Shown: positions 1 to 38,047 of the stretch, one piece after another | How positions within the stretch are numbered: position 1 is the stretch's first letter | Layout: each line of letters opens with the position of its first letter | From: a virus | Virus record (IMG/VR): IMGVR_UViG_3300042486_000812 | Location: 1-38,047 of that record | Length of the DNA stretch: 38,047 bases | Reading direction: 5' to 3' (one strand) | Notes under the pieces: generated by a model | Told to the model about the DNA's origin: nothing | Database searches by the model: none | What the model saw: only the letters and a program-made list of their open reading frames with translations | Made by a program: the position numbers and the translations under genes

Positions 1-122
1 GCAGAATGCCGGGGGGGGTGGGGGGGGGGTAACTTGTTGCCTTTTATCGCCTTACCACTGCTTTTCTGCGCGTAGCCTTAAACAGCCCACCAAGCCCGCC
101 AATCTGCACGCAGACCTGCATG
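1..122. repeat. Terminal direct repeat, left copy (circle junction)
   Basis: The first 122 bases reappear as the last 120 bases of the window. The only difference is the second G run, which is 10 G here and 8 G in the right copy. This is what a linearised circular sequence looks like, so the window is one full circle of about 37.93 kb. A genuine short terminal redundancy is less likely because no cos or pac feature is obvious here. Confidence 0.93.
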
Positions 123-134
123 AATGCAGGTTTT
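114..134 (+). terminator. Possible weak plus-strand terminator
   Basis: ACCTGCAT and ATGCAGGT (114-121 and 124-131) form an 8-bp inverted repeat with only 2 bases between them, and the right arm runs into TTTT. In the circle it lies about 150 bases downstream of the plus-strand RHH gene ending at 37901. The loop is too tight for a classical hairpin unless the stem frays, so this is tentative. Confidence 0.3.
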
Positions 135-210
135 GGAAGCGATGTATTATTGCGATCTGTCCGCGCCCGATCTGAGGTGCAAGTCGGGAGTTTGGCTCCA
201 AGTTGATTTT

Positions 211-657
211 CTACGAGATCATCCAACGCCAAATTTGCCATAGGAAAAACAGCGCTATCAGCAACATCAAGCACCCGCACCCGGCCTGGCACCCGGACAA
301 GTCATCTTTTTTTTCCTTCTCTTTTTTCTCTCCAATGCCAGCCACATTTTGCTTCCAAGCTTGGTATTCATCTTCATCGTAAAGATGCTTGTTTTTATCA
401 ATCAGTTCAGACGCCTCTTTTTTGCTGAAATCCCCATAGATTCCGTAGAACTCCAAGCGTCGAATCTGCCCCTCTGTTGCACCGTCCTCTTTGCGTAAAA
501 TCTCTGTGATGAGGTCGCTCGCCTCGCCCTTTGTATCAGGTGCTTCGTAGCCTTTTTCCTCAATCAATTCTCGTTGCCGGTCCGTGATTGGATCGAAGCG
601 CCAATCATCATTGGAAGCATTTTTTTCAGGCATATTAAAAGAATGAATGTCTGACAA
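211..657 (-). CDS. Tail-anchored accessory protein with two Q..L..G..KxEASxLI repeats
   Basis: 148 aa, beginning at a TTG (655-657) just after the integrase stop and preceded by GGCGGA; an ATG nine codons in (633) is the alternative start. The protein has two similar helical repeats at residues about 24-56 and 59-91. Each carries T(D/E)xQxxxL, a Gly, then (T/K)K(G/E)EAS(D/E)LI. I have seen this motif on many phage proteins but know no fixed function. A charged Lys/Glu linker (about 109-119) leads to a Cys cluster (C123, C127, C129) and one hydrophobic helix (129-146) at the C-terminus. The expected topology is a cytoplasmic head held by a C-terminal membrane anchor. It lies beside int and attP, where lysogeny cargo such as superinfection exclusion genes often sits. 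The composition is richer in Lys, Glu and Ile than the structural genes. Function unknown. Confidence 0.7.
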   Translation of the reverse strand: MSDIHSFNMPEKNASNDDWRFDPITDRQRELIEEKGYEAPDTKGEASDLITEILRKEDGATEGQIRRLEFYGIYGDFSKKEASELIDKNKHLYDEDEYQAWKQNVAGIGEKKEKEKKDDLSGCQAGCGCLMLLIALFFLWQIWRWMIS

Positions 658-675
658 CGATCCGCCAAGAATTTT

Positions 676-1716
676 TCAAAGCTCCCACCATTTCGCCGCA
701 TCGCGGCGTGAAACAAGGTTTGCATATGTCTCGTAAAGCAGGCGCGCCGATGTCCCCATGAGGAACGCCGTCTTAGTCGCATCCTTGAAATGCGCGAGGT
801 GGTAGCTTGCGAATGAATGGCGCAGGCAGTTGTCAGGCCACTTCAGCGTCATCACGCCAGAAGGCGACGCGCTCGGCTTCACCCCAATCACTCGGCAAGC
901 TTCGCGGATCACCGGCTTCCACTTTTTTACCGAATACCCATCCACCAGCGCCTTGTCTGCGTCTCGGCGTGGCATGTGGCGCTTGAGCGGCTCATAAATG
1001 TTTGCACTGCGAGGCCTTGCCGCCTCGCCCTGCTTGGCGTCCTCGTGGCGAATCACGATCTCGTCATATTCCCAATCAATCGCCGAGGCAGGAATCGAAA
1101 AAATTTCTCGCGTGCGAAGGCCTGCAAAGGCACCAGCCACAAGCCACGCCTTGAACCAATCAGGCCACTCGTGATCTAGGAGCGCCCGCATCTGGTCAAC
1201 CGTGAGGATCGGCAAGCGTGCGCCTTTATCCTTCTTCGGTGGAGCGTCGGCAAAAGGACTATCCCGCACAATTTTCTTCATGGCAGGTGACGAGAAAAAA
1301 TCTCGGCACACGGCAAAGACATTGAACCTCCCGCGAGTCGTGAGCGGCAACTTGCCCACCCATCGCCGCATCTCCTCTGCATCGAGGTCTTCCGGTTTCT
1401 TCTTCCCATGCGCCTCTGAGAGTTTCAGCAACCCCCATTTTAGCTGGCGCAGCGTGACCGGCTCCACCTCCACCGACTTCTTGGCGAGGAACGCAGCGAT
1501 ATAATGCGCCGTCGTCTCCCCTGCCTCTGCCTTTGATGGAATAGCACCCGTATGCGCCAAAGAAAAAACAAGCTCCGCATGAGCCTTGTTCGCGTCCGAT
1601 TGATCCTGAAAAAACATCCGCCTCCGCTTCCCGTTATTCATCGCCTTAGGGACATCAATCACCCACCGCGCCAGCTTGCGGTCGAACCGAGGAATCAGCG
1701 TTTTGAGATGAGCCAT
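676..1716 (-). CDS. int: Tyrosine recombinase integrase
   Basis: 346 aa, the usual size for a phage tyrosine integrase. The N-terminal part (about 60-150) fits a SAM-like core-binding domain and the C-terminal half is catalytic. Visible active-site residues are R201 in AGLRTREIF, R299 and H300 in LRHSFASYH, and Y331 in LLYETYA as the nucleophile. The first His of the usual HxxR box is Asn here (N296), and the later LGH box reads MGTS; both variations occur in related phage integrases. The ATG (1714-1716) lies inside a perfect 8-bp inverted repeat, suggesting autoregulation or excisionase control. The attP core with a tRNA 3' end is about 120 bp upstream. The enzyme should integrate the phage at the 3' end of a host tRNA gene. 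Confidence 0.95.
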   Translation of the reverse strand: MAHLKTLIPRFDRKLARWVIDVPKAMNNGKRRRMFFQDQSDANKAHAELVFSLAHTGAIPSKAEAGETTAHYIAAFLAKKSVEVEPVTLRQLKWGLLKLSEAHGKKKPEDLDAEEMRRWVGKLPLTTRGRFNVFAVCRDFFSSPAMKKIVRDSPFADAPPKKDKGARLPILTVDQMRALLDHEWPDWFKAWLVAGAFAGLRTREIFSIPASAIDWEYDEIVIRHEDAKQGEAARPRSANIYEPLKRHMPRRDADKALVDGYSVKKWKPVIREACRVIGVKPSASPSGVMTLKWPDNCLRHSFASYHLAHFKDATKTAFLMGTSARLLYETYANLVSRRDAAKWWEL

Positions 1717-1742
1717 GTCAATACATTGACATCCATTGACAC
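1715..1742. promoter_or_regulatory. Inverted repeat over the int start (ATTGACAT sites)
   Basis: ATGTCAAT-AC-ATTGACAT is a perfect 8-bp inverted repeat at 1715-1732 that includes the int start codon. A third copy, CCATTGACA, follows at 1733-1741. The same motif recurs at 1894-1908 and 1992-2001. The sites could be Int arm-type sites, excisionase sites or an int operator. Confidence 0.6.
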
Positions 1743-1847
1743 TTTTGCAAATTCTCCCGAAATTTTCCGAATCTTTAAAACCTCATCAAACCCTCTCCCA
1801 GTCTACCTCAGCGGCCTTTTTCCGAATCTTCCCTAAACCTTTCAAAG

Positions 1848-1880
1848 TGGCGGAGGAGGTGGGATTCGAACCTACCTTCG
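1848..1880 (-). other. attP: attP core: 3' end of a tRNA gene (probably tRNA-Ser)
   Basis: Read on the minus strand this carries the T-loop GGTTCGAATCC followed by CACCTCCTCCGCCA. That is a T-arm 3' side, a CTCCTCC acceptor strand, discriminator G73 and an encoded CCA. G73 with a GGAGGAG-type acceptor points to tRNA-Ser. No 5' half of a tRNA is present, and the T-stem 5' side (GTAGG) has one mismatch to CCCAC. The sequence upstream of the T-loop is therefore phage-derived, and this is a tRNA-end identity segment rather than a gene. The int gene lies next to it. Confidence 0.82.
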
Positions 1881-2014
1881 CTCCTAGTGAAAATGTCAAC
1901 GATTGACACTTTTTGGATTTTTGAGGCCCGTTCACTAGAGAGAAAAAGGCCAAAAAGGTAGGTTTTGACTCCAACTTACTCCCCAGTGAAAATGTCAATG
2001 GTTTTGGACCATTG
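1869..2014. repeat. att-region arm repeats (nested inverted and direct repeats)
   Basis: The interval from 1717 to 2034 has no gene. It holds AACCTACC (1869-1876) facing GGTAGGTT (1957-1964), CTAGTGAA (1884-1891) facing TTCACTAG (1931-1938), and TGTCAA-cga-TTGACA (1894-1908). AGTGAAAATGTCAA is directly repeated at 1886-1899 and 1985-1998. CAATGG (1996-2001) faces CCATTG (2009-2014) just after the tail operon and may also act as a weak minus-strand terminator. Together these look like attP arm sites around the core. Confidence 0.65.
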
Positions 2015-2034
2015 GAAAAATGACGCAGATTTTT

Positions 2035-3123
2035 TTACTTAAAAGAATTTGTCTCAGGATTCCACGTGACGGCCTCGATGTTTCTGCCTGCGGGGGTCGA
2101 TGGATTGTTTGCCGCGCTGGTCGTGTTTGGGGTCGAGAGGTCTTTGATTTCGGCTTGAACGGAGGTTGTGAACCCGCTGGGGCTTAGAGAGTGCGTGACG
2201 GTTTTGATGGTCCAGCTTTTGTTCATCGCGTCGGGGAATCCTGAGAGCGTGATGATGCCCTCGGCTATTATGTCCGGGCGTCCGCTCATTGAGAGGGTGA
2301 TGGCTTCGCTGCCGCGCTCGCTGGATTTGAGGAAGGATTTGGCGGCGTTTTTGGCGCTGGCTTCGTCGGGGTAGAGGTTTGGGGCTTCGTAGTCCGCTCC
2401 GCTGCCTTCGCCATCGAGCTTGAAGGAATTGGTTTCGCCTGTCTCTGGATCGTGCCAGCGGGTGGTGGCGCTTCCGTATTTGGTGCGCTGCGAAAATTGG
2501 CCGCTGTAGCTGGCGACCTCGCTCTTGGTGATCGTCGGGCCGGGGATGAGTGCGCCGGTGATGCTTGCGCCGGTGCTGCGGGGCAGGAAGAGCAGCCTTC
2601 CGAATGTGGGCTTCATGAGCGCCTCGTAGTCACGGGCGAGGCGCGTGAGGAGGTTCATGTTGCTTTCGTTGGTCTGGTCCAGGTGGGGAATCGTGACCGT
2701 GTAGTATTGCGGAGCGATGCCGGGAATGAGACCACACTCGGCGGCGATGTTGGTGACGAGCGCACCGAGGGTGATGTCATCGAACGAGCGAGTTTTTCGG
2801 CTTTGGAATGGCGTGAATCCACCCGCCGATGCGAAGGGGGCTGCTTTGCCTGAAAGGCTCATGCGTTCGGGGAACCCGGAAAGGCTGATCTGATCGATGA
2901 CGAACTGGCCCTTGTCCACGGTGTTGCCTTCGTAGCCTATGGCGATACTCAGGATTTCGCCCTCGGAGGGGATCGGGAGTTTCCCGTCATGGTTGGAGAG
3001 TTCGATGGATACCGTATCGGCCTGTTCGGTCGAGTTGTCGGTGATCGTGAGCGAGGCGAGGCGTTGGGCGTAGGTTTTCGTGAGGTCGCCGCCTGTGCCG
3101 GTGATGCGGAAATCTGGCTTCAT
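2035..3123 (-). CDS. D: Tail hub protein, P2 gpD family
   Basis: 362 aa, last gene of the tail operon. The N-terminus (MKPDFRITGTGGDLTKTYAQR) and a following stretch of Ile/Ser-rich beta strands match the P2 gpD late-tail protein family, structural equivalent of T4 gp27 and Mu gp44. In P2-like virions a trimer of gpD forms the hub joining the tube to the gpV spike. The conserved mid region (Q..TDES..LLTRLA.DY-like, here QTNESNMNLLTRLARDYEAL, about 150-170) and a closing SFK are present. It follows U and X as in P2. Length is typical of P2-group D proteins. Confidence 0.92.
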   Translation of the reverse strand: MKPDFRITGTGGDLTKTYAQRLASLTITDNSTEQADTVSIELSNHDGKLPIPSEGEILSIAIGYEGNTVDKGQFVIDQISLSGFPERMSLSGKAAPFASAGGFTPFQSRKTRSFDDITLGALVTNIAAECGLIPGIAPQYYTVTIPHLDQTNESNMNLLTRLARDYEALMKPTFGRLLFLPRSTGASITGALIPGPTITKSEVASYSGQFSQRTKYGSATTRWHDPETGETNSFKLDGEGSGADYEAPNLYPDEASAKNAAKSFLKSSERGSEAITLSMSGRPDIIAEGIITLSGFPDAMNKSWTIKTVTHSLSPSGFTTSVQAEIKDLSTPNTTSAANNPSTPAGRNIEAVTWNPETNSFK

Positions 3124-3126
3124 CCC

Positions 3127-3342
3127 TTACGAAAAAAGGCTGACCGTTTCTTTTGCTTTTGGCGCTTCGATGATGGGCAGGACGATGTGGATTCCGGCGG
3201 GCAGGTATGGGCCTTGTTCAGCCAGGCGAAGCGAGCGGTTGACCTCAAGGACGGTTTCAACCTGTTGGCCGTAGGTGCTGCCGTAATGCCGGTGGCAGAT
3301 TTCATCGAGCATGTCGCCCTGCTTTGTTTTGTAGACATTCAT
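3127..3342 (-). CDS. X: Tail protein X (LysM-like)
   Basis: 71 aa. It starts at the ATG (3340-3342) that overlaps the gpU stop in ATGA; the reading frame is open further upstream, but that region is the gpU gene. The sequence shows the P2 gpX pattern: a LysM-like fold with GDMLDEICHRHYG early, VLEVNRSL in the middle, and GPYLPAGIHIVLP near the end. In P2, X is a small protein needed for tail assembly and is thought to sit near the tail tip or hub. It lies between U and D as in P2. Confidence 0.9.
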   Translation of the reverse strand: MNVYKTKQGDMLDEICHRHYGSTYGQQVETVLEVNRSLRLAEQGPYLPAGIHIVLPIIEAPKAKETVSLFS

Positions 3343-3788
3343 TGCAGTGATCCCAAAAGCCCGGAGGCTGACACGTTGAACGGCCCGATCTTCAGCGTGA
3401 CCTCGGCGTATTTTTTCAGATTGATTTGGAAGTCGATTTTGCGGGGTTGGCCGTTTGACCAAAAAACCTCCTGCGCCTCGGTGATGCTTTCGACCACCCA
3501 GAGGCCGTAATAGTTCCCCGTGCCTGTGACCAACGGCAGGGCGATTCCAAGGGAGGCTTGGACGCGCATTTGCGACATCTGGCCGAGTCCGCCTTTGTAT
3601 TCGGGCAGGATCGTTCCTTGGAGAGAGATGGTTTCCGAGTCGTATCCGCAATACTGCATCAGCGGGGCTTGGCCGAAGCGTTCGACCTCTTCCCACTTGT
3701 AGGAGGATTGCCGCTCCAACTGCTGATATGCGGCAGTCGAAATGCTGAACCGGAAAGCGCCGAGCGCGAGCATCGTATCGTTTGCCAT
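3339..3788 (-). CDS. U: Tail protein U, P2 gpU family
   Basis: 149 aa. The opening MLALGAFRFSISTAAYQQLER and the following WE..ERFGQ.P..QY.G are classic features of P2 gpU, and the gene sits between the tape measure and X exactly as in P2. gpU is an essential tail protein of contractile-tailed phages. The stop overlaps the X start by 4 bases (ATGA), suggesting translational coupling. The closing part is beta-rich and includes VFWSNGQPRKIDFQINLKKY. Confidence 0.92.
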   Translation of the reverse strand: MANDTMLALGAFRFSISTAAYQQLERQSSYKWEEVERFGQAPLMQYCGYDSETISLQGTILPEYKGGLGQMSQMRVQASLGIALPLVTGTGNYYGLWVVESITEAQEVFWSNGQPRKIDFQINLKKYAEVTLKIGPFNVSASGLLGSLQ

Positions 3789-3790
3789 GG

Positions 3791-5680
3791 TTAGTCGTAG
3801 AGGGCACCCCCAGCGAGGGCTGCTTGGCGTCCATCGAGGCGAGCGAGCACGAGGTCGGCCAGCGTGCGTTCGTTCATGCCGGGGCTGGCGGTGATGTTGA
3901 TGGTGATCGTGCGGTTGTCGTTGCTCACGCTGCCGCCTGCGCGGTGGTTGGGGATGATTGACCCGGATGAGGATGGGCTGAAAATCTCAGGGCCTCGCTC
4001 TCCGACGAGGTAGTTTTTGCCAGCGGACACAGGGCCGCCGGCTGCGCGTGCGCCGTCAATCGGTGCGGGGCCGTCTCCGCCTGTGAAGACGCCTTTGATT
4101 GAGCTGCCGAGACCAACGAACTTTTCGCGCACCCATGAGAACCACGCGCCGATTTTGCCTGTGAGCCGGTCAAATGCTCCTGAGATTGAGTCGTAGATAC
4201 TCGTTCCCATGTCCGAGATGGCCATGGTGGTATTGTTGACCCATTCGCCGATTGCGCTGCCCATGTTTGAAATGAATCCGGTTGTCGCCGTCCATGCCTC
4301 GTTTAGCGCCCATGACCATGTATCCCAGTTTTCAGCCACATGTTTGACCGCCAAACCAACTGCTACAAAGCCTGCGGCGACAACGGCCACCGTGCCGATG
4401 ATTGGCAGGAGTGCTGCGCTCCCGCCTGCTGCGGCTGCGGCCATGCCCCAGAGTCCTGTCGTTAGGGAAATGATGCCGGGGATGGAGATGATGCACGAAG
4501 CGCCAAGCGAAGCGATGGCGGCGATGGTTGGCAGGAGCGGCACGGCGGCGATTCCGATTAACACGGTTTTTAGTCCGCCGAACGGCTCCATGAATTGCAA
4601 AAATGACTTTGTCCAACCCGGCACTTTCTCGGCAAAATTTGCGACGCTGTCGATTGCTCTGGAAATGGCGGTTCCCATTTCGTTGGCGATTTTTTGCAGG
4701 CTCCCATCCGCTGCCATCTTGTCGATCGTTGCGAGCAGCGAGCCTAATCTACCTTTTAGGTTCTCAAAAGCTGATGACTGCATGACGAGGGCGGTGAAGC
4801 GTGTCCACTGGTCTCCAAGGTTGGACATCATGCCTTGCCAAGTGCCTGACATTTTTTCCATGGCTCCTCCGTATTTTTCATTCCATATCGCTTGCAAGGT
4901 GCCTTGAATTTGTTTGCGGTTGTTAGCGTCCGCAGCGGCAACGATTTCTTTTCCGCTCTTGTTCGTGAAACGATAGAGGATTCGCCCCTTTTCCTTTGTC
5001 GCCTTAATACCAAATTCTTTCAGCCGCTCGTTCTCACCGGTTACGGCGTCCGCAATGGCCTCGACGGCATCCATAACATCCTTTCCCATGGCGGCCGATG
5101 TATCTCCGAGTGTCTTAAGCAGGCCACTTTTAATCGGGTCGATTCCATAAGCCTTTAGCTTAACGAAAGCTTCTGTGACCGACGCTAAATCGTAAGGCGT
5201 CTTTGCGGCAAAATCTGAAATCCATTGGAAGCTGGCTTTTGCTTTTTCGCTACTTCCTTCGATTGTTTCCAGGATGGTTTGGAATTTTTCAAACTGAGCA
5301 GCAACATCGAGGAACTGGGTTTTAAAAATCGCTCCGAGTCCTGCCGCCGCTGCGGTGGCTCCCACTCCCACATAAGCAAGGTTTCGCCCAACGGCTCGAA
5401 ATTTGTCTCCGATTGGTTGAATCCTCCCCCACGAGTCCATCACTTTGCGGGTTGCGTCGGCTTTGCGTTGTAGAGCGGCAAGCTCTTTGCCGAGCGTGAC
5501 GGTATCCGCGCCGGATTCTTTCATCGCCGCACCGACCTCCTTCATGCGGGATTTCAGCTTCGACATTGAAGCGCCGAGAATCTTAGTGTTCCCGGTGACG
5601 GCGGCAAACGACGATTTCAGCGAGCCAGCAACGGCCCCGCCGATCTCGATTGTCGCTTTGAATTTTTTCTCGGTCGCCAT
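3791..5680 (-). CDS. T: Tail tape-measure protein, P2 gpT family
   Basis: 629 aa. The N-terminal half is helical and carries the tape-measure block with FEKFQTILETIEGSSEKA and AKTPYDLASVTEAFVKLKAYG (about 130-180). A long hydrophobic, Ala/Gly-rich stretch follows (about 365-440), consistent with the membrane-active part of tape measures. The C-terminus has the GGPVSAGKNYLVGERGPEIF motif (about 550-575) common to phage tape-measure proteins. It starts two bases after the E' stop, as in P2. The length sets tail length and suggests a shorter tail than that of P2. Confidence 0.93.
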   Translation of the reverse strand: MATEKKFKATIEIGGAVAGSLKSSFAAVTGNTKILGASMSKLKSRMKEVGAAMKESGADTVTLGKELAALQRKADATRKVMDSWGRIQPIGDKFRAVGRNLAYVGVGATAAAAGLGAIFKTQFLDVAAQFEKFQTILETIEGSSEKAKASFQWISDFAAKTPYDLASVTEAFVKLKAYGIDPIKSGLLKTLGDTSAAMGKDVMDAVEAIADAVTGENERLKEFGIKATKEKGRILYRFTNKSGKEIVAAADANNRKQIQGTLQAIWNEKYGGAMEKMSGTWQGMMSNLGDQWTRFTALVMQSSAFENLKGRLGSLLATIDKMAADGSLQKIANEMGTAISRAIDSVANFAEKVPGWTKSFLQFMEPFGGLKTVLIGIAAVPLLPTIAAIASLGASCIISIPGIISLTTGLWGMAAAAAGGSAALLPIIGTVAVVAAGFVAVGLAVKHVAENWDTWSWALNEAWTATTGFISNMGSAIGEWVNNTTMAISDMGTSIYDSISGAFDRLTGKIGAWFSWVREKFVGLGSSIKGVFTGGDGPAPIDGARAAGGPVSAGKNYLVGERGPEIFSPSSSGSIIPNHRAGGSVSNDNRTITINITASPGMNERTLADLVLARLDGRQAALAGGALYD

Positions 5681-5682
5681 GA

Positions 5683-5817
5683 TTATTTAGTAAGTTTGCC
5701 GCACCAGTCCACAAGCTCCTCGGCGGTCATTGCGCTGATCTCTGCGAGGCTCCATCCGGTGTGACTGGCCAGTGCGAGAGTGCCGCGCATGGCGTCCTCC
5801 CGCGTCAGGACAAAAAA
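5683..5817 (-). CDS. E': Tail assembly chaperone E' extension by -1 frameshift
   Basis: The E gene ends with the minus-strand heptamer T TTT TTG (5811-5817), read in zero frame as TTT TTG TCC TGA. Slipping back one base gives GTC CTG ACG and so on, and stays open to the TAA at 5683-5685. This adds VLTREDA followed by MRGTLALASHTGWSLAEI and SAMTAEELVDWCGKLTK. The GWSLAEIxxMTxxEL.DW pattern matches P2 E', and the slip site is the same as in P2. The E+E' fusion would be the alternative tail chaperone made at low ratio. An internal ATG at 5788-5790 also exists but is probably not used. Confidence 0.88.
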   Translation of the reverse strand, partial: FFVLTREDAMRGTLALASHTGWSLAEISAMTAEELVDWCGKLTK

Positions 5818-6068
5818 GCCGAGAACGCTTTAGCGAGCTTTTGATAGTCGCCCAGGTCGAGGTCTCGGATTTCAGCGGGCGTTACCATGCAGAGGTTCGA
5901 GAACGTGAGAATTTCGATTTCCTTTTCGCCACGTCCTTTTGCGCCTTCCTCGGCTGCGAGGATGTCGCCGACTTTGGGCCTGCGGAGGGTGAGGCGGCTG
6001 CACTCCACGCCTTCGATTTTGATTGGGAAATCGAGGGCAATTTCGACGGTGGATTTTTTGTTGGCCAT
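5805..6068 (-). CDS. E: Tail assembly chaperone, P2 gpE family
   Basis: 87 aa, with the P2 gpE pattern: an N-terminal beta part containing LTLRRPKVGDILAAEE and a C-terminal DLGDYQKLAKAFSAFLS. It lies between the tube gene FII and tape-measure gene T as in P2. The protein is not a virion component in P2; it assists assembly of the tube on the tape measure. The zero-frame stop (5805-5807) follows directly after the T TTT TTG slip site that yields E+E'. Confidence 0.93.
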   Translation of the reverse strand: MANKKSTVEIALDFPIKIEGVECSRLTLRRPKVGDILAAEEGAKGRGEKEIEILTFSNLCMVTPAEIRDLDLGDYQKLAKAFSAFLS

Positions 6069-6077
6069 TGCGCTGGA

Positions 6078-6587
6078 TTAGATGCCGATGGCGTTGCGCT
6101 GGGCTGCGAGGCGGTCGGTTCCGTTTACGATGCGAACCATGTTTGGAACATCGATGTCGTTGATGGTCCGGCCTGCTTGGGTGTATTTGTAGCTGCGGAG
6201 GTCCATCGTGAAGGAGATGGTCGATTTCTCGCCAGCCTTCCACGCGCCGGGTTCCATCGAACGGATGGTTCCGTTCATGTAAACGACCACGGGCGTCACT
6301 GCGCCGTCGAGGCTTTCGAGAGCGCCACGGGCGACGAGTGGGACGGTCTGGCCTTGGCCCATGCCCCAGAGGTTGAGGACATTTTCCTCGTAGCCTGAGA
6401 GGACGAAGGAGGCTTCAAGTTTCTCCTGGCCCATTTCGACGGCCACGGATGCGTCCATGCCACCAGCGCGGAAGTCTTCGACCACGAGGCCGAGGGTCGG
6501 GAGTTGCAGCTCGTCTACGACGCCTGCAAACCCACGCCCGTCCACATAGAGGTTGAAGTTTTTGAGGATGTTTGATGCGGTTGCCAT
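6078..6587 (-). CDS. FII: Major tail tube protein, P2 FII family
   Basis: 169 aa, typical for P2 FII. It begins with SNILKNFNLYVDGRGFAGVV, followed by ELQLPTLGLVVEDFRAGGMD, a conserved tube-protein block, and ends with TINDIDVPNMVRIVNGTDRL. The protein polymerises as hexameric rings into the inner tube that crosses the envelope after sheath contraction. It lies ten bases downstream of the sheath gene in the P2 order. Confidence 0.95.
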   Translation of the reverse strand: MATASNILKNFNLYVDGRGFAGVVDELQLPTLGLVVEDFRAGGMDASVAVEMGQEKLEASFVLSGYEENVLNLWGMGQGQTVPLVARGALESLDGAVTPVVVYMNGTIRSMEPGAWKAGEKSTISFTMDLRSYKYTQAGRTINDIDVPNMVRIVNGTDRLAAQRNAIGI

Positions 6588-6596
6588 GGTCTTTTT

Positions 6597-7703
6597 TTAG
6601 TTAAGGATTTCGGTGAGATATTCGTTCGTAAGCTCGCCACGGAAGGTGATGTGTTCGGCTGGATATGGCGGCGTGAAGTCGAAGTTGAAATAGACCTTGC
6701 CGAGCTGGATGTTTGCCGGGGTGTTGAGGTCTGGATCGGCCCAGCATTTGCCGCCGAGGATCGCGCCTTGGTTTTTGAGGCTGGCGAGGTAGGCGTTGAC
6801 GGACTCGGTGACATCTTCGAGGTATGTTTTCGAGATGAGGCGATCCACTGCCCAGAGGTGGGCGCGTTGGAGGCTGTCGAAAATGAGGTCCGCTGTGCGG
6901 CGAACATTGACGAATTGGTATTTGATGTCCGTGCTGCCGGTCTGGTTGCCCCAGAGGCGGAAGCCTCCGCTGCGGATGAAGGTGGCGACATTGCCGAGGT
7001 TCAGCACGTTGGCGAGTGAGGAGGTATCGCCGAGGACAAAATCAACGGCTTTGTCGATCTTCTCGATGCCTGCGATTTCGTTGTTCGATGGCGACCACCA
7101 GAAGCCGCGCTCGTTATCGATGCGGGCCATGAGGCCAGCGACATATGGCGAGGGGTCTTCGCCGCCGTTGACGGCTGGCCATACTCCATAAATGCGATCA
7201 TTGCCGTTTGCTGTGACCCATGCCGAGGCTTCTGTGGCGGTGTCGATTGCGGCAACGCTTGAAACGAGTCCAGCGATGGCAACCGCACGGAGAGCGGAGG
7301 CGACGGCTTTCACATCGTCAATCGTGGTGGTCTCATACGCGCCTTCTGCGACGATGAGGCGAGGCGTGACATTGAGTTCAGCTTGCGCTTTGCGCAGGGC
7401 GTGGACGCCAGTGAGCAGGCTGGAGCTGCCAGCGACATCCGCCGCAGTCGCGCAACGCACGACGACGACAACTGCGCCAGTCTGTTTGTAAATCGCTTCA
7501 ATGGCCTTGCCGAGGAATGTGCTTGCGCCAAGCTTGGTCGAAACCCCTGTTGGGGATGTCACGAGGACGGGTGTGTTCAGCGGAAAATCCGAGTGAGCTG
7601 TGCCTGTGCCGACGAGTCCGATGACGCTGGACGAAACGGTTTTGATCGGGCGTGGCCCGCCAGTGATTTCTTGAACTTCGACGCCGTGTAAAAATTGAGA
7701 CAT
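6597..7703 (-). CDS. FI: Contractile tail sheath protein, P2 FI family
   Basis: 368 aa. The start MSQFLHGVEVQEITGGPRPI and SSVIGLVGTG are hallmarks of the P2 FI sheath family, as is the central WWSPSNNEIAGIEKIDKAVDF. The C-terminal part holds SVNAYLASLKNQGAILGGKC and FTPPYPAEHITF. It forms the outer contractile layer of the tail. Its upstream region (7704-7777) contains no other gene but carries one copy of the dispersed boundary element. The length is slightly shorter than P2 FI (396 aa). Confidence 0.96.
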   Translation of the reverse strand: MSQFLHGVEVQEITGGPRPIKTVSSSVIGLVGTGTAHSDFPLNTPVLVTSPTGVSTKLGASTFLGKAIEAIYKQTGAVVVVVRCATAADVAGSSSLLTGVHALRKAQAELNVTPRLIVAEGAYETTTIDDVKAVASALRAVAIAGLVSSVAAIDTATEASAWVTANGNDRIYGVWPAVNGGEDPSPYVAGLMARIDNERGFWWSPSNNEIAGIEKIDKAVDFVLGDTSSLANVLNLGNVATFIRSGGFRLWGNQTGSTDIKYQFVNVRRTADLIFDSLQRAHLWAVDRLISKTYLEDVTESVNAYLASLKNQGAILGGKCWADPDLNTPANIQLGKVYFNFDFTPPYPAEHITFRGELTNEYLTEILN

Positions 7704-7756
7704 GGTTGTTTAGTGGTTTGCGGTTGCGGGTGAGAGTGTGCGGGGATCGTGTTGCG

Positions 7757-7777
7757 GTGTCTTCTGCGGGGACTTCC
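7757..7777. repeat. Dispersed boundary element, copy 1 (H / FI gap)
   Basis: GTGTCTTCTGCGGGGACTTCC lies in the 74-base gap between the tail fibre gene and the sheath gene, ending just outside the H stop. The same 15-base core, TGTCTTCTGCGGGG with flanks, occurs at 11050, 16480, 20049 and 23393, always in the same orientation. Confidence 0.85.
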
Positions 7778-9010
7778 TTAGAATTTGATGCAGTAGAGGA
7801 GCGCGATGTTTTTCGGGCGGGTTTCGGTGCCGCCTGTTGGGTTGATTGTTAAGGAATGACCGTGAGATAAATCCTTGTAGTCCCCTCCTGTTGAAGTCCC
7901 ATTAGCATCTCGCGTAGAAAAGCGCGTCCCGTTCCAGTTCACGGAAATTGTGTTTATGCTGGCTGCTTTTGCACTTCCCGTATGCGTGTGGCTCTTAAAT
8001 TCATCAGCCTGCTTGGCTCCAAAAGTCCCCGACGCCGTGCCGTCCGAATTTGTGCCACTCCCGCGCACGAAATATCCACGCAAGTCGGGTAATGTCCCTG
8101 CCGCTCCATAGGTTGTTCCGACCACCGCAAAGAGCGCGGCAAAATTAGCGGTTATTCCTTGGACTGTGCCTATTCCGTTAGGAACAACATTTCCGTTTGC
8201 AGCAAGCCAGCCCGATGGTGTGGCTGCCGAGGCAAATGGCATGACTGCGCCCGGAGGAACAAAGAGGGAGGCTGCGCTGGCGAGGCTTGCAGGAGTGACT
8301 GCGCGGGTTGTGTCTGTCCCTGTCTGGGTTTGCGCGTTTGTGGCAAGCGCGACCACGCCCACACGCCCTGTTGTTGCCGTGCGATCCACGAGCCGCGCCA
8401 CCGAGAGGGCTTTTGTGTCGTCTGGGGCGAGCGCCTGCGCCTCGGCTGTGGTAGCCAGCGCGATGACGCCACGCCGGGTTTCCGTGGCTGTGACTTCCGC
8501 CAACTTGCGCGGCGTGATGATTTTGTTGTCGACCGTTCCAGCCTGCGCTTCGGCGGTTGTGGCGATGGCGAGCACGCCGAGGCGCGTTTCATTTGCCTGC
8601 GCGTAGGAAAATCCTGCGTCTCCGACCGTGACTGATCCGGGCGGCACATTGGTCATCACGAAATCGAGCGCGAAGAGTGCGCTGGCCGTGCTGCCTTTGG
8701 TGAGGATCACGCCTGTCTGCGAGTAGATGGCGAAGAGGACGCCGTTGTTCGTGTAGAGGCCGATTTCTTTGACCGAGTAGCTGTCTGCGGAATCGTCCTG
8801 CGCCGTCATGTGGATCGTTCCCGGAACTGGCACGCTGCTTCCGCTTGGATCGAGGCGTTTGATCTCGGTTTGCAGTGCAGTGCGGCTGGCTGTGGGCGTG
8901 TAGCCTGCACTGCCGATGGCGATCTTTGTAAGGGTGACAGGGCCGATGGCCCCGCCAACTTGGGCGATGGCGGCGCGGCCTGCGTCGGTGATGATGAATT
9001 GAAGGGCCAT
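7778..9010 (-). CDS. H: Tail fibre with collar domain, P2 gpH-like
   Basis: 410 aa. The N-terminal 150 residues match the P2 H-type baseplate-binding domain (ITDAGRAAIAQ, then KIAIGSAGYTPT and VKEIGLYTNNGVLFAIYSQT). Three near-repeats follow (about 150-250), each with (R)xGV(L/I/V)A(I/L)AT and then T.AEAQAGT-like plus ITPRKLA-like segments. The C-terminal 160 residues are a phage tail collar domain with PPGAVMPFA, PSGWLAANGNVV, LPDLRGYFVRGSG and a SHTHTGSA His pair, ending in a typical IALLYCIKF. It is expected to bind the host receptor. No dedicated fibre assembly chaperone (P2 G) follows; the sheath gene comes next. Confidence 0.9.
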   Translation of the reverse strand: MALQFIITDAGRAAIAQVGGAIGPVTLTKIAIGSAGYTPTASRTALQTEIKRLDPSGSSVPVPGTIHMTAQDDSADSYSVKEIGLYTNNGVLFAIYSQTGVILTKGSTASALFALDFVMTNVPPGSVTVGDAGFSYAQANETRLGVLAIATTAEAQAGTVDNKIITPRKLAEVTATETRRGVIALATTAEAQALAPDDTKALSVARLVDRTATTGRVGVVALATNAQTQTGTDTTRAVTPASLASAASLFVPPGAVMPFASAATPSGWLAANGNVVPNGIGTVQGITANFAALFAVVGTTYGAAGTLPDLRGYFVRGSGTNSDGTASGTFGAKQADEFKSHTHTGSAKAASINTISVNWNGTRFSTRDANGTSTGGDYKDLSHGHSLTINPTGGTETRPKNIALLYCIKF

Positions 9011-9016
9011 GATGGG

Positions 9017-9787
9017 TTAGTAGGTGGCTGCGCAATCGAGGCGGTTGAATGTGGCGGGGCGGCAGATGCCGACGATGTTCACGCTGCCGACGAATGATTC
9101 GAGAGCCGAGAGGGTGAACGAACTGCGCACGGGTTTGACGGCAGAGACTGCTTTGCTGATCGAGTCCTGCACTTCGGCGGGGGTTTGGAGCCAGCCGAGG
9201 GCGATTGCGAAAGTGTGAGGTGTCCCTTTTGGCGTGGTCTGCCACCACTCGCTGAGTTGCAGCGCGATGCCGAATGAGTCGAGGAGTGTTTTGACAGCGG
9301 CGACGGTGCCTTTTTTGCGGTGGATCTCGGCAGAGTTCTTGATGACATTCCGCTTGGTTGCGGTCGTCCAGTTGGCATCCCACTCATCGACGGATGTCGC
9401 CCAGGCGAGCCATGGCAGAAGCGCCTCCGGGCAGGTGTCGGGATTCCAGAGTGAGCGGATGGGGGTGTCGATTGAGCCGAGGCGGGCGGTGGCGAGAGAA
9501 AGGGATCGCTCTGGCGCTGTCGCGTTGGAAGGAAGGAGGTCACGCAGCGAGAGGTCGGGGGCGATTTCCTGCGTTTCCGTCGAGGGGATTTGATAGTCTG
9601 CGTTGGTGCGTTGCTCCCACGAGGTGTTAAGAGCGATGCGGGTTTCAACAAGCTGGCCGGACGAGTTGTATTCCTGCCGCAGAATGTTCCAGAGTAAATC
9701 CGTGACGGCGGCGGCGTCTGGAGCCTGCCCGTAATACCAGAAAAGGCCGTCTTGGTCTGACAGGTATTGGTAAATCGAGCGGCTCAT
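9017..9787 (-). CDS. I: Baseplate protein, P2 gpI family
   Basis: 256 aa. The family core is clear: LLPSNATAPERSLSLATARL, IRSLWNPDTCPEALLPWLAW, an ASTVDEWD-like block (ATSVDEWDANW) and SAEIHRKKGTVAAVKTLLDS. It has an N-terminal extension of about 80 residues (SIYQYLSDQDGLFWYYGQAP), which makes it longer than P2 gpI (176 aa). gpI is part of the baseplate wedge and connects the fibre to gpJ. The gene is between J and H as in P2. Confidence 0.92.
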   Translation of the reverse strand: MSRSIYQYLSDQDGLFWYYGQAPDAAAVTDLLWNILRQEYNSSGQLVETRIALNTSWEQRTNADYQIPSTETQEIAPDLSLRDLLPSNATAPERSLSLATARLGSIDTPIRSLWNPDTCPEALLPWLAWATSVDEWDANWTTATKRNVIKNSAEIHRKKGTVAAVKTLLDSFGIALQLSEWWQTTPKGTPHTFAIALGWLQTPAEVQDSISKAVSAVKPVRSSFTLSALESFVGSVNIVGICRPATFNRLDCAATY

Positions 9788-9788
9788 T

Positions 9789-10688
9789 TTACTGGCTCAG
9801 ACCTCCGTATGTGAGATTGATCGCGGTGCAGAATGGCGCTTGCGTGTGGTTGCAGGTGATGTCTGCGGAGGGCGATGTGAGTGTGACTTTTTGAACGCCG
9901 TCCACATGGAGCGCGGCGAAGATCGCAGAGCGGTTAATGTCGTTGCCGACTTTGTGATTCTGCGTTGCGAACTCTTGGGCGCTGGCTTGGGCTTCGGCCA
10001 TGACGACTGACGAGTCGGGGCCGGGGAAAGTGAAAATGGTCGCGGTGATCGTGTAGTTCTGGATCGATGCGCCTTGCACGGTGACGGCATCCGTGAGCGG
10101 GCGGACGCTTTCGGCGTTGAGGGCCTGCGTGACATTGCTGATAACGGTTGCCGAGGGTGCGCCGTTGCCTGTGAGGCCGAGGACGGTCACGAGGACATTG
10201 CCGGGGGAAACGGTGGGAGGCCCGACGATGGTCGCGTGTTTGACGCCGGCCACTTTGAGGGCGTGGTAAAGATAACTTCCTTCGGGGCCTGCCGTGCTCA
10301 AGCCCTCAAGGGCGAGTGTGACGCGATAGCGAAAATCGGTGTCGGTCTCCATGACGGCCAGGCGCGGCGGGATTGCTGTTGGGGCTGCTGGCACGAGGAT
10401 TTTGCGGGTCGTGCCGAAGATCGCTCCGAGTTGGTCGAGGTCAGCGCCGGTTGCATAAGCCAGCATGACACCACGGGCGGCATCGTTGACCCGCTGCCGG
10501 ATGAGCATTTCGCGGTAGGCGCAGACTTCCAGAATCTTAAAGGCGGGGTCGCTTTCCACGATTGCGGTGAAAGCCGGATCGCGGGCTTTGAGGTCGTCCA
10601 CCATCTCCTGCAAAATCGCGGCGTAGTCGAGACTCTCGACAATCGTCGGCGCGGGAAGGCTCGAAAGATCGATTGGCGTGTAACTCAT
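9789..10688 (-). CDS. J: Baseplate wedge protein, P2 gpJ family
   Basis: 299 aa, very close to P2 gpJ (302). It begins IDLSSLPAPTIVESLDYAAI, then DDLKARDPAFTAIVESDPAFKILE and a RQRVNDAARGVMLAYATGAD block, all diagnostic of the family. The C-terminal portion includes NDINRSAIFAALHVDGVQKV. gpJ is a wedge component of the baseplate (counterpart of T4 gp6). The start overlaps the end of W by four bases. Confidence 0.95.
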   Translation of the reverse strand: MSYTPIDLSSLPAPTIVESLDYAAILQEMVDDLKARDPAFTAIVESDPAFKILEVCAYREMLIRQRVNDAARGVMLAYATGADLDQLGAIFGTTRKILVPAAPTAIPPRLAVMETDTDFRYRVTLALEGLSTAGPEGSYLYHALKVAGVKHATIVGPPTVSPGNVLVTVLGLTGNGAPSATVISNVTQALNAESVRPLTDAVTVQGASIQNYTITATIFTFPGPDSSVVMAEAQASAQEFATQNHKVGNDINRSAIFAALHVDGVQKVTLTSPSADITCNHTQAPFCTAINLTYGGLSQ

Positions 10689-11020
10689 ACGACCATCCCG
10701 TCGAGCGTGAGCGCGGTTCCGGTGGGCAGATAGACGCCTTCGAGGGCGATGGTGATCTTGCCGGGTTCGATGGCCTGGGCGATGACGCGCGTAATCTCAA
10801 CGCGAGGCTCCCATTTGCGGATGGCCTCGATGGTCGCAACGTAAATTTCCACGATGGTTCCGCGATTCATGGGGGCGTCCACCAGGTCGAACAGGCGCGA
10901 TCCGTAGTCTCGGAGCATGACGCGAGAGCCGAGCGGGGTTGTTAAGATGTCCCGAATCGACTGCTTTAAATGGTCCAGCCCGGAAAGCGCCTTGCCGGTG
11001 TCGCTGCTCATGCCTCGCAT
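10685..11020 (-). CDS. W: Baseplate wedge protein, P2 gpW / T4 gp25-like
   Basis: 111 aa, or 108 aa from the second ATG (MSSDTGK, 11011). The family signature is clear: LDHLKQSIRDILTTPLGSRV, MLRDYGSRLFDLVDAP, and a following helix ending in EAIRKWEPRVEI. gp25-like proteins bridge the baseplate to the sheath, using a sheath-like handshake strand. Neither candidate start has a strong ribosome-binding site. The gene is preceded by a 100-base gap with dispersed repeats. Confidence 0.93.
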   Translation of the reverse strand: MRGMSSDTGKALSGLDHLKQSIRDILTTPLGSRVMLRDYGSRLFDLVDAPMNRGTIVEIYVATIEAIRKWEPRVEITRVIAQAIEPGKITIALEGVYLPTGTALTLDGMVV

Positions 11021-11049
11021 GAGGCCGAATTTTAGGGTTGCGGGGGAGG

Positions 11050-11070
11050 GTGTCTTCTGCGGGGACTTCC
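11050..11070. repeat. Dispersed boundary element, copy 2 (V / W gap)
   Basis: Identical over 21 bases to copy 1 (7757-7777). It lies in the roughly 100-base gap between the spike gene V and W. A CACGGAG array follows 24 bases further on. Confidence 0.85.
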
Positions 11071-11093
11071 CGCAGAGAGGTTAGAAAGGTTGA

Positions 11094-11121
11094 ACCACGG
11101 AGGACACGGAGAGCACGGAGG
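11094..11121. repeat. CACGGAG-type repeat array (V / W gap)
   Basis: Three near-tandem units (ACCACGGAGG, ACACGGAGAG, CACGGAGG) abut the stop codon of V. Similar arrays occur at 16511-16540 and 20081-20100, each next to a copy of the boundary element. Such CACGGAG/CACAGAG repeats are a familiar intergenic feature of several environmental bacterial phyla. Confidence 0.75.
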
Positions 11122-11892
11122 TTAGAGCTTGGGCGTCGCGGTGAATGCGGTTCCCGTCATGACTCCACCGTGCGTGTGGGTGGAGAGGGTGATCAGGTTC
11201 GATTTCATCAGACCTGTTTGATCGTAGTTTCCTGTCTGCGTGACGTTGCCGGTGATCGTAATGCCGCTGCTGGCGATTTCGAGCGTGGTTCCGCCGACTG
11301 TGATTTTGACGCTGCCGCTGGTGATCTCGACCTTTCCACTGCCGAGGCTGTGCGTGATCTTGCTCGCAGTTATCTCGCTTTTGGCATTGCTGCCGATTTG
11401 CGCGAGGATTTTGTCAGAGGTGATTTCGGTCTTTGCGTCCGTGCCTACCTTGGCCGTGATCTTCGATGGCGTGATCTCGGTCTGTGCGTCGTCTCCAACT
11501 TTGACTGTTGCCGATCCTTCTGGGAGTTGCAGGAGGTGGGTGTGCGCTTCTCGGTCGTATTCGAGAATTGCGCCGTCTTTGTAGGTGGTGCGGCTGATTT
11601 CGGCTTTGTCTCCGTTGGCGGGGTAGTCGGTTTTGTAGATACCGCCTGGCATGACATAGCCCGCTGAGAGTTCGCCGCCGGGGGCCATGACGATGACCTG
11701 CTCGCCTACCTCTGGAGCGTGCCATGTGCGGTCTTCCCCGGCGCGGCTGGTGAGCCATGGAAGCCATGCGGAGGTATTGTCTCCCATCGTGACACGCAGG
11801 CGGGCCTTGGCGTAGTCGGCCTCAAGCACCGTGCCGGGTCGGATGGTGTTCGAGAGTCGGCGCTCAAGCTCTCCGATGCGGGCGTTGCTCAT
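11122..11892 (-). CDS. V: Baseplate spike protein, P2 gpV family
   Basis: 256 aa. The N-terminal OB-fold region (about 1-100) has RIGELERRLSNTIRPGTV and AWLPWLTSRAGEDRTWHAPE with GEQVIVMAPGGELSAGYV, characteristic of phage baseplate assembly protein V. A long repetitive beta-helix follows (about 120-225), with repeats such as AQTEITPSKITAKVG, AKTEITSDKILAQIG and AKSEITASKITHSLG. Near the C-terminus is THTHGGV, the His motif that binds iron at the spike tip in P2-like spikes. It forms a trimeric membrane-piercing spike. The start overlaps the upstream stop in ATGA. Confidence 0.95.
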   Translation of the reverse strand: MSNARIGELERRLSNTIRPGTVLEADYAKARLRVTMGDNTSAWLPWLTSRAGEDRTWHAPEVGEQVIVMAPGGELSAGYVMPGGIYKTDYPANGDKAEISRTTYKDGAILEYDREAHTHLLQLPEGSATVKVGDDAQTEITPSKITAKVGTDAKTEITSDKILAQIGSNAKSEITASKITHSLGSGKVEITSGSVKITVGGTTLEIASSGITITGNVTQTGNYDQTGLMKSNLITLSTHTHGGVMTGTAFTATPKL

Positions 11893-12431
11893 GGCGCGAG
11901 GAGGTCTTGGATTGGCTTATATTTTGGCTCGTGGGGGATGCCGATCTCTGGCGACCATGAAGCGCGGATGTCTGTGGGTAACGCCCCACCTTCGGGCCAT
12001 GCGGTTTCTCCGAGGAGGCAAGTATGTTCCCATTCGACCCGCCATGTTTCGTATTCGGGGTTTTCGGCGTCAAATTCCTGCGGGGTCGCGGCGATGAATC
12101 GGGCGGGCGTGACGGGCATTCCGAACCGCTGGCCTTGCAGGAAGGCCGCGAAGTTTGCCGACATGAGGCGCACGGCGAATTTGTTGCCTTGTTTGTAGGA
12201 GTAGATGAGCGAGGCGGAAAAGCGGATATCGACCTGGAGTTGCTGCGTTCCGACATCCGAGGGGTCGGATGGCTCGATGGTGTCGAGTTCAAAGGTGATC
12301 GCTGGCACTTCCAGCTTTTCGAGATAACGCGAATAGGCGGCGATGGTTTTGACCGATGCGCCAAACTTGGCGTTGATCTTCTCGGCGATCTTCGTGTGCA
12401 GGACGGCGAGGTCTATTTGCTGAGTTGCCAT
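11889..12431 (-). CDS. Tail terminator candidate, Gp37/DUF1834-like
   Basis: 180 aa. The start LAVLHTKIAEKINAKFG, PAITFELDTIEPSDPSDVGT, and a strand pattern LQVDIRFSASLIYSYKQG resemble Mu Gp37 (DUF1834) family proteins, which cap the tail tube. Position supports this: it is the gene before the V-W-J-I baseplate block and after the Z-like connector gene. P2 itself uses gpR/gpS here, so this is a different solution from the rest of the P2-like tail. Similarity is read by eye, so the call is moderate. Confidence 0.6.
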   Translation of the reverse strand: MATQQIDLAVLHTKIAEKINAKFGASVKTIAAYSRYLEKLEVPAITFELDTIEPSDPSDVGTQQLQVDIRFSASLIYSYKQGNKFAVRLMSANFAAFLQGQRFGMPVTPARFIAATPQEFDAENPEYETWRVEWEHTCLLGETAWPEGGALPTDIRASWSPEIGIPHEPKYKPIQDLLAP

Positions 12432-12925
12432 TTTAGTTGGGATTCAAATTCGCGTTGCAGGCGTTCGCCGATTTCGTTTTCCAGACTCCCCATGGCATCC
12501 ATGCCGGGGTCGAGGATGGAGAAGGTTTCCTTTTCGATTGGCAGGCGCTTCTTCCCTGTGCGCTTGAACACATGGCCACCGAGTTTCTTGGAGATGAATG
12601 CGCCGGGGCGCTTGGCGGGGCCTGCTGTGACGCCGCTTTTTGTTTGGCGGGGCTTCATGGCCTTCAGCGGGATGTTGCGCAGGCCAGCCCACACGCGCCC
12701 GAGGACGCCATCCTTGCCCATCACTTCCACGCGCATCCTTCCCTTGATGACTTTGCCTGTGACTTTGGTCGCCTTGCTGATGCGGCGGGCGGCTTCGTTG
12801 CCTGCCCAGCGGGTAACGCGAGAGACGGCTGTGCGCATGGCGGGGGCGATCTGCTTTTGCGTTGCCCCAAGGTCGCGCCCAATGCGATCGAGTCCCTTGG
12901 CGTTGATGAAAATCATGTCACTCAT
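12413..12925 (-). CDS. Z: Minor tail protein Z-like (lambda gpZ / HK97 gp10 group)
   Basis: 170 aa, basic. The layout is that of the lambda Z / prophage minor tail protein Z family: a start with GLDRIGRDLGATQKQIAPAM, RTAVSRVTRWAGNEAARRIS, a VTGKVIKGRMRV segment, then basic Arg/Lys-rich residues RQTKSGVTAGPAKRPGAFIS and RTGKKRLPIEK, and a helical end with ERLQREFESQL. It takes part in head-tail joining at the tail's upper end. The gene overlaps both neighbours. Confidence 0.82.
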   Translation of the reverse strand: MSDMIFINAKGLDRIGRDLGATQKQIAPAMRTAVSRVTRWAGNEAARRISKATKVTGKVIKGRMRVEVMGKDGVLGRVWAGLRNIPLKAMKPRQTKSGVTAGPAKRPGAFISKKLGGHVFKRTGKKRLPIEKETFSILDPGMDAMGSLENEIGERLQREFESQLKWQLSK

Positions 12926-13211
12926 GCGCGAGTGTGACGGTGGCGAGGCCGGTGCCGTCTGGCTGGATTTCCATCACGGTGTAATCTTTGCCTTCCACCT
13001 TGCAGGCGGTTTCGCGGGGGATGCTGGCGACATCTTCCTCCTTGCATTGGAAGCGGGGCTGCGTGCTGTCGAGCACTACCTCGCCCACGGAGGAATCGAA
13101 AAAGGCGTTGTCGAAATAGCCGCGCACGATCCGGGTTCCGGTGGGCAGGGCAAACAGAATCTCGGTGTGGTCGAGACCGCTGAAAAAGACATCAAGGTTT
13201 CCGTAGGTCAT
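12918..13211 (-). CDS. Head-tail attachment protein, lambda FII-like
   Basis: 97 aa, beta-rich. The C-terminal block QPRFQCKEEDVASIPRETA followed by VEGKDYTVMEIQPDGTGLAT matches the phage attachment family of lambda gpFII (Phage_attach). The protein would close the head completion complex and provide the docking surface for the tail. Its stop overlaps the Z-like start by 8 bases. Calling it the equivalent of lambda FII, not P2 FII (the tube), is important as both names apply in this genome. Confidence 0.8.
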   Translation of the reverse strand: MTYGNLDVFFSGLDHTEILFALPTGTRIVRGYFDNAFFDSSVGEVVLDSTQPRFQCKEEDVASIPRETACKVEGKDYTVMEIQPDGTGLATVTLAHE

Positions 13212-13717
13212 CGGGCGGGGTGTATGCGAATGAAATTTCGAGCGAGGGATTTTGGCCGGATTTTGCGCCAGACTCCATCGCCTGTCTCGGAGTCGCGTTG
13301 GCCTTTGCCGTTGGTGTTTCCTTCGACCGTCACGAGGTTCTTTCCATCGTCTTCAAGGACGATTCCGACATGGCTAAAATCAAAGGTCACGATGTCGCCC
13401 GGCTGGGCGGCGTCTTGGTCGGTGTAGATGCTCGTGGTGCGGGGGCGATCTTTTGCCCATTGGCGGAATCCGTAGGCCAGCGCGGTGCGGGGTTGCCATT
13501 GGGCGGGCGTGCGGGTGAGGCGCAGCCACTCTGGGACATCGTTTTCATTCAGCCATTCCTGCACGCAAAATGAAACGAAAGCGGCGCACCATGGCCACGG
13601 GCCGGGTGGTAGGTCGGTGGCGCGTTGGTAGTCGCGTATCCGCTGGCCGCGATTGTTGCCGCCTTCTTCGCGGATTCCGATCTCGGCTTGGGCGATGGCG
13701 AGGAGTCGGTGAAGCAT
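13208..13717 (-). CDS. CHAP-type endolysin
   Basis: 169 aa. A Cys-His-Glu peptidase arrangement is visible: C44 in PWPWCAAFVSFC, H116 in DFSHVGIV and E132 in VTVEGNT. PGDIVTFDF precedes the His as in CHAP domains. The N-terminal helix contains AIAQAEIGIREEGGNNRG, as in TIGR02594-type and CHAP amidases. It should cleave peptidoglycan peptide bonds or the amide linkage at the end of the lytic cycle. No signal peptide is visible, so it needs the neighbouring holin candidate. It overlaps the connector gene by 4 bases. Confidence 0.87.
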   Translation of the reverse strand: MLHRLLAIAQAEIGIREEGGNNRGQRIRDYQRATDLPPGPWPWCAAFVSFCVQEWLNENDVPEWLRLTRTPAQWQPRTALAYGFRQWAKDRPRTTSIYTDQDAAQPGDIVTFDFSHVGIVLEDDGKNLVTVEGNTNGKGQRDSETGDGVWRKIRPKSLARNFIRIHPAR

Positions 13718-13726
13718 TTCAGTGAA

Positions 13727-13903
13727 TCACTTCTTCTCTTTGCGGAAAATGTTGATCGCTCCGGCCACGGCCATTCCGGCAGCGGCGATGGCGTTGAATT
13801 TGTCGGGATCAAGAACGATTCCGGCAGCGGAGGCGACGAATACGAGGCCGCGCCAAGTGGATGATTCGGCGAGGCGGGCGAGGATGTAATCGAGGATTTT
13901 CAT
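13727..13903 (-). CDS. Holin-like small membrane protein
   Basis: 58 aa. The start overlaps the lipoprotein stop (ATGA at 13900-13903), and the stop lies 9 bases before the endolysin. Hydrophobic stretches at about residues 18-30 and 36-52 are separated by a polar turn with VLDPDKFN, and the C-terminus is basic (FRKEKK). Two short membrane segments, a charged tail and the position before an endolysin suggest a class II-type holin. No family is recognised from sequence. Confidence 0.6.
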   Translation of the reverse strand: MKILDYILARLAESSTWRGLVFVASAAGIVLDPDKFNAIAAAGMAVAGAINIFRKEKK

Positions 13904-14079
13904 TTGTCTTTGAGGCTGGGGATTTGGGGGTTGAACCAGTCGATCTTGACTGGTGGGAAATAGCGGATTCCGACCTCCACGCGCCCGAGGCTTCCGATCT
14001 TTTCTCCGCTTGGCGGCAGCGGGACGCTTACGCAGCCGGGTAGGAGCAGGAGCGGCAGGAGTGCCAGCAGGCGCTTCAT
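13900..14079 (-). CDS. o-spanin-like outer-membrane lipoprotein
   Basis: 59 aa. A basic start (MKR), a Leu-rich hydrophobic core and a clear lipobox LLPGC with Cys16 show a secreted lipoprotein. The mature part is 44 residues and Pro-rich, as in Rz1-type o-spanins. It is directly downstream (ATGA overlap) of a small type II membrane protein with a coiled coil, forming a plausible separate-gene spanin pair. The role would be outer membrane disruption in lysis. Confidence 0.75.
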   Translation of the reverse strand: MKRLLALLPLLLLPGCVSVPLPPSGEKIGSLGRVEVGIRYFPPVKIDWFNPQIPSLKDK

Positions 14080-14342
14080 TTGGATTTGAGGCTTTCCTCG
14101 ATGCGCTTGGTTCTTTCATCGATGCGGGCGAGGGTTTCGCTGCGCTCGCTGGCGAGGCGTTCGATGGCTTGGAGGCGGATGTCTTGGCGTTCGTTTTCAT
14201 TTCTGACTTGGCGCATTTGTTCGGGCAGGACGATCCAGCCGTTGAGCGATGAGAAGACCGTTGCCACGAGGGCCAGAGCGGCTATGGCTTCGGCGAGGTT
14301 CAGTCGCACGGCAGGGCGTCCGTCCTTTTCGTCGAGGCTCAT
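14076..14342 (-). CDS. i-spanin-like membrane protein
   Basis: 88 aa. One transmembrane helix (about residues 17-40, EAIAALALVATVFSSLNGWI) is followed by a long charged coiled coil with the ERQDIRLQAIERLASERSET and RIDERTKRIEESLK heptads. This N-in, C-out topology with a coiled coil is that of Rz-type i-spanins. Its neighbour downstream encodes the matching lipoprotein. A holin role is possible but the coiled coil favours i-spanin. Confidence 0.68.
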   Translation of the reverse strand: MSLDEKDGRPAVRLNLAEAIAALALVATVFSSLNGWIVLPEQMRQVRNENERQDIRLQAIERLASERSETLARIDERTKRIEESLKSK

Positions 14343-14506
14343 TTTTTCTTCTTAGGCTCGGCGGCTGTTTCGATGAATGGCTTGGCGAGGCCAAGGGCGA
14401 TGAGTTCGCGGGCGAAGGAGGGCGAGACTTCGACATCACTGCCGACCGGGCAGGATTCGCCGGCAATCATTAGGCTTTGAAGAAGTGTGATTTTTTGAGG
14501 TTCCAT
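14339..14506 (-). CDS. Small late protein of unknown function
   Basis: 55 aa, start ATG at 14504-14506, stop overlapping the i-spanin start in ATGA. The middle reads CPVGSDVEVSPSFARELIAL followed by GLAKPF, a pattern found in short phage proteins coded near capsid genes (a beta hairpin followed by an xxAxxLIxLGxA helix). It ends in a Lys tail (EPKKKK). No function is assigned. Confidence 0.65.
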   Translation of the reverse strand: MEPQKITLLQSLMIAGESCPVGSDVEVSPSFARELIALGLAKPFIETAAEPKKKK

Positions 14507-14523
14507 GGCGTTGGGTCGTTAGC

Positions 14524-14557
14524 AAAAGCCTCCTCCGCGAATGCACACGGAGGAGGC
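14524..14557 (-). terminator. Minus-strand intrinsic terminator after the capsid gene
   Basis: GCCTCCTCCG (14528-14537) and CGGAGGAGGC (14548-14557) form a 10-bp perfect stem with a 10-base loop. On the minus strand it is followed by TTTTGC (14522-14527). It sits between the capsid stop and the lysis genes and may attenuate late transcription, giving more capsid than downstream product. Confidence 0.75.
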
Positions 14558-14578
14558 GGTTGAATTTTCAGCTATCGA

Positions 14579-16447
14579 TTAGGGCTTTTTGCCGTAAACG
14601 AAGGACTGGGCGCGGCGGACAGCGAAGTCCACGTCTTGCATGCAGACGATGCGGAGACGGCCTTTGGTGCTGTTCGAGTAGGGGTCCACGGTGATTTCGA
14701 GGCCACCCCAGAGGCCGATGATGAAATCAGCGAAGTTGCCGAAGAACACATCGCCAGAGGTGATCTGGTTGGTGATCTCGGTGCGGTAGCCGTTCATCGT
14801 GCCGTTTTCCCAGATGGTGCCGCCGTTGGTGGAGCCGGTTGGGAATTTGAGCGCGGTCTTTGCCATGCCGCGTGTCGATGGGTTGGCAACGAATGCCATG
14901 CTGGCGACATCGGTGTTTTGAGCACTGACGAGGCTTTCCATTGCCACGAGTTCCGCGAAGGTTGGCTGAACTGCGACGAAGGACTGCGAGAGGACGCCAG
15001 CGGCGGATTTGATTCCGGTCGGGGCGTTGCTGAGTCCGGTGCCGTAGAAGGCTGCGGAGTCGATGGTGAGTGCCAAGCCTTGGGCGAGGTCGTTACGAAG
15101 CAGGGCTTCGACGGACAGCGAGGGCTGCATCAACATGCGGCGGGTGATTTCGCCGAAGTTGGCAACGGTGCGAGGACGGAGCGAGACGAGGCCGAAATCG
15201 ATGTCGGATTTGTTCGCATCGTCGTCTTCGCCGATCCAGTAGCCAGTGCCGAATGTGGTTTGTTTGGGCATGTCCACATTGCCGACGAGGCCAGCCAGCT
15301 CAGTGCCGAGGTTCATGATGACCGCTTTGTTGCGGAGGACATCGATGAACGAGGAGGCGAGGAGGTTGGTCTGCACGGTGTTGTTGCCTGTGCCGGTGTA
15401 TCCACTGCCGGATTTGCCGGAAACGGTTGCTGTGCCGCGTTGGCCGTAGCCTGCGGTGAGGACATCCACGGGAATCATGGTGCCTTTGACGTTGCGGTGG
15501 GCAACTTGTCCGGCTGCTGCTTCGCAGGCTTCCAACTCAAAAGCGGCGTCTTGACGAGCCTTTTTGTCGGTGGGTTCTGCGGCGAGGGCGCGGATGAGTT
15601 TTACGAAGCTGAAGCTACCAGCTTCGCGTTCGTTGAGGCCGATGGGCGCGTGACCTTCGCGGACTTGGGCGCTGCGCTTGTCTTTCTCAGCGAGGGCGGC
15701 GGCTTGGAAGTCGACCAGGTTGCCACCGTCACGCACGATTTGTGCGGCGAGGGCGGGCATTCCGTATTTGTCGCCTGCTTCGAGGATCGAGCGGGTGCGG
15801 TCTTGCTCGCTTTTGATGGCGGCGTTGCGCTCGGCGACGATGTTGATCTCCGGGGCCGCCGGTGCGGGCGCTTGTGGCGCGGGTGTAGGTGTGTCTTGCA
15901 TGGGATTTGGTTGATTTGTGCCGTTGCCGATTGGCTCTGGCGGGTTGATAAGGCTGCGGCCCACTCCGACAGAGGTGTCGGCTGGGATGGTGACGATGCT
16001 GATCTCGTAGGGTTCCCATCGTGTGACGGTGTAGACATCGAGGGCTTCGCGTTCTTCGGTCAACTTGACCTCGCGGATGCGGTAGCCGACTGAGACTTTC
16101 GTGAGGATTCCGTCCTGCACATCTTGCCACGCTTCTTCGGCGCATTCGGATTTGCCGAAGCGCACCAGCGCACGGCCCATCCCGTCTGCATCGATGCGGG
16201 CGGTCTCGACGACTCCGAGCACTTCGGATGCGTCATGGTTGAACAAAAGATTGGCGCGGTCGTTGAGCCGCGAGAGGTCGCAGGCTTCTGGCGAGTGATC
16301 GAGGACTTCGACCATGCCGGGCCAACGCTCGATTTCGGCGTTGCTCGAAAAAGCCAGCTCCACCGTGCGCGACTCTGCGCTGATCGTGCCGATGGTCATC
16401 ACGCGACGCATCGGCTGGTTGAAAAGTTCTTTGGCGGCGGGCTTCAT
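14579..16447 (-). CDS. Fused prohead protease-major capsid protein (HK97 fold)
   Basis: 622 aa from the ATG at 16445-16447; the frame is open upstream to 16531, but that part lies in the dispersed repeat just below the terminator hairpin. The first part (about 1-180) is a prohead protease with His71 in LLFNHDASEVLG and Ser119 in LTKVSVGYRI. A Pro/Ala-rich linker (PTPAPQAPAPAAP, about 200) leads to a scaffold-like helical region and the HK97-type capsid domain with QTNLLASSFIDVLRNKAVIM, EITRRMLMQPSLSVEALLRN and SAAFYGTGLSNAPTGI. It ends in the typical LRIVCMQDVDFAVRRAQSF. The protease must cut itself off the capsid during maturation. Confidence 0.93.
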   Translation of the reverse strand: MKPAAKELFNQPMRRVMTIGTISAESRTVELAFSSNAEIERWPGMVEVLDHSPEACDLSRLNDRANLLFNHDASEVLGVVETARIDADGMGRALVRFGKSECAEEAWQDVQDGILTKVSVGYRIREVKLTEEREALDVYTVTRWEPYEISIVTIPADTSVGVGRSLINPPEPIGNGTNQPNPMQDTPTPAPQAPAPAAPEINIVAERNAAIKSEQDRTRSILEAGDKYGMPALAAQIVRDGGNLVDFQAAALAEKDKRSAQVREGHAPIGLNEREAGSFSFVKLIRALAAEPTDKKARQDAAFELEACEAAAGQVAHRNVKGTMIPVDVLTAGYGQRGTATVSGKSGSGYTGTGNNTVQTNLLASSFIDVLRNKAVIMNLGTELAGLVGNVDMPKQTTFGTGYWIGEDDDANKSDIDFGLVSLRPRTVANFGEITRRMLMQPSLSVEALLRNDLAQGLALTIDSAAFYGTGLSNAPTGIKSAAGVLSQSFVAVQPTFAELVAMESLVSAQNTDVASMAFVANPSTRGMAKTALKFPTGSTNGGTIWENGTMNGYRTEITNQITSGDVFFGNFADFIIGLWGGLEITVDPYSNSTKGRLRIVCMQDVDFAVRRAQSFVYGKKP

Positions 16448-16479
16448 GTGTGCGCGAATTTTGCCACTGGGTGTCGGCC

Positions 16480-16499
16480 TGTCTTCTGCGGGGCGTTCC
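16480..16499. repeat. Dispersed boundary element, copy 3 (fibre cassette / capsid)
   Basis: TGTCTTCTGCGGGGCGTTCC, in the gap between the beta-helix fibre gene and the capsid gene. It shares its core and orientation with copies 1, 2, 4 and 5 and carries the CG variant of copy 4. The CCGGAGGACACAGAGG/CCACGGAGACAC array follows at 16511-16540. Confidence 0.82.
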
Positions 16500-16510
16500 G
16501 TTGGATTGAC

Positions 16511-16540
16511 CCCGGAGGACACAGAGGCCACGGAGACACA
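16511..16540. repeat. CACGGAG-type repeat array (before capsid gene)
   Basis: CCCGGAGGACACAGAGGCCACGGAGACACA-like units, the same family as 11094-11121 and 20081-20100. It directly abuts the A/T run of the terminator at 16540-16574. Confidence 0.7.
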
Positions 16541-16574
16541 AAAAAACCCGGCGTGGGTTTTGGCCCACGCCGGG
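16540..16574 (-). terminator. Strong minus-strand intrinsic terminator after the fibre cassette
   Basis: A perfect 11-bp stem CCCGGCGTGGG (16547-16557) / CCCACGCCGGG (16564-16574) with a 6-base loop. On the minus strand it is followed by seven T (16540-16546). This should end the transcript of the terminase-portal-fibre genes 18 bases after the beta-helix stop, so the capsid gene needs read-through or its own promoter. Confidence 0.9.
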
Positions 16575-16591
16575 ATAACCTATGAACCAAC

Positions 16592-18400
16592 TTACGAGAG
16601 TGCTGCGGCGAGTTGAGCGCCGGTCGTTGAGACTGTGCTTTGATTTTTTGCGCGTTCGCCGATGGAGCCGGTGATCGTCAGCTCGGTGGTCGGCTTTTCC
16701 CAGACCGCTGATGCGATTTCCGATTCTGTCGGGATGTCGCCGGTTGCTGCTGGCGATGCTGGCAAGTTGTCCGTCTTGGCTTTGATTGCCGTGATGTCGG
16801 AGGTCGGAATGTTGGCTGCGGTCGCTCGGCTGGAGATTGAGGCATCCACTCGCCCAAGCTCCACGGATAGCTCAGTTCTGACCTGTGACGCTATAGCCGA
16901 GGCCGAAGGCACGCTTGGCGCGTTGGTCAAAGTATCGACCGTTCCGCCCGTTACGGTGCGGCTGCTATGGCTCCAAACATCTGCGGCGGTAATTCCCGCG
17001 CCTGCTGTAAGCGTCCTGCTTCCTGCTGCCCAAACTGCCGAGGCGTTTTCTGCTGCGGTTGGACCGCTGGCGCTGGTGAGTGTGCGTGTTGCCGCGCCCC
17101 ATACTGCTGTTGCCACGGCAGCGGGATCGAGGACGGCTGTGCCGGTGGTCTGCATCGTCGCGCCTGTGCCTGCGGTTGCGCTGTGCGTGGAAGGGACGGT
17201 GAATGTCACCGATGTGTCGTTCACGACGGAGGCGATGGTGTAGGTGCTATTCCATTCGGCGTTTGATGCGCCTGTCACGGTGATTTGGTCACCGACGACG
17301 AGTGGGTAGCTGTAGGCCAGCGTTGCCGTGGCAGTCGTGCCAGAGCGCGTAGCCGTGAACGGCATCGAGGGCCCATAGTTGACCGAGAGCGCAACAGATC
17401 CGCGAGCGGGGACGGTGAGGCGTCCGGTGAGGTTGCCCGATGCGTAGCTCACACCGCTTCGCACATCGGTCGGATTGGCTTGGCCGAGGTTGTTGTCGGC
17501 GGTGTAGTAGCGCACATAGCTGTTGGCATTGATCCCGTCGAGCGCGTGTTGTATGTAGGCGTTTGTTGGAGATGTATTTAGAATCCAGCGTGAGGAGTTT
17601 ACAGCTTGGAATCCATTGGGAGAGCTAATGAGCGTGCCGCTAATGCGAGCGACTCCGGCAGATGTTACGCCATTTGCTCCATTAGAAGCAGTGATTACGC
17701 AATTTATGAGAGTCAACTGGCCTGTTCCATTATTTATTGCAACTGCGGACGCTCCTGCATTGATTGTGCAATTTGAGCAAGTGACACTACCTGTTGAAGT
17801 TGAAGAGATTGCCGGACCAGTGCTTACGGATGCTCCGTTCAAAACTCCGCCCGATACGATGATGTTACCAGCTCCAAAGTTTCCTACTGCGTAACTTGTG
17901 TTTTGGCCTGCGGTCATTGTGCAGGTATTAAATGTTAGAGTTCCCGTAGAGACGTTTTGAATTGGGAATGCCCCACCAGACGAGCCGTTGGCAGCAACAA
18001 CACAATTATCAAAAGTAATATTTCCTGTTGAGGTGTTTCTGATATTGACAATATTCCCTCCTTGATTTCCCTGAACAGTGCAGCCGTTGATATTTAGGGT
18101 GGAAGTGCCAGTATTATTTACAGTGCCGCCTGTAGAGCTTGCAGTTATCAACGCTACATTCAGAGTGTAAGCGCCTTCTGCATTAAAACTCCCTCCTGCT
18201 GCTGCTGAGGTGCCACCACCGACAAAAGATGCGGTGATTGCCGCATTTGTGATAAGCGCGACATTGACATTAGTGTCTATAGTTATGGTGAAATTGTTGC
18301 AATAAACATTGTGCCCTTCCCCATTCGGAGGCACTGAGCCGCCTGCCCATGTTGCTCCGTTTGACCAGTTTCCCGATGCGATTGCGCGATAGTTAGCCAT
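16592..18400 (-). CDS. Beta-helix tailspike-like protein
   Basis: 602 aa. The N-terminus (YRAIASGNWSNGATWAGGSV and PPNGEG) is a common start in phage and bacterial beta-helix proteins. Residues about 50-280 are a Ser/Thr/Asn/Gly-rich region with regular STGxxTFxNC and GxLTxxNC repeats. This is typical of a right-handed parallel beta-helix (tailspike or adhesin). A short beta-sandwich with TATATLAYSYPLVVGDQITV follows. The C-terminal 180 residues have four AVWxxxxRTLT-type repeats (about 425-500), a SSRATAANIPTSDITAIKAK linker and a helical end. The stretch encoding the beta-helix is visibly more A+T-rich than its neighbours. It is probably a receptor-binding or polysaccharide-binding fibre. 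No catalytic residues are recognised. Confidence 0.75.
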   Translation of the reverse strand: MANYRAIASGNWSNGATWAGGSVPPNGEGHNVYCNNFTITIDTNVNVALITNAAITASFVGGGTSAAAGGSFNAEGAYTLNVALITASSTGGTVNNTGTSTLNINGCTVQGNQGGNIVNIRNTSTGNITFDNCVVAANGSSGGAFPIQNVSTGTLTFNTCTMTAGQNTSYAVGNFGAGNIIVSGGVLNGASVSTGPAISSTSTGSVTCSNCTINAGASAVAINNGTGQLTLINCVITASNGANGVTSAGVARISGTLISSPNGFQAVNSSRWILNTSPTNAYIQHALDGINANSYVRYYTADNNLGQANPTDVRSGVSYASGNLTGRLTVPARGSVALSVNYGPSMPFTATRSGTTATATLAYSYPLVVGDQITVTGASNAEWNSTYTIASVVNDTSVTFTVPSTHSATAGTGATMQTTGTAVLDPAAVATAVWGAATRTLTSASGPTAAENASAVWAAGSRTLTAGAGITAADVWSHSSRTVTGGTVDTLTNAPSVPSASAIASQVRTELSVELGRVDASISSRATAANIPTSDITAIKAKTDNLPASPAATGDIPTESEIASAVWEKPTTELTITGSIGERAKNQSTVSTTGAQLAAALS

Positions 18401-18402
18401 TT

Positions 18403-18684
18403 TTAAAGACCTTTCGAGATGATGAATTTTTGAAGTGCTGCCGAGATTTCAGCGACGGCGGTGAGTGTGGCGGCGTCGGAGCCGGAGAGGGAGCCGAGGG
18501 CAATGTTGACGGACTGCTCTTGCGCCTGCTCGACTTCATCGCCTTCAATTCGGGTCGGAATGAAACGGGCTGCAATGGATGCATCGCTGGAGCCGTCTGG
18601 TAGATACTTCCCGTTTATGGCGAGATTGAGCGAAAAACGGTCGAAGAACTTTTCGCCGATAACGATTGGGTTGGTGGCTTTCAT
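18403..18684 (-). CDS. Small protein of the fibre cassette, unknown
   Basis: 93 aa, from ATG at 18682-18684 just downstream of the preceding gene. It reads KATNPIVIGEKFFDRFSLNL, then GKYLPDGSSDASIAARF and a helical Ser/Ala-rich end. It ends two bases before the beta-helix gene. A mixed beta-strand protein; similar small proteins are found between phage fibre genes. Possibly a fibre-associated or oligomerisation subunit. Function unknown. Confidence 0.65.
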   Translation of the reverse strand: MKATNPIVIGEKFFDRFSLNLAINGKYLPDGSSDASIAARFIPTRIEGDEVEQAQEQSVNIALGSLSGSDAATLTAVAEISAALQKFIISKGL

Positions 18685-18695
18685 GGTTTTGATTT

Positions 18696-19091
18696 TTAAG
18701 CAAATTGGAGTTGGGTTTTGTTTGACCACGCTCCGGTGGCGGATTGCTCCGAGACGACATCGCCTGCGGAGTTGGTGGAAATTTTGTAGATGGTCCAGGC
18801 GGGGGAGTCGTCTGGTTCGCCGGTTGCGGGGTAGTCGTCCCACTCCAGGCGTCCTGAATAGGCGTCGTATCCGATTACGGCGGAGAGATGCTGGTATAGG
18901 CTGGGGTCTCTTGGGTTAATCGCCCGGAGTTCTTCCCTTGTTGGAAGTGCGAGCTGGATTATGCCTGTGCTGTCGCGGCTATAGATTTTTTTGTCGGCCA
19001 AATTTACGGCGACTTCGCCAAAAGAAAGATCCGCCGTGCTGGGGATGCGACCCGGCACGGTGGATTTTTTGGGCTTAATTGGAACTGGCAT
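18696..19091 (-). CDS. Fibre-cassette protein with Mtd-N-like domain
   Basis: 131 aa from the ATG at 19089-19091 (MPVPIKPKK). The first 45 residues fit the Mtd N-terminal domain pattern: VPGRIPSTADLSFGEVAVN, LADKKIYSRDSTGIIQL. The rest is polar with IGYDAYSGRLEWDDYPATGE and DSPAWTIYKI. This domain usually attaches receptor-binding proteins to the virion. The protein is short, so it may be an adaptor between the virion and a longer fibre. Confidence 0.65.
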   Translation of the reverse strand: MPVPIKPKKSTVPGRIPSTADLSFGEVAVNLADKKIYSRDSTGIIQLALPTREELRAINPRDPSLYQHLSAVIGYDAYSGRLEWDDYPATGEPDDSPAWTIYKISTNSAGDVVSEQSATGAWSNKTQLQFA

Positions 19092-19170
19092 GAGTATGGA
19101 CTCGTAAGAATTTGAAAGGCCGGTCGTCATGTATGGACACGAGGTTGACCGGCCCCATTGGGCCGTTTGC

Positions 19171-19974
19171 TTAGAACGTGCCGCCGTCGATCTCGGTTTC
19201 GAGCGCGAGGATGCGGGCTTCGACGGAATCGATGTCGCTCTCTGCGGTCGTGACACGATTTGTCAGGGAAGTGGCAGCAGACTCGATCGAATCGATGTCG
19301 CTCTCGGCTGTGGACACACGGCCAGAGAGTGCGGTTGCTGCGCTCTCGGCTGATGTGACACGTCCGGCGAGTGTGGTGGCTGCGGATTCGATGTTTCCGG
19401 CGCGGGATTCGAGAGCGTCGATGTCTCCCTCTGCGGTGGTGACACGACCAGAAAGCGCTGTAGCTGCTGTCTCGATGTCCGAGATGTCGGAAGCGAGAGC
19501 GGCCTCGGCTGCTGTGGCGCGGGCGATCTCGTCTTGCAGGCCGGTGGAGGCGCTGGAAGCGAGGCTGGTGATTGCTCCGTTGAGGTTTGAGTCTGCGGCC
19601 TGGAAGGCTGTGACCACTTCCGACAGCGAATCAAGCGAGCCGGGAGTGACATTGCTGAGGACATTATCAATGCGAGTGCCGAGAGCGGCCTCTGCTGCAA
19701 GAGCGCGTGTCTCTTCGGCATCGATGGCGGAATTAAGATCGTTATCCGCTGCGATGCGTGCATCCCGCTCTGTGGCGACGATGCCGTCGGCGTAGTTTTT
19801 GGAAGCGTTGCCGCCGATGCCGAGAATGTCGGTGGCGTTGCCTTGGGCGTCGGCGCCTTTGCCGTAGTAGAGGATGCCATCAACTTCGTTGAAGGCGAGT
19901 TCTGAGGAGCGGAGAACTCCCGGTGCTCCGGCGGAACCGGATTGGCGGCGGCGAATGCGAATTGGGACAGACAT
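19171..19974 (-). CDS. Coiled-coil fibre protein with Mtd-N-like domain
   Basis: 267 aa. Residues 1-45 match the Mtd-N pattern (PIRIRRRQSGSAGAPGVLRS then ELAFNEVDGILYYGKGA). The remaining 200 residues are a near-perfect heptad coiled coil made from the recurring unit SAATxLxxRVTTAExDIDSI. There are at least six units between about residues 150 and 260, with the DNA repeated too. This forms a long trimeric rod, typical of phage head fibres or side tail fibres. The C-terminus stops just after the coil (EIDGGTF), without a knob, so the knob may be provided by another protein. Confidence 0.78.
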   Translation of the reverse strand: MSVPIRIRRRQSGSAGAPGVLRSSELAFNEVDGILYYGKGADAQGNATDILGIGGNASKNYADGIVATERDARIAADNDLNSAIDAEETRALAAEAALGTRIDNVLSNVTPGSLDSLSEVVTAFQAADSNLNGAITSLASSASTGLQDEIARATAAEAALASDISDIETAATALSGRVTTAEGDIDALESRAGNIESAATTLAGRVTSAESAATALSGRVSTAESDIDSIESAATSLTNRVTTAESDIDSVEARILALETEIDGGTF

Positions 19975-20048
19975 GATTTTTTGTGTGGTGGTGGTTGTGG
20001 TTGCGGTGTCCGTGGTGGACGGGCGTTATTTTGCCGCTGCGAAAATCC

Positions 20049-20069
20049 GTGTCTTCTGCGGGGCGTTCC
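20049..20069. repeat. Dispersed boundary element, copy 4 (between two fibre genes)
   Basis: GTGTCTTCTGCGGGGCGTTCC, in the 227-base gap (19975-20201) between the coiled-coil and collagen-like genes. It shares the 15-base core with the other four copies. A CACGGAG array follows at 20081-20100, and a GCCCAAG-cgtc-CTTGGGC hairpin lies at 20123-20140. Confidence 0.85.
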
Positions 20070-20080
20070 GTGCGTTTTTC

Positions 20081-20100
20081 ACCACGGAGAGCACGGAGGG
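20081..20100. repeat. CACGGAG-type repeat array (fibre cassette)
   Basis: ACCACGGAGAGCACGGAGGG, two units of the same repeat found at 11094-11121 and 16511-16540. It is about 11 bases after boundary-element copy 4. Confidence 0.7.
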
Positions 20101-20201
20101 GGAGAGGAGGAGAGAACCCTACGCCCAAGCGTCCTTGGGCCTCATCTGTTGATTCAGACTGTCAAGTTGCGCATGGCAGGCCAGAGGCGTGACGGGAAGT
20201 T

Positions 20202-20951
20202 TTAGAAGAAACCTGCGTCGATCTCGCTGGTGGATACCACGCCAGCCACATATTCGACGGTGGTGCGGTTGTCCCATGCGACACGGGCGGCGACGCCGCG
20301 GGCGATGAGTTCGCCGCTGGGCGTGAAGATGCTGCGGGTGATGGTCCAGAGATTCAAATCCGTGCCGGTGCCTGCGCTGGCGCGTCCGATCCAGTGGGTG
20401 AGGTGATCGTCGGAGACATCAGAGAGGAAGGAGATGGAGCCATACACAAAGGCGGGGCCTCGCTCGCCTGCGGGTCCAGGCTCTCCGCGCTGGCCCTCGG
20501 CTTGGAGCGGGATGCCGAAATTCAAGATCGCATTTTCCTGCGTGCCGACATTAGCCACGACAGGCTGCGAGCCTGCGGGTAGGGTGTAGACGGTGCCGAC
20601 TGCGATGGTCGAGGAGAGTCCACGGGGCAGGGTGAAATTTAAGACGGCGTTTTGCGTTGTGCCGACATTGGAAACGCTGGCGTTTTGGTCGCCTGCCACG
20701 GTCTGCACGGCGCCGATGGCGAGCGTGCCAGCGGGGCCTTGCGCTCCGAGGGGGATGCCGAAATTCAAGACGGCATTTTCTGGGCTTCCTGCATTCGTGA
20801 TCGTTGGAGCTGAACCTGTGGGGAGTTGGGTGATCGTGCCGATGGTGAGCGTTCCGGCTGGGCCTTGAGCGCCTGCGCCGATGGGCATCACGATGCCGGG
20901 GCTTACGATGACTTGCGGCTTTGGGAAAATGGTGAGGTCTACGGCGGCCAT
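20202..20951 (-). CDS. Collagen-like structural fibre protein
   Basis: 249 aa. It has three tandem repeats of about 45 residues (about 25-155), each with AQGPAGTL(T/A)IG or similar, a VxNVGTxxNAVLNFxxP strand pair and a closing GIPLGAQ-like turn. A collagen-like GxxGEPGPAGERGPAF follows (about 158-175). The last 75 residues form a small globular domain ending VVSTSEIDAGFF. This arrangement is typical of phage structural fibres and decoration proteins. It sits in the cassette between portal and capsid. Confidence 0.78.
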   Translation of the reverse strand: MAAVDLTIFPKPQVIVSPGIVMPIGAGAQGPAGTLTIGTITQLPTGSAPTITNAGSPENAVLNFGIPLGAQGPAGTLAIGAVQTVAGDQNASVSNVGTTQNAVLNFTLPRGLSSTIAVGTVYTLPAGSQPVVANVGTQENAILNFGIPLQAEGQRGEPGPAGERGPAFVYGSISFLSDVSDDHLTHWIGRASAGTGTDLNLWTITRSIFTPSGELIARGVAARVAWDNRTTVEYVAGVVSTSEIDAGFF

Positions 20952-20955
20952 GGTT

Positions 20956-21300
20956 TTATCGGGAGATGTTGCGGGTAATGAAGGCGATGCCTTCCAGTAA
21001 TTTCCGGGTAGTGCCTTCTTGGTCGGTGATGAAAATGTCGTATCGGGCGCGGCTCACTGGCAGGGCGCGTGTCACCTCGTCGCTGAGAACGAAGCGGATT
21101 TTGCCGTTTGTGCGTGGCAGGAGGAAAGTGATCTCGAAAGACGCGAGTAAAGGTTTGTCCCAATCCTCGCGGAGTTGACCGACTGCGGTGAAGCCAGCCA
21201 AGTTGATCGGCTGGGCGTTTGGTTCGCTGGATTGCCTGATGGTCGTTTCAAAAAAGAACGATTCGCCGGCGGGAATGGTGATGTCGAAATTCTGGCTCAT
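20956..21300 (-). CDS. Small beta-rich virion protein (BppU-like domain)
   Basis: 114 aa, starting at the ATG (21298-21300) that overlaps the portal stop in ATGA. The sequence FDITIPAGESFFFETTIRQS, PINLAGFTAVGQLREDWD, GKIRFVLSDEVTRALPVSR and YDIFITDQEGTTRKLLEG follows the pattern of the small BppU-type beta-sandwich domain often coded with phage fibres. It is probably a fibre-attachment or decoration module. Coupling to the portal gene suggests it is a virion protein. Confidence 0.65.
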   Translation of the reverse strand: MSQNFDITIPAGESFFFETTIRQSSEPNAQPINLAGFTAVGQLREDWDKPLLASFEITFLLPRTNGKIRFVLSDEVTRALPVSRARYDIFITDQEGTTRKLLEGIAFITRNISR

Positions 21301-22823
21301 GGCTGGGGGTCGGGCTGTGCCACGGGGGCGGCTGCGCCTGCTGGGACGAGCGGCACGATGCCGCGCTTTTTGAGTTCGACTTCCTCGCGCTCGATCTCGC
21401 TCCACACGTCTTCGGGGTCTCGGTTGCTGGTTTCCCGGATGATCTCGCTGCGGGATTTGAGCTTTTGCGAGATGGCTTTTTCGTTTGCCGCCATTTCTGC
21501 GGATGGGTCGATCCATGCCCAGCGGCGTCCGGTGAAGGCGACTTGTTTGTATTTTTCGAGGCGGTCGAATTTCAGCGGCTTGCCAGCGATGAGGATTTTG
21601 TTGGCGAGGAGTGAACGCTCAAGCCATGCCTCGTAGATCGGCATGACGAAGCCGCTGATGAGCCATTCTTGCAGGCCCTTCCAGACTTCGCGCTCGTCGA
21701 GTGCGCCTTGGCGGATCGATGAGAAATTGACGCTCGTGAGGTCGCTGGCGAGATTGTTGTAGCTCACGCCGAGGCCGGATGAAATCGAGCGGAGCATGGC
21801 TTTGCAAAATGGGTCGAATGCTTGGTCGGGAAATTGCGGCGTGTAGGGGATGAACTCGCGGTTCCCGATGTCCTCGAACTTTCCGGGTTCGGCGTCCATT
21901 TCGAGGATGTCGTCGCTGTCGCCATCGAGGTTTCTGAAGAAGCCCATCTTGCTGGCGCTCACACGGGCGTTGACCACGGCGGCGTCCTCGAAGCCTGCCA
22001 ACATGCGCATGCGCCAGAGGGCGGTTCGCGCCCACGGGAGGCCGCGCTTTTGGCCGACTCGCTCCGGGAGGAAGCGATGAATGACCTGATCGGCGGGCAC
22101 TCGCTGGAAGCTTTCGCCGTTATAGTTCACATACCCCATCATTTGCTCGTCGTAGTTGCGGAAATGGTAGGCGACCGGGCGACCGTTCGGGTTAAACTCG
22201 ATGCCGTGACGAATCACATTTCCGTTGTTCAGCTTTTCCCACTTCGTGGGGTTGAGCAAAACGGGGTCGATGAACTGCACGGCAAAGCCCCACTTGTTCA
22301 GGTCTTCGCCATACTTTTTGATGCAGATGACCTCGCCATCCATCGCGGCGGTGGTCACTGCGAGGCGTTCGCCATCGGCGCGGGAGAGTTGGCCGGTGAT
22401 GTCGTAGTTGCCGCGTTTGCTCCAATCGGCGAAGGCGTCCTCGATGGCGCTGCTGGCCACGGTGTCCATCGTGCCGCTTGGGTCGCGGATTTGGGCGTTG
22501 AAGGTGAAGCCTGTCGGGCCTGCGATGTTGTCGCGGGCCATTTGAAGGAATTTTTTCAGGTGATCGTTGTTTTCTGCCTGCTCACGGGAGCGGGCGACGA
22601 TGCGGCTCCAATATTGAAAAATCCATGCGTCAATCGTGGTCGGTGTGCCTGCCCATGTGGATTCCAACCTGCCTGCGCCTGCGGATTGCGGCATGCCTGC
22701 GGTGGCGAAACTGCCGATGGTGTCGGAAAGAATGGACCGCGCCGACCAGAGTTTCGGCTGGTCGACGCGGCTTGGCGCGGGCGTCTTCGTGGTGGTGCGG
22801 GAAAAAAAGTCGAGGAGGCCCAT
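21297..22823 (-). CDS. Portal protein, lambda family
   Basis: 508 aa. Characteristic lambda-type portal blocks are visible: SARSILSDTIGSFA, the WSRIVARSREQAENN block, RDNIAGPTGFTFNAQ, and the region with RVGQKRGLPWARTAL and FEDAAVVNARVSASKMGFF. The latter is followed by QFPDQAFDPFCKAMLRSISS and LTSVNFSSIRQGALDEREVW. The C-terminus is Pro/Ala-rich. It forms the dodecameric ring at one capsid vertex, through which the terminase packages DNA. It is directly downstream of the joining protein, as with lambda W-B. Confidence 0.95.
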   Translation of the reverse strand: MGLLDFFSRTTTKTPAPSRVDQPKLWSARSILSDTIGSFATAGMPQSAGAGRLESTWAGTPTTIDAWIFQYWSRIVARSREQAENNDHLKKFLQMARDNIAGPTGFTFNAQIRDPSGTMDTVASSAIEDAFADWSKRGNYDITGQLSRADGERLAVTTAAMDGEVICIKKYGEDLNKWGFAVQFIDPVLLNPTKWEKLNNGNVIRHGIEFNPNGRPVAYHFRNYDEQMMGYVNYNGESFQRVPADQVIHRFLPERVGQKRGLPWARTALWRMRMLAGFEDAAVVNARVSASKMGFFRNLDGDSDDILEMDAEPGKFEDIGNREFIPYTPQFPDQAFDPFCKAMLRSISSGLGVSYNNLASDLTSVNFSSIRQGALDEREVWKGLQEWLISGFVMPIYEAWLERSLLANKILIAGKPLKFDRLEKYKQVAFTGRRWAWIDPSAEMAANEKAISQKLKSRSEIIRETSNRDPEDVWSEIEREEVELKKRGIVPLVPAGAAAPVAQPDPQP

Positions 22824-22825
22824 GG

Positions 22826-23323
22826 TTAGATGCGGACGGAAATAGATTGCCCGATGGACGAGATGCCGGAATCGCGGCGGGACTCGCGGGATAGCTCACG
22901 CCGCCAGAAGGAGAGGAGTTGCAGGAGTTCGGCGATGCTGTGCCGCTCAAGCTCTCGGTTGTTTATTTTGTAGCGTTTCGCCTCCAGCGTTGCGCCGCCT
23001 GCGAGCATCGCTTGGATGTGCGCCACGGCGATGCGGGCTTGCGTGCGCACCTCGGCGCCGGGGGCGAGGGTGGCAGCGGATTCGCGGATGAGGAGGTCGC
23101 CGGTTCCGACGAGGGCGCGGTGTGCGGCAACGGTTGCCCATGCCTCCCAGATGTAATGCCCTGGTATCCACCCGCTGGTGTTCGCGGCGGCGGTGAAGGT
23201 GCCTGCCGTGCCGGTGGCTGCGACATTGCGCGACTGCATGCCAGCGAATTGCACAAGGACGGTCGCGGCGGGGTCTGCCGATACCGTAACCTCAAATGTC
23301 TCGCCTGCTGTGATTGTCACCAT
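22826..23323 (-). CDS. gpW-like head-tail joining protein
   Basis: 165 aa. The C-terminal portion (about 90-150: RIAVAHIQAMLAGGATLEAK, KINNRELERHSIAELLQLLS) resembles lambda gpW-type joining proteins and sits in the same place, between terminase and portal. The N-terminal 85 residues are a beta-sandwich-like domain with VTITAGETFEVTVSADPAAT, unusual for gpW, so this is a two-domain version. The start overlaps the terminase stop by 7 bases. Confidence 0.65.
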   Translation of the reverse strand: MVTITAGETFEVTVSADPAATVLVQFAGMQSRNVAATGTAGTFTAAANTSGWIPGHYIWEAWATVAAHRALVGTGDLLIRESAATLAPGAEVRTQARIAVAHIQAMLAGGATLEAKRYKINNRELERHSIAELLQLLSFWRRELSRESRRDSGISSIGQSISVRI

Positions 23324-25236
23324 GAATGCACGAAGGAAGCGCGGCGCGTGGTGCGCTTGCGTTTCGCGGCATTCTCAGCATCCGGTCTGGGGGTGTCTTC
23401 TGCGGGGAGTTCCACCGGAGGGGGCGTCTCGACCTCGGCGGGCTTGGGCGTGGGCATGGTCTGCCGCCTCCTCAACGCGAGCTTGTCAAACTGCGGGGCG
23501 CGTAGCACGAGCGCGGCGAAGGCGTAAACCCGGCAATCAAGCGGTTCGTTCCGTGCGCCGGAGGTCTTGTGCCACTCCAGCCGGGGGAATCCTTTCACGA
23601 ATTTCGTCACGGCCTTTTCTGCGGTCAGCCCTCGGAAATACTCTGCGCTGCGTCCCTGTGGGAAATGGCAATATCCAGAGCCGGGTTCCGTGATGCGGAG
23701 GCGCTTGTAAACGATGCTCTTCGCGGAATCGACTCCGACAATGTAAACATCGATGGGGCGCGTGGTTTTTTTTCCTGCCCTGCGGCGGGCGGGGTTGCCG
23801 ACAATGGGCAAGCCGGGTCCGCCTTGGCCCTTGATTCCGTAAACTCGGTCGCCCTTGTGCCGTTTCACATAGCCGTAAACGGCTTGGGTGTTGCTGCCGC
23901 CGGTATCGATGCAGGTGGTTTCGATGACCATTTCGCCGCCTGCCTCGGAGGTCCACCGCTTGCGGAGATAGTCGGTGAGGTGCGTCCACGGGCTTCCTGC
24001 TGTGCCTTCCGGGATGTCGGGGTCGCCGAGAATGACATGATAGGCAACGCTCCAGCTTTCTTCGCCGCCTGCCCACGCGACCACTTCGACCTCGAGGCGG
24101 TCTTGCTGGGTGTCCACGCCTGCCGTGAGAATCAGCCCACGGGCGGGGACATCCGCCTGCGGGTAGGGTTCGCAGCGTTCGATCAAAGCGTGCTCGCTGA
24201 TGCGCTCGCCTCCTTCTTCCCATGTCTCGCCCAGCGATGTGTTAATCCAGACTTGCAAGGTTGAGGGATCGTCCTTCGCCCGCCCATGCTCGATGGCTAT
24301 GTCTGCGATGCTGCGCCAGGGGGAATAGAGTTCGTTCAAGTGAAAGCCCGCGATCTTGCTGGGTCCGGCGCTGGCCTGCCACCTACCACGGGCAACGGCT
24401 TGGTTTTTTTGGGCGTTGGTGATCGTGCCGTTGCAGGCGGGACAGCGGAGGGTTGCAAGGTCTCGGCGTCCGTCCTGCCATACGACATTCCCCCACCGCA
24501 ACGGGTGCTCGTGTTGGCAATGCGGGCAAGGCACCAGAAAATGCCGTTGGTCGGAAATCTCAAAAGCTCGCTCTATGCGGGACAAGCCCTTGACGGTCGG
24601 GGTCGAGACCATGACGACGCGCCGGTTCCAGAAGTTCTTAGTTCGGGCGATGGCAAGATTCACCGGATCGCCTTCCGTTCCCGCGCTGGCGGGGTAGCGG
24701 TCCACCTCATCAAGCAGGAGGATGCGGATCGGGCGAGAGGCGAGGCCGCTGGGGGCGTTGGCTCCGACCAGCGTGACATGCCCTCCGGGGAATCTTTTGT
24801 GCAGGATCGTGTTTCCGCTGTCGCGGGTCTTCGCGGGGCGCACCTTGGAGCGGAGGCTGGGCGAATCTCGGAACATTGGCGCGAGTCGGTCCTTGGAAAA
24901 TGTCTCTGCCATGGCCTCGTCCGGCTGCACGAGCATGAGGGGCGAGGGGTCGAAGTCCACGAAGTAACCGATGCAGTTCAGAAGGATTTCCGTTTTGCCC
25001 ACCTGGGCGCTGCTCATTACGACAACCTGCTCAATGGTCGGATCGGCAACGGCGTCCATGATGCCGCGCTGGTATTCGGCGCGGTTGGTTCGCCACTGCC
25101 CTTTCTCCGCTGCCGCCTCGCCGGAGAGTTTGCGCCGGTGGTCTGCCCATTCCGAAATCGTCCATTTCGGAGGAGGCGACCAAGTTTTTGAAATCACCCG
25201 CCCAAGGCCGGCCAACTCTTGCTGCTCGACGGTCAT
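23317..25236 (-). CDS. terL: Terminase large subunit, GpA family
   Basis: 639 aa, close to lambda gpA (641). The ATPase shows Walker A SSAQVGKTE with K81 and Walker B RILLLDEVD with D176-E177. A zinc-ribbon-like set C237, C240, C265, C268 follows. The nuclease half has TAGVDTQQDRLEVEVVAW and DTGGSNTQAVYGYVKRHKG, the Asp-rich RNase H-like nuclease. The Pro/Arg-rich C-terminus (about 600-639) carries the coding copy of the dispersed boundary element. It packages DNA into the prohead and cuts it, at cos in family members. The start overlaps the small subunit stop (ATGA). Confidence 0.96.
   Translation of the reverse strand: MTVEQQELAGLGRVISKTWSPPPKWTISEWADHRRKLSGEAAAEKGQWRTNRAEYQRGIMDAVADPTIEQVVVMSSAQVGKTEILLNCIGYFVDFDPSPLMLVQPDEAMAETFSKDRLAPMFRDSPSLRSKVRPAKTRDSGNTILHKRFPGGHVTLVGANAPSGLASRPIRILLLDEVDRYPASAGTEGDPVNLAIARTKNFWNRRVVMVSTPTVKGLSRIERAFEISDQRHFLVPCPHCQHEHPLRWGNVVWQDGRRDLATLRCPACNGTITNAQKNQAVARGRWQASAGPSKIAGFHLNELYSPWRSIADIAIEHGRAKDDPSTLQVWINTSLGETWEEGGERISEHALIERCEPYPQADVPARGLILTAGVDTQQDRLEVEVVAWAGGEESWSVAYHVILGDPDIPEGTAGSPWTHLTDYLRKRWTSEAGGEMVIETTCIDTGGSNTQAVYGYVKRHKGDRVYGIKGQGGPGLPIVGNPARRRAGKKTTRPIDVYIVGVDSAKSIVYKRLRITEPGSGYCHFPQGRSAEYFRGLTAEKAVTKFVKGFPRLEWHKTSGARNEPLDCRVYAFAALVLRAPQFDKLALRRRQTMPTPKPAEVETPPPVELPAEDTPRPDAENAAKRKRTTRRASFVHSW
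23393..23413. repeat. Dispersed boundary element, copy 5 (3' end of terL)
   Basis: GTGTCTTCTGCGGGGAGTTCC, inside the 3' end of terL, where it is read on the minus strand as ELPAEDTP. It has the same 15-base core and orientation as the four intergenic copies, 70 bases before the terL stop. Confidence 0.8.
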
Positions 25237-25793
25237 TCTTCCGCCTCGTCTGCTTCGGGGCTTTCGTTGCGCTCTGCTTCCAGTTGCTTGAAGAACCGCG
25301 CCACTACCTTGTCGGGATTGTAATCCGTCAGTTCGGTGAGGGCTTCATGCGCGGCATCCCGAATGATTTCGAGACACACCGCCGGATCGCTTTCGTCGGC
25401 AACCCTTGGCGCGACCAGCGTAGGGATTGCCAAGATGCGGCTGCGGGCGTTGGCCACCATGTCGTTCATTACCTCGGCCACGGCCTCGGCATCATGCGCG
25501 GTGCGTTTGAGCTTGGCCGAAATGACTTCCTGCGCGTCAGCACGGGCGGCGTAAAGGCGAGTGCGGTGCTTTTCGTAGTCGCCTCCGTCTCCTTCCCCCA
25601 TGCCTTTCCCTGCTGCTCGGTCTTGGAGATATTTGATGTATCCCTTCACGGATCGCCATACCTCATAAGTTCCCCGCGCCGATTTTACCACAACCCCCAT
25701 CTTGGCAAGTTGCTGCACTCGCACGGGCGTGATGTTGAATATATTTGCCAGCACGGTCACGGTGGCGGTCTGGGCTTCGGTTTTGTTTGGCAT
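25233..25793 (-). CDS. terS: Terminase small subunit, Nu1-like
   Basis: 186 aa, close to lambda Nu1 (181). The N-terminal 60 residues carry a winged helix-turn-helix: VLANIFNITPVRVQQLAKMG then YEVWRSVKGYIKYLQDRA. The central helices (YEKHRTRLYAARADAQEVIS) match Nu1-type linkers. The acidic C-terminus (ESPEADEAEE) would contact the large subunit. It should bind the packaging start site. It is immediately upstream of terL. Confidence 0.88.
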   Translation of the reverse strand: MPNKTEAQTATVTVLANIFNITPVRVQQLAKMGVVVKSARGTYEVWRSVKGYIKYLQDRAAGKGMGEGDGGDYEKHRTRLYAARADAQEVISAKLKRTAHDAEAVAEVMNDMVANARSRILAIPTLVAPRVADESDPAVCLEIIRDAAHEALTELTDYNPDKVVARFFKQLEAERNESPEADEAEE

Positions 25794-25935
25794 GAGATTA
25801 TTTTTGGGATGGGTTCATTCTTGTTTTACCCGCTGCGCTTGTGTTCATGCGGCTCTGCGGGCCTCAAAAATTATTTTCATATTTTTGAAAAAAATTATTG
25901 ACGGATTTCAAAAATCGAGCGAAGCTCTTCTCGTT
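25794..25935 (+). promoter_or_regulatory. A+T-rich control region for the plus-strand pair; candidate packaging site
   Basis: This intergenic stretch is very A/T-rich in its right half. Inverted repeats are TCAAAAA/TTTTTGA (25864-25870 and 25882-25888) and GATTT-caa-AAATC (25904-25916). A TTGACG hexamer (25898-25903) could serve as a -35 box, but no good -10 box is seen. As it lies directly upstream of terS, it is also where a lambda-type cos site would be expected. Confidence 0.4.
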
Positions 25936-26100
25936 ATGAAAAACACCACCTACAAATTCAACAGCCTCGCAACCGCAAAATCCTTCGCAGCCCGCTGCGA
26001 AAAAGCTATGGGAATCCTGATGGGCGACGACTCCAAATACTGGGTTGTGTGCATGGCTGATTTTGAACGCGGCCTTCGCGCAGGATACGAGGCCGCCTAA
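25936..26100 (+). CDS. Small plus-strand protein, unknown
   Basis: 54 aa, from ATG 25936-25938; an open frame exists upstream but crosses the A/T-rich region. It reads KNTTYKFNSLATAKSFAARC, then KAMGILMGDDSKYWVVCMAD and FERGLRAGYEAA. The stop overlaps the next gene's start (TAATG), so the two are a bicistron. It is one of the few genes opposite to the main transcription direction. Unrecognised; a small alpha/beta protein. Confidence 0.7.
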   Translation: MKNTTYKFNSLATAKSFAARCEKAMGILMGDDSKYWVVCMADFERGLRAGYEAA

Positions 26101-26273
26101 TGCCGCGCGGAGGTTCACGAAAAGGTTCCGGTAGAAAGCCAGGTATCGGCAAGGGAAGGGTCGTTGTAACACGGTGCCTTTGCTTGAAGCCGGAGGAGTG
26201 GGAAAAAATTGACGCTTTGCGTGGGGCTGTTGGCCTTTCCGCATGGCTTCGCAGTGTAATAGAAAAATCATAA
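26100..26273 (+). CDS. Small RHH-like DNA-binding protein
   Basis: 57 aa, start overlapping the previous stop. It has a basic Gly/Arg/Lys arm (PRGGSRKGSGRKPGIGKGR), a single strand (VVVTRCLCL) and two helices (KPEEWEKIDALRGAVG, LSAWLRSVIEKS). That is a ribbon-helix-helix plan. It could regulate the local plus-strand operon via the palindromes at 25864-25916. Its 3' end overlaps the 3' end of the methyltransferase gene by six bases on the opposite strand. Confidence 0.72.
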   Translation: MPRGGSRKGSGRKPGIGKGRVVVTRCLCLKPEEWEKIDALRGAVGLSAWLRSVIEKS

Positions 26274-27413
26274 ACGCTTGGGTTCTTTGCCGGTGGCGTC
26301 CGCCCAGCGTTGGATCGCCACGGCGACATAGGCGGGCGAGATTTCGATGGCGCGGCATTTGCGGCCAAGTTGCTCGCAGGCGATGAGGGTTGTCCCGCTG
26401 CCGGAATAGAAATCCGCAATCAGCACCCCATCAATAAAATCAACACACCATTTAATTAGCTCCACAGATTTTTGTGTTGGATGGACCTTCCCGTCACTAA
26501 CACACGCGGCACGCGATAAATCAAAAAGCCTGATGGAGTTCTTAAAGTTTGTCCAAGCAAGTTCCCCTTCACCCATCGAAAAGTTGCGCTGAATTTTATT
26601 CCAAACAAGCCAGCCAGCCGAAACAGGAAGGCAGGGGAAGAAATTACCTCCCCAAATAATCACCTGTTTTGCAAAGTTAGAAATAAAAGTAATTTGCTCA
26701 TCTGTAGGTCTACTCTCATCCCACCCTCCTTCGTATTGCTTCCACCCAAACTTTTCTTGCCCTAACTTCATCGATCCAGCATAACCGATTCCATAAGGCG
26801 GATCTGTAACGACACCATCAGCTTTCTCCCCACCCATAACTCTGTCCACATCCTCCTTCTTTGTGCTGTCCCCGCACAGCAACCGATGGTCGCCAAGCTC
26901 CCAAAGTTGCCCCGGCTCGACGCCCCACTTGGCGCGGAGTTCTTCGGCCTTGTCGATCTGCGGTTCGGCATCGGCGTCTGATTGTTCTGGCTCTTCCTGC
27001 AATTCCATTTCGGCAAGGTCTTCCTCTCCAAACCCAATCGCTTCGAGGTCAACATCCAGTTCTCCGAGGTCCGCAAGTTCAAGTTTGAGCATTTCCTCAT
27101 CCCACCCGCCGCCGATTTCGGCGAGGCGGTTGTCGGCGAGGATGTAGGCTTTGCGTTGCGAGTCCGTGAGGTGCGAGAGCCGGAGGCACGGCACGGATGC
27201 CAGCCCTAACTTTTGCGCGGCAAGCACGCGACCATGACCGGCAACGATTCCGTTCTCCGAATCGATCAACACCGGGTTGTTAAATCCAAACTCCCGGATG
27301 CTTCCGGCGATCTTGGCCACTTGTGCGGCATCGTGCTTTTTGGCGTTGCGTGCGTAGGGAATGAGGCTCCCCGTTTCGATCTGTTCAATCTGGTAGTTTT
27401 GTTGGTTTTTCAT
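26268..27413 (-). CDS. ParB-domain / DNA methyltransferase fusion
   Basis: 381 aa. Residues about 10-110 are a ParB/Sulfiredoxin-like domain with LIPYARNAKKHDAAQVAKIA, NNPVLIDSENGIVAGHGRVL and AYILADNRLAEIGG. An acidic linker (about 130-160) leads to a class beta N4/N6-amino methyltransferase: catalytic DPPY at 204-207, HPTQKS at 311-316, and the AdoMet loop FYSGSGTT at 335-342. It modifies the amino group of adenine or cytosine. The fusion is widespread in phages and mobile elements, and no restriction enzyme lies near it. It likely protects phage DNA or alters gene regulation. It sits between the early and late blocks, with a 133-base gap upstream. Confidence 0.92.
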   Translation of the reverse strand: MKNQQNYQIEQIETGSLIPYARNAKKHDAAQVAKIAGSIREFGFNNPVLIDSENGIVAGHGRVLAAQKLGLASVPCLRLSHLTDSQRKAYILADNRLAEIGGGWDEEMLKLELADLGELDVDLEAIGFGEEDLAEMELQEEPEQSDADAEPQIDKAEELRAKWGVEPGQLWELGDHRLLCGDSTKKEDVDRVMGGEKADGVVTDPPYGIGYAGSMKLGQEKFGWKQYEGGWDESRPTDEQITFISNFAKQVIIWGGNFFPCLPVSAGWLVWNKIQRNFSMGEGELAWTNFKNSIRLFDLSRAACVSDGKVHPTQKSVELIKWCVDFIDGVLIADFYSGSGTTLIACEQLGRKCRAIEISPAYVAVAIQRWADATGKEPKRL

Positions 27414-27546
27414 TTCAAAGTTTGTCCGGATTTTGCGTTATACGCCCCGTAGAATCGTTCTGTGTTTTGCCCGCTGTCGTGACATTAATTTTTTTCCGTG
27501 GCGTGTGCTGGGTAGGCTGGAAGCAAAGCAAAGCGCGGTTTTTTAG
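27414..27546 (-). promoter_or_regulatory. Gap between Mor-like gene and methyltransferase
   Basis: 133 bases without a gene. Candidate site for a Mor- or sigma-dependent middle/late promoter driving the methyltransferase. The minus strand contains GGAAAAAAATTAATGTCACG and GGGCGTATAACGC, but no clear -35/-10 pair or terminator hairpin could be identified. Confidence 0.25.
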
Positions 27547-28020
27547 TCAGTCTCTAGCCAAATTCCGCGCGTTTCCTGGCACCCGCTCCCGTCCCCCCTC
27601 GGAAGAACCTACTACCCCCCCGGCTGGTGGCTGGTCGTAGGCTTTGAGTGGGTAGCGATATTCGTCTGGCTTGCGGGCGCATAGGTTGCGCACCCATTTG
27701 ACGGTGAGGCCGTAAGCGACTGCCACTTGCGCGTGTGTCTTCCCTTCAGCCACGGCAGCGCGTATGCGTTGCTGGCGTTCAAATACGGCGATGTGGTGGC
27801 ATGTTGCCAGCGGTAAGAGCATCCCGCAGAACTCCCTTTGCATGAGCTTTGCTTTCTCTTCTCCGATTGTGCGCACGAGATAGCTGTCCGGGGCCAGCTT
27901 TCCCTTTGGCACATACAGGCAGCGATAGAGGCAGGACATGGCAAGGGCCAGCGTGGCATCGCGTCCGATGACATCGGCAACGACCTGCGCCGTGGGTGGT
28001 AAAGGGATTTCAGAGTTCAT
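27547..28020 (-). CDS. Mor-family transcription activator
   Basis: 157 aa from the ATG at 28018-28020, with a good ribosome-binding site (GGGGAGG). The N-terminal dimerisation part VVADVIGRDATLALAMSCLY, CLYVPKGK and LVRTIGEEKAKLMQREFCG follows Mu Mor. The C-terminal helix-turn-helix is RQQRIRAAVAEGKTHAQVAV plus TVKWVRNLCAR. Mor activates the middle promoter in Mu. Here it is the last gene of the early block and next to the sigma-like gene, so it probably turns on later transcription. The C-terminus has an extra 30-residue Gly/Pro-rich tail. Confidence 0.8.
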   Translation of the reverse strand: MNSEIPLPPTAQVVADVIGRDATLALAMSCLYRCLYVPKGKLAPDSYLVRTIGEEKAKLMQREFCGMLLPLATCHHIAVFERQQRIRAAVAEGKTHAQVAVAYGLTVKWVRNLCARKPDEYRYPLKAYDQPPAGGVVGSSEGGRERVPGNARNLARD

Positions 28021-28207
28021 GTGCCTCCCCTTTGTCCTGGCGTTGCTCATCGAGGTCTATGGCTTCCATCATTTCCCTCCCGATTTCTGCGATCGAGCCG
28101 CGATGGTTGGGTTTGGCTTGAGCCATGAGCGTTGCCCATAGCACGACATAACCACGGGCTGCGTGGTGTGCTGTTCCGTCTTTGTATTTAAGCGAGGAGA
28201 TTTTCAA
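28010..28207 (-). CDS. Small early protein, unknown
   Basis: 65 aa with a TTG start (28205-28207) inside the 3' end of the sigma gene (20-base overlap), or an inner ATG 27 codons later (MAQAKPNHRG). It reads HHAARGYVVLWATLMAQAKP then HRGSIAEIGREMMEAIDLDE. Helical, unknown. Its stop overlaps the start of the Mor-like gene, so it is part of the coupled operon. Confidence 0.6.
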   Translation of the reverse strand: MKISSLKYKDGTAHHAARGYVVLWATLMAQAKPNHRGSIAEIGREMMEAIDLDEQRQDKGEAHEL

Positions 28208-28721
28208 GGTTTAGGCTTTTCTTGAGTGTGTTAAGTGCGTTTCGGCGAAGGGTTCGGGTTTGGCTGAGAGTGAGGCCTTTTTGTTCCGCGATAGTTTTGA
28301 GAGGCAGGTTTTTGAAAAAACTGAGGCTGATGATCTCCTTTTGAATTTCCGGCAGTTGCTCGATGTGCTGCCGGACTTCGCGCCGGTCTTCCTTTAATGA
28401 CGGCACGGGAGAGCCTTCCGAGTCGTTATTTTTTTCAAACAAGGCGACTCGACGCCTGCGAGTGCGCAGCAGGTCGAAGGCAGCTCGGCGAGCGATCCCG
28501 ATAACCCACGGCATGACGGGCGACCCGGCGCGGAATGTTCCGGCCTTCTGCCATACCTTCAGCATGGCGGTCTGGTAAATGTCGCCGGCATCGTCTGCCG
28601 GGACGATGGACGCGATGATGCGGGTGACTTCTGGCTGGGTGAGGGCGAAAAGGTCGGCCATCGCGTCTTGGTCGCCGGTGGCGATGCGTTGAAGGCAGGA
28701 TGTCATTACGTCCTCGCTCAT
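28188..28721 (-). CDS. Phage-encoded sigma-70/ECF-type factor
   Basis: 177 aa from the ATG (28719-28721) overlapping the previous stop. Region 2 is clear: MADLFALTQPEVTRIIASIV, DAGDIYQTAMLKVWQKAGTF and SPVMPWVIGIARRAAFDLLR. Region 4 (about 122-172) has IEQLPEIQKEIISLSFFKNL, then LKTIAEQKGLTLSQTRTLRR NALNTLK. That is the helix-turn-helix that reads -35 elements. No region 1 or 3 is present, so it is an ECF-like, two-domain factor. No anti-sigma gene is seen. As the penultimate regulator of the early operon it may redirect host RNA polymerase to phage promoters. Confidence 0.88.
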   Translation of the reverse strand: MSEDVMTSCLQRIATGDQDAMADLFALTQPEVTRIIASIVPADDAGDIYQTAMLKVWQKAGTFRAGSPVMPWVIGIARRAAFDLLRTRRRRVALFEKNNDSEGSPVPSLKEDRREVRQHIEQLPEIQKEIISLSFFKNLPLKTIAEQKGLTLSQTRTLRRNALNTLKKSLNLENLLA

Positions 28722-29065
28722 TTTTTCAGCTCCTTCCACCGCTCGATTTCCGCGATAACCTGCTGCGTTTCTTCGTCGTGCGCCGCATTCTTGGAGTGCG
28801 GCGTGCTCGCCAATAGGGATGTTAGGTGTTTAAACGCCATATCCGCTAAGGCATTGGCAACGGCTCTCGCCTCGTCTCGTTCGCGTCTCAGCGTTTCCAA
28901 GGCATCCCACATTTCTGTAATTCGGGCGCGATGGTCGGCAATCGTGCTACGAGCAGCGCAAAGTGTGAGTCCTATTGGTTTTGATTTTCGGAGCGAGTCG
29001 TCAATCCATTCATCCAGATTCTCAAGAAGACGTGCAATTCTATCTGTCTCAGGCGTGTCGCTCAT
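28718..29065 (-). CDS. MSDTPETD-type coiled-coil protein (short paralogue)
   Basis: 115 aa from the ATG at 29063-29065. It begins SDTPETDRIARLLENLDEWI and has a charged coil with LETLRRERDEARAVANAL. It shares the N-terminal SDTPETD motif and RERDEAR coil with the gene at 29277-29813. Similar short proteins are frequent in phages and prophages of environmental bacteria, where their function is unknown. It is coupled to both neighbours by ATGA. Confidence 0.72.
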   Translation of the reverse strand: MSDTPETDRIARLLENLDEWIDDSLRKSKPIGLTLCAARSTIADHRARITEMWDALETLRRERDEARAVANALADMAFKHLTSLLASTPHSKNAAHDEETQQVIAEIERWKELKK

Positions 29066-29280
29066 TTTGCGCCCTCCTTTGCAAACCATTTTTCAAACGC
29101 AGCCCATACCGATTTGCTTGGGTTTTGACACTTCCGGTCTGACCCATCTTTTCTAAGCCAAGTCGGCCCCAAGTGGCGGTCAAAATCAAACCGCCATATT
29201 CGGCCATTGACGGCAATCTCGTTGTCTGGCAGATCGCAGACGGTGATGATTGTGGTGGGCGAAACTCGTATGGATCTCAT
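29062..29280 (-). CDS. Small early protein, unknown
   Basis: 72 aa, with ATGA overlaps at both ends, between the two MSDTPETD genes. Sequence RSIRVSPTTIITVCDLPDNE, then NGRIWRFDFDRHLGPTWLRK and SVWAAFEKWFAKEGAK. A mostly beta small protein with a helical end. No family recognised. Confidence 0.68.
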   Translation of the reverse strand: MRSIRVSPTTIITVCDLPDNEIAVNGRIWRFDFDRHLGPTWLRKDGSDRKCQNPSKSVWAAFEKWFAKEGAK

Positions 29281-29813
29281 TTCGCGCCCTCCTTGAGACG
29301 GTCGAGTTCGGCGTCAAGCATTTGCAACGGACGCCGTAGCCAATCCGGTCGCGGCATTGGGGCTTCCGGGTCTTGCTCGGAGCGATAAAGTGCGTCAAGG
29401 CGTTCGAGGGCGGCAGCGAGGCCGCCCGCAATGTCGCGGAGCTTGGCGTTCTGCTCCCGCGCCTCGTCGCGCTCTCTTACAAATCGCTTAGCGTCAACTT
29501 CTAATCGGTCTAAACGATCATACCAGTTATCCGTAACGCGCTCAAGATTTTGGAAATAGGTTAGCGAATCAATAAAACCATCGGCGTGATTTCGATCAAT
29601 CCATTTGTGTATCGAAGATAGTTCTTTTAGAGCCTCATTTACGCGCTCGTCTTGTATTGCTAATCCACTTGCAGCCTCCCTCGCCTCGTCGCGCTCGCGC
29701 TCCAGCTTGCGAGCAAAATCAGCATCCACCCAGTCTCCCCAAGAGCAAAGCACAGGTGGGCCATAATCGCTCAAGTCATGCGTTGCCGCATCTGTCTCTG
29801 GTGTATCACTCAT
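29277..29813 (-). CDS. MSDTPETD-type coiled-coil protein (long paralogue)
   Basis: 178 aa. It begins SDTPETDAATHDLSDYGPPV and WGDWVDADFARKLERERDEA. The central coil runs over about 80 residues (DRLDRLEVDAKRFVRERDEA). It ends with a LQMLDAELDRLKEGAK helix. The VDADFARKLERERDEA segment is a recurring feature of this kind of phage protein. The function is unknown. The middle part (about 60-110) is less charged and may be inserted. Confidence 0.72.
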   Translation of the reverse strand: MSDTPETDAATHDLSDYGPPVLCSWGDWVDADFARKLERERDEAREAASGLAIQDERVNEALKELSSIHKWIDRNHADGFIDSLTYFQNLERVTDNWYDRLDRLEVDAKRFVRERDEAREQNAKLRDIAGGLAAALERLDALYRSEQDPEAPMPRPDWLRRPLQMLDAELDRLKEGAK

Positions 29814-30100
29814 TGCGCGCTCTCCTTGTAGATTTCTTTTGGGTTAATGATTCCGGCCTCGGCTTTGCATAGATCGGAAGGCAGGCATCCGATTTCTCGA
29901 GCGAATTGAAGGATGGTTTTTCTCTCTGCTCTGCGTTGATTCTTGCATTTTTCGCCAAGTTTCGCCCATTCCCGCATGATTTCGGGACATTGGCCGGTTG
30001 CATTGCACCGGCGACACTCGATATCAATTCCCGCCGTGTTCATGTTTGCTCGGCTTTCGATTCCTGATCCATCGCAAGTCCAACATTTTATTTGATTCAT
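29810..30100 (-). CDS. Zinc-finger / helix-turn-helix small protein
   Basis: 96 aa, start ATG at 30098-30100 overlapping the DnaC-like stop. Two CxxC pairs, CWTCDGSG (C6/C9) and CRRCNATG (about 28-31), form a DnaJ-type zinc-finger. A helix-turn-helix-like part then follows with ILQFAREIGCLPSDLCKAEA. The context next to the helicase loader suggests a DNA-binding or chaperone-adaptor role. Function not known. Confidence 0.65.
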   Translation of the reverse strand: MNQIKCWTCDGSGIESRANMNTAGIDIECRRCNATGQCPEIMREWAKLGEKCKNQRRAERKTILQFAREIGCLPSDLCKAEAGIINPKEIYKESAQ

Positions 30101-30816
30101 TGTCCGTCCCTCCATACCGCTGTGATGCGTGAAAACTCGATGAGCCGCCGCATGATCGGCTCGCCTCGGTCTTCGCTGAACATTTTGCAAAGGACATCGC
30201 TCTTGGCGTTGGCCGTCCAGATTGTCGGCAACATGTTGGACGTGCGGTGTTCCAGCACGGCGTAAAGCTCCATTTCTCCCCTCTCGGTCATGCGTTGTTT
30301 GCCGAGGTCGTCGAGAAAAAACACGCTTGCCGTGTAGCATGCGCGGAGGTCTTTCTCCGCTTGCGCCTTGCGTGCCTTGTCATCGGCGAATTGATCGACG
30401 CATATTTTCCCGAATGTGGTCGAGGTCATCGCCGCGCATCGGTGGCCTGCTTGCACCATCCGGTTCATCAGCAAATAAGCCGCCCGTGTTTTCCCCTTGC
30501 CAGCCATGCCCACGAAGCCGACTCCCACCGGGTTCCATGTCCAGGTGAAAGCCGCCTCGCGGAAGCGTGCATGGATTCGTTCGGGGTCGGTGTCGCGGTA
30601 GAGAGGCGGGCAAATCGCCAGAAAGGCGTCTTCCCGCGCTTTTTTCTTGGCCTCCGCTACCTTGACCCTCTCGGCGTCTTCCGACGCCTTGCAGGCCCGT
30701 TCTTGGCAAGCCTCGCACCGTGTCTGCGTGAAGATCGTCCTTCCGCCAAACTCCACATCGTGCGGAGCAAACCCCGTTGCGCAGTCCGCGCAGTCTCGTG
30801 TTGTCATCGTTTGCAT
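30097..30816 (-). CDS. DnaC-like helicase loader (AAA+)
   Basis: 239 aa from the ATG at 30814-30816, five bases after the initiator stop; an in-frame ATG 18 bases upstream (30834) lies inside the initiator gene. Walker A is GMAGKGKT (about 103-110) and Walker B FFLDDLG (about 166-172). A zinc-binding knob has C9, C12, C34 and C37. An Arg-finger-like region follows with EPIMRRLIEFSRI. It would load the host replicative helicase onto the phage origin, with the initiator encoded just upstream. No phage helicase is seen, so the host DnaB is probably used. Confidence 0.88.
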   Translation of the reverse strand: MQTMTTRDCADCATGFAPHDVEFGGRTIFTQTRCEACQERACKASEDAERVKVAEAKKKAREDAFLAICPPLYRDTDPERIHARFREAAFTWTWNPVGVGFVGMAGKGKTRAAYLLMNRMVQAGHRCAAMTSTTFGKICVDQFADDKARKAQAEKDLRACYTASVFFLDDLGKQRMTERGEMELYAVLEHRTSNMLPTIWTANAKSDVLCKMFSEDRGEPIMRRLIEFSRITAVWRDGQ

Positions 30817-30821
30817 GTCGT

Positions 30822-31466
30822 TCAGTAACTCCATTGTGATTTTTGAGCGGGGATTGCCGGGCTGGATTTTTTGAGCCAACCGAAAAAGCCCCGTTGGTTT
30901 GCTGCCGTTCCCTTGCTGGCGCAGTAACGCTGAAAGGTTTTCAGTTCGCCATCGACATCGCGGTCAGGGAAATTCCGCCGCATGTTCTCCAACCATTCCG
31001 CGTTTTCCGTTTCAAGGTCGCCGACTGGCTCCTCGCGCGTTGGTAGGTCTGTAGTAATATCTTCTCTTCTCTTCTCTACTCTGGTCACACTTTTGTCACG
31101 GTCTGAGCGTGACATTTTCGTGACTCTTTCCTTAGCCTTCCGCATTGAGGCAAGCCCTCTTTCCTTAGCACTTTGCGAGCAATGCCTATCAAAGTTCGGG
31201 AAGATGATTTTCGAGTTTTTTAGCTCAAGCCAGCCCGCCTCTTGCATGCTCTCTGCAAATCTTTCGTTCCCTGCAATTTTGTTCAAATGCGCGAGTGCCG
31301 CGATATGTGTCACGCCGTCAGCGTGACAATTTCGTGACGCCCAGCCCCATATTTTGAGTAGCCTTCCCACTACCGTATCGGGGTCCATTCCTGTGGCCGT
31401 TGCTATCTGAAAAACCTCGGGCTTTTCGTGTAGGTGCAACTCTACTTTGATCCATTCACCGGCCAT
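30822..31466 (-). CDS. Replication initiator-like protein
   Basis: 214 aa from the ATG (31464-31466) one base after the SSB-like stop. The N-terminal 110 residues resemble a DnaT/phage replisome-organiser winged helix: EWIKVELHLHEKPEVFQIAT, DTVVGRLLKIWGWASRN, and ESMQEAGWLELKNSKIIF. A basic linker follows, and a C-terminal region (about 150-214) with NMRRNFPDRDVDGELKTFQR YCASKG matches helicase-loader interaction tails. It should recognise the origin and recruit the DnaC-like loader. A shorter paralogue lies at 36922-37308. Confidence 0.72.
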   Translation of the reverse strand: MAGEWIKVELHLHEKPEVFQIATATGMDPDTVVGRLLKIWGWASRNCHADGVTHIAALAHLNKIAGNERFAESMQEAGWLELKNSKIIFPNFDRHCSQSAKERGLASMRKAKERVTKMSRSDRDKSVTRVEKRREDITTDLPTREEPVGDLETENAEWLENMRRNFPDRDVDGELKTFQRYCASKGTAANQRGFFGWLKKSSPAIPAQKSQWSY

Positions 31467-31467
31467 A

Positions 31468-31776
31468 TTAAAAAGGAATCTCCTCCCCCGTGTCATCATG
31501 CGTCCGGCCTTGGTATCGGTCAGCCGGTCCCTGCGGTTTCCCTGCTGGCACACTGGCTTTTTTGAGATACTTCCAATTGCCGATGATCGGGCCGCGCTCG
31601 CCATTGTCCCGCCGCTCCTTGGAAATCTCCTGCGTTACAAATCCATCGTTGCCAAACTGGTCAGGCCCGCCCTTGTTGGCAAAGCACACGAGCCCGACAT
31701 ATTTCCCGTTCTTCCCGACATAGATTTCGCCCTTCTCGATCTTGGTGACATTGATGCTGGCTTTAATTTTAATCAT
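31468..31776 (-). CDS. SSB-like protein with acidic C-terminal tail
   Basis: 102 aa from ATG 31774-31776. The N-terminal half (IKIKASINVTKIEKGEIYVG, KNGKYVGLVCFANKGGPDQF) and the following FVTQEISKERRDNGERGPII fit an OB-fold-like, short phage DNA-binding family. The C-terminus is DDTGEEIPF, a close match in form to the DDDIPF tip of bacterial SSB, which binds replication and repair partners. It lies between RusA/recombination genes and the initiator, as expected for a phage SSB. No canonical SSB family call was possible by eye. Confidence 0.65.
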   Translation of the reverse strand: MIKIKASINVTKIEKGEIYVGKNGKYVGLVCFANKGGPDQFGNDGFVTQEISKERRDNGERGPIIGNWKYLKKASVPAGKPQGPADRYQGRTHDDTGEEIPF

Positions 31777-31972
31777 TTGCCGCCTCCGTGCTCTTTTCGT
31801 ATTTCCCGTTTTTCCAGAGCCATAATTCCCTCTTCGTTGTCTCAATGGTCGCAGCATCCTCGCGGGCGTTATTGCGTAGCGCCCGGATGACTGCCGTAAG
31901 CTCCATGTTTTCGATAAGGAGGTGATCGACCTCGGCCCGAAGCCGTTTGTTTTCTTGTAGGATTTCGTTCAT
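31769..31972 (-). CDS. Small coiled-coil protein, unknown
   Basis: 67 aa. Nearly all helical, with heptads in ILQENKRLRAEVDHLLIENM and a KRELWLWKNGKYEKS tail. The start overlaps the RusA stop in ATGA; the stop overlaps the SSB-like gene by 8 bases. Function unknown. Confidence 0.65.
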   Translation of the reverse strand: MNEILQENKRLRAEVDHLLIENMELTAVIRALRNNAREDAATIETTKRELWLWKNGKYEKSTEAAND

Positions 31973-32418
31973 TTCATTTCTGAGATTGTGATTTCAGCCC
32001 ACGATGCAGACCGCTCATGTGCGTATTTTTTGTGTATGAGTGCCGAAACAATTTGCGCATCGTCGCGCCAGACTCCGATTTGCGTCAGGGCATCCGTTGC
32101 CGCCTTGAAAATGTTGTCGGCGTCCGGTTTGCTGGTTTTCCACTCTGGTGCGGTTGGTTTGAGAGCGCCTTTGCTCGTGAGGTGGGATTTTGGTCGGGCG
32201 AAGTGACACCATAGAACGACCCGAATCGGGCCATCCGCCATGAGGTTCTGAGCGCCGGCCTTTGTGGCTGCTTCCGCGATGGCCCCTTTCCATGCCTCCG
32301 CTGTGCCGGGGTCGTAAACGCGAGCGGCGAATTTGCCTCCCCCCATGTTACGGGCGAAGGCTTTGGGCCGTGGTTGGCCTTTTGGCTCGGCAAAAACTTG
32401 GAATGTGATGGCCTTCAT
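31969..32418 (-). CDS. rusA: RusA-type Holliday junction resolvase
   Basis: 149 aa from the ATG (32416-32418) one base after the upstream stop. The RusA signature is clear: FAEPKGQPRPKAF at the start, and KPDADNIFKAATDALTQIGVWRDDAQI with the catalytic Asp set D99, D101 and D120. RusA resolves four-way junctions in recombination and packaging substrates. Its location after the annealase and exonuclease pair fits a recombination-dependent replication strategy. Confidence 0.93.
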   Translation of the reverse strand: MKAITFQVFAEPKGQPRPKAFARNMGGGKFAARVYDPGTAEAWKGAIAEAATKAGAQNLMADGPIRVVLWCHFARPKSHLTSKGALKPTAPEWKTSKPDADNIFKAATDALTQIGVWRDDAQIVSALIHKKYAHERSASWAEITISEMK

Positions 32419-32419
32419 C

Positions 32420-32779
32420 TTAGCTAATACCAAGAAGCGCCTTTTGCTCTTCAGTGAGTTGAAGCGATGCAATAAGCCTCTCGCGCTCGCGGTCTTGTTC
32501 TCGCTCGCGCTCTAATTTTAGCATGTGTTCAACAGCATCTTTTTTTGTGCTATCGAACCATTTAGAGATACGAGCTACATTATTTCGATCCGTTGCCGTT
32601 CTTGGCATGATTTTGCCAATAACATAATCACGACGGTATCCCATCGAATCAGCCAATTTACTGCACTGATTCAAGAGTTCTTCGTAAGCCGCCAATGTGA
32701 TTGAAAGCTCGTCCTCCATGATTCCTAACAAATGATTTTTAGAGGTTTCTTCCATTTTTTCCGTTTTTGTTTTTTTCAT
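32420..32779 (-). CDS. Early protein, unknown, A+T-richer
   Basis: 119 aa. It begins KKTKTEKMEETSKNHLLGIM and has central helices (AYEELLNQCSKLADSMGYRR, IGKIMPRTATDRNNVARISK), closing in an RED-rich coil (LEREREQDRERERLIASLQL). The coding sequence is visibly richer in A and T than its neighbours, hinting at recent acquisition. No family recognised. Confidence 0.65.
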   Translation of the reverse strand: MKKTKTEKMEETSKNHLLGIMEDELSITLAAYEELLNQCSKLADSMGYRRDYVIGKIMPRTATDRNNVARISKWFDSTKKDAVEHMLKLEREREQDRERERLIASLQLTEEQKALLGIS

Positions 32780-32793
32780 GTGGATGATTTCCT

Positions 32794-33126
32794 TTATGCT
32801 CGGCAGTAAATTGCTGCGCGGCGAATCTCAGCCGCCCTTTGCGTCATCTCCCGTGCTTGGTGTTCCAGCCAGTTCGCGGCGTGGGCGATTTCGTCGCAGT
32901 CTGCGCACGATGCCGCCTTGTAGCCTCGCTGGCCGCTAATGACCCTGCCCCCGCTGGCGTTGGCCAATGCCCGGATCGTGCGGTCGTTGCAGTCCGGTTC
33001 CTCCAAGGCCCGCGCCGAGACCCATGTCCCGGCGCGAGCCAGCCGCTCCACAAAAACCTCAACACGCTCTGGCGTGATCTTCGGCGCGCCCTTCTTTGGG
33101 CGGAAAAGCTCAAGTTGCATCGTCAT
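32794..33126 (-). CDS. Winged-helix-like small protein
   Basis: 110 aa. The central segment GTWVSARALEEPDCNDRTIR ALANASGG.VISGQRGYK looks like a DNA-binding winged helix. The last 40 residues are a charged helix with EQAREM-like pattern, and two Cys pairs (CADC, 73-76 region) could bind zinc. It sits beside the recombination genes with an ATGA overlap. Function unknown. Confidence 0.6.
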   Translation of the reverse strand: MTMQLELFRPKKGAPKITPERVEVFVERLARAGTWVSARALEEPDCNDRTIRALANASGGRVISGQRGYKAASCADCDEIAHAANWLEHQAREMTQRAAEIRRAAIYCRA

Positions 33127-33377
33127 ATGGCAAGCTCCTGCTGTGCTGGGTTGCTGACATTCTTCTCGGTCTCATCCGTGGTCTTGACCGCATACGAGAG
33201 GCGAACTTTGAGATTCCGAGTCGGCCCGCTGTGGTCGAGCTTCACCGCGATGCTCACGCTGCCGTTTCGGTCTTCGCTATCCGAGACCGCCCGGAGGATG
33301 CCGATCCAATGGGTTTCGAGGATGTCACCCACGAGCGCCTTGGCCTCCTCAAGCTCGATGTCGTTGTAATCTTCCAT
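33123..33377 (-). CDS. Small protein of the recombination block, unknown
   Basis: 84 aa. It begins DYNDIELEEAKALVGDILET and has beta strands SVSIAVKLDHSGPTRNLKVR LSYAVKTTDETEKNV. The combination of strand pattern and location next to the exonuclease and annealase is seen in many phages, where the protein is not characterised. The start is 2 bases after the exonuclease stop. Confidence 0.66.
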   Translation of the reverse strand: MEDYNDIELEEAKALVGDILETHWIGILRAVSDSEDRNGSVSIAVKLDHSGPTRNLKVRLSYAVKTTDETEKNVSNPAQQELAI

Positions 33378-33379
33378 AA

Positions 33380-34189
33380 TTACTTAGCCCAGCGGGGCAG
33401 GGTGATGGTTTCGATCTCCTGCGAGTAGGCAGGCCAGATTCCCGACTCCTGGCATTGTTCCAAGAGGTCGAGTTGACGGGTGTTTTTTTCCCGACCGAGG
33501 GCGATGCTCTCGGCATCGAGGCAGTAAACCCCGACCGCATAAGGCGCGACCTTTTCCACCGCGATGAACAGGAAGAAACTCGCCTCCAAGAGGTCCATGT
33601 AATACGCCGCCTGTTGAGCGTAGCCAAAAGCCGCGATGGATTTTGCAAAGCCTTCGGGCGATGCGTCCTCCGTGGTCTTGATGTCGCCGATGGTGGTCGC
33701 CCCTTGAGAGTCCACGGCTACGATGTCCAGACGCCCCTTGAGCAAAAGCCCCTCCGGGTTGTTCCGAACGATGCGCCGGAAAACGGACACCTCCCTCTTG
33801 GCTCCGTCAAGGATCGCCGCCGCTGCGGGGTGGGATGCCACCGATACCGCCGCGCCTTTCAGCGCCTCGTTTTGCTCTGCCGTGATGATCGGTAGCGTTT
33901 GCGCGTCCCGCCATGCCTTGCCCTCTTTGGTCACGAAGGTCATTCCGTCCGGCTTCACCGCAAACGAACCCTCCAACCTGTGCGGCTCCAAAGCCGCACG
34001 GTGGAGAAGCGTTCCGAATACCATGGCGGGAGTCGGTTCGCTCTTTGGCTGCGTGAGTTGCGCGAGGTAATGCGCAGGGCTTTTGCCCATCGATTTGAGG
34101 GCCGAAATGTTGACGCCTGTCGCTGCGCGGTAGGTATCCTCCGCGAGGTCGAAATAAACCCCCTCCGCTCCGTCTTGGAAGGCGCTCAT
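33380..34189 (-). CDS. RecE-like PD-(D/E)XK exonuclease
   Basis: 269 aa, matching the RecE C-terminal nuclease (DUF3799). Conserved points: NISALKSMGKSPAHYLAQL, GTLLHRAALEP with H63, LKGRLDIVAVDSQGATTIGD with D155, DIKTTEDAS with D169 and K171, and QQAAYYMDL (about 192-200). It would digest 5' strands of linear double-stranded DNA to expose ssDNA for the annealase coded just upstream. The start overlaps the bet stop (ATGA). Confidence 0.9.
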   Translation of the reverse strand: MSAFQDGAEGVYFDLAEDTYRAATGVNISALKSMGKSPAHYLAQLTQPKSEPTPAMVFGTLLHRAALEPHRLEGSFAVKPDGMTFVTKEGKAWRDAQTLPIITAEQNEALKGAAVSVASHPAAAAILDGAKREVSVFRRIVRNNPEGLLLKGRLDIVAVDSQGATTIGDIKTTEDASPEGFAKSIAAFGYAQQAAYYMDLLEASFFLFIAVEKVAPYAVGVYCLDAESIALGREKNTRQLDLLEQCQESGIWPAYSQEIETITLPRWAK

Positions 34190-35058
34190 TTAGCGCCCTC
34201 CTCGATAGCTGTGAGGATTTCGTTGATGTCTGCGAGTGCGGCATTTGCGGCATCATCCGAGAGTTCGGAGACCAGCTTTGATTTGCCTACCAGTTGCGGG
34301 GCCGTGGCTTTCAGTGCTTTGAGGAAATCCGCCTCAGAAACGCCTGCGTCTGTAATCGCCACTTGAATCTGTCGCTGTGGCGTATCCGCCTCAAATTTTG
34401 GCAATTCTTCCACGGATTGCACCTCCTGCACCGGCTCACCCATCGGGATGTCGTCCTCGATGTCCTCCGGCTCCACAGCACGAGGGCGGAAAACGGGTTT
34501 TGCACCGGCAACGATCTGCACTTGTCCGCTGATGTCCCTCGCCTCGTCTTCGTCATGGATGCCGCTCACGCCGAAGGCCAAGCGGATTGCTTGAATGATC
34601 GCCTTATTGCGAATCATGCGGCGAGGCATTTGGTTCCACGGGTCGGTGTTGCGTTTGCACTCCTCGAAATACTCAGTCACCTTCACCGGGTGGCTGCGGT
34701 CTTTGAGGTAGATTGTCCCCGTTGCGTGAGTCGGTGTTTTGCCGTCTCCGTAAACCTCGACATCCATGCCGTCGAAATTCGGTTGGCGGTTGGCGATTTT
34801 GATCCAGCCATCCACCCCCACCATCGGAGTGATGCCCCCGCCCTTTTTCGGGAAAGCGTAAAGCTCCTTTAAGATCGGGTTGAGTTCGTAGGTGTTGGCC
34901 GTCACGACCAGAGCCAGAAGCTCGTCATCAGTCGCGCCTTTGAAGACCGTGTTTTTAAGAGTCGAATGCAGCTTGGCCGGGTCCACATTGCAGCGCGAAG
35001 CCATCACAGCCAGCGCGGAGGGTTTTTGTTGCGGTGCAACGATTATTTGGTTAGTCAT
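34186..35058 (-). CDS. bet: Single-strand annealing protein, Bet/RecT superfamily
   Basis: 290 aa. The Bet-type core is obvious: LHSTLKNTVFKGATDDELLA, LNPILKELYAFPKKGGGITP, MVGVDGWIKIANRQPNFDGM and PRRMIRNKAIIQAIRLAFG. The C-terminal 90 residues are acidic, with EPEDIEDDIPMGEPVQEVQS, and variable, ending in a helical domain. It anneals complementary ssDNA and partners with the exonuclease. The recombination module may also drive exchange between related phages through dispersed boundary elements. Confidence 0.95.
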   Translation of the reverse strand: MTNQIIVAPQQKPSALAVMASRCNVDPAKLHSTLKNTVFKGATDDELLALVVTANTYELNPILKELYAFPKKGGGITPMVGVDGWIKIANRQPNFDGMDVEVYGDGKTPTHATGTIYLKDRSHPVKVTEYFEECKRNTDPWNQMPRRMIRNKAIIQAIRLAFGVSGIHDEDEARDISGQVQIVAGAKPVFRPRAVEPEDIEDDIPMGEPVQEVQSVEELPKFEADTPQRQIQVAITDAGVSEADFLKALKATAPQLVGKSKLVSELSDDAANAALADINEILTAIEEGAK

Positions 35059-35089
35059 TTTTTGTTACTCAGTTATTGGGTTACTCATC

Positions 35090-35127
35090 GCCTTCGTCGG
35101 GTTGCCGCCCGTCGAAGGCACTTTTTT
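35090..35127 (+). terminator. Plus-strand-oriented terminator hairpin
   Basis: GCCTTCGTCGGG (35090-35101) and CCCGTCGAAGGC (35108-35119) form a 12-bp stem with one mismatch and a 6-base loop. On the plus strand it is followed by ACTTTTTTG (35120-35128). On the minus strand (the operon direction) there is no T run. It would block plus-strand transcription heading into the region with the antisense gene at 35898. Confidence 0.7.
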
Positions 35128-35147
35128 GTTCCGGGGTGGAAAATTGT

Positions 35148-35297
35148 TCAGTCCTCGTCGTCAAATTCTTCCCATCGGCGCTTGCGCTCTTGGAAGTCAC
35201 GGATTTCGTTGCGGTAGCTATCGCGTCCGAGGTAATAGGAGGCGAGGCACGAGCCGAGGGTTAGAACGGCAATTGAAATGGCGAGGGTGGCGCTCAT
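35148..35297 (-). CDS. Tiny N-terminal membrane/signal-anchor protein
   Basis: 49 aa, start ATG at 35295-35297 overlapping the upstream stop. The first 22 residues are hydrophobic (SATLAISIAVLTLGSCLASY), followed by a charged tail (RNEIRDFQERKRRWEEFDDE). This predicts a membrane-anchored peptide with a cytoplasmic or periplasmic charged tail. Not recognised. Confidence 0.55.
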   Translation of the reverse strand: MSATLAISIAVLTLGSCLASYYLGRDSYRNEIRDFQERKRRWEEFDDED

Positions 35298-35515
35298 TTT
35301 GCCTCCTTCACTCTTTTAAAATTCAATTCAAACAGCTCCCTGTCTTTGTTTAGGAAGAACAAAGTTTTTATCGCTGTGTTCCAAAGAAGTTGATTGCTTT
35401 CGGCTTTATCAATTTGTGAAAAAAACTTAACACCAGCCCTTTTAAGTCTAATTTCAAATCTCTTAGGAAGGTGCATATCAAAACTTCCATCGAACCCGGC
35501 TTTTGTTGCCCTCAT
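35294..35515 (-). CDS. Small basic protein, unknown
   Basis: 73 aa, ATGA-overlapping on both sides. It reads KAGFDGSFDMHLPKRFEIRL, KRAGVKFFSQIDKAESNQLL and TLFFLNKDRELFELNFKRVK. The coding DNA is A+T-richer than the flanking genes. The LPKRFEIRLKRAG segment looks beta-rich. Unrecognised. Confidence 0.6.
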   Translation of the reverse strand: MRATKAGFDGSFDMHLPKRFEIRLKRAGVKFFSQIDKAESNQLLWNTAIKTLFFLNKDRELFELNFKRVKEAK

Positions 35516-35730
35516 TTTCTCTTCCCCTTCTTTGTCCGTGGTTGCGGAGGCTCAGGAAACCTCGCCCAGTAAACAGGCGCATCCGGCAGGCGCTCGGCGG
35601 AAATATCCCGCCATGTCTCCCCGTCCAGAAATCCGGTTGTGACATCCCCGTCCTCGAGGGCGAGGATCACCGTCTCGTCAGCATCCGGCAGCTCGTCGGT
35701 CGAGGCGATCCATTCGATGCTCGAGGTCAT
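35512..35730 (-). CDS. DUF551-like small protein
   Basis: 72 aa from ATG 35728-35730. The pattern SSIEWIASTDELPDADETVI then LALEDGDVTTGFLDGETWRD and PVYWARFPEPPQ matches DUF551 (W-I-S-x-x-x-x-L-P ... V.HW.PLPEPP). DUF551 proteins are frequent phage early proteins of unknown function. The C-terminus is basic (PRTKKGKRK). Confidence 0.75.
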   Translation of the reverse strand: MTSSIEWIASTDELPDADETVILALEDGDVTTGFLDGETWRDISAERLPDAPVYWARFPEPPQPRTKKGKRK

Positions 35731-36248
35731 TTGGCTCTCCCTTCCGTCTTGCAAGCCAAAGCCAATTCAGGGCGAAAGCTGGTAGATAAAGCTTCCGCTT
35801 CTTCCCGAGAACCCACTACTTGCACTTCATGCCGACATTTTGCCTCCCCTTTCTCCGTTGACGCTACCGCAGCGCATCCCGTAGCCTGCGCCCAGTTATG
35901 GGAACCAAACTCGCAGGGATCACAGTCGGGAAGCTCAAGGCAGAGCTGGAGTGTTGGCCGGATGACATGCAGCTCACATTTGGAGGTCTCACCTTTTATC
36001 GCCTCAAGCAACGCGGCCCGGAATTGCTCCAGATGGAGTTCAACCAGACGGTCTATCTTGATAGCGAAGTGATAGTCCGGGTGAGCGAGCACAACATTCT
36101 GTCTCGGGAACTCCCCGGTTCTGGCAGTAATTAACGCCGCCAACACATTTTGCCCGGTAGTCTGCGGGTAATAGGAAGCATCCATGCGGCCATCGATCAT
36201 CTCGACCGCCCCACCGGAAGGGATTGGGATTCTGAGCGAGCGGTTCAT
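35727..36248 (-). CDS. Early-operon protein overlapping an antisense gene
   Basis: 173 aa with ATGA junctions to both neighbours, so it fits the coupled operon. The first 50 residues (NRSLRIPIPSGGAVEMIDGR) look protein-like. The middle (about 48-117) is the exact antisense of a well-conserved-looking gene at 35898-36134. The tail ends SFRPELALACKTEGRAK. It could be a real gene with an embedded antisense partner, or an operon ORF preserved only as a reading frame. The coding status of the middle is uncertain. Confidence 0.5.
   Translation of the reverse strand: MNRSLRIPIPSGGAVEMIDGRMDASYYPQTTGQNVLAALITARTGEFPRQNVVLAHPDYHFAIKIDRLVELHLEQFRAALLEAIKGETSKCELHVIRPTLQLCLELPDCDPCEFGSHNWAQATGCAAVASTEKGEAKCRHEVQVVGSREEAEALSTSFRPELALACKTEGRAK
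35898..36134 (+). CDS. Antisense small gene of the GLTFYRLKQRG family
   Basis: 78 aa on the plus strand. It reads ITVGKLKAELECWPDDMQLT, then FGGLTFYRLKQRGPELLQME and FNQTVYLDSEV. GGLTFYRLKQRG...(Q)xEFN followed by a Tyr-Leu-Asp closure is, to my recollection, the signature of a common short phage protein of unknown function. It is therefore likely to be a real gene although it runs against the operon. No convincing Shine-Dalgarno sequence precedes ATG 35898. The start may instead be in the GGGATCACAGTCGGG region. Confidence 0.7.
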   Translation: MGTKLAGITVGKLKAELECWPDDMQLTFGGLTFYRLKQRGPELLQMEFNQTVYLDSEVIVRVSEHNILSRELPGSGSN

Positions 36249-36502
36249 TTTGCCTCCTCCACCAGTTTGACCTTGAGCGAAGCGCTACCGACCGGACGAA
36301 CTTCGGCCACGAGTTGCAGAATCTGATAAGTCGCAGACGATGCGGCATCCCGATCCTTCAACGGCGTGTCTGACTCTTGCCACCAGTCCGCAAAATCCTT
36401 CCGGATGAATGCCTCTGCCCCTGCGCGGGTCTCGTAGGGGCCGAAAATGTTCATCATCCCGATTTTCTCGGCCTCCGTGTCGATCACGTAAAAGGCGCTC
36501 AT
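36245..36502 (-). CDS. Small early protein, unknown
   Basis: 85 aa from ATG 36500-36502 overlapping the upstream stop. It has SAFYVIDTEAEKIGMMNIFG, YETRAGAEAFIRKDFADWWQ and ATYQILQLVAEVRPVGSASL, i.e. an alpha/beta protein. The YVIDxEaekiG and GPYxTRxxAExxI pattern resembles short phage proteins with a WGR-like or response-type fold, without certain identity. ATGA coupled. Confidence 0.65.
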   Translation of the reverse strand: MSAFYVIDTEAEKIGMMNIFGPYETRAGAEAFIRKDFADWWQESDTPLKDRDAASSATYQILQLVAEVRPVGSASLKVKLVEEAK

Positions 36503-36618
36503 CGTGCGATTCTCCAGGTTGCCCAAGCCAGCCCGACAAGCGGGGCGATGGTGCCGAGGTATTGGATGAAATAGCCGAGCGAGCGGCAGACGGTTTGTGG
36601 GTCGTGTAGGTCGATCAT
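36499..36618 (-). CDS. Tiny membrane protein
   Basis: 39 aa, start ATG at 36616-36618 overlapping the upstream stop (TTATGA). A single hydrophobic segment (YFIQYLGTIAPLVGLAWATW) forms nearly the whole second half. Not recognised; presumably membrane-bound. Confidence 0.5.
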   Translation of the reverse strand: MIDLHDPQTVCRSLGYFIQYLGTIAPLVGLAWATWRIAR

Positions 36619-36755
36619 AATTTGGTTGGTGTGACGTGGGTGGCTTGAAGCCGGTGCTTCAGAAAAAACTTGATGCGGGCATCCCCGAACCCGCAGGCGC
36701 GGATCGTGTCGGTGATGTCGCCCGACTGGCAGAGGTAGAGGCGGGGGGATTTCAT
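36615..36755 (-). CDS. Tiny basic protein
   Basis: 46 aa, starting inside the helix-turn-helix gene's stop (ATGA at 36752-36755) and ending with the overlap to the next gene. It reads SPRLYLCQSGDITDTIRACG then DARIKFFLKHRLQATHVTPT. Coupled on both sides, but no function is known. Confidence 0.52.
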   Translation of the reverse strand: MKSPRLYLCQSGDITDTIRACGFGDARIKFFLKHRLQATHVTPTKL

Positions 36756-36925
36756 TCTTGGACCCCCTTCTCAACGGCTTCGTCGAGTTCTGAGACTTTC
36801 AGCAGGATCGAGCCGCCGAGTTTGTAAAACTTCACGATCCCCTCGCCTTTCAGCGCATAGAGGGTGGTAACTGAGATCGAGAGATATTCGGCCGCTTCCT
36901 TGGGCTTGAGGTATCCGGGGTTCAT
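36752..36925 (-). CDS. Excisionase/MerR-type helix-turn-helix protein
   Basis: 57 aa. Clear HTH_17/excisionase pattern: YLKPKEAAEYLSISVTTLYA LKGEG then VKFYKLGGSILLKVSELDEA. It overlaps both neighbours by ATGA. It may act as excisionase (binding the TTGACA repeats beside int) or as an early regulator. Its distance from int (about 36 kb in the window, under 3 kb on the circle) fits either role. Confidence 0.82.
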   Translation of the reverse strand: MNPGYLKPKEAAEYLSISVTTLYALKGEGIVKFYKLGGSILLKVSELDEAVEKGVQE

Positions 36926-37308
36926 TTCGATGCCTCCTCTTTTTCCAGTTCCGCGATGAGCGCTTTCATCATCCGGTGCGCGGATGTTCGCTTGGCAGAT
37001 AGGCTGCGTGTCTTCGCCTCCTTGCCGTTGTGTTTTTCAAAATTTACCAGGCTCGACTTGCCATTGCGGCGAGTCATCCAGCCCACCTTCACCAGCGCCT
37101 CGGCAAATCCGGTGCAGGCCGTCAGGCGGTCCAAGAATGCCTCCGCGCTTTCAGGTGCCGCGCCTTTTACCGAATGGGCGTCAAACCACACCCACACCCG
37201 CATCAACTTTCCGAGCACTGCATCGGTGTCGATTTTGAGATGGCTGGCGATTTCCATCACCTCGGGTTTGTCGGGAGTGCCAGACTCCAATTTTATCCAG
37301 CTACTCAT
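36922..37308 (-). CDS. Initiator N-domain paralogue (small, no C-terminal part)
   Basis: 128 aa from the ATG (37306-37308) overlapping the RHH stop; the frame is open further upstream, but that part is the RHH gene. It mirrors the N-terminal 110 residues of the initiator at 30822-31466. Both have SSWIKLESGTPDKPEVMEIA/EWIKVELHLHEKPEVFQIA, then IDTDAVLGKLMRVWVWF/MDPDTVVGRLLKIWGW, a FAEALVKVGW/FAESMQEAGW pair and a FEKH/FDRH. The C-terminal helicase-loader-interacting region is absent. It may compete with or regulate the full initiator. Confidence 0.7.
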   Translation of the reverse strand: MSSWIKLESGTPDKPEVMEIASHLKIDTDAVLGKLMRVWVWFDAHSVKGAAPESAEAFLDRLTACTGFAEALVKVGWMTRRNGKSSLVNFEKHNGKEAKTRSLSAKRTSAHRMMKALIAELEKEEASK

Positions 37309-37475
37309 TTCGAGGCCCTCCGCTTGCTCTCTTTTTGCCGATCCATTTTTTCTTTCACGGCTTGAGCGATGATCCGGGAAACCGGCATCCGGCCTTCCGC
37401 TGCGGCTGTCTGCTTCAGCCAATCCAGCATGTCGCTTGGCATACTGACGCTTGTTTTTACGAATGCGTTTTGCAT
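37305..37475 (-). CDS. Ribbon-helix-helix regulator, first gene of the early operon
   Basis: 56 aa from ATG 37473-37475. It has a single beta strand (AFVKTSVSMPSDMLDWLKQT) and two helices (ISRIIAQAVKEKMDRQK), as in Arc/CopG-type proteins. It is the first gene of the leftward early operon and overlaps the following gene by ATGA. With the divergent RHH gene at 37635 it forms the apparent lysis-lysogeny or early control node. Confidence 0.8.
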   Translation of the reverse strand: MQNAFVKTSVSMPSDMLDWLKQTAAAEGRMPVSRIIAQAVKEKMDRQKESKRRASK

Positions 37476-37634
37476 GGCGCATTTCTTACTACCAAGTCGT
37501 AAGCGGTAGCAATAATTTATTAGTAGATCACCCCATATCGAAGCGTAACTTTTCTGTTGACATCCGCATGAACACTAAGTTTGCGGACGAAAATTTATTT
37601 TTGATTTAGTAGTAATTCATGCTACTATTCAAAT
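37476..37634. promoter_or_regulatory. Divergent early control region with TAGTAG/CTAC half-sites
   Basis: 159 bases between two divergent RHH genes. Half-sites are CTACC (37489-37493) facing GGTAG (37505-37509), TAGTAG (37521-37526), and TAGTAG (37607-37612) facing CTACTA (37622-37627). A TTGACA hexamer lies at 37557-37562. For the plus gene TTGATT (37601-37606) and TACTAT (37623-37628), spaced 16, would give a transcript beginning near the ATG at 37635 (leaderless). These look like RHH operators overlapping promoters. Confidence 0.55.
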
Positions 37635-37901
37635 ATGAAATCAGATTCCTTGTGCAAAAAAGTCAGTGTTTCCTTGCCTGCAAAACTCCACGAATGGCTT
37701 ATTCAAGAATCTCAAAAAGAGAGCGAAAATAGAGGGTCAAGATTGACCGTTTCCGCACTGATTCAGGAAATCATTAATGATTGGAAAAAGGGAAAAGCAG
37801 CCTCCCCAGAGCCTGTTGGTGTAAAGACCTTGAAGCTGTCCGCGAATTTAGACACTGGGTCCTCGAAAGCTGGGACGGACCGCTCCCGGAAGACTGGATA
37901 G
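37635..37901 (+). CDS. Ribbon-helix-helix repressor candidate (divergent)
   Basis: 88 aa. The first 55 residues have the RHH pattern: SLCKKVSVSLPAKLHEWLIQ, SRLTVSALIQEIINDWKKGK. The tail (about 56-88) is Ser/Lys-rich and of low complexity (KLSANLDTGSSKAGTDRSRK). A different frame in the same 3' region encodes a much more protein-like stretch, so the native gene may be frameshifted here. Divergent to the early operon, it is the best candidate for a lysogenic repressor, as no CI-type protein is found. Coding DNA is A+T-richer than average. Confidence 0.75.
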   Translation: MKSDSLCKKVSVSLPAKLHEWLIQESQKESENRGSRLTVSALIQEIINDWKKGKAASPEPVGVKTLKLSANLDTGSSKAGTDRSRKTG

Positions 37902-37951
37902 CCGAGGTGATCGACCTCACCACCCACGCAGAATGCCGGGGGGGGTGGGGG
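37781..37951 (+). other. Overlapping reading frame with protein-like C-terminus, ending at the G tract
   Basis: In the other frame from a TTG at 37781, the sequence gives KDLEAVREFRHWVLESWDGP then LPEDWIAEVIDLTTHAECRG. Its Trp, Glu, Asp and Pro content resembles genuine protein, unlike the Ser/Lys tail of the RHH frame. It ends in the G tract: with 8+8 G (right end copy) the frame stops at the TAA just after it, while with 8+10 G (left copy) it continues into NLLPFIALPLLFCA. Either a frameshifted 3' end of the RHH gene or a separate small gene. Confidence 0.45.
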
Positions 37952-38047
37952 GGGTAACTTGTTGCCTTTTATCGCCTTACCACTGCTTTTCTGCGCGTAG
38001 CCTTAAACAGCCCACCAAGCCCGCCAATCTGCACGCAGACCTGCATG
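37928..38047. repeat. Terminal direct repeat, right copy
   Basis: Same as 1-122 except for two fewer G in the second G run (8 instead of 10). The remaining bases match exactly through CTGCATG, which then continues in the left copy as AATGCAGG. It marks the overlap used to close the circle. Confidence 0.93.

Follow-up and report, generated by a model that had tools for sequence, protein, structure and literature searches.

Two protein genes probably share one stretch of viral DNA on opposite strands: judging from sequence comparison, an old phage gene lies on the plus strand, enclosed by a minus-strand gene that belongs to the early operon and is translationally coupled within it. The window, which here means the whole 38,047-base virus record, carries genes for terminase, portal, head, tail, tape-measure, RecT and exonuclease as well as an integrase gene, all of them on the minus strand; no CI repressor gene was identified within the window. 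Comparison of the window with three relatives shows that both frames are kept and that purifying selection acts on each of the two proteins within the overlap. From these substitution patterns, both strands are very probably protein-coding.

A sequence-only reading of this DNA had pointed to a 78-codon plus-strand ORF inside a 173-codon minus-strand ORF, and both are present as described (Table 1), with 237 letters in common. The codon boundaries of the two ORFs coincide, every minus codon being the reverse complement of a plus codon (phase 0). The same reading had tied the minus ORF to both of its neighbors by ATGA overlaps, and these are seen at either end; the minus start codon has GGAGGCAAA ahead of it. 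On the one hand, an open antisense frame by itself is unremarkable: given the plus protein and the codon usage of the window, the probability of such a frame in phase 0 is about 0.19. On the other hand, the retention of both frames in the three relatives together with the pattern of substitutions is, as far as sequence comparison can tell, more than chance.

Table 1. Features of the nested gene pair and its surroundings (positions are those of the window)
Feature	Position	Strand	Remarks
Plus-strand gene, family phrog_21180	35898..36134	+	78 codons, ATG start; hmmscan, 61 viral loci, codon model, AlphaFold
Minus-strand early-operon gene	35727..36248	-	173 codons, ATG start; constrained in codon model
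N-terminal part of minus gene outside plus ORF	36135..36248	-	minus factor 0.18, plus factor 0.97 on 36138-36245
C-terminal part of minus ORF beyond plus ORF	35730..35897	-	truncated or replaced in L002 and L004
ATGA overlap of the minus gene start with the stop of the minus-strand gene upstream	36245..36248	-	GGAGG before it; GGAGGCAAAATG at 36246-36257
ATGA overlap, minus gene stop and DUF551-like gene start	35727..35730	-
Upstream minus neighbor, 93 codons	36245..36526	-	matched single-strand control
Downstream minus neighbor, DUF551-like	35512..35730	-	Pfam DUF551 E = 0.002, below cut-off; phrog_924 E = 5e-7; single-strand control
Internal GGAGGCAAAATG	35836..35847	-	matching junction ends the 137-codon minus gene in L002
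TGA opposite plus EFN, in the other minus phase (partner stop elsewhere)	36040..36042	-	out of frame for minus ORF
Weak promoter-like site, TTGACG-N18-TAGCCT	35858..35887	+	10 nt before plus ATG; hexamers identical in all four relatives
Inverted repeat that could form a hairpin masking the plus start codon	35877..35903	+
Terminator-like hairpin, plus direction	35090..35127	+	-22.6 kcal/mol, z -4.8

The plus protein matches phrog_21180 (hmmscan, E = 7e-17, profile positions 11-66 of 70). The peptide GGLTFYRLKQRGPELLQMEF, in which the sequence-only reading had recognized a common short phage protein, is a true signature of this family, although the family itself is annotated with "unknown function". 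A homology search with the plus protein, proposed in that reading as a check, returned many homologs, and the gene therefore cannot be dismissed for want of them. Scans of viral contigs found the phrog_21180 gene at 41 and then 61 loci, a count that takes in the three close relatives of the window and some near-duplicate loci. The plus protein is 50% identical to its counterpart in Pseudomonas phage LPPA56 and 37% identical to those of JBD68 and Solano. Most family members share the motif GL-x-F-Y-R-x-K ... EF[N/S], the conserved core residues L, L, G, F, R, K, E and F are all found in the window protein, and this protein extends ~12-14 residues further at its C-terminus than most other members. 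AlphaFold predicts one helix and four strands, with a mean pLDDT of 79 and a compact core above 90. Sequence and fold searches of the PDB gave no significant match for the plus protein, searches of Pfam, NCBIfam and PADLOC with either protein gave nothing at cut-off, and two scans of bacterial genomes yielded no confirmed relatives.

Only the window and three relatives (71-91% identity) are known to carry the minus gene, and searches of phages, plasmids and genomes found no further homologs. The gene and its coupled, ATGA-overlapped start are kept in all four phages. In one relative (L002), a different upstream neighbor extends as far as the minus start codon, and the minus gene is shorter, with 137 codons, ending at a GGAGGCGAAATGA junction; in another (L004), homology stops just left of the plus start. 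No protein constraint was seen in the C-terminal part of the minus ORF, for which one usable comparison has 14 differences, and AlphaFold gave no confident model of the minus protein (pLDDT 32). Exact copies of GGAGGCAAAATG occur three times on the minus strand (35295-35306, 35836-35847 and 36246-36257), one of them within the 173-codon ORF and the others at gene starts; when one mismatch is allowed, there are six matches vs 0.7 expected. These copies may be exchange points for small genes.

Because the two frames are in register, selection on the two strands can be described by an exact joint codon model. We used a 64-state model with one factor for amino-acid change in the plus protein and one for change in the minus protein, both dN/dS-like, and ran it on the window and its three relatives, the only four sequences that carry the nested form. 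Over the 78 codons of the overlap, the plus factor was 0.26 (LRT 13.8, p = 2e-4) and the minus factor was 0.30 (LRT 12.0, p = 5e-4); in the conserved core of the overlap, they fell to 0.10 and 0.16, respectively. The minus-only segment, 36138-36245, serves as an internal negative control, and here the minus factor was 0.18 (p = 1.5e-4) and the plus factor was 0.97. In simulations under either one-gene null, the observed ratios were reached in 0 of 200 runs each. Substitutions track the codon positions of both frames, and the plus third positions, which are the minus first positions, vary most (25/78 vs 5/37 in the minus-only part).

Single-gene segments show how far such a signal can arise spuriously. 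The median antisense factor across 56 control segments from related loci was 0.83; however, one of the 56 gave a strong spurious signal (LRT >6.5 with an antisense factor <1), and we therefore take the error for a second strand to be ~2% rather than the nominal p value. The best-estimated neighbor in the same phages, at 36,245-36,526, gave 0.04-0.18 on its own strand and 0.90-0.98 antisense, and a 57-codon neighbor gave an antisense factor of 0.40 that was not significant. Family members compared without the nested minus gene gave 0.39-0.82, and one further pair has just 14 differences.

The sequence-only reading had left a choice between a minus ORF that is only a passive frame around an inverted gene and coding on both strands, and the constraint on both frames favors the latter. 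It is true that the minus protein is an orphan and that long antisense frames also lie opposite several other phrog_21180 members, as might be expected if the plus gene alone worked and the minus ORF were simply open opposite it. However, the part of the minus ORF outside the overlap evolves as a protein, the part inside is constrained as well (the values are given above), and the ATGA-overlapped start is kept in all four phages, which makes a passive minus frame very improbable. The converse is that the minus gene alone works, the plus ORF being a phrog_21180 fossil that has lost its ribosome-binding site and is kept open by conservation of the minus protein. We consider this unlikely: the plus frame is independently constrained (LRT 13.8, 0 of 200 simulations), its third positions are the most variable ones, and the near-invariant residues of the family are mostly retained in its product. 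What speaks for a fossil is that, as read by eye, no Shine-Dalgarno site precedes the plus ORF in any of the four nested members, whereas most phrog_21180 members outside the window clade have one; in addition, the coupling signals on the minus gene are strong, and codon-on-codon antisense frames stay open fairly easily.

A third explanation would dispense with both proteins and have the DNA kept for a regulatory antisense RNA or some other signal, for which the inverted repeat over the plus start might be cited. This is scarcely credible given that substitutions follow the codon positions of both frames and that the plus family, with its confidently predicted core, is conserved as protein at 30-50% identity. 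Two working genes on opposite strands thus remain the reading that we prefer.

The promoter-like site ahead of the plus start scores below the tool's own threshold; speculatively, it would give an almost leaderless plus message. A plus-strand terminator had also been reported just upstream of the plus ORF. The hairpin and its T-run are real, but they lie ~770 nt away and could not be linked to the plus ORF; the hairpin was not seen in the aligned relatives and is probably unrelated to the gene pair. We also considered a terminator as a part of the system more generally and rejected it, as a plus-direction one was present within 250 nt upstream in just 6 of 29 loci, the window not among them. 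In L068, L073, L085, L086, L087 and L090, a plus-direction terminator hairpin with a T-run precedes the plus gene core by no more than ~130 nt.

In other phages, a minus-strand partner gene converges on the plus gene, and the two overlap at their tails. This partner was found at 27 loci among 32 distinct proteins tested (one a near-duplicate), using a profile built from ten partners; more than half of the 27 loci were not used in building it, and all 27 share ancestry, so that the number is not a count of independent events. Nearly all of the overlaps are 59, 62 or 68 nt long, with 20 and 125 in two cases, and they are always congruent to 2 modulo 3. In 26 of the 27 loci, the TT[C/T]-A of the plus EF-N or EF-S reads as the partner stop codon on the opposite strand; the exception, L058, has EFE there, and the partner stop uses another F-S. 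The partner is mostly absent from PHROGs (one of ten members matched phrog_9767). Convergent partner loci include L008, L013, L014, L020, L023, L025, L027, L029, L048 and L055-L110.

The window pair resembles the convergent pairs of LPPA56, JBD68-like and other phages in that the plus gene belongs to the same family, and in LPPA56 and JBD68-like phages, as in the window, a minus-strand early gene overlaps the 3' end of the plus gene. However, in those phages the overlap is mostly confined to a tail of 59-68 nt with a single fixed phase, whereas the plus gene of the window is fully nested in phase 0, and the partner-type arrangement (a stop opposite EF-N/S, 2 modulo 3) is not found in the window pair. 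The N-terminus of the minus protein resembles the partner gene weakly. This likeness is at most suggestive: 20 of 4,000 shuffles score as high, as do background ORFs, and the hhalign E value is 0.08. On this basis, we make no claim of identity between the partner gene and the minus N-terminus; the whole minus gene may have arisen de novo, but distant homology to the partner is also possible. The nested form could have arisen from a tail-to-tail pair through one frame-changing insertion or deletion in the shared tail, which would have lengthened both genes. More broadly, we tentatively propose, as possible rather than probable, that an antisense pair made up of phrog_21180 and its partner is widespread at the lysis-lysogeny switch, the stop codon of the early gene being built into the conserved EF-N/S motif of the lysogeny-direction gene, and that in the window clade a frame change turned this into double-strand coding over the full 78 codons, the two proteins being made in opposite phases of the life cycle.

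Outside the window, the plus gene is mostly oriented opposite to the early operon, the long leftward genes running the other way; in one exception, L024, it is in line with its neighbors. A CI-type S24-domain repressor lies on the plus strand less than ~1.1 kb from the plus gene in six loci, and in LPPA56 and the P. aeruginosa record NZ_CP124653, CI-like repressors are co-directional with the plus gene. We infer that the plus gene would be expressed in lysogeny or while lysogeny is being established, with the early operon silent, and that expression of the minus gene would coincide with activity of the operon in early lytic growth. With such opposite timing, the two messages would rarely coexist, and collision between them would be limited. 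As for the regulators of the window itself, small divergent ORFs at 37305-37475 (minus) and 37635-37901 (plus) lie at the head of its early operon. The former has a weak ribbon-helix-helix match below cut-off and the latter has no Pfam match; the two are possible candidate regulators. Two window genes, at 30822-31604 and 36922-37482 and both on the minus strand, match the replication initiation family phrog_2509.

The closest arrangement to have been studied experimentally is that of Pseudomonas phage Fc02, where olg1 (sie1), a small plus-direction gene that neighbors the repressor and points the same way, overlaps an opposite-strand early-operon gene (gene 10) just after the antirepressor (PMC9936078). 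In the lysogen, strand-specific RNA-Seq detected forward transcription across olg1 and the repressor, and after induction it detected transcription of the reverse-strand gene 10; the Olg1 and gene 10 proteins were both made from plasmids and both excluded superinfecting phages (PMC9936078). The Fc02 genes differ from the window pair in their PHROGs (7132 and 38063) and in the phase of the overlap, and the window pair is known from sequence. No sequence similarity was found between the plus protein and Fc02 Olg1 or between the minus protein and gene 10. Because neither gene is homologous, Fc02 supports a possible mode of action for such a pair but does not place the window pair in the same system.

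Antisense overlapping genes are a known kind; however, convincing fully nested antisense pairs are few, and clear selection on both strands is hard to obtain (PMC7457138). In E. coli O157:H7, pop/ompA and laoB are cases of a protein gene embedded antisense in another, and the origin of laoB has been explained by overprinting (PMC7103648, PMC5810103). Those reports take expression as their point of departure, whereas the case for the window pair is built on substitution patterns; in the window, moreover, it is the embedded gene rather than the surrounding one that is widespread. In a limited literature search, neither the full nesting of this pair nor the phase-locked overlap of gene tails in the wider family was found described. 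With its frames in register, the window pair allows selection on each strand to be separated by one exact codon model, and the minus gene itself supplies an internal control. Across the wider family, arrangements range naturally from overlapping tails to complete nesting, a series that bears on how double-strand coding arises and on whether the separation of lysogenic and lytic timing makes it tolerable.

The minus protein showed no homology to the minus gene that overlaps the plus gene in Solano. In the records of JBD68 (KY707339, match at 30422-30598) and Solano (OR683411, 8139-8315), the plus gene is unannotated and only the overlapping minus gene is annotated; thus, annotation can miss such genes.

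Follow-up and report, generated by a model that had tools for sequence, protein, structure and literature searches.

Two divergent genes for proteins that fit the RHH (MetJ/Arc/CopG) class, by sequence or by fold, lie near the right end of the window, by which we mean the whole stretch of DNA analysed (virus record IMGVR_UViG_3300042486_000812, 38,047 bases). A first-pass annotation had described two such genes diverging across a 159-base gap, and both reading frames were recovered as reported. The minus-strand gene (37305..37475) encodes a regulator of 56 residues and is the first of a leftward early operon. An ATGA overlap joins it to a replication-initiation-like gene (36922..37308, minus strand; phrog_2509, E 7e-44), next to which lies the gene for a small HTH_17 DNA-binding protein, excisionase/AlpA-like (36752..36925, minus strand; Pfam HTH_17, E 2e-10). 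In many relatives, a gene of the latter type likewise comes after that for the minus RHH protein. A second stretch of the window, 30822-31604, matches the N-terminal part of the replication-initiation family phrog_2509, as does 36922-37308. The minus protein itself matches the Arc-like repressors of PHROG (E 6e-5); its match to Pfam RHH_1, with an E of 0.002, is below the cut-off.

The plus-strand gene begins with a head of 54 residues (37635..37796), assigned to the RHH class by model, profile and structure comparisons. The plus protein gave no significant HMM match in Pfam or PHROG, and a Foldseek search with its RHH model returned nothing at E 0.001. The AlphaFold2 model is RHH-like (pLDDT 84), with helices at residues 16-33 and 39-54, and over 42 residues it superposes on CopG (Z 5.9, 1.5 A). 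Comparison of the profile of the plus family with that of the minus family gave 98% in hhalign; the best PDB sequence match was MetJ, a weak one (E 0.028). In its own frame the gene extends to a TAG at 37899-37901, for a product of 88 residues (37635..37901, plus strand). The gene may be leaderless, as the first-pass annotation had suggested. An SD-like motif was found at 3 of 56 plus-gene starts, counted among representatives after those with unclear starts had been removed by hand, versus 7 of 32 long genes of the window.

The ends of the window have about 121 bases in common, with a difference of 2 G inside a poly-G run. This is consistent with a circular genome, and the earlier description of the DNA as a circle agrees with it. 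Most of the called genes read leftward. Apart from a small ORF (211-657), the next gene on the circle after the RHH pair encodes a tyrosine integrase (676..1716, minus strand; phrog_1, E 1e-14), whose sole match among isolated phages was in Akkermansia phage Chambord. Upstream of it, the stretch 1847-1876 resembles, by our own reading, the 3' terminus of a minus-strand tRNA gene and is a candidate attP; ARAGORN detected no whole tRNA. To the right of the plus gene, approximately at 38004-38041 on the minus strand, lies what appears to be the C-terminal end (ADWRAWWAV) of an integrase of another type. An integrase of this type is whole in loci L002, L004, L006 and L009, and the remnant looks like a scar from an integrase swap. 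On the best reading, the phage is temperate and its host group is the Verrucomicrobiota (Verrucomicrobia). Besides the HTH_17 gene, the other DNA-binding genes among the ORFs scanned encode a sigma-70-like factor of the phage's own (28188-28739) and a Mor-like late activator (27547-28050). Of the domains that mark the repressors of a CI/Cro-type switch, HTH_3 and the S24 peptidase of CI (Peptidase_S24), neither produced a match in the window, and positive controls worked. This agrees with the earlier remark that a CI-like repressor is missing.

Database searches identified 12 viral loci with the plus protein and 13 with the minus protein, many contigs being common to both. Aligning these relatives (L011 excluded) revealed little conservation in the C-terminal part of the plus ORF when read in the RHH frame, and a conserved peptide encoded in the -1 frame. 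The first-pass annotation had correctly reported the 88-residue frame ending at 37901 but had missed this second frame, which continues to 37957. A search with the tail peptide gave the best 80 of 83 confirmed viral loci; a wider alignment added a few more tail contigs. Once merged, the collection, which counts the window itself, comprised 97 loci and, at a 92% identity cut, 64 representatives. One weak match (L170, E 1.2e-4) was removed before counting, and L011 (a head without tail) and L025 and L026 (distant minus RHH proteins) are not among the 97. Two cut-off loci stay in the 97; one of them, a representative of the 64, is absent from the set of 63 used below.

The conserved tail of the window spans 37796..37957 (plus strand, -1 frame) and ends with a TAA at 37955-37957. 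At its left border, 37790..37796 reads G GGA AAA, a slippery heptamer in phase with the RHH frame; a shift there would yield a fused product of 107 residues. GGGAAAN occurs in phase, as G GGA AAN, in 80 of the 97 loci and never in either of the other two phases. Shuffling the frame-0 codons brought the in-phase count from the 53 of 63 observed down to a mean of 1.94 of 63. The remaining 17 loci include the two cut-off ones, three with A AAA AAN instead (L010, L012, L089), seven with CAA AAA TCT (L008, L009, L020, L030-L033), four with weaker A runs (L041 and three contigs of the L145 type) and one, L169, that looks damaged. A shift at an earlier A run in the L008-type loci was considered and ruled out, the -1 frame stopping shortly afterwards.

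No stop interrupts the tail frame in any of the 63 representatives, and the RHH frame has one in all 63. In 93 of the 97 loci this stop is a TAG placed 52 bases past a conserved F codon, where it falls within the tail codons for W-[IVL]-[AG]. The I, V or L codon at the TAG position is NTA in 60 of 62 cases, as compared to 32 of 375 elsewhere in the tails; in the longer genes of the window, 6-8% of the codons for Ile, Val and Leu are NTA. Differences among the 63 representatives distribute over the three codon positions of the tail frame as 18755/12592/24984, the third position being the freest; read in the RHH frame, the same stretch varies most at the middle position. The -1 phase was identical in all 83 rows of an earlier set and again in the 97. 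The locus combines an in-phase X XXY YYZ site with a conserved -1 frame that mostly lacks a start, the pattern by which a programmed frameshift would be recognized, and the simplest reading of the sequences is that a programmed -1 frameshift appends the tail to the RHH head.

Could the tail be a separate overlapping gene with a start of its own, or a product of reinitiation? Its open frame contains an ATG, GTG or TTG in 20 of the 97 loci (ATG in 8), and the window offers a TTG at 37781. The other 77 have no such start, and an independent gene leaves the in-phase heptamer unexplained; an independent tail gene was rejected for the start-less loci, and we consider this whole explanation highly improbable. 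As to features that might assist a frameshift, a downstream stimulatory RNA structure was not found (mean z 0.04 over 53 loci; +1.39 for the window), and just 2 of 53 loci have an SD-like element ahead of the heptamer. Stimulators are absent from some known sites, for instance that of an IS (PMC4066793, in the part of the paper available). The related heptamer G_GGA_AAG is termed highly shift-prone in the accessible sections of PMC5009743, a statement that concerns E. coli; the site in the window is GGGAAAA, in a Verrucomicrobiota phage.

The tail measures approximately 45-50 residues and displays a conserved CxC...FR...P..W motif, with CxC or CxxC present in 58 of 63 sequences. Comparisons with PHROGs and PDB sequences gave nothing useful, and the structural model, which is weak (pLDDT 66), suggests one helix plus a P..W loop. 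A poly-G tract of the form G8-T-G8 (37938-37954) closes the tail frame and differs by 2 G between the window's two copies. Runs of at least 5 G are found at the end of the tail in 20 of the 64 representatives and, since their lengths differ, the tail's extreme end may be variable.

Outside the viral collection, the tail was found on contigs of two MAGs recorded as Chthoniobacter flavus and Terrimicrobiaceae. Of 26 Terrimicrobiaceae genomes 4 carry it, as do 3 of 387 genomes drawn from the phylum; the latter comprise two that also figure in the family list plus one weak match. The tail protein matched none of 50,697 phage records, nor did the DNA from 36900 to 38047 match any isolated phage. 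When genome contigs were searched with the RHH heads, 0 of 60 pattern matches were confirmed. A head of the type found in the window (type A), 75% identical, is carried by a 95-kb contig (L011:4001-4200), where it precedes a terminator-like hairpin and has no tail, heptamer or divergent layout. Perhaps this isolated head acts as a decoy, or provides immunity against these phages.

A divergent RHH gene accompanies the plus tail in 93 of 95 loci, as scored with an RHH profile built in part from these very loci, and in none of 72 control stretches further left. The two exceptions, L167 and L169, come from one genome. The plus heads of the representatives fall into 13 clusters, a figure that exceeds the number of truly distinct families because the choice of start splits one family into some of the clusters. 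In 42 pairs of loci, tails with a DNA identity of at least 90% go with heads that are unrelated or less than 45% identical, although for a few of these the heads are of one family or the starts were called too late. Seven pairs were aligned. In L030/L008 and L071/L068, the left side and the tail agree, and the minus gene, the control region and the plus head between them do not. The same pattern, less clean, was seen with L074/L092 and L083/L091; the differences on the left side were greater in L031/L008 and in the pair formed by the window and L013, and in L044/L061 the match is confined to the tail. Together, these comparisons suggest that the divergent pair and its putative operators are exchanged as a specificity unit, like CI/Cro by function. 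Mosaicism is general among phages, and an exchanged block alone is no proof of immunity.

The exchanged block has its right border at the tail, and an integrase homologue follows within 3.4 kb on the right in 29 of 51 representatives (convergent in 28 of the 29), which raises the possibility that the tail is not expressed at all and represents either the 3' end of a host gene that travels with the integrase or a homologous patch serving recombination. This has very little to recommend it, given the purifying selection in the -1 frame, the fixed stop in the RHH frame and the invariant -1 phase; moreover, the tRNA-like 1847-1876 stretch, on the other side of the integrase, would be a more usual attP. 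The notion of the tail as attP or host-gene end was dropped, as phase, stop position and selection stay constant while integrase types vary. Since the tail is kept while heads are swapped, its role is probably one shared by all types, such as oligomer formation or the binding of a partner from host or phage.

The 159-base control region (37476..37634), which lies between the two starts and belongs to the exchanged block, has a length of 158-159 bases in type-A relatives; the gap is 181 bases in L013. Proposed operator half-sites within it are TTACTACC (37486..37493), beside the minus start and conserved in the type-A alignment; GGTAGCAA (37505..37512), supported by this alignment and by the type motif; and TAGTAG (37521..37526), lost from L007, L010 and L020. 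A proposed operator dyad, TAGTAG-N9-CTACTA (37607..37627), immediately precedes the plus start and is conserved in most type-A relatives. The first-pass annotation had drawn attention to TAGTAG/CTACTA half-sites. They are indeed present and are conserved in relatives, but their number in the window alone is within chance: the three copies of CTACTA in a 165-base stretch did not exceed dinucleotide shuffles (p 0.215). It is the conservation, along with the existence of motifs proper to other types, that backs them as candidate operators.

Such repeats are proper to the well-sampled types. Among them, GTAGYAA is present two to three times per type-A region; it is found in types A and the related A2, plus once each in one C and one E region. 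GGTGCAC, in 4-7 copies, marks type D and is absent from other types, TTGCCAA occurs in type E, GGTGCTAC in type C, and TGTGCAC in 2 of 3 type-G regions. Shuffling tests on 7-mers scored repeats as significant in 5/5 regions of type D, 3/4 of C, 2/3 of E, 2/3 of G and 1/5 of H, and in none of types A, A2, B, F, I, J and K. A scan for sigma-70-like promoters found none. At 37557-37586, the region contains a TTGACA and a CCGCAT...TTGCGG dyad that are common to control regions of several RHH types. Because several types have both, they are not a type-specific operator; they could be a promoter or the site of another regulator. Within plus/minus pairs, residues at the ribbon positions that touch DNA in Arc match in 27 of 45 instances versus 14.5 after shuffling. 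Such a match would be expected if both proteins read one site, or if they stem from one duplicated gene.

We consider it likely, judging from the sequences, that the locus is a divergent-RHH lysis-lysogeny switch that stands in for CI/Cro, with a plus regulator made in two frameshift isoforms. In this respect the first-pass proposal of an RHH pair in place of CI/Cro has gained from the 93 of 95 loci, the block exchange, the type motifs and the ribbon match, but it overlooked the frameshifted tail. We postulate that the two RHH partners recognise one set of repeats, located beside both starts, and that each would repress the other's promoter. Based on position and gene order, the plus protein would act as the CI-like lysogeny repressor, holding off, in the lysogen, the leftward operon of a genome that itself reads mostly leftward; the minus protein, first in the operon with the replication genes, is the proposed Cro-like partner and would act in reverse, favouring lytic growth. 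Directly after the RHH head, at G GGA AAA, some ribosomes would shift back by one base. The short form would consist of the head and 34 unconserved residues, the long form of the head and the CxC/FR/P..W tail, and the ratio between the two would tune the switch. On balance, we also lean towards a division of labour in which the swappable heads of such a repressor determine immunity specificity and the common tail, reached through the -1 frameshift only, performs an effector function.

RHH proteins are frequent autoregulators of plasmid copy-number and antitoxin operons. The pair might control the early operon or excision only, after the fashion of such autoregulators, with immunity residing elsewhere or being absent, a view to which the excisionase-like HTH_17 gene within the same operon lends some colour. 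We hold this to be unlikely: block exchange between phages with matching flanks and type-specific motifs are traits of immunity regions, and HTH_3 and S24 domains are absent from the window. If the switch reading is true, programmed frameshifting enters the core of phage immunity, where the ratio of isoforms could tune the decision. The locus would also supply a candidate for the lysogeny switch of Verrucomicrobiota phages, together with a natural collection of RHH specificities and their candidate operators. Gene callers overlook the tail because a start codon is mostly absent; therefore, similar extensions may go unnoticed elsewhere.

The closest parallel for the pair itself is the secondary immunity region of P22, immI (mnt-arc-ant), which likewise employs two RHH repressors, Mnt and Arc (PMC8022706, PMC10516654, in the sections available). 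In P22, however, the target of Mnt and Arc is an antirepressor, next to a separate region of CI type, whereas the pair in the window heads the early operon and HTH_3 is absent; no antirepressor match was found among the window ORFs scanned. Furthermore, immI is without a frameshifted tail and the plus gene of the window has a predicted one. With lambda CI/Cro, the locus shares divergent regulators, common motifs beside both starts and block exchange between phages; the proteins differ, being HTH_3 plus S24 peptidase in lambda and RHH in the window. The accessible part of PMC5009743 mentions a possible -1 frameshift early in lambda cI, which it describes as experimentally uninvestigated. The excision activator FseA of Mesorhizobium ICEs is, like the predicted long form, a mobile-element regulator fused from two frames by programmed frameshifting, but the shift is +1, the domains are DUF6499/DUF2285, and neither RHH nor an immunity region is involved (PMC10359603, as far as the available text goes). 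RHH repressors in the P22 immunity region and a frameshift-fused mobile-element regulator are thus already known from these partial sources; in the portion of the literature covered, we found no RHH protein or phage repressor extended by frameshifting.

Programmed frameshifting is known chiefly from tail-chaperone and transposase genes. Lambda G/GT and IS elements likewise undergo a -1 shift at X XXY YYZ, and IS1 and IS3 make a DNA-binding short form along with a fused long form. There, the extension belongs to a tail chaperone or a transposase; in the window and its relatives, it would be a tail of about 45-50 residues appended to many unrelated RHH heads.
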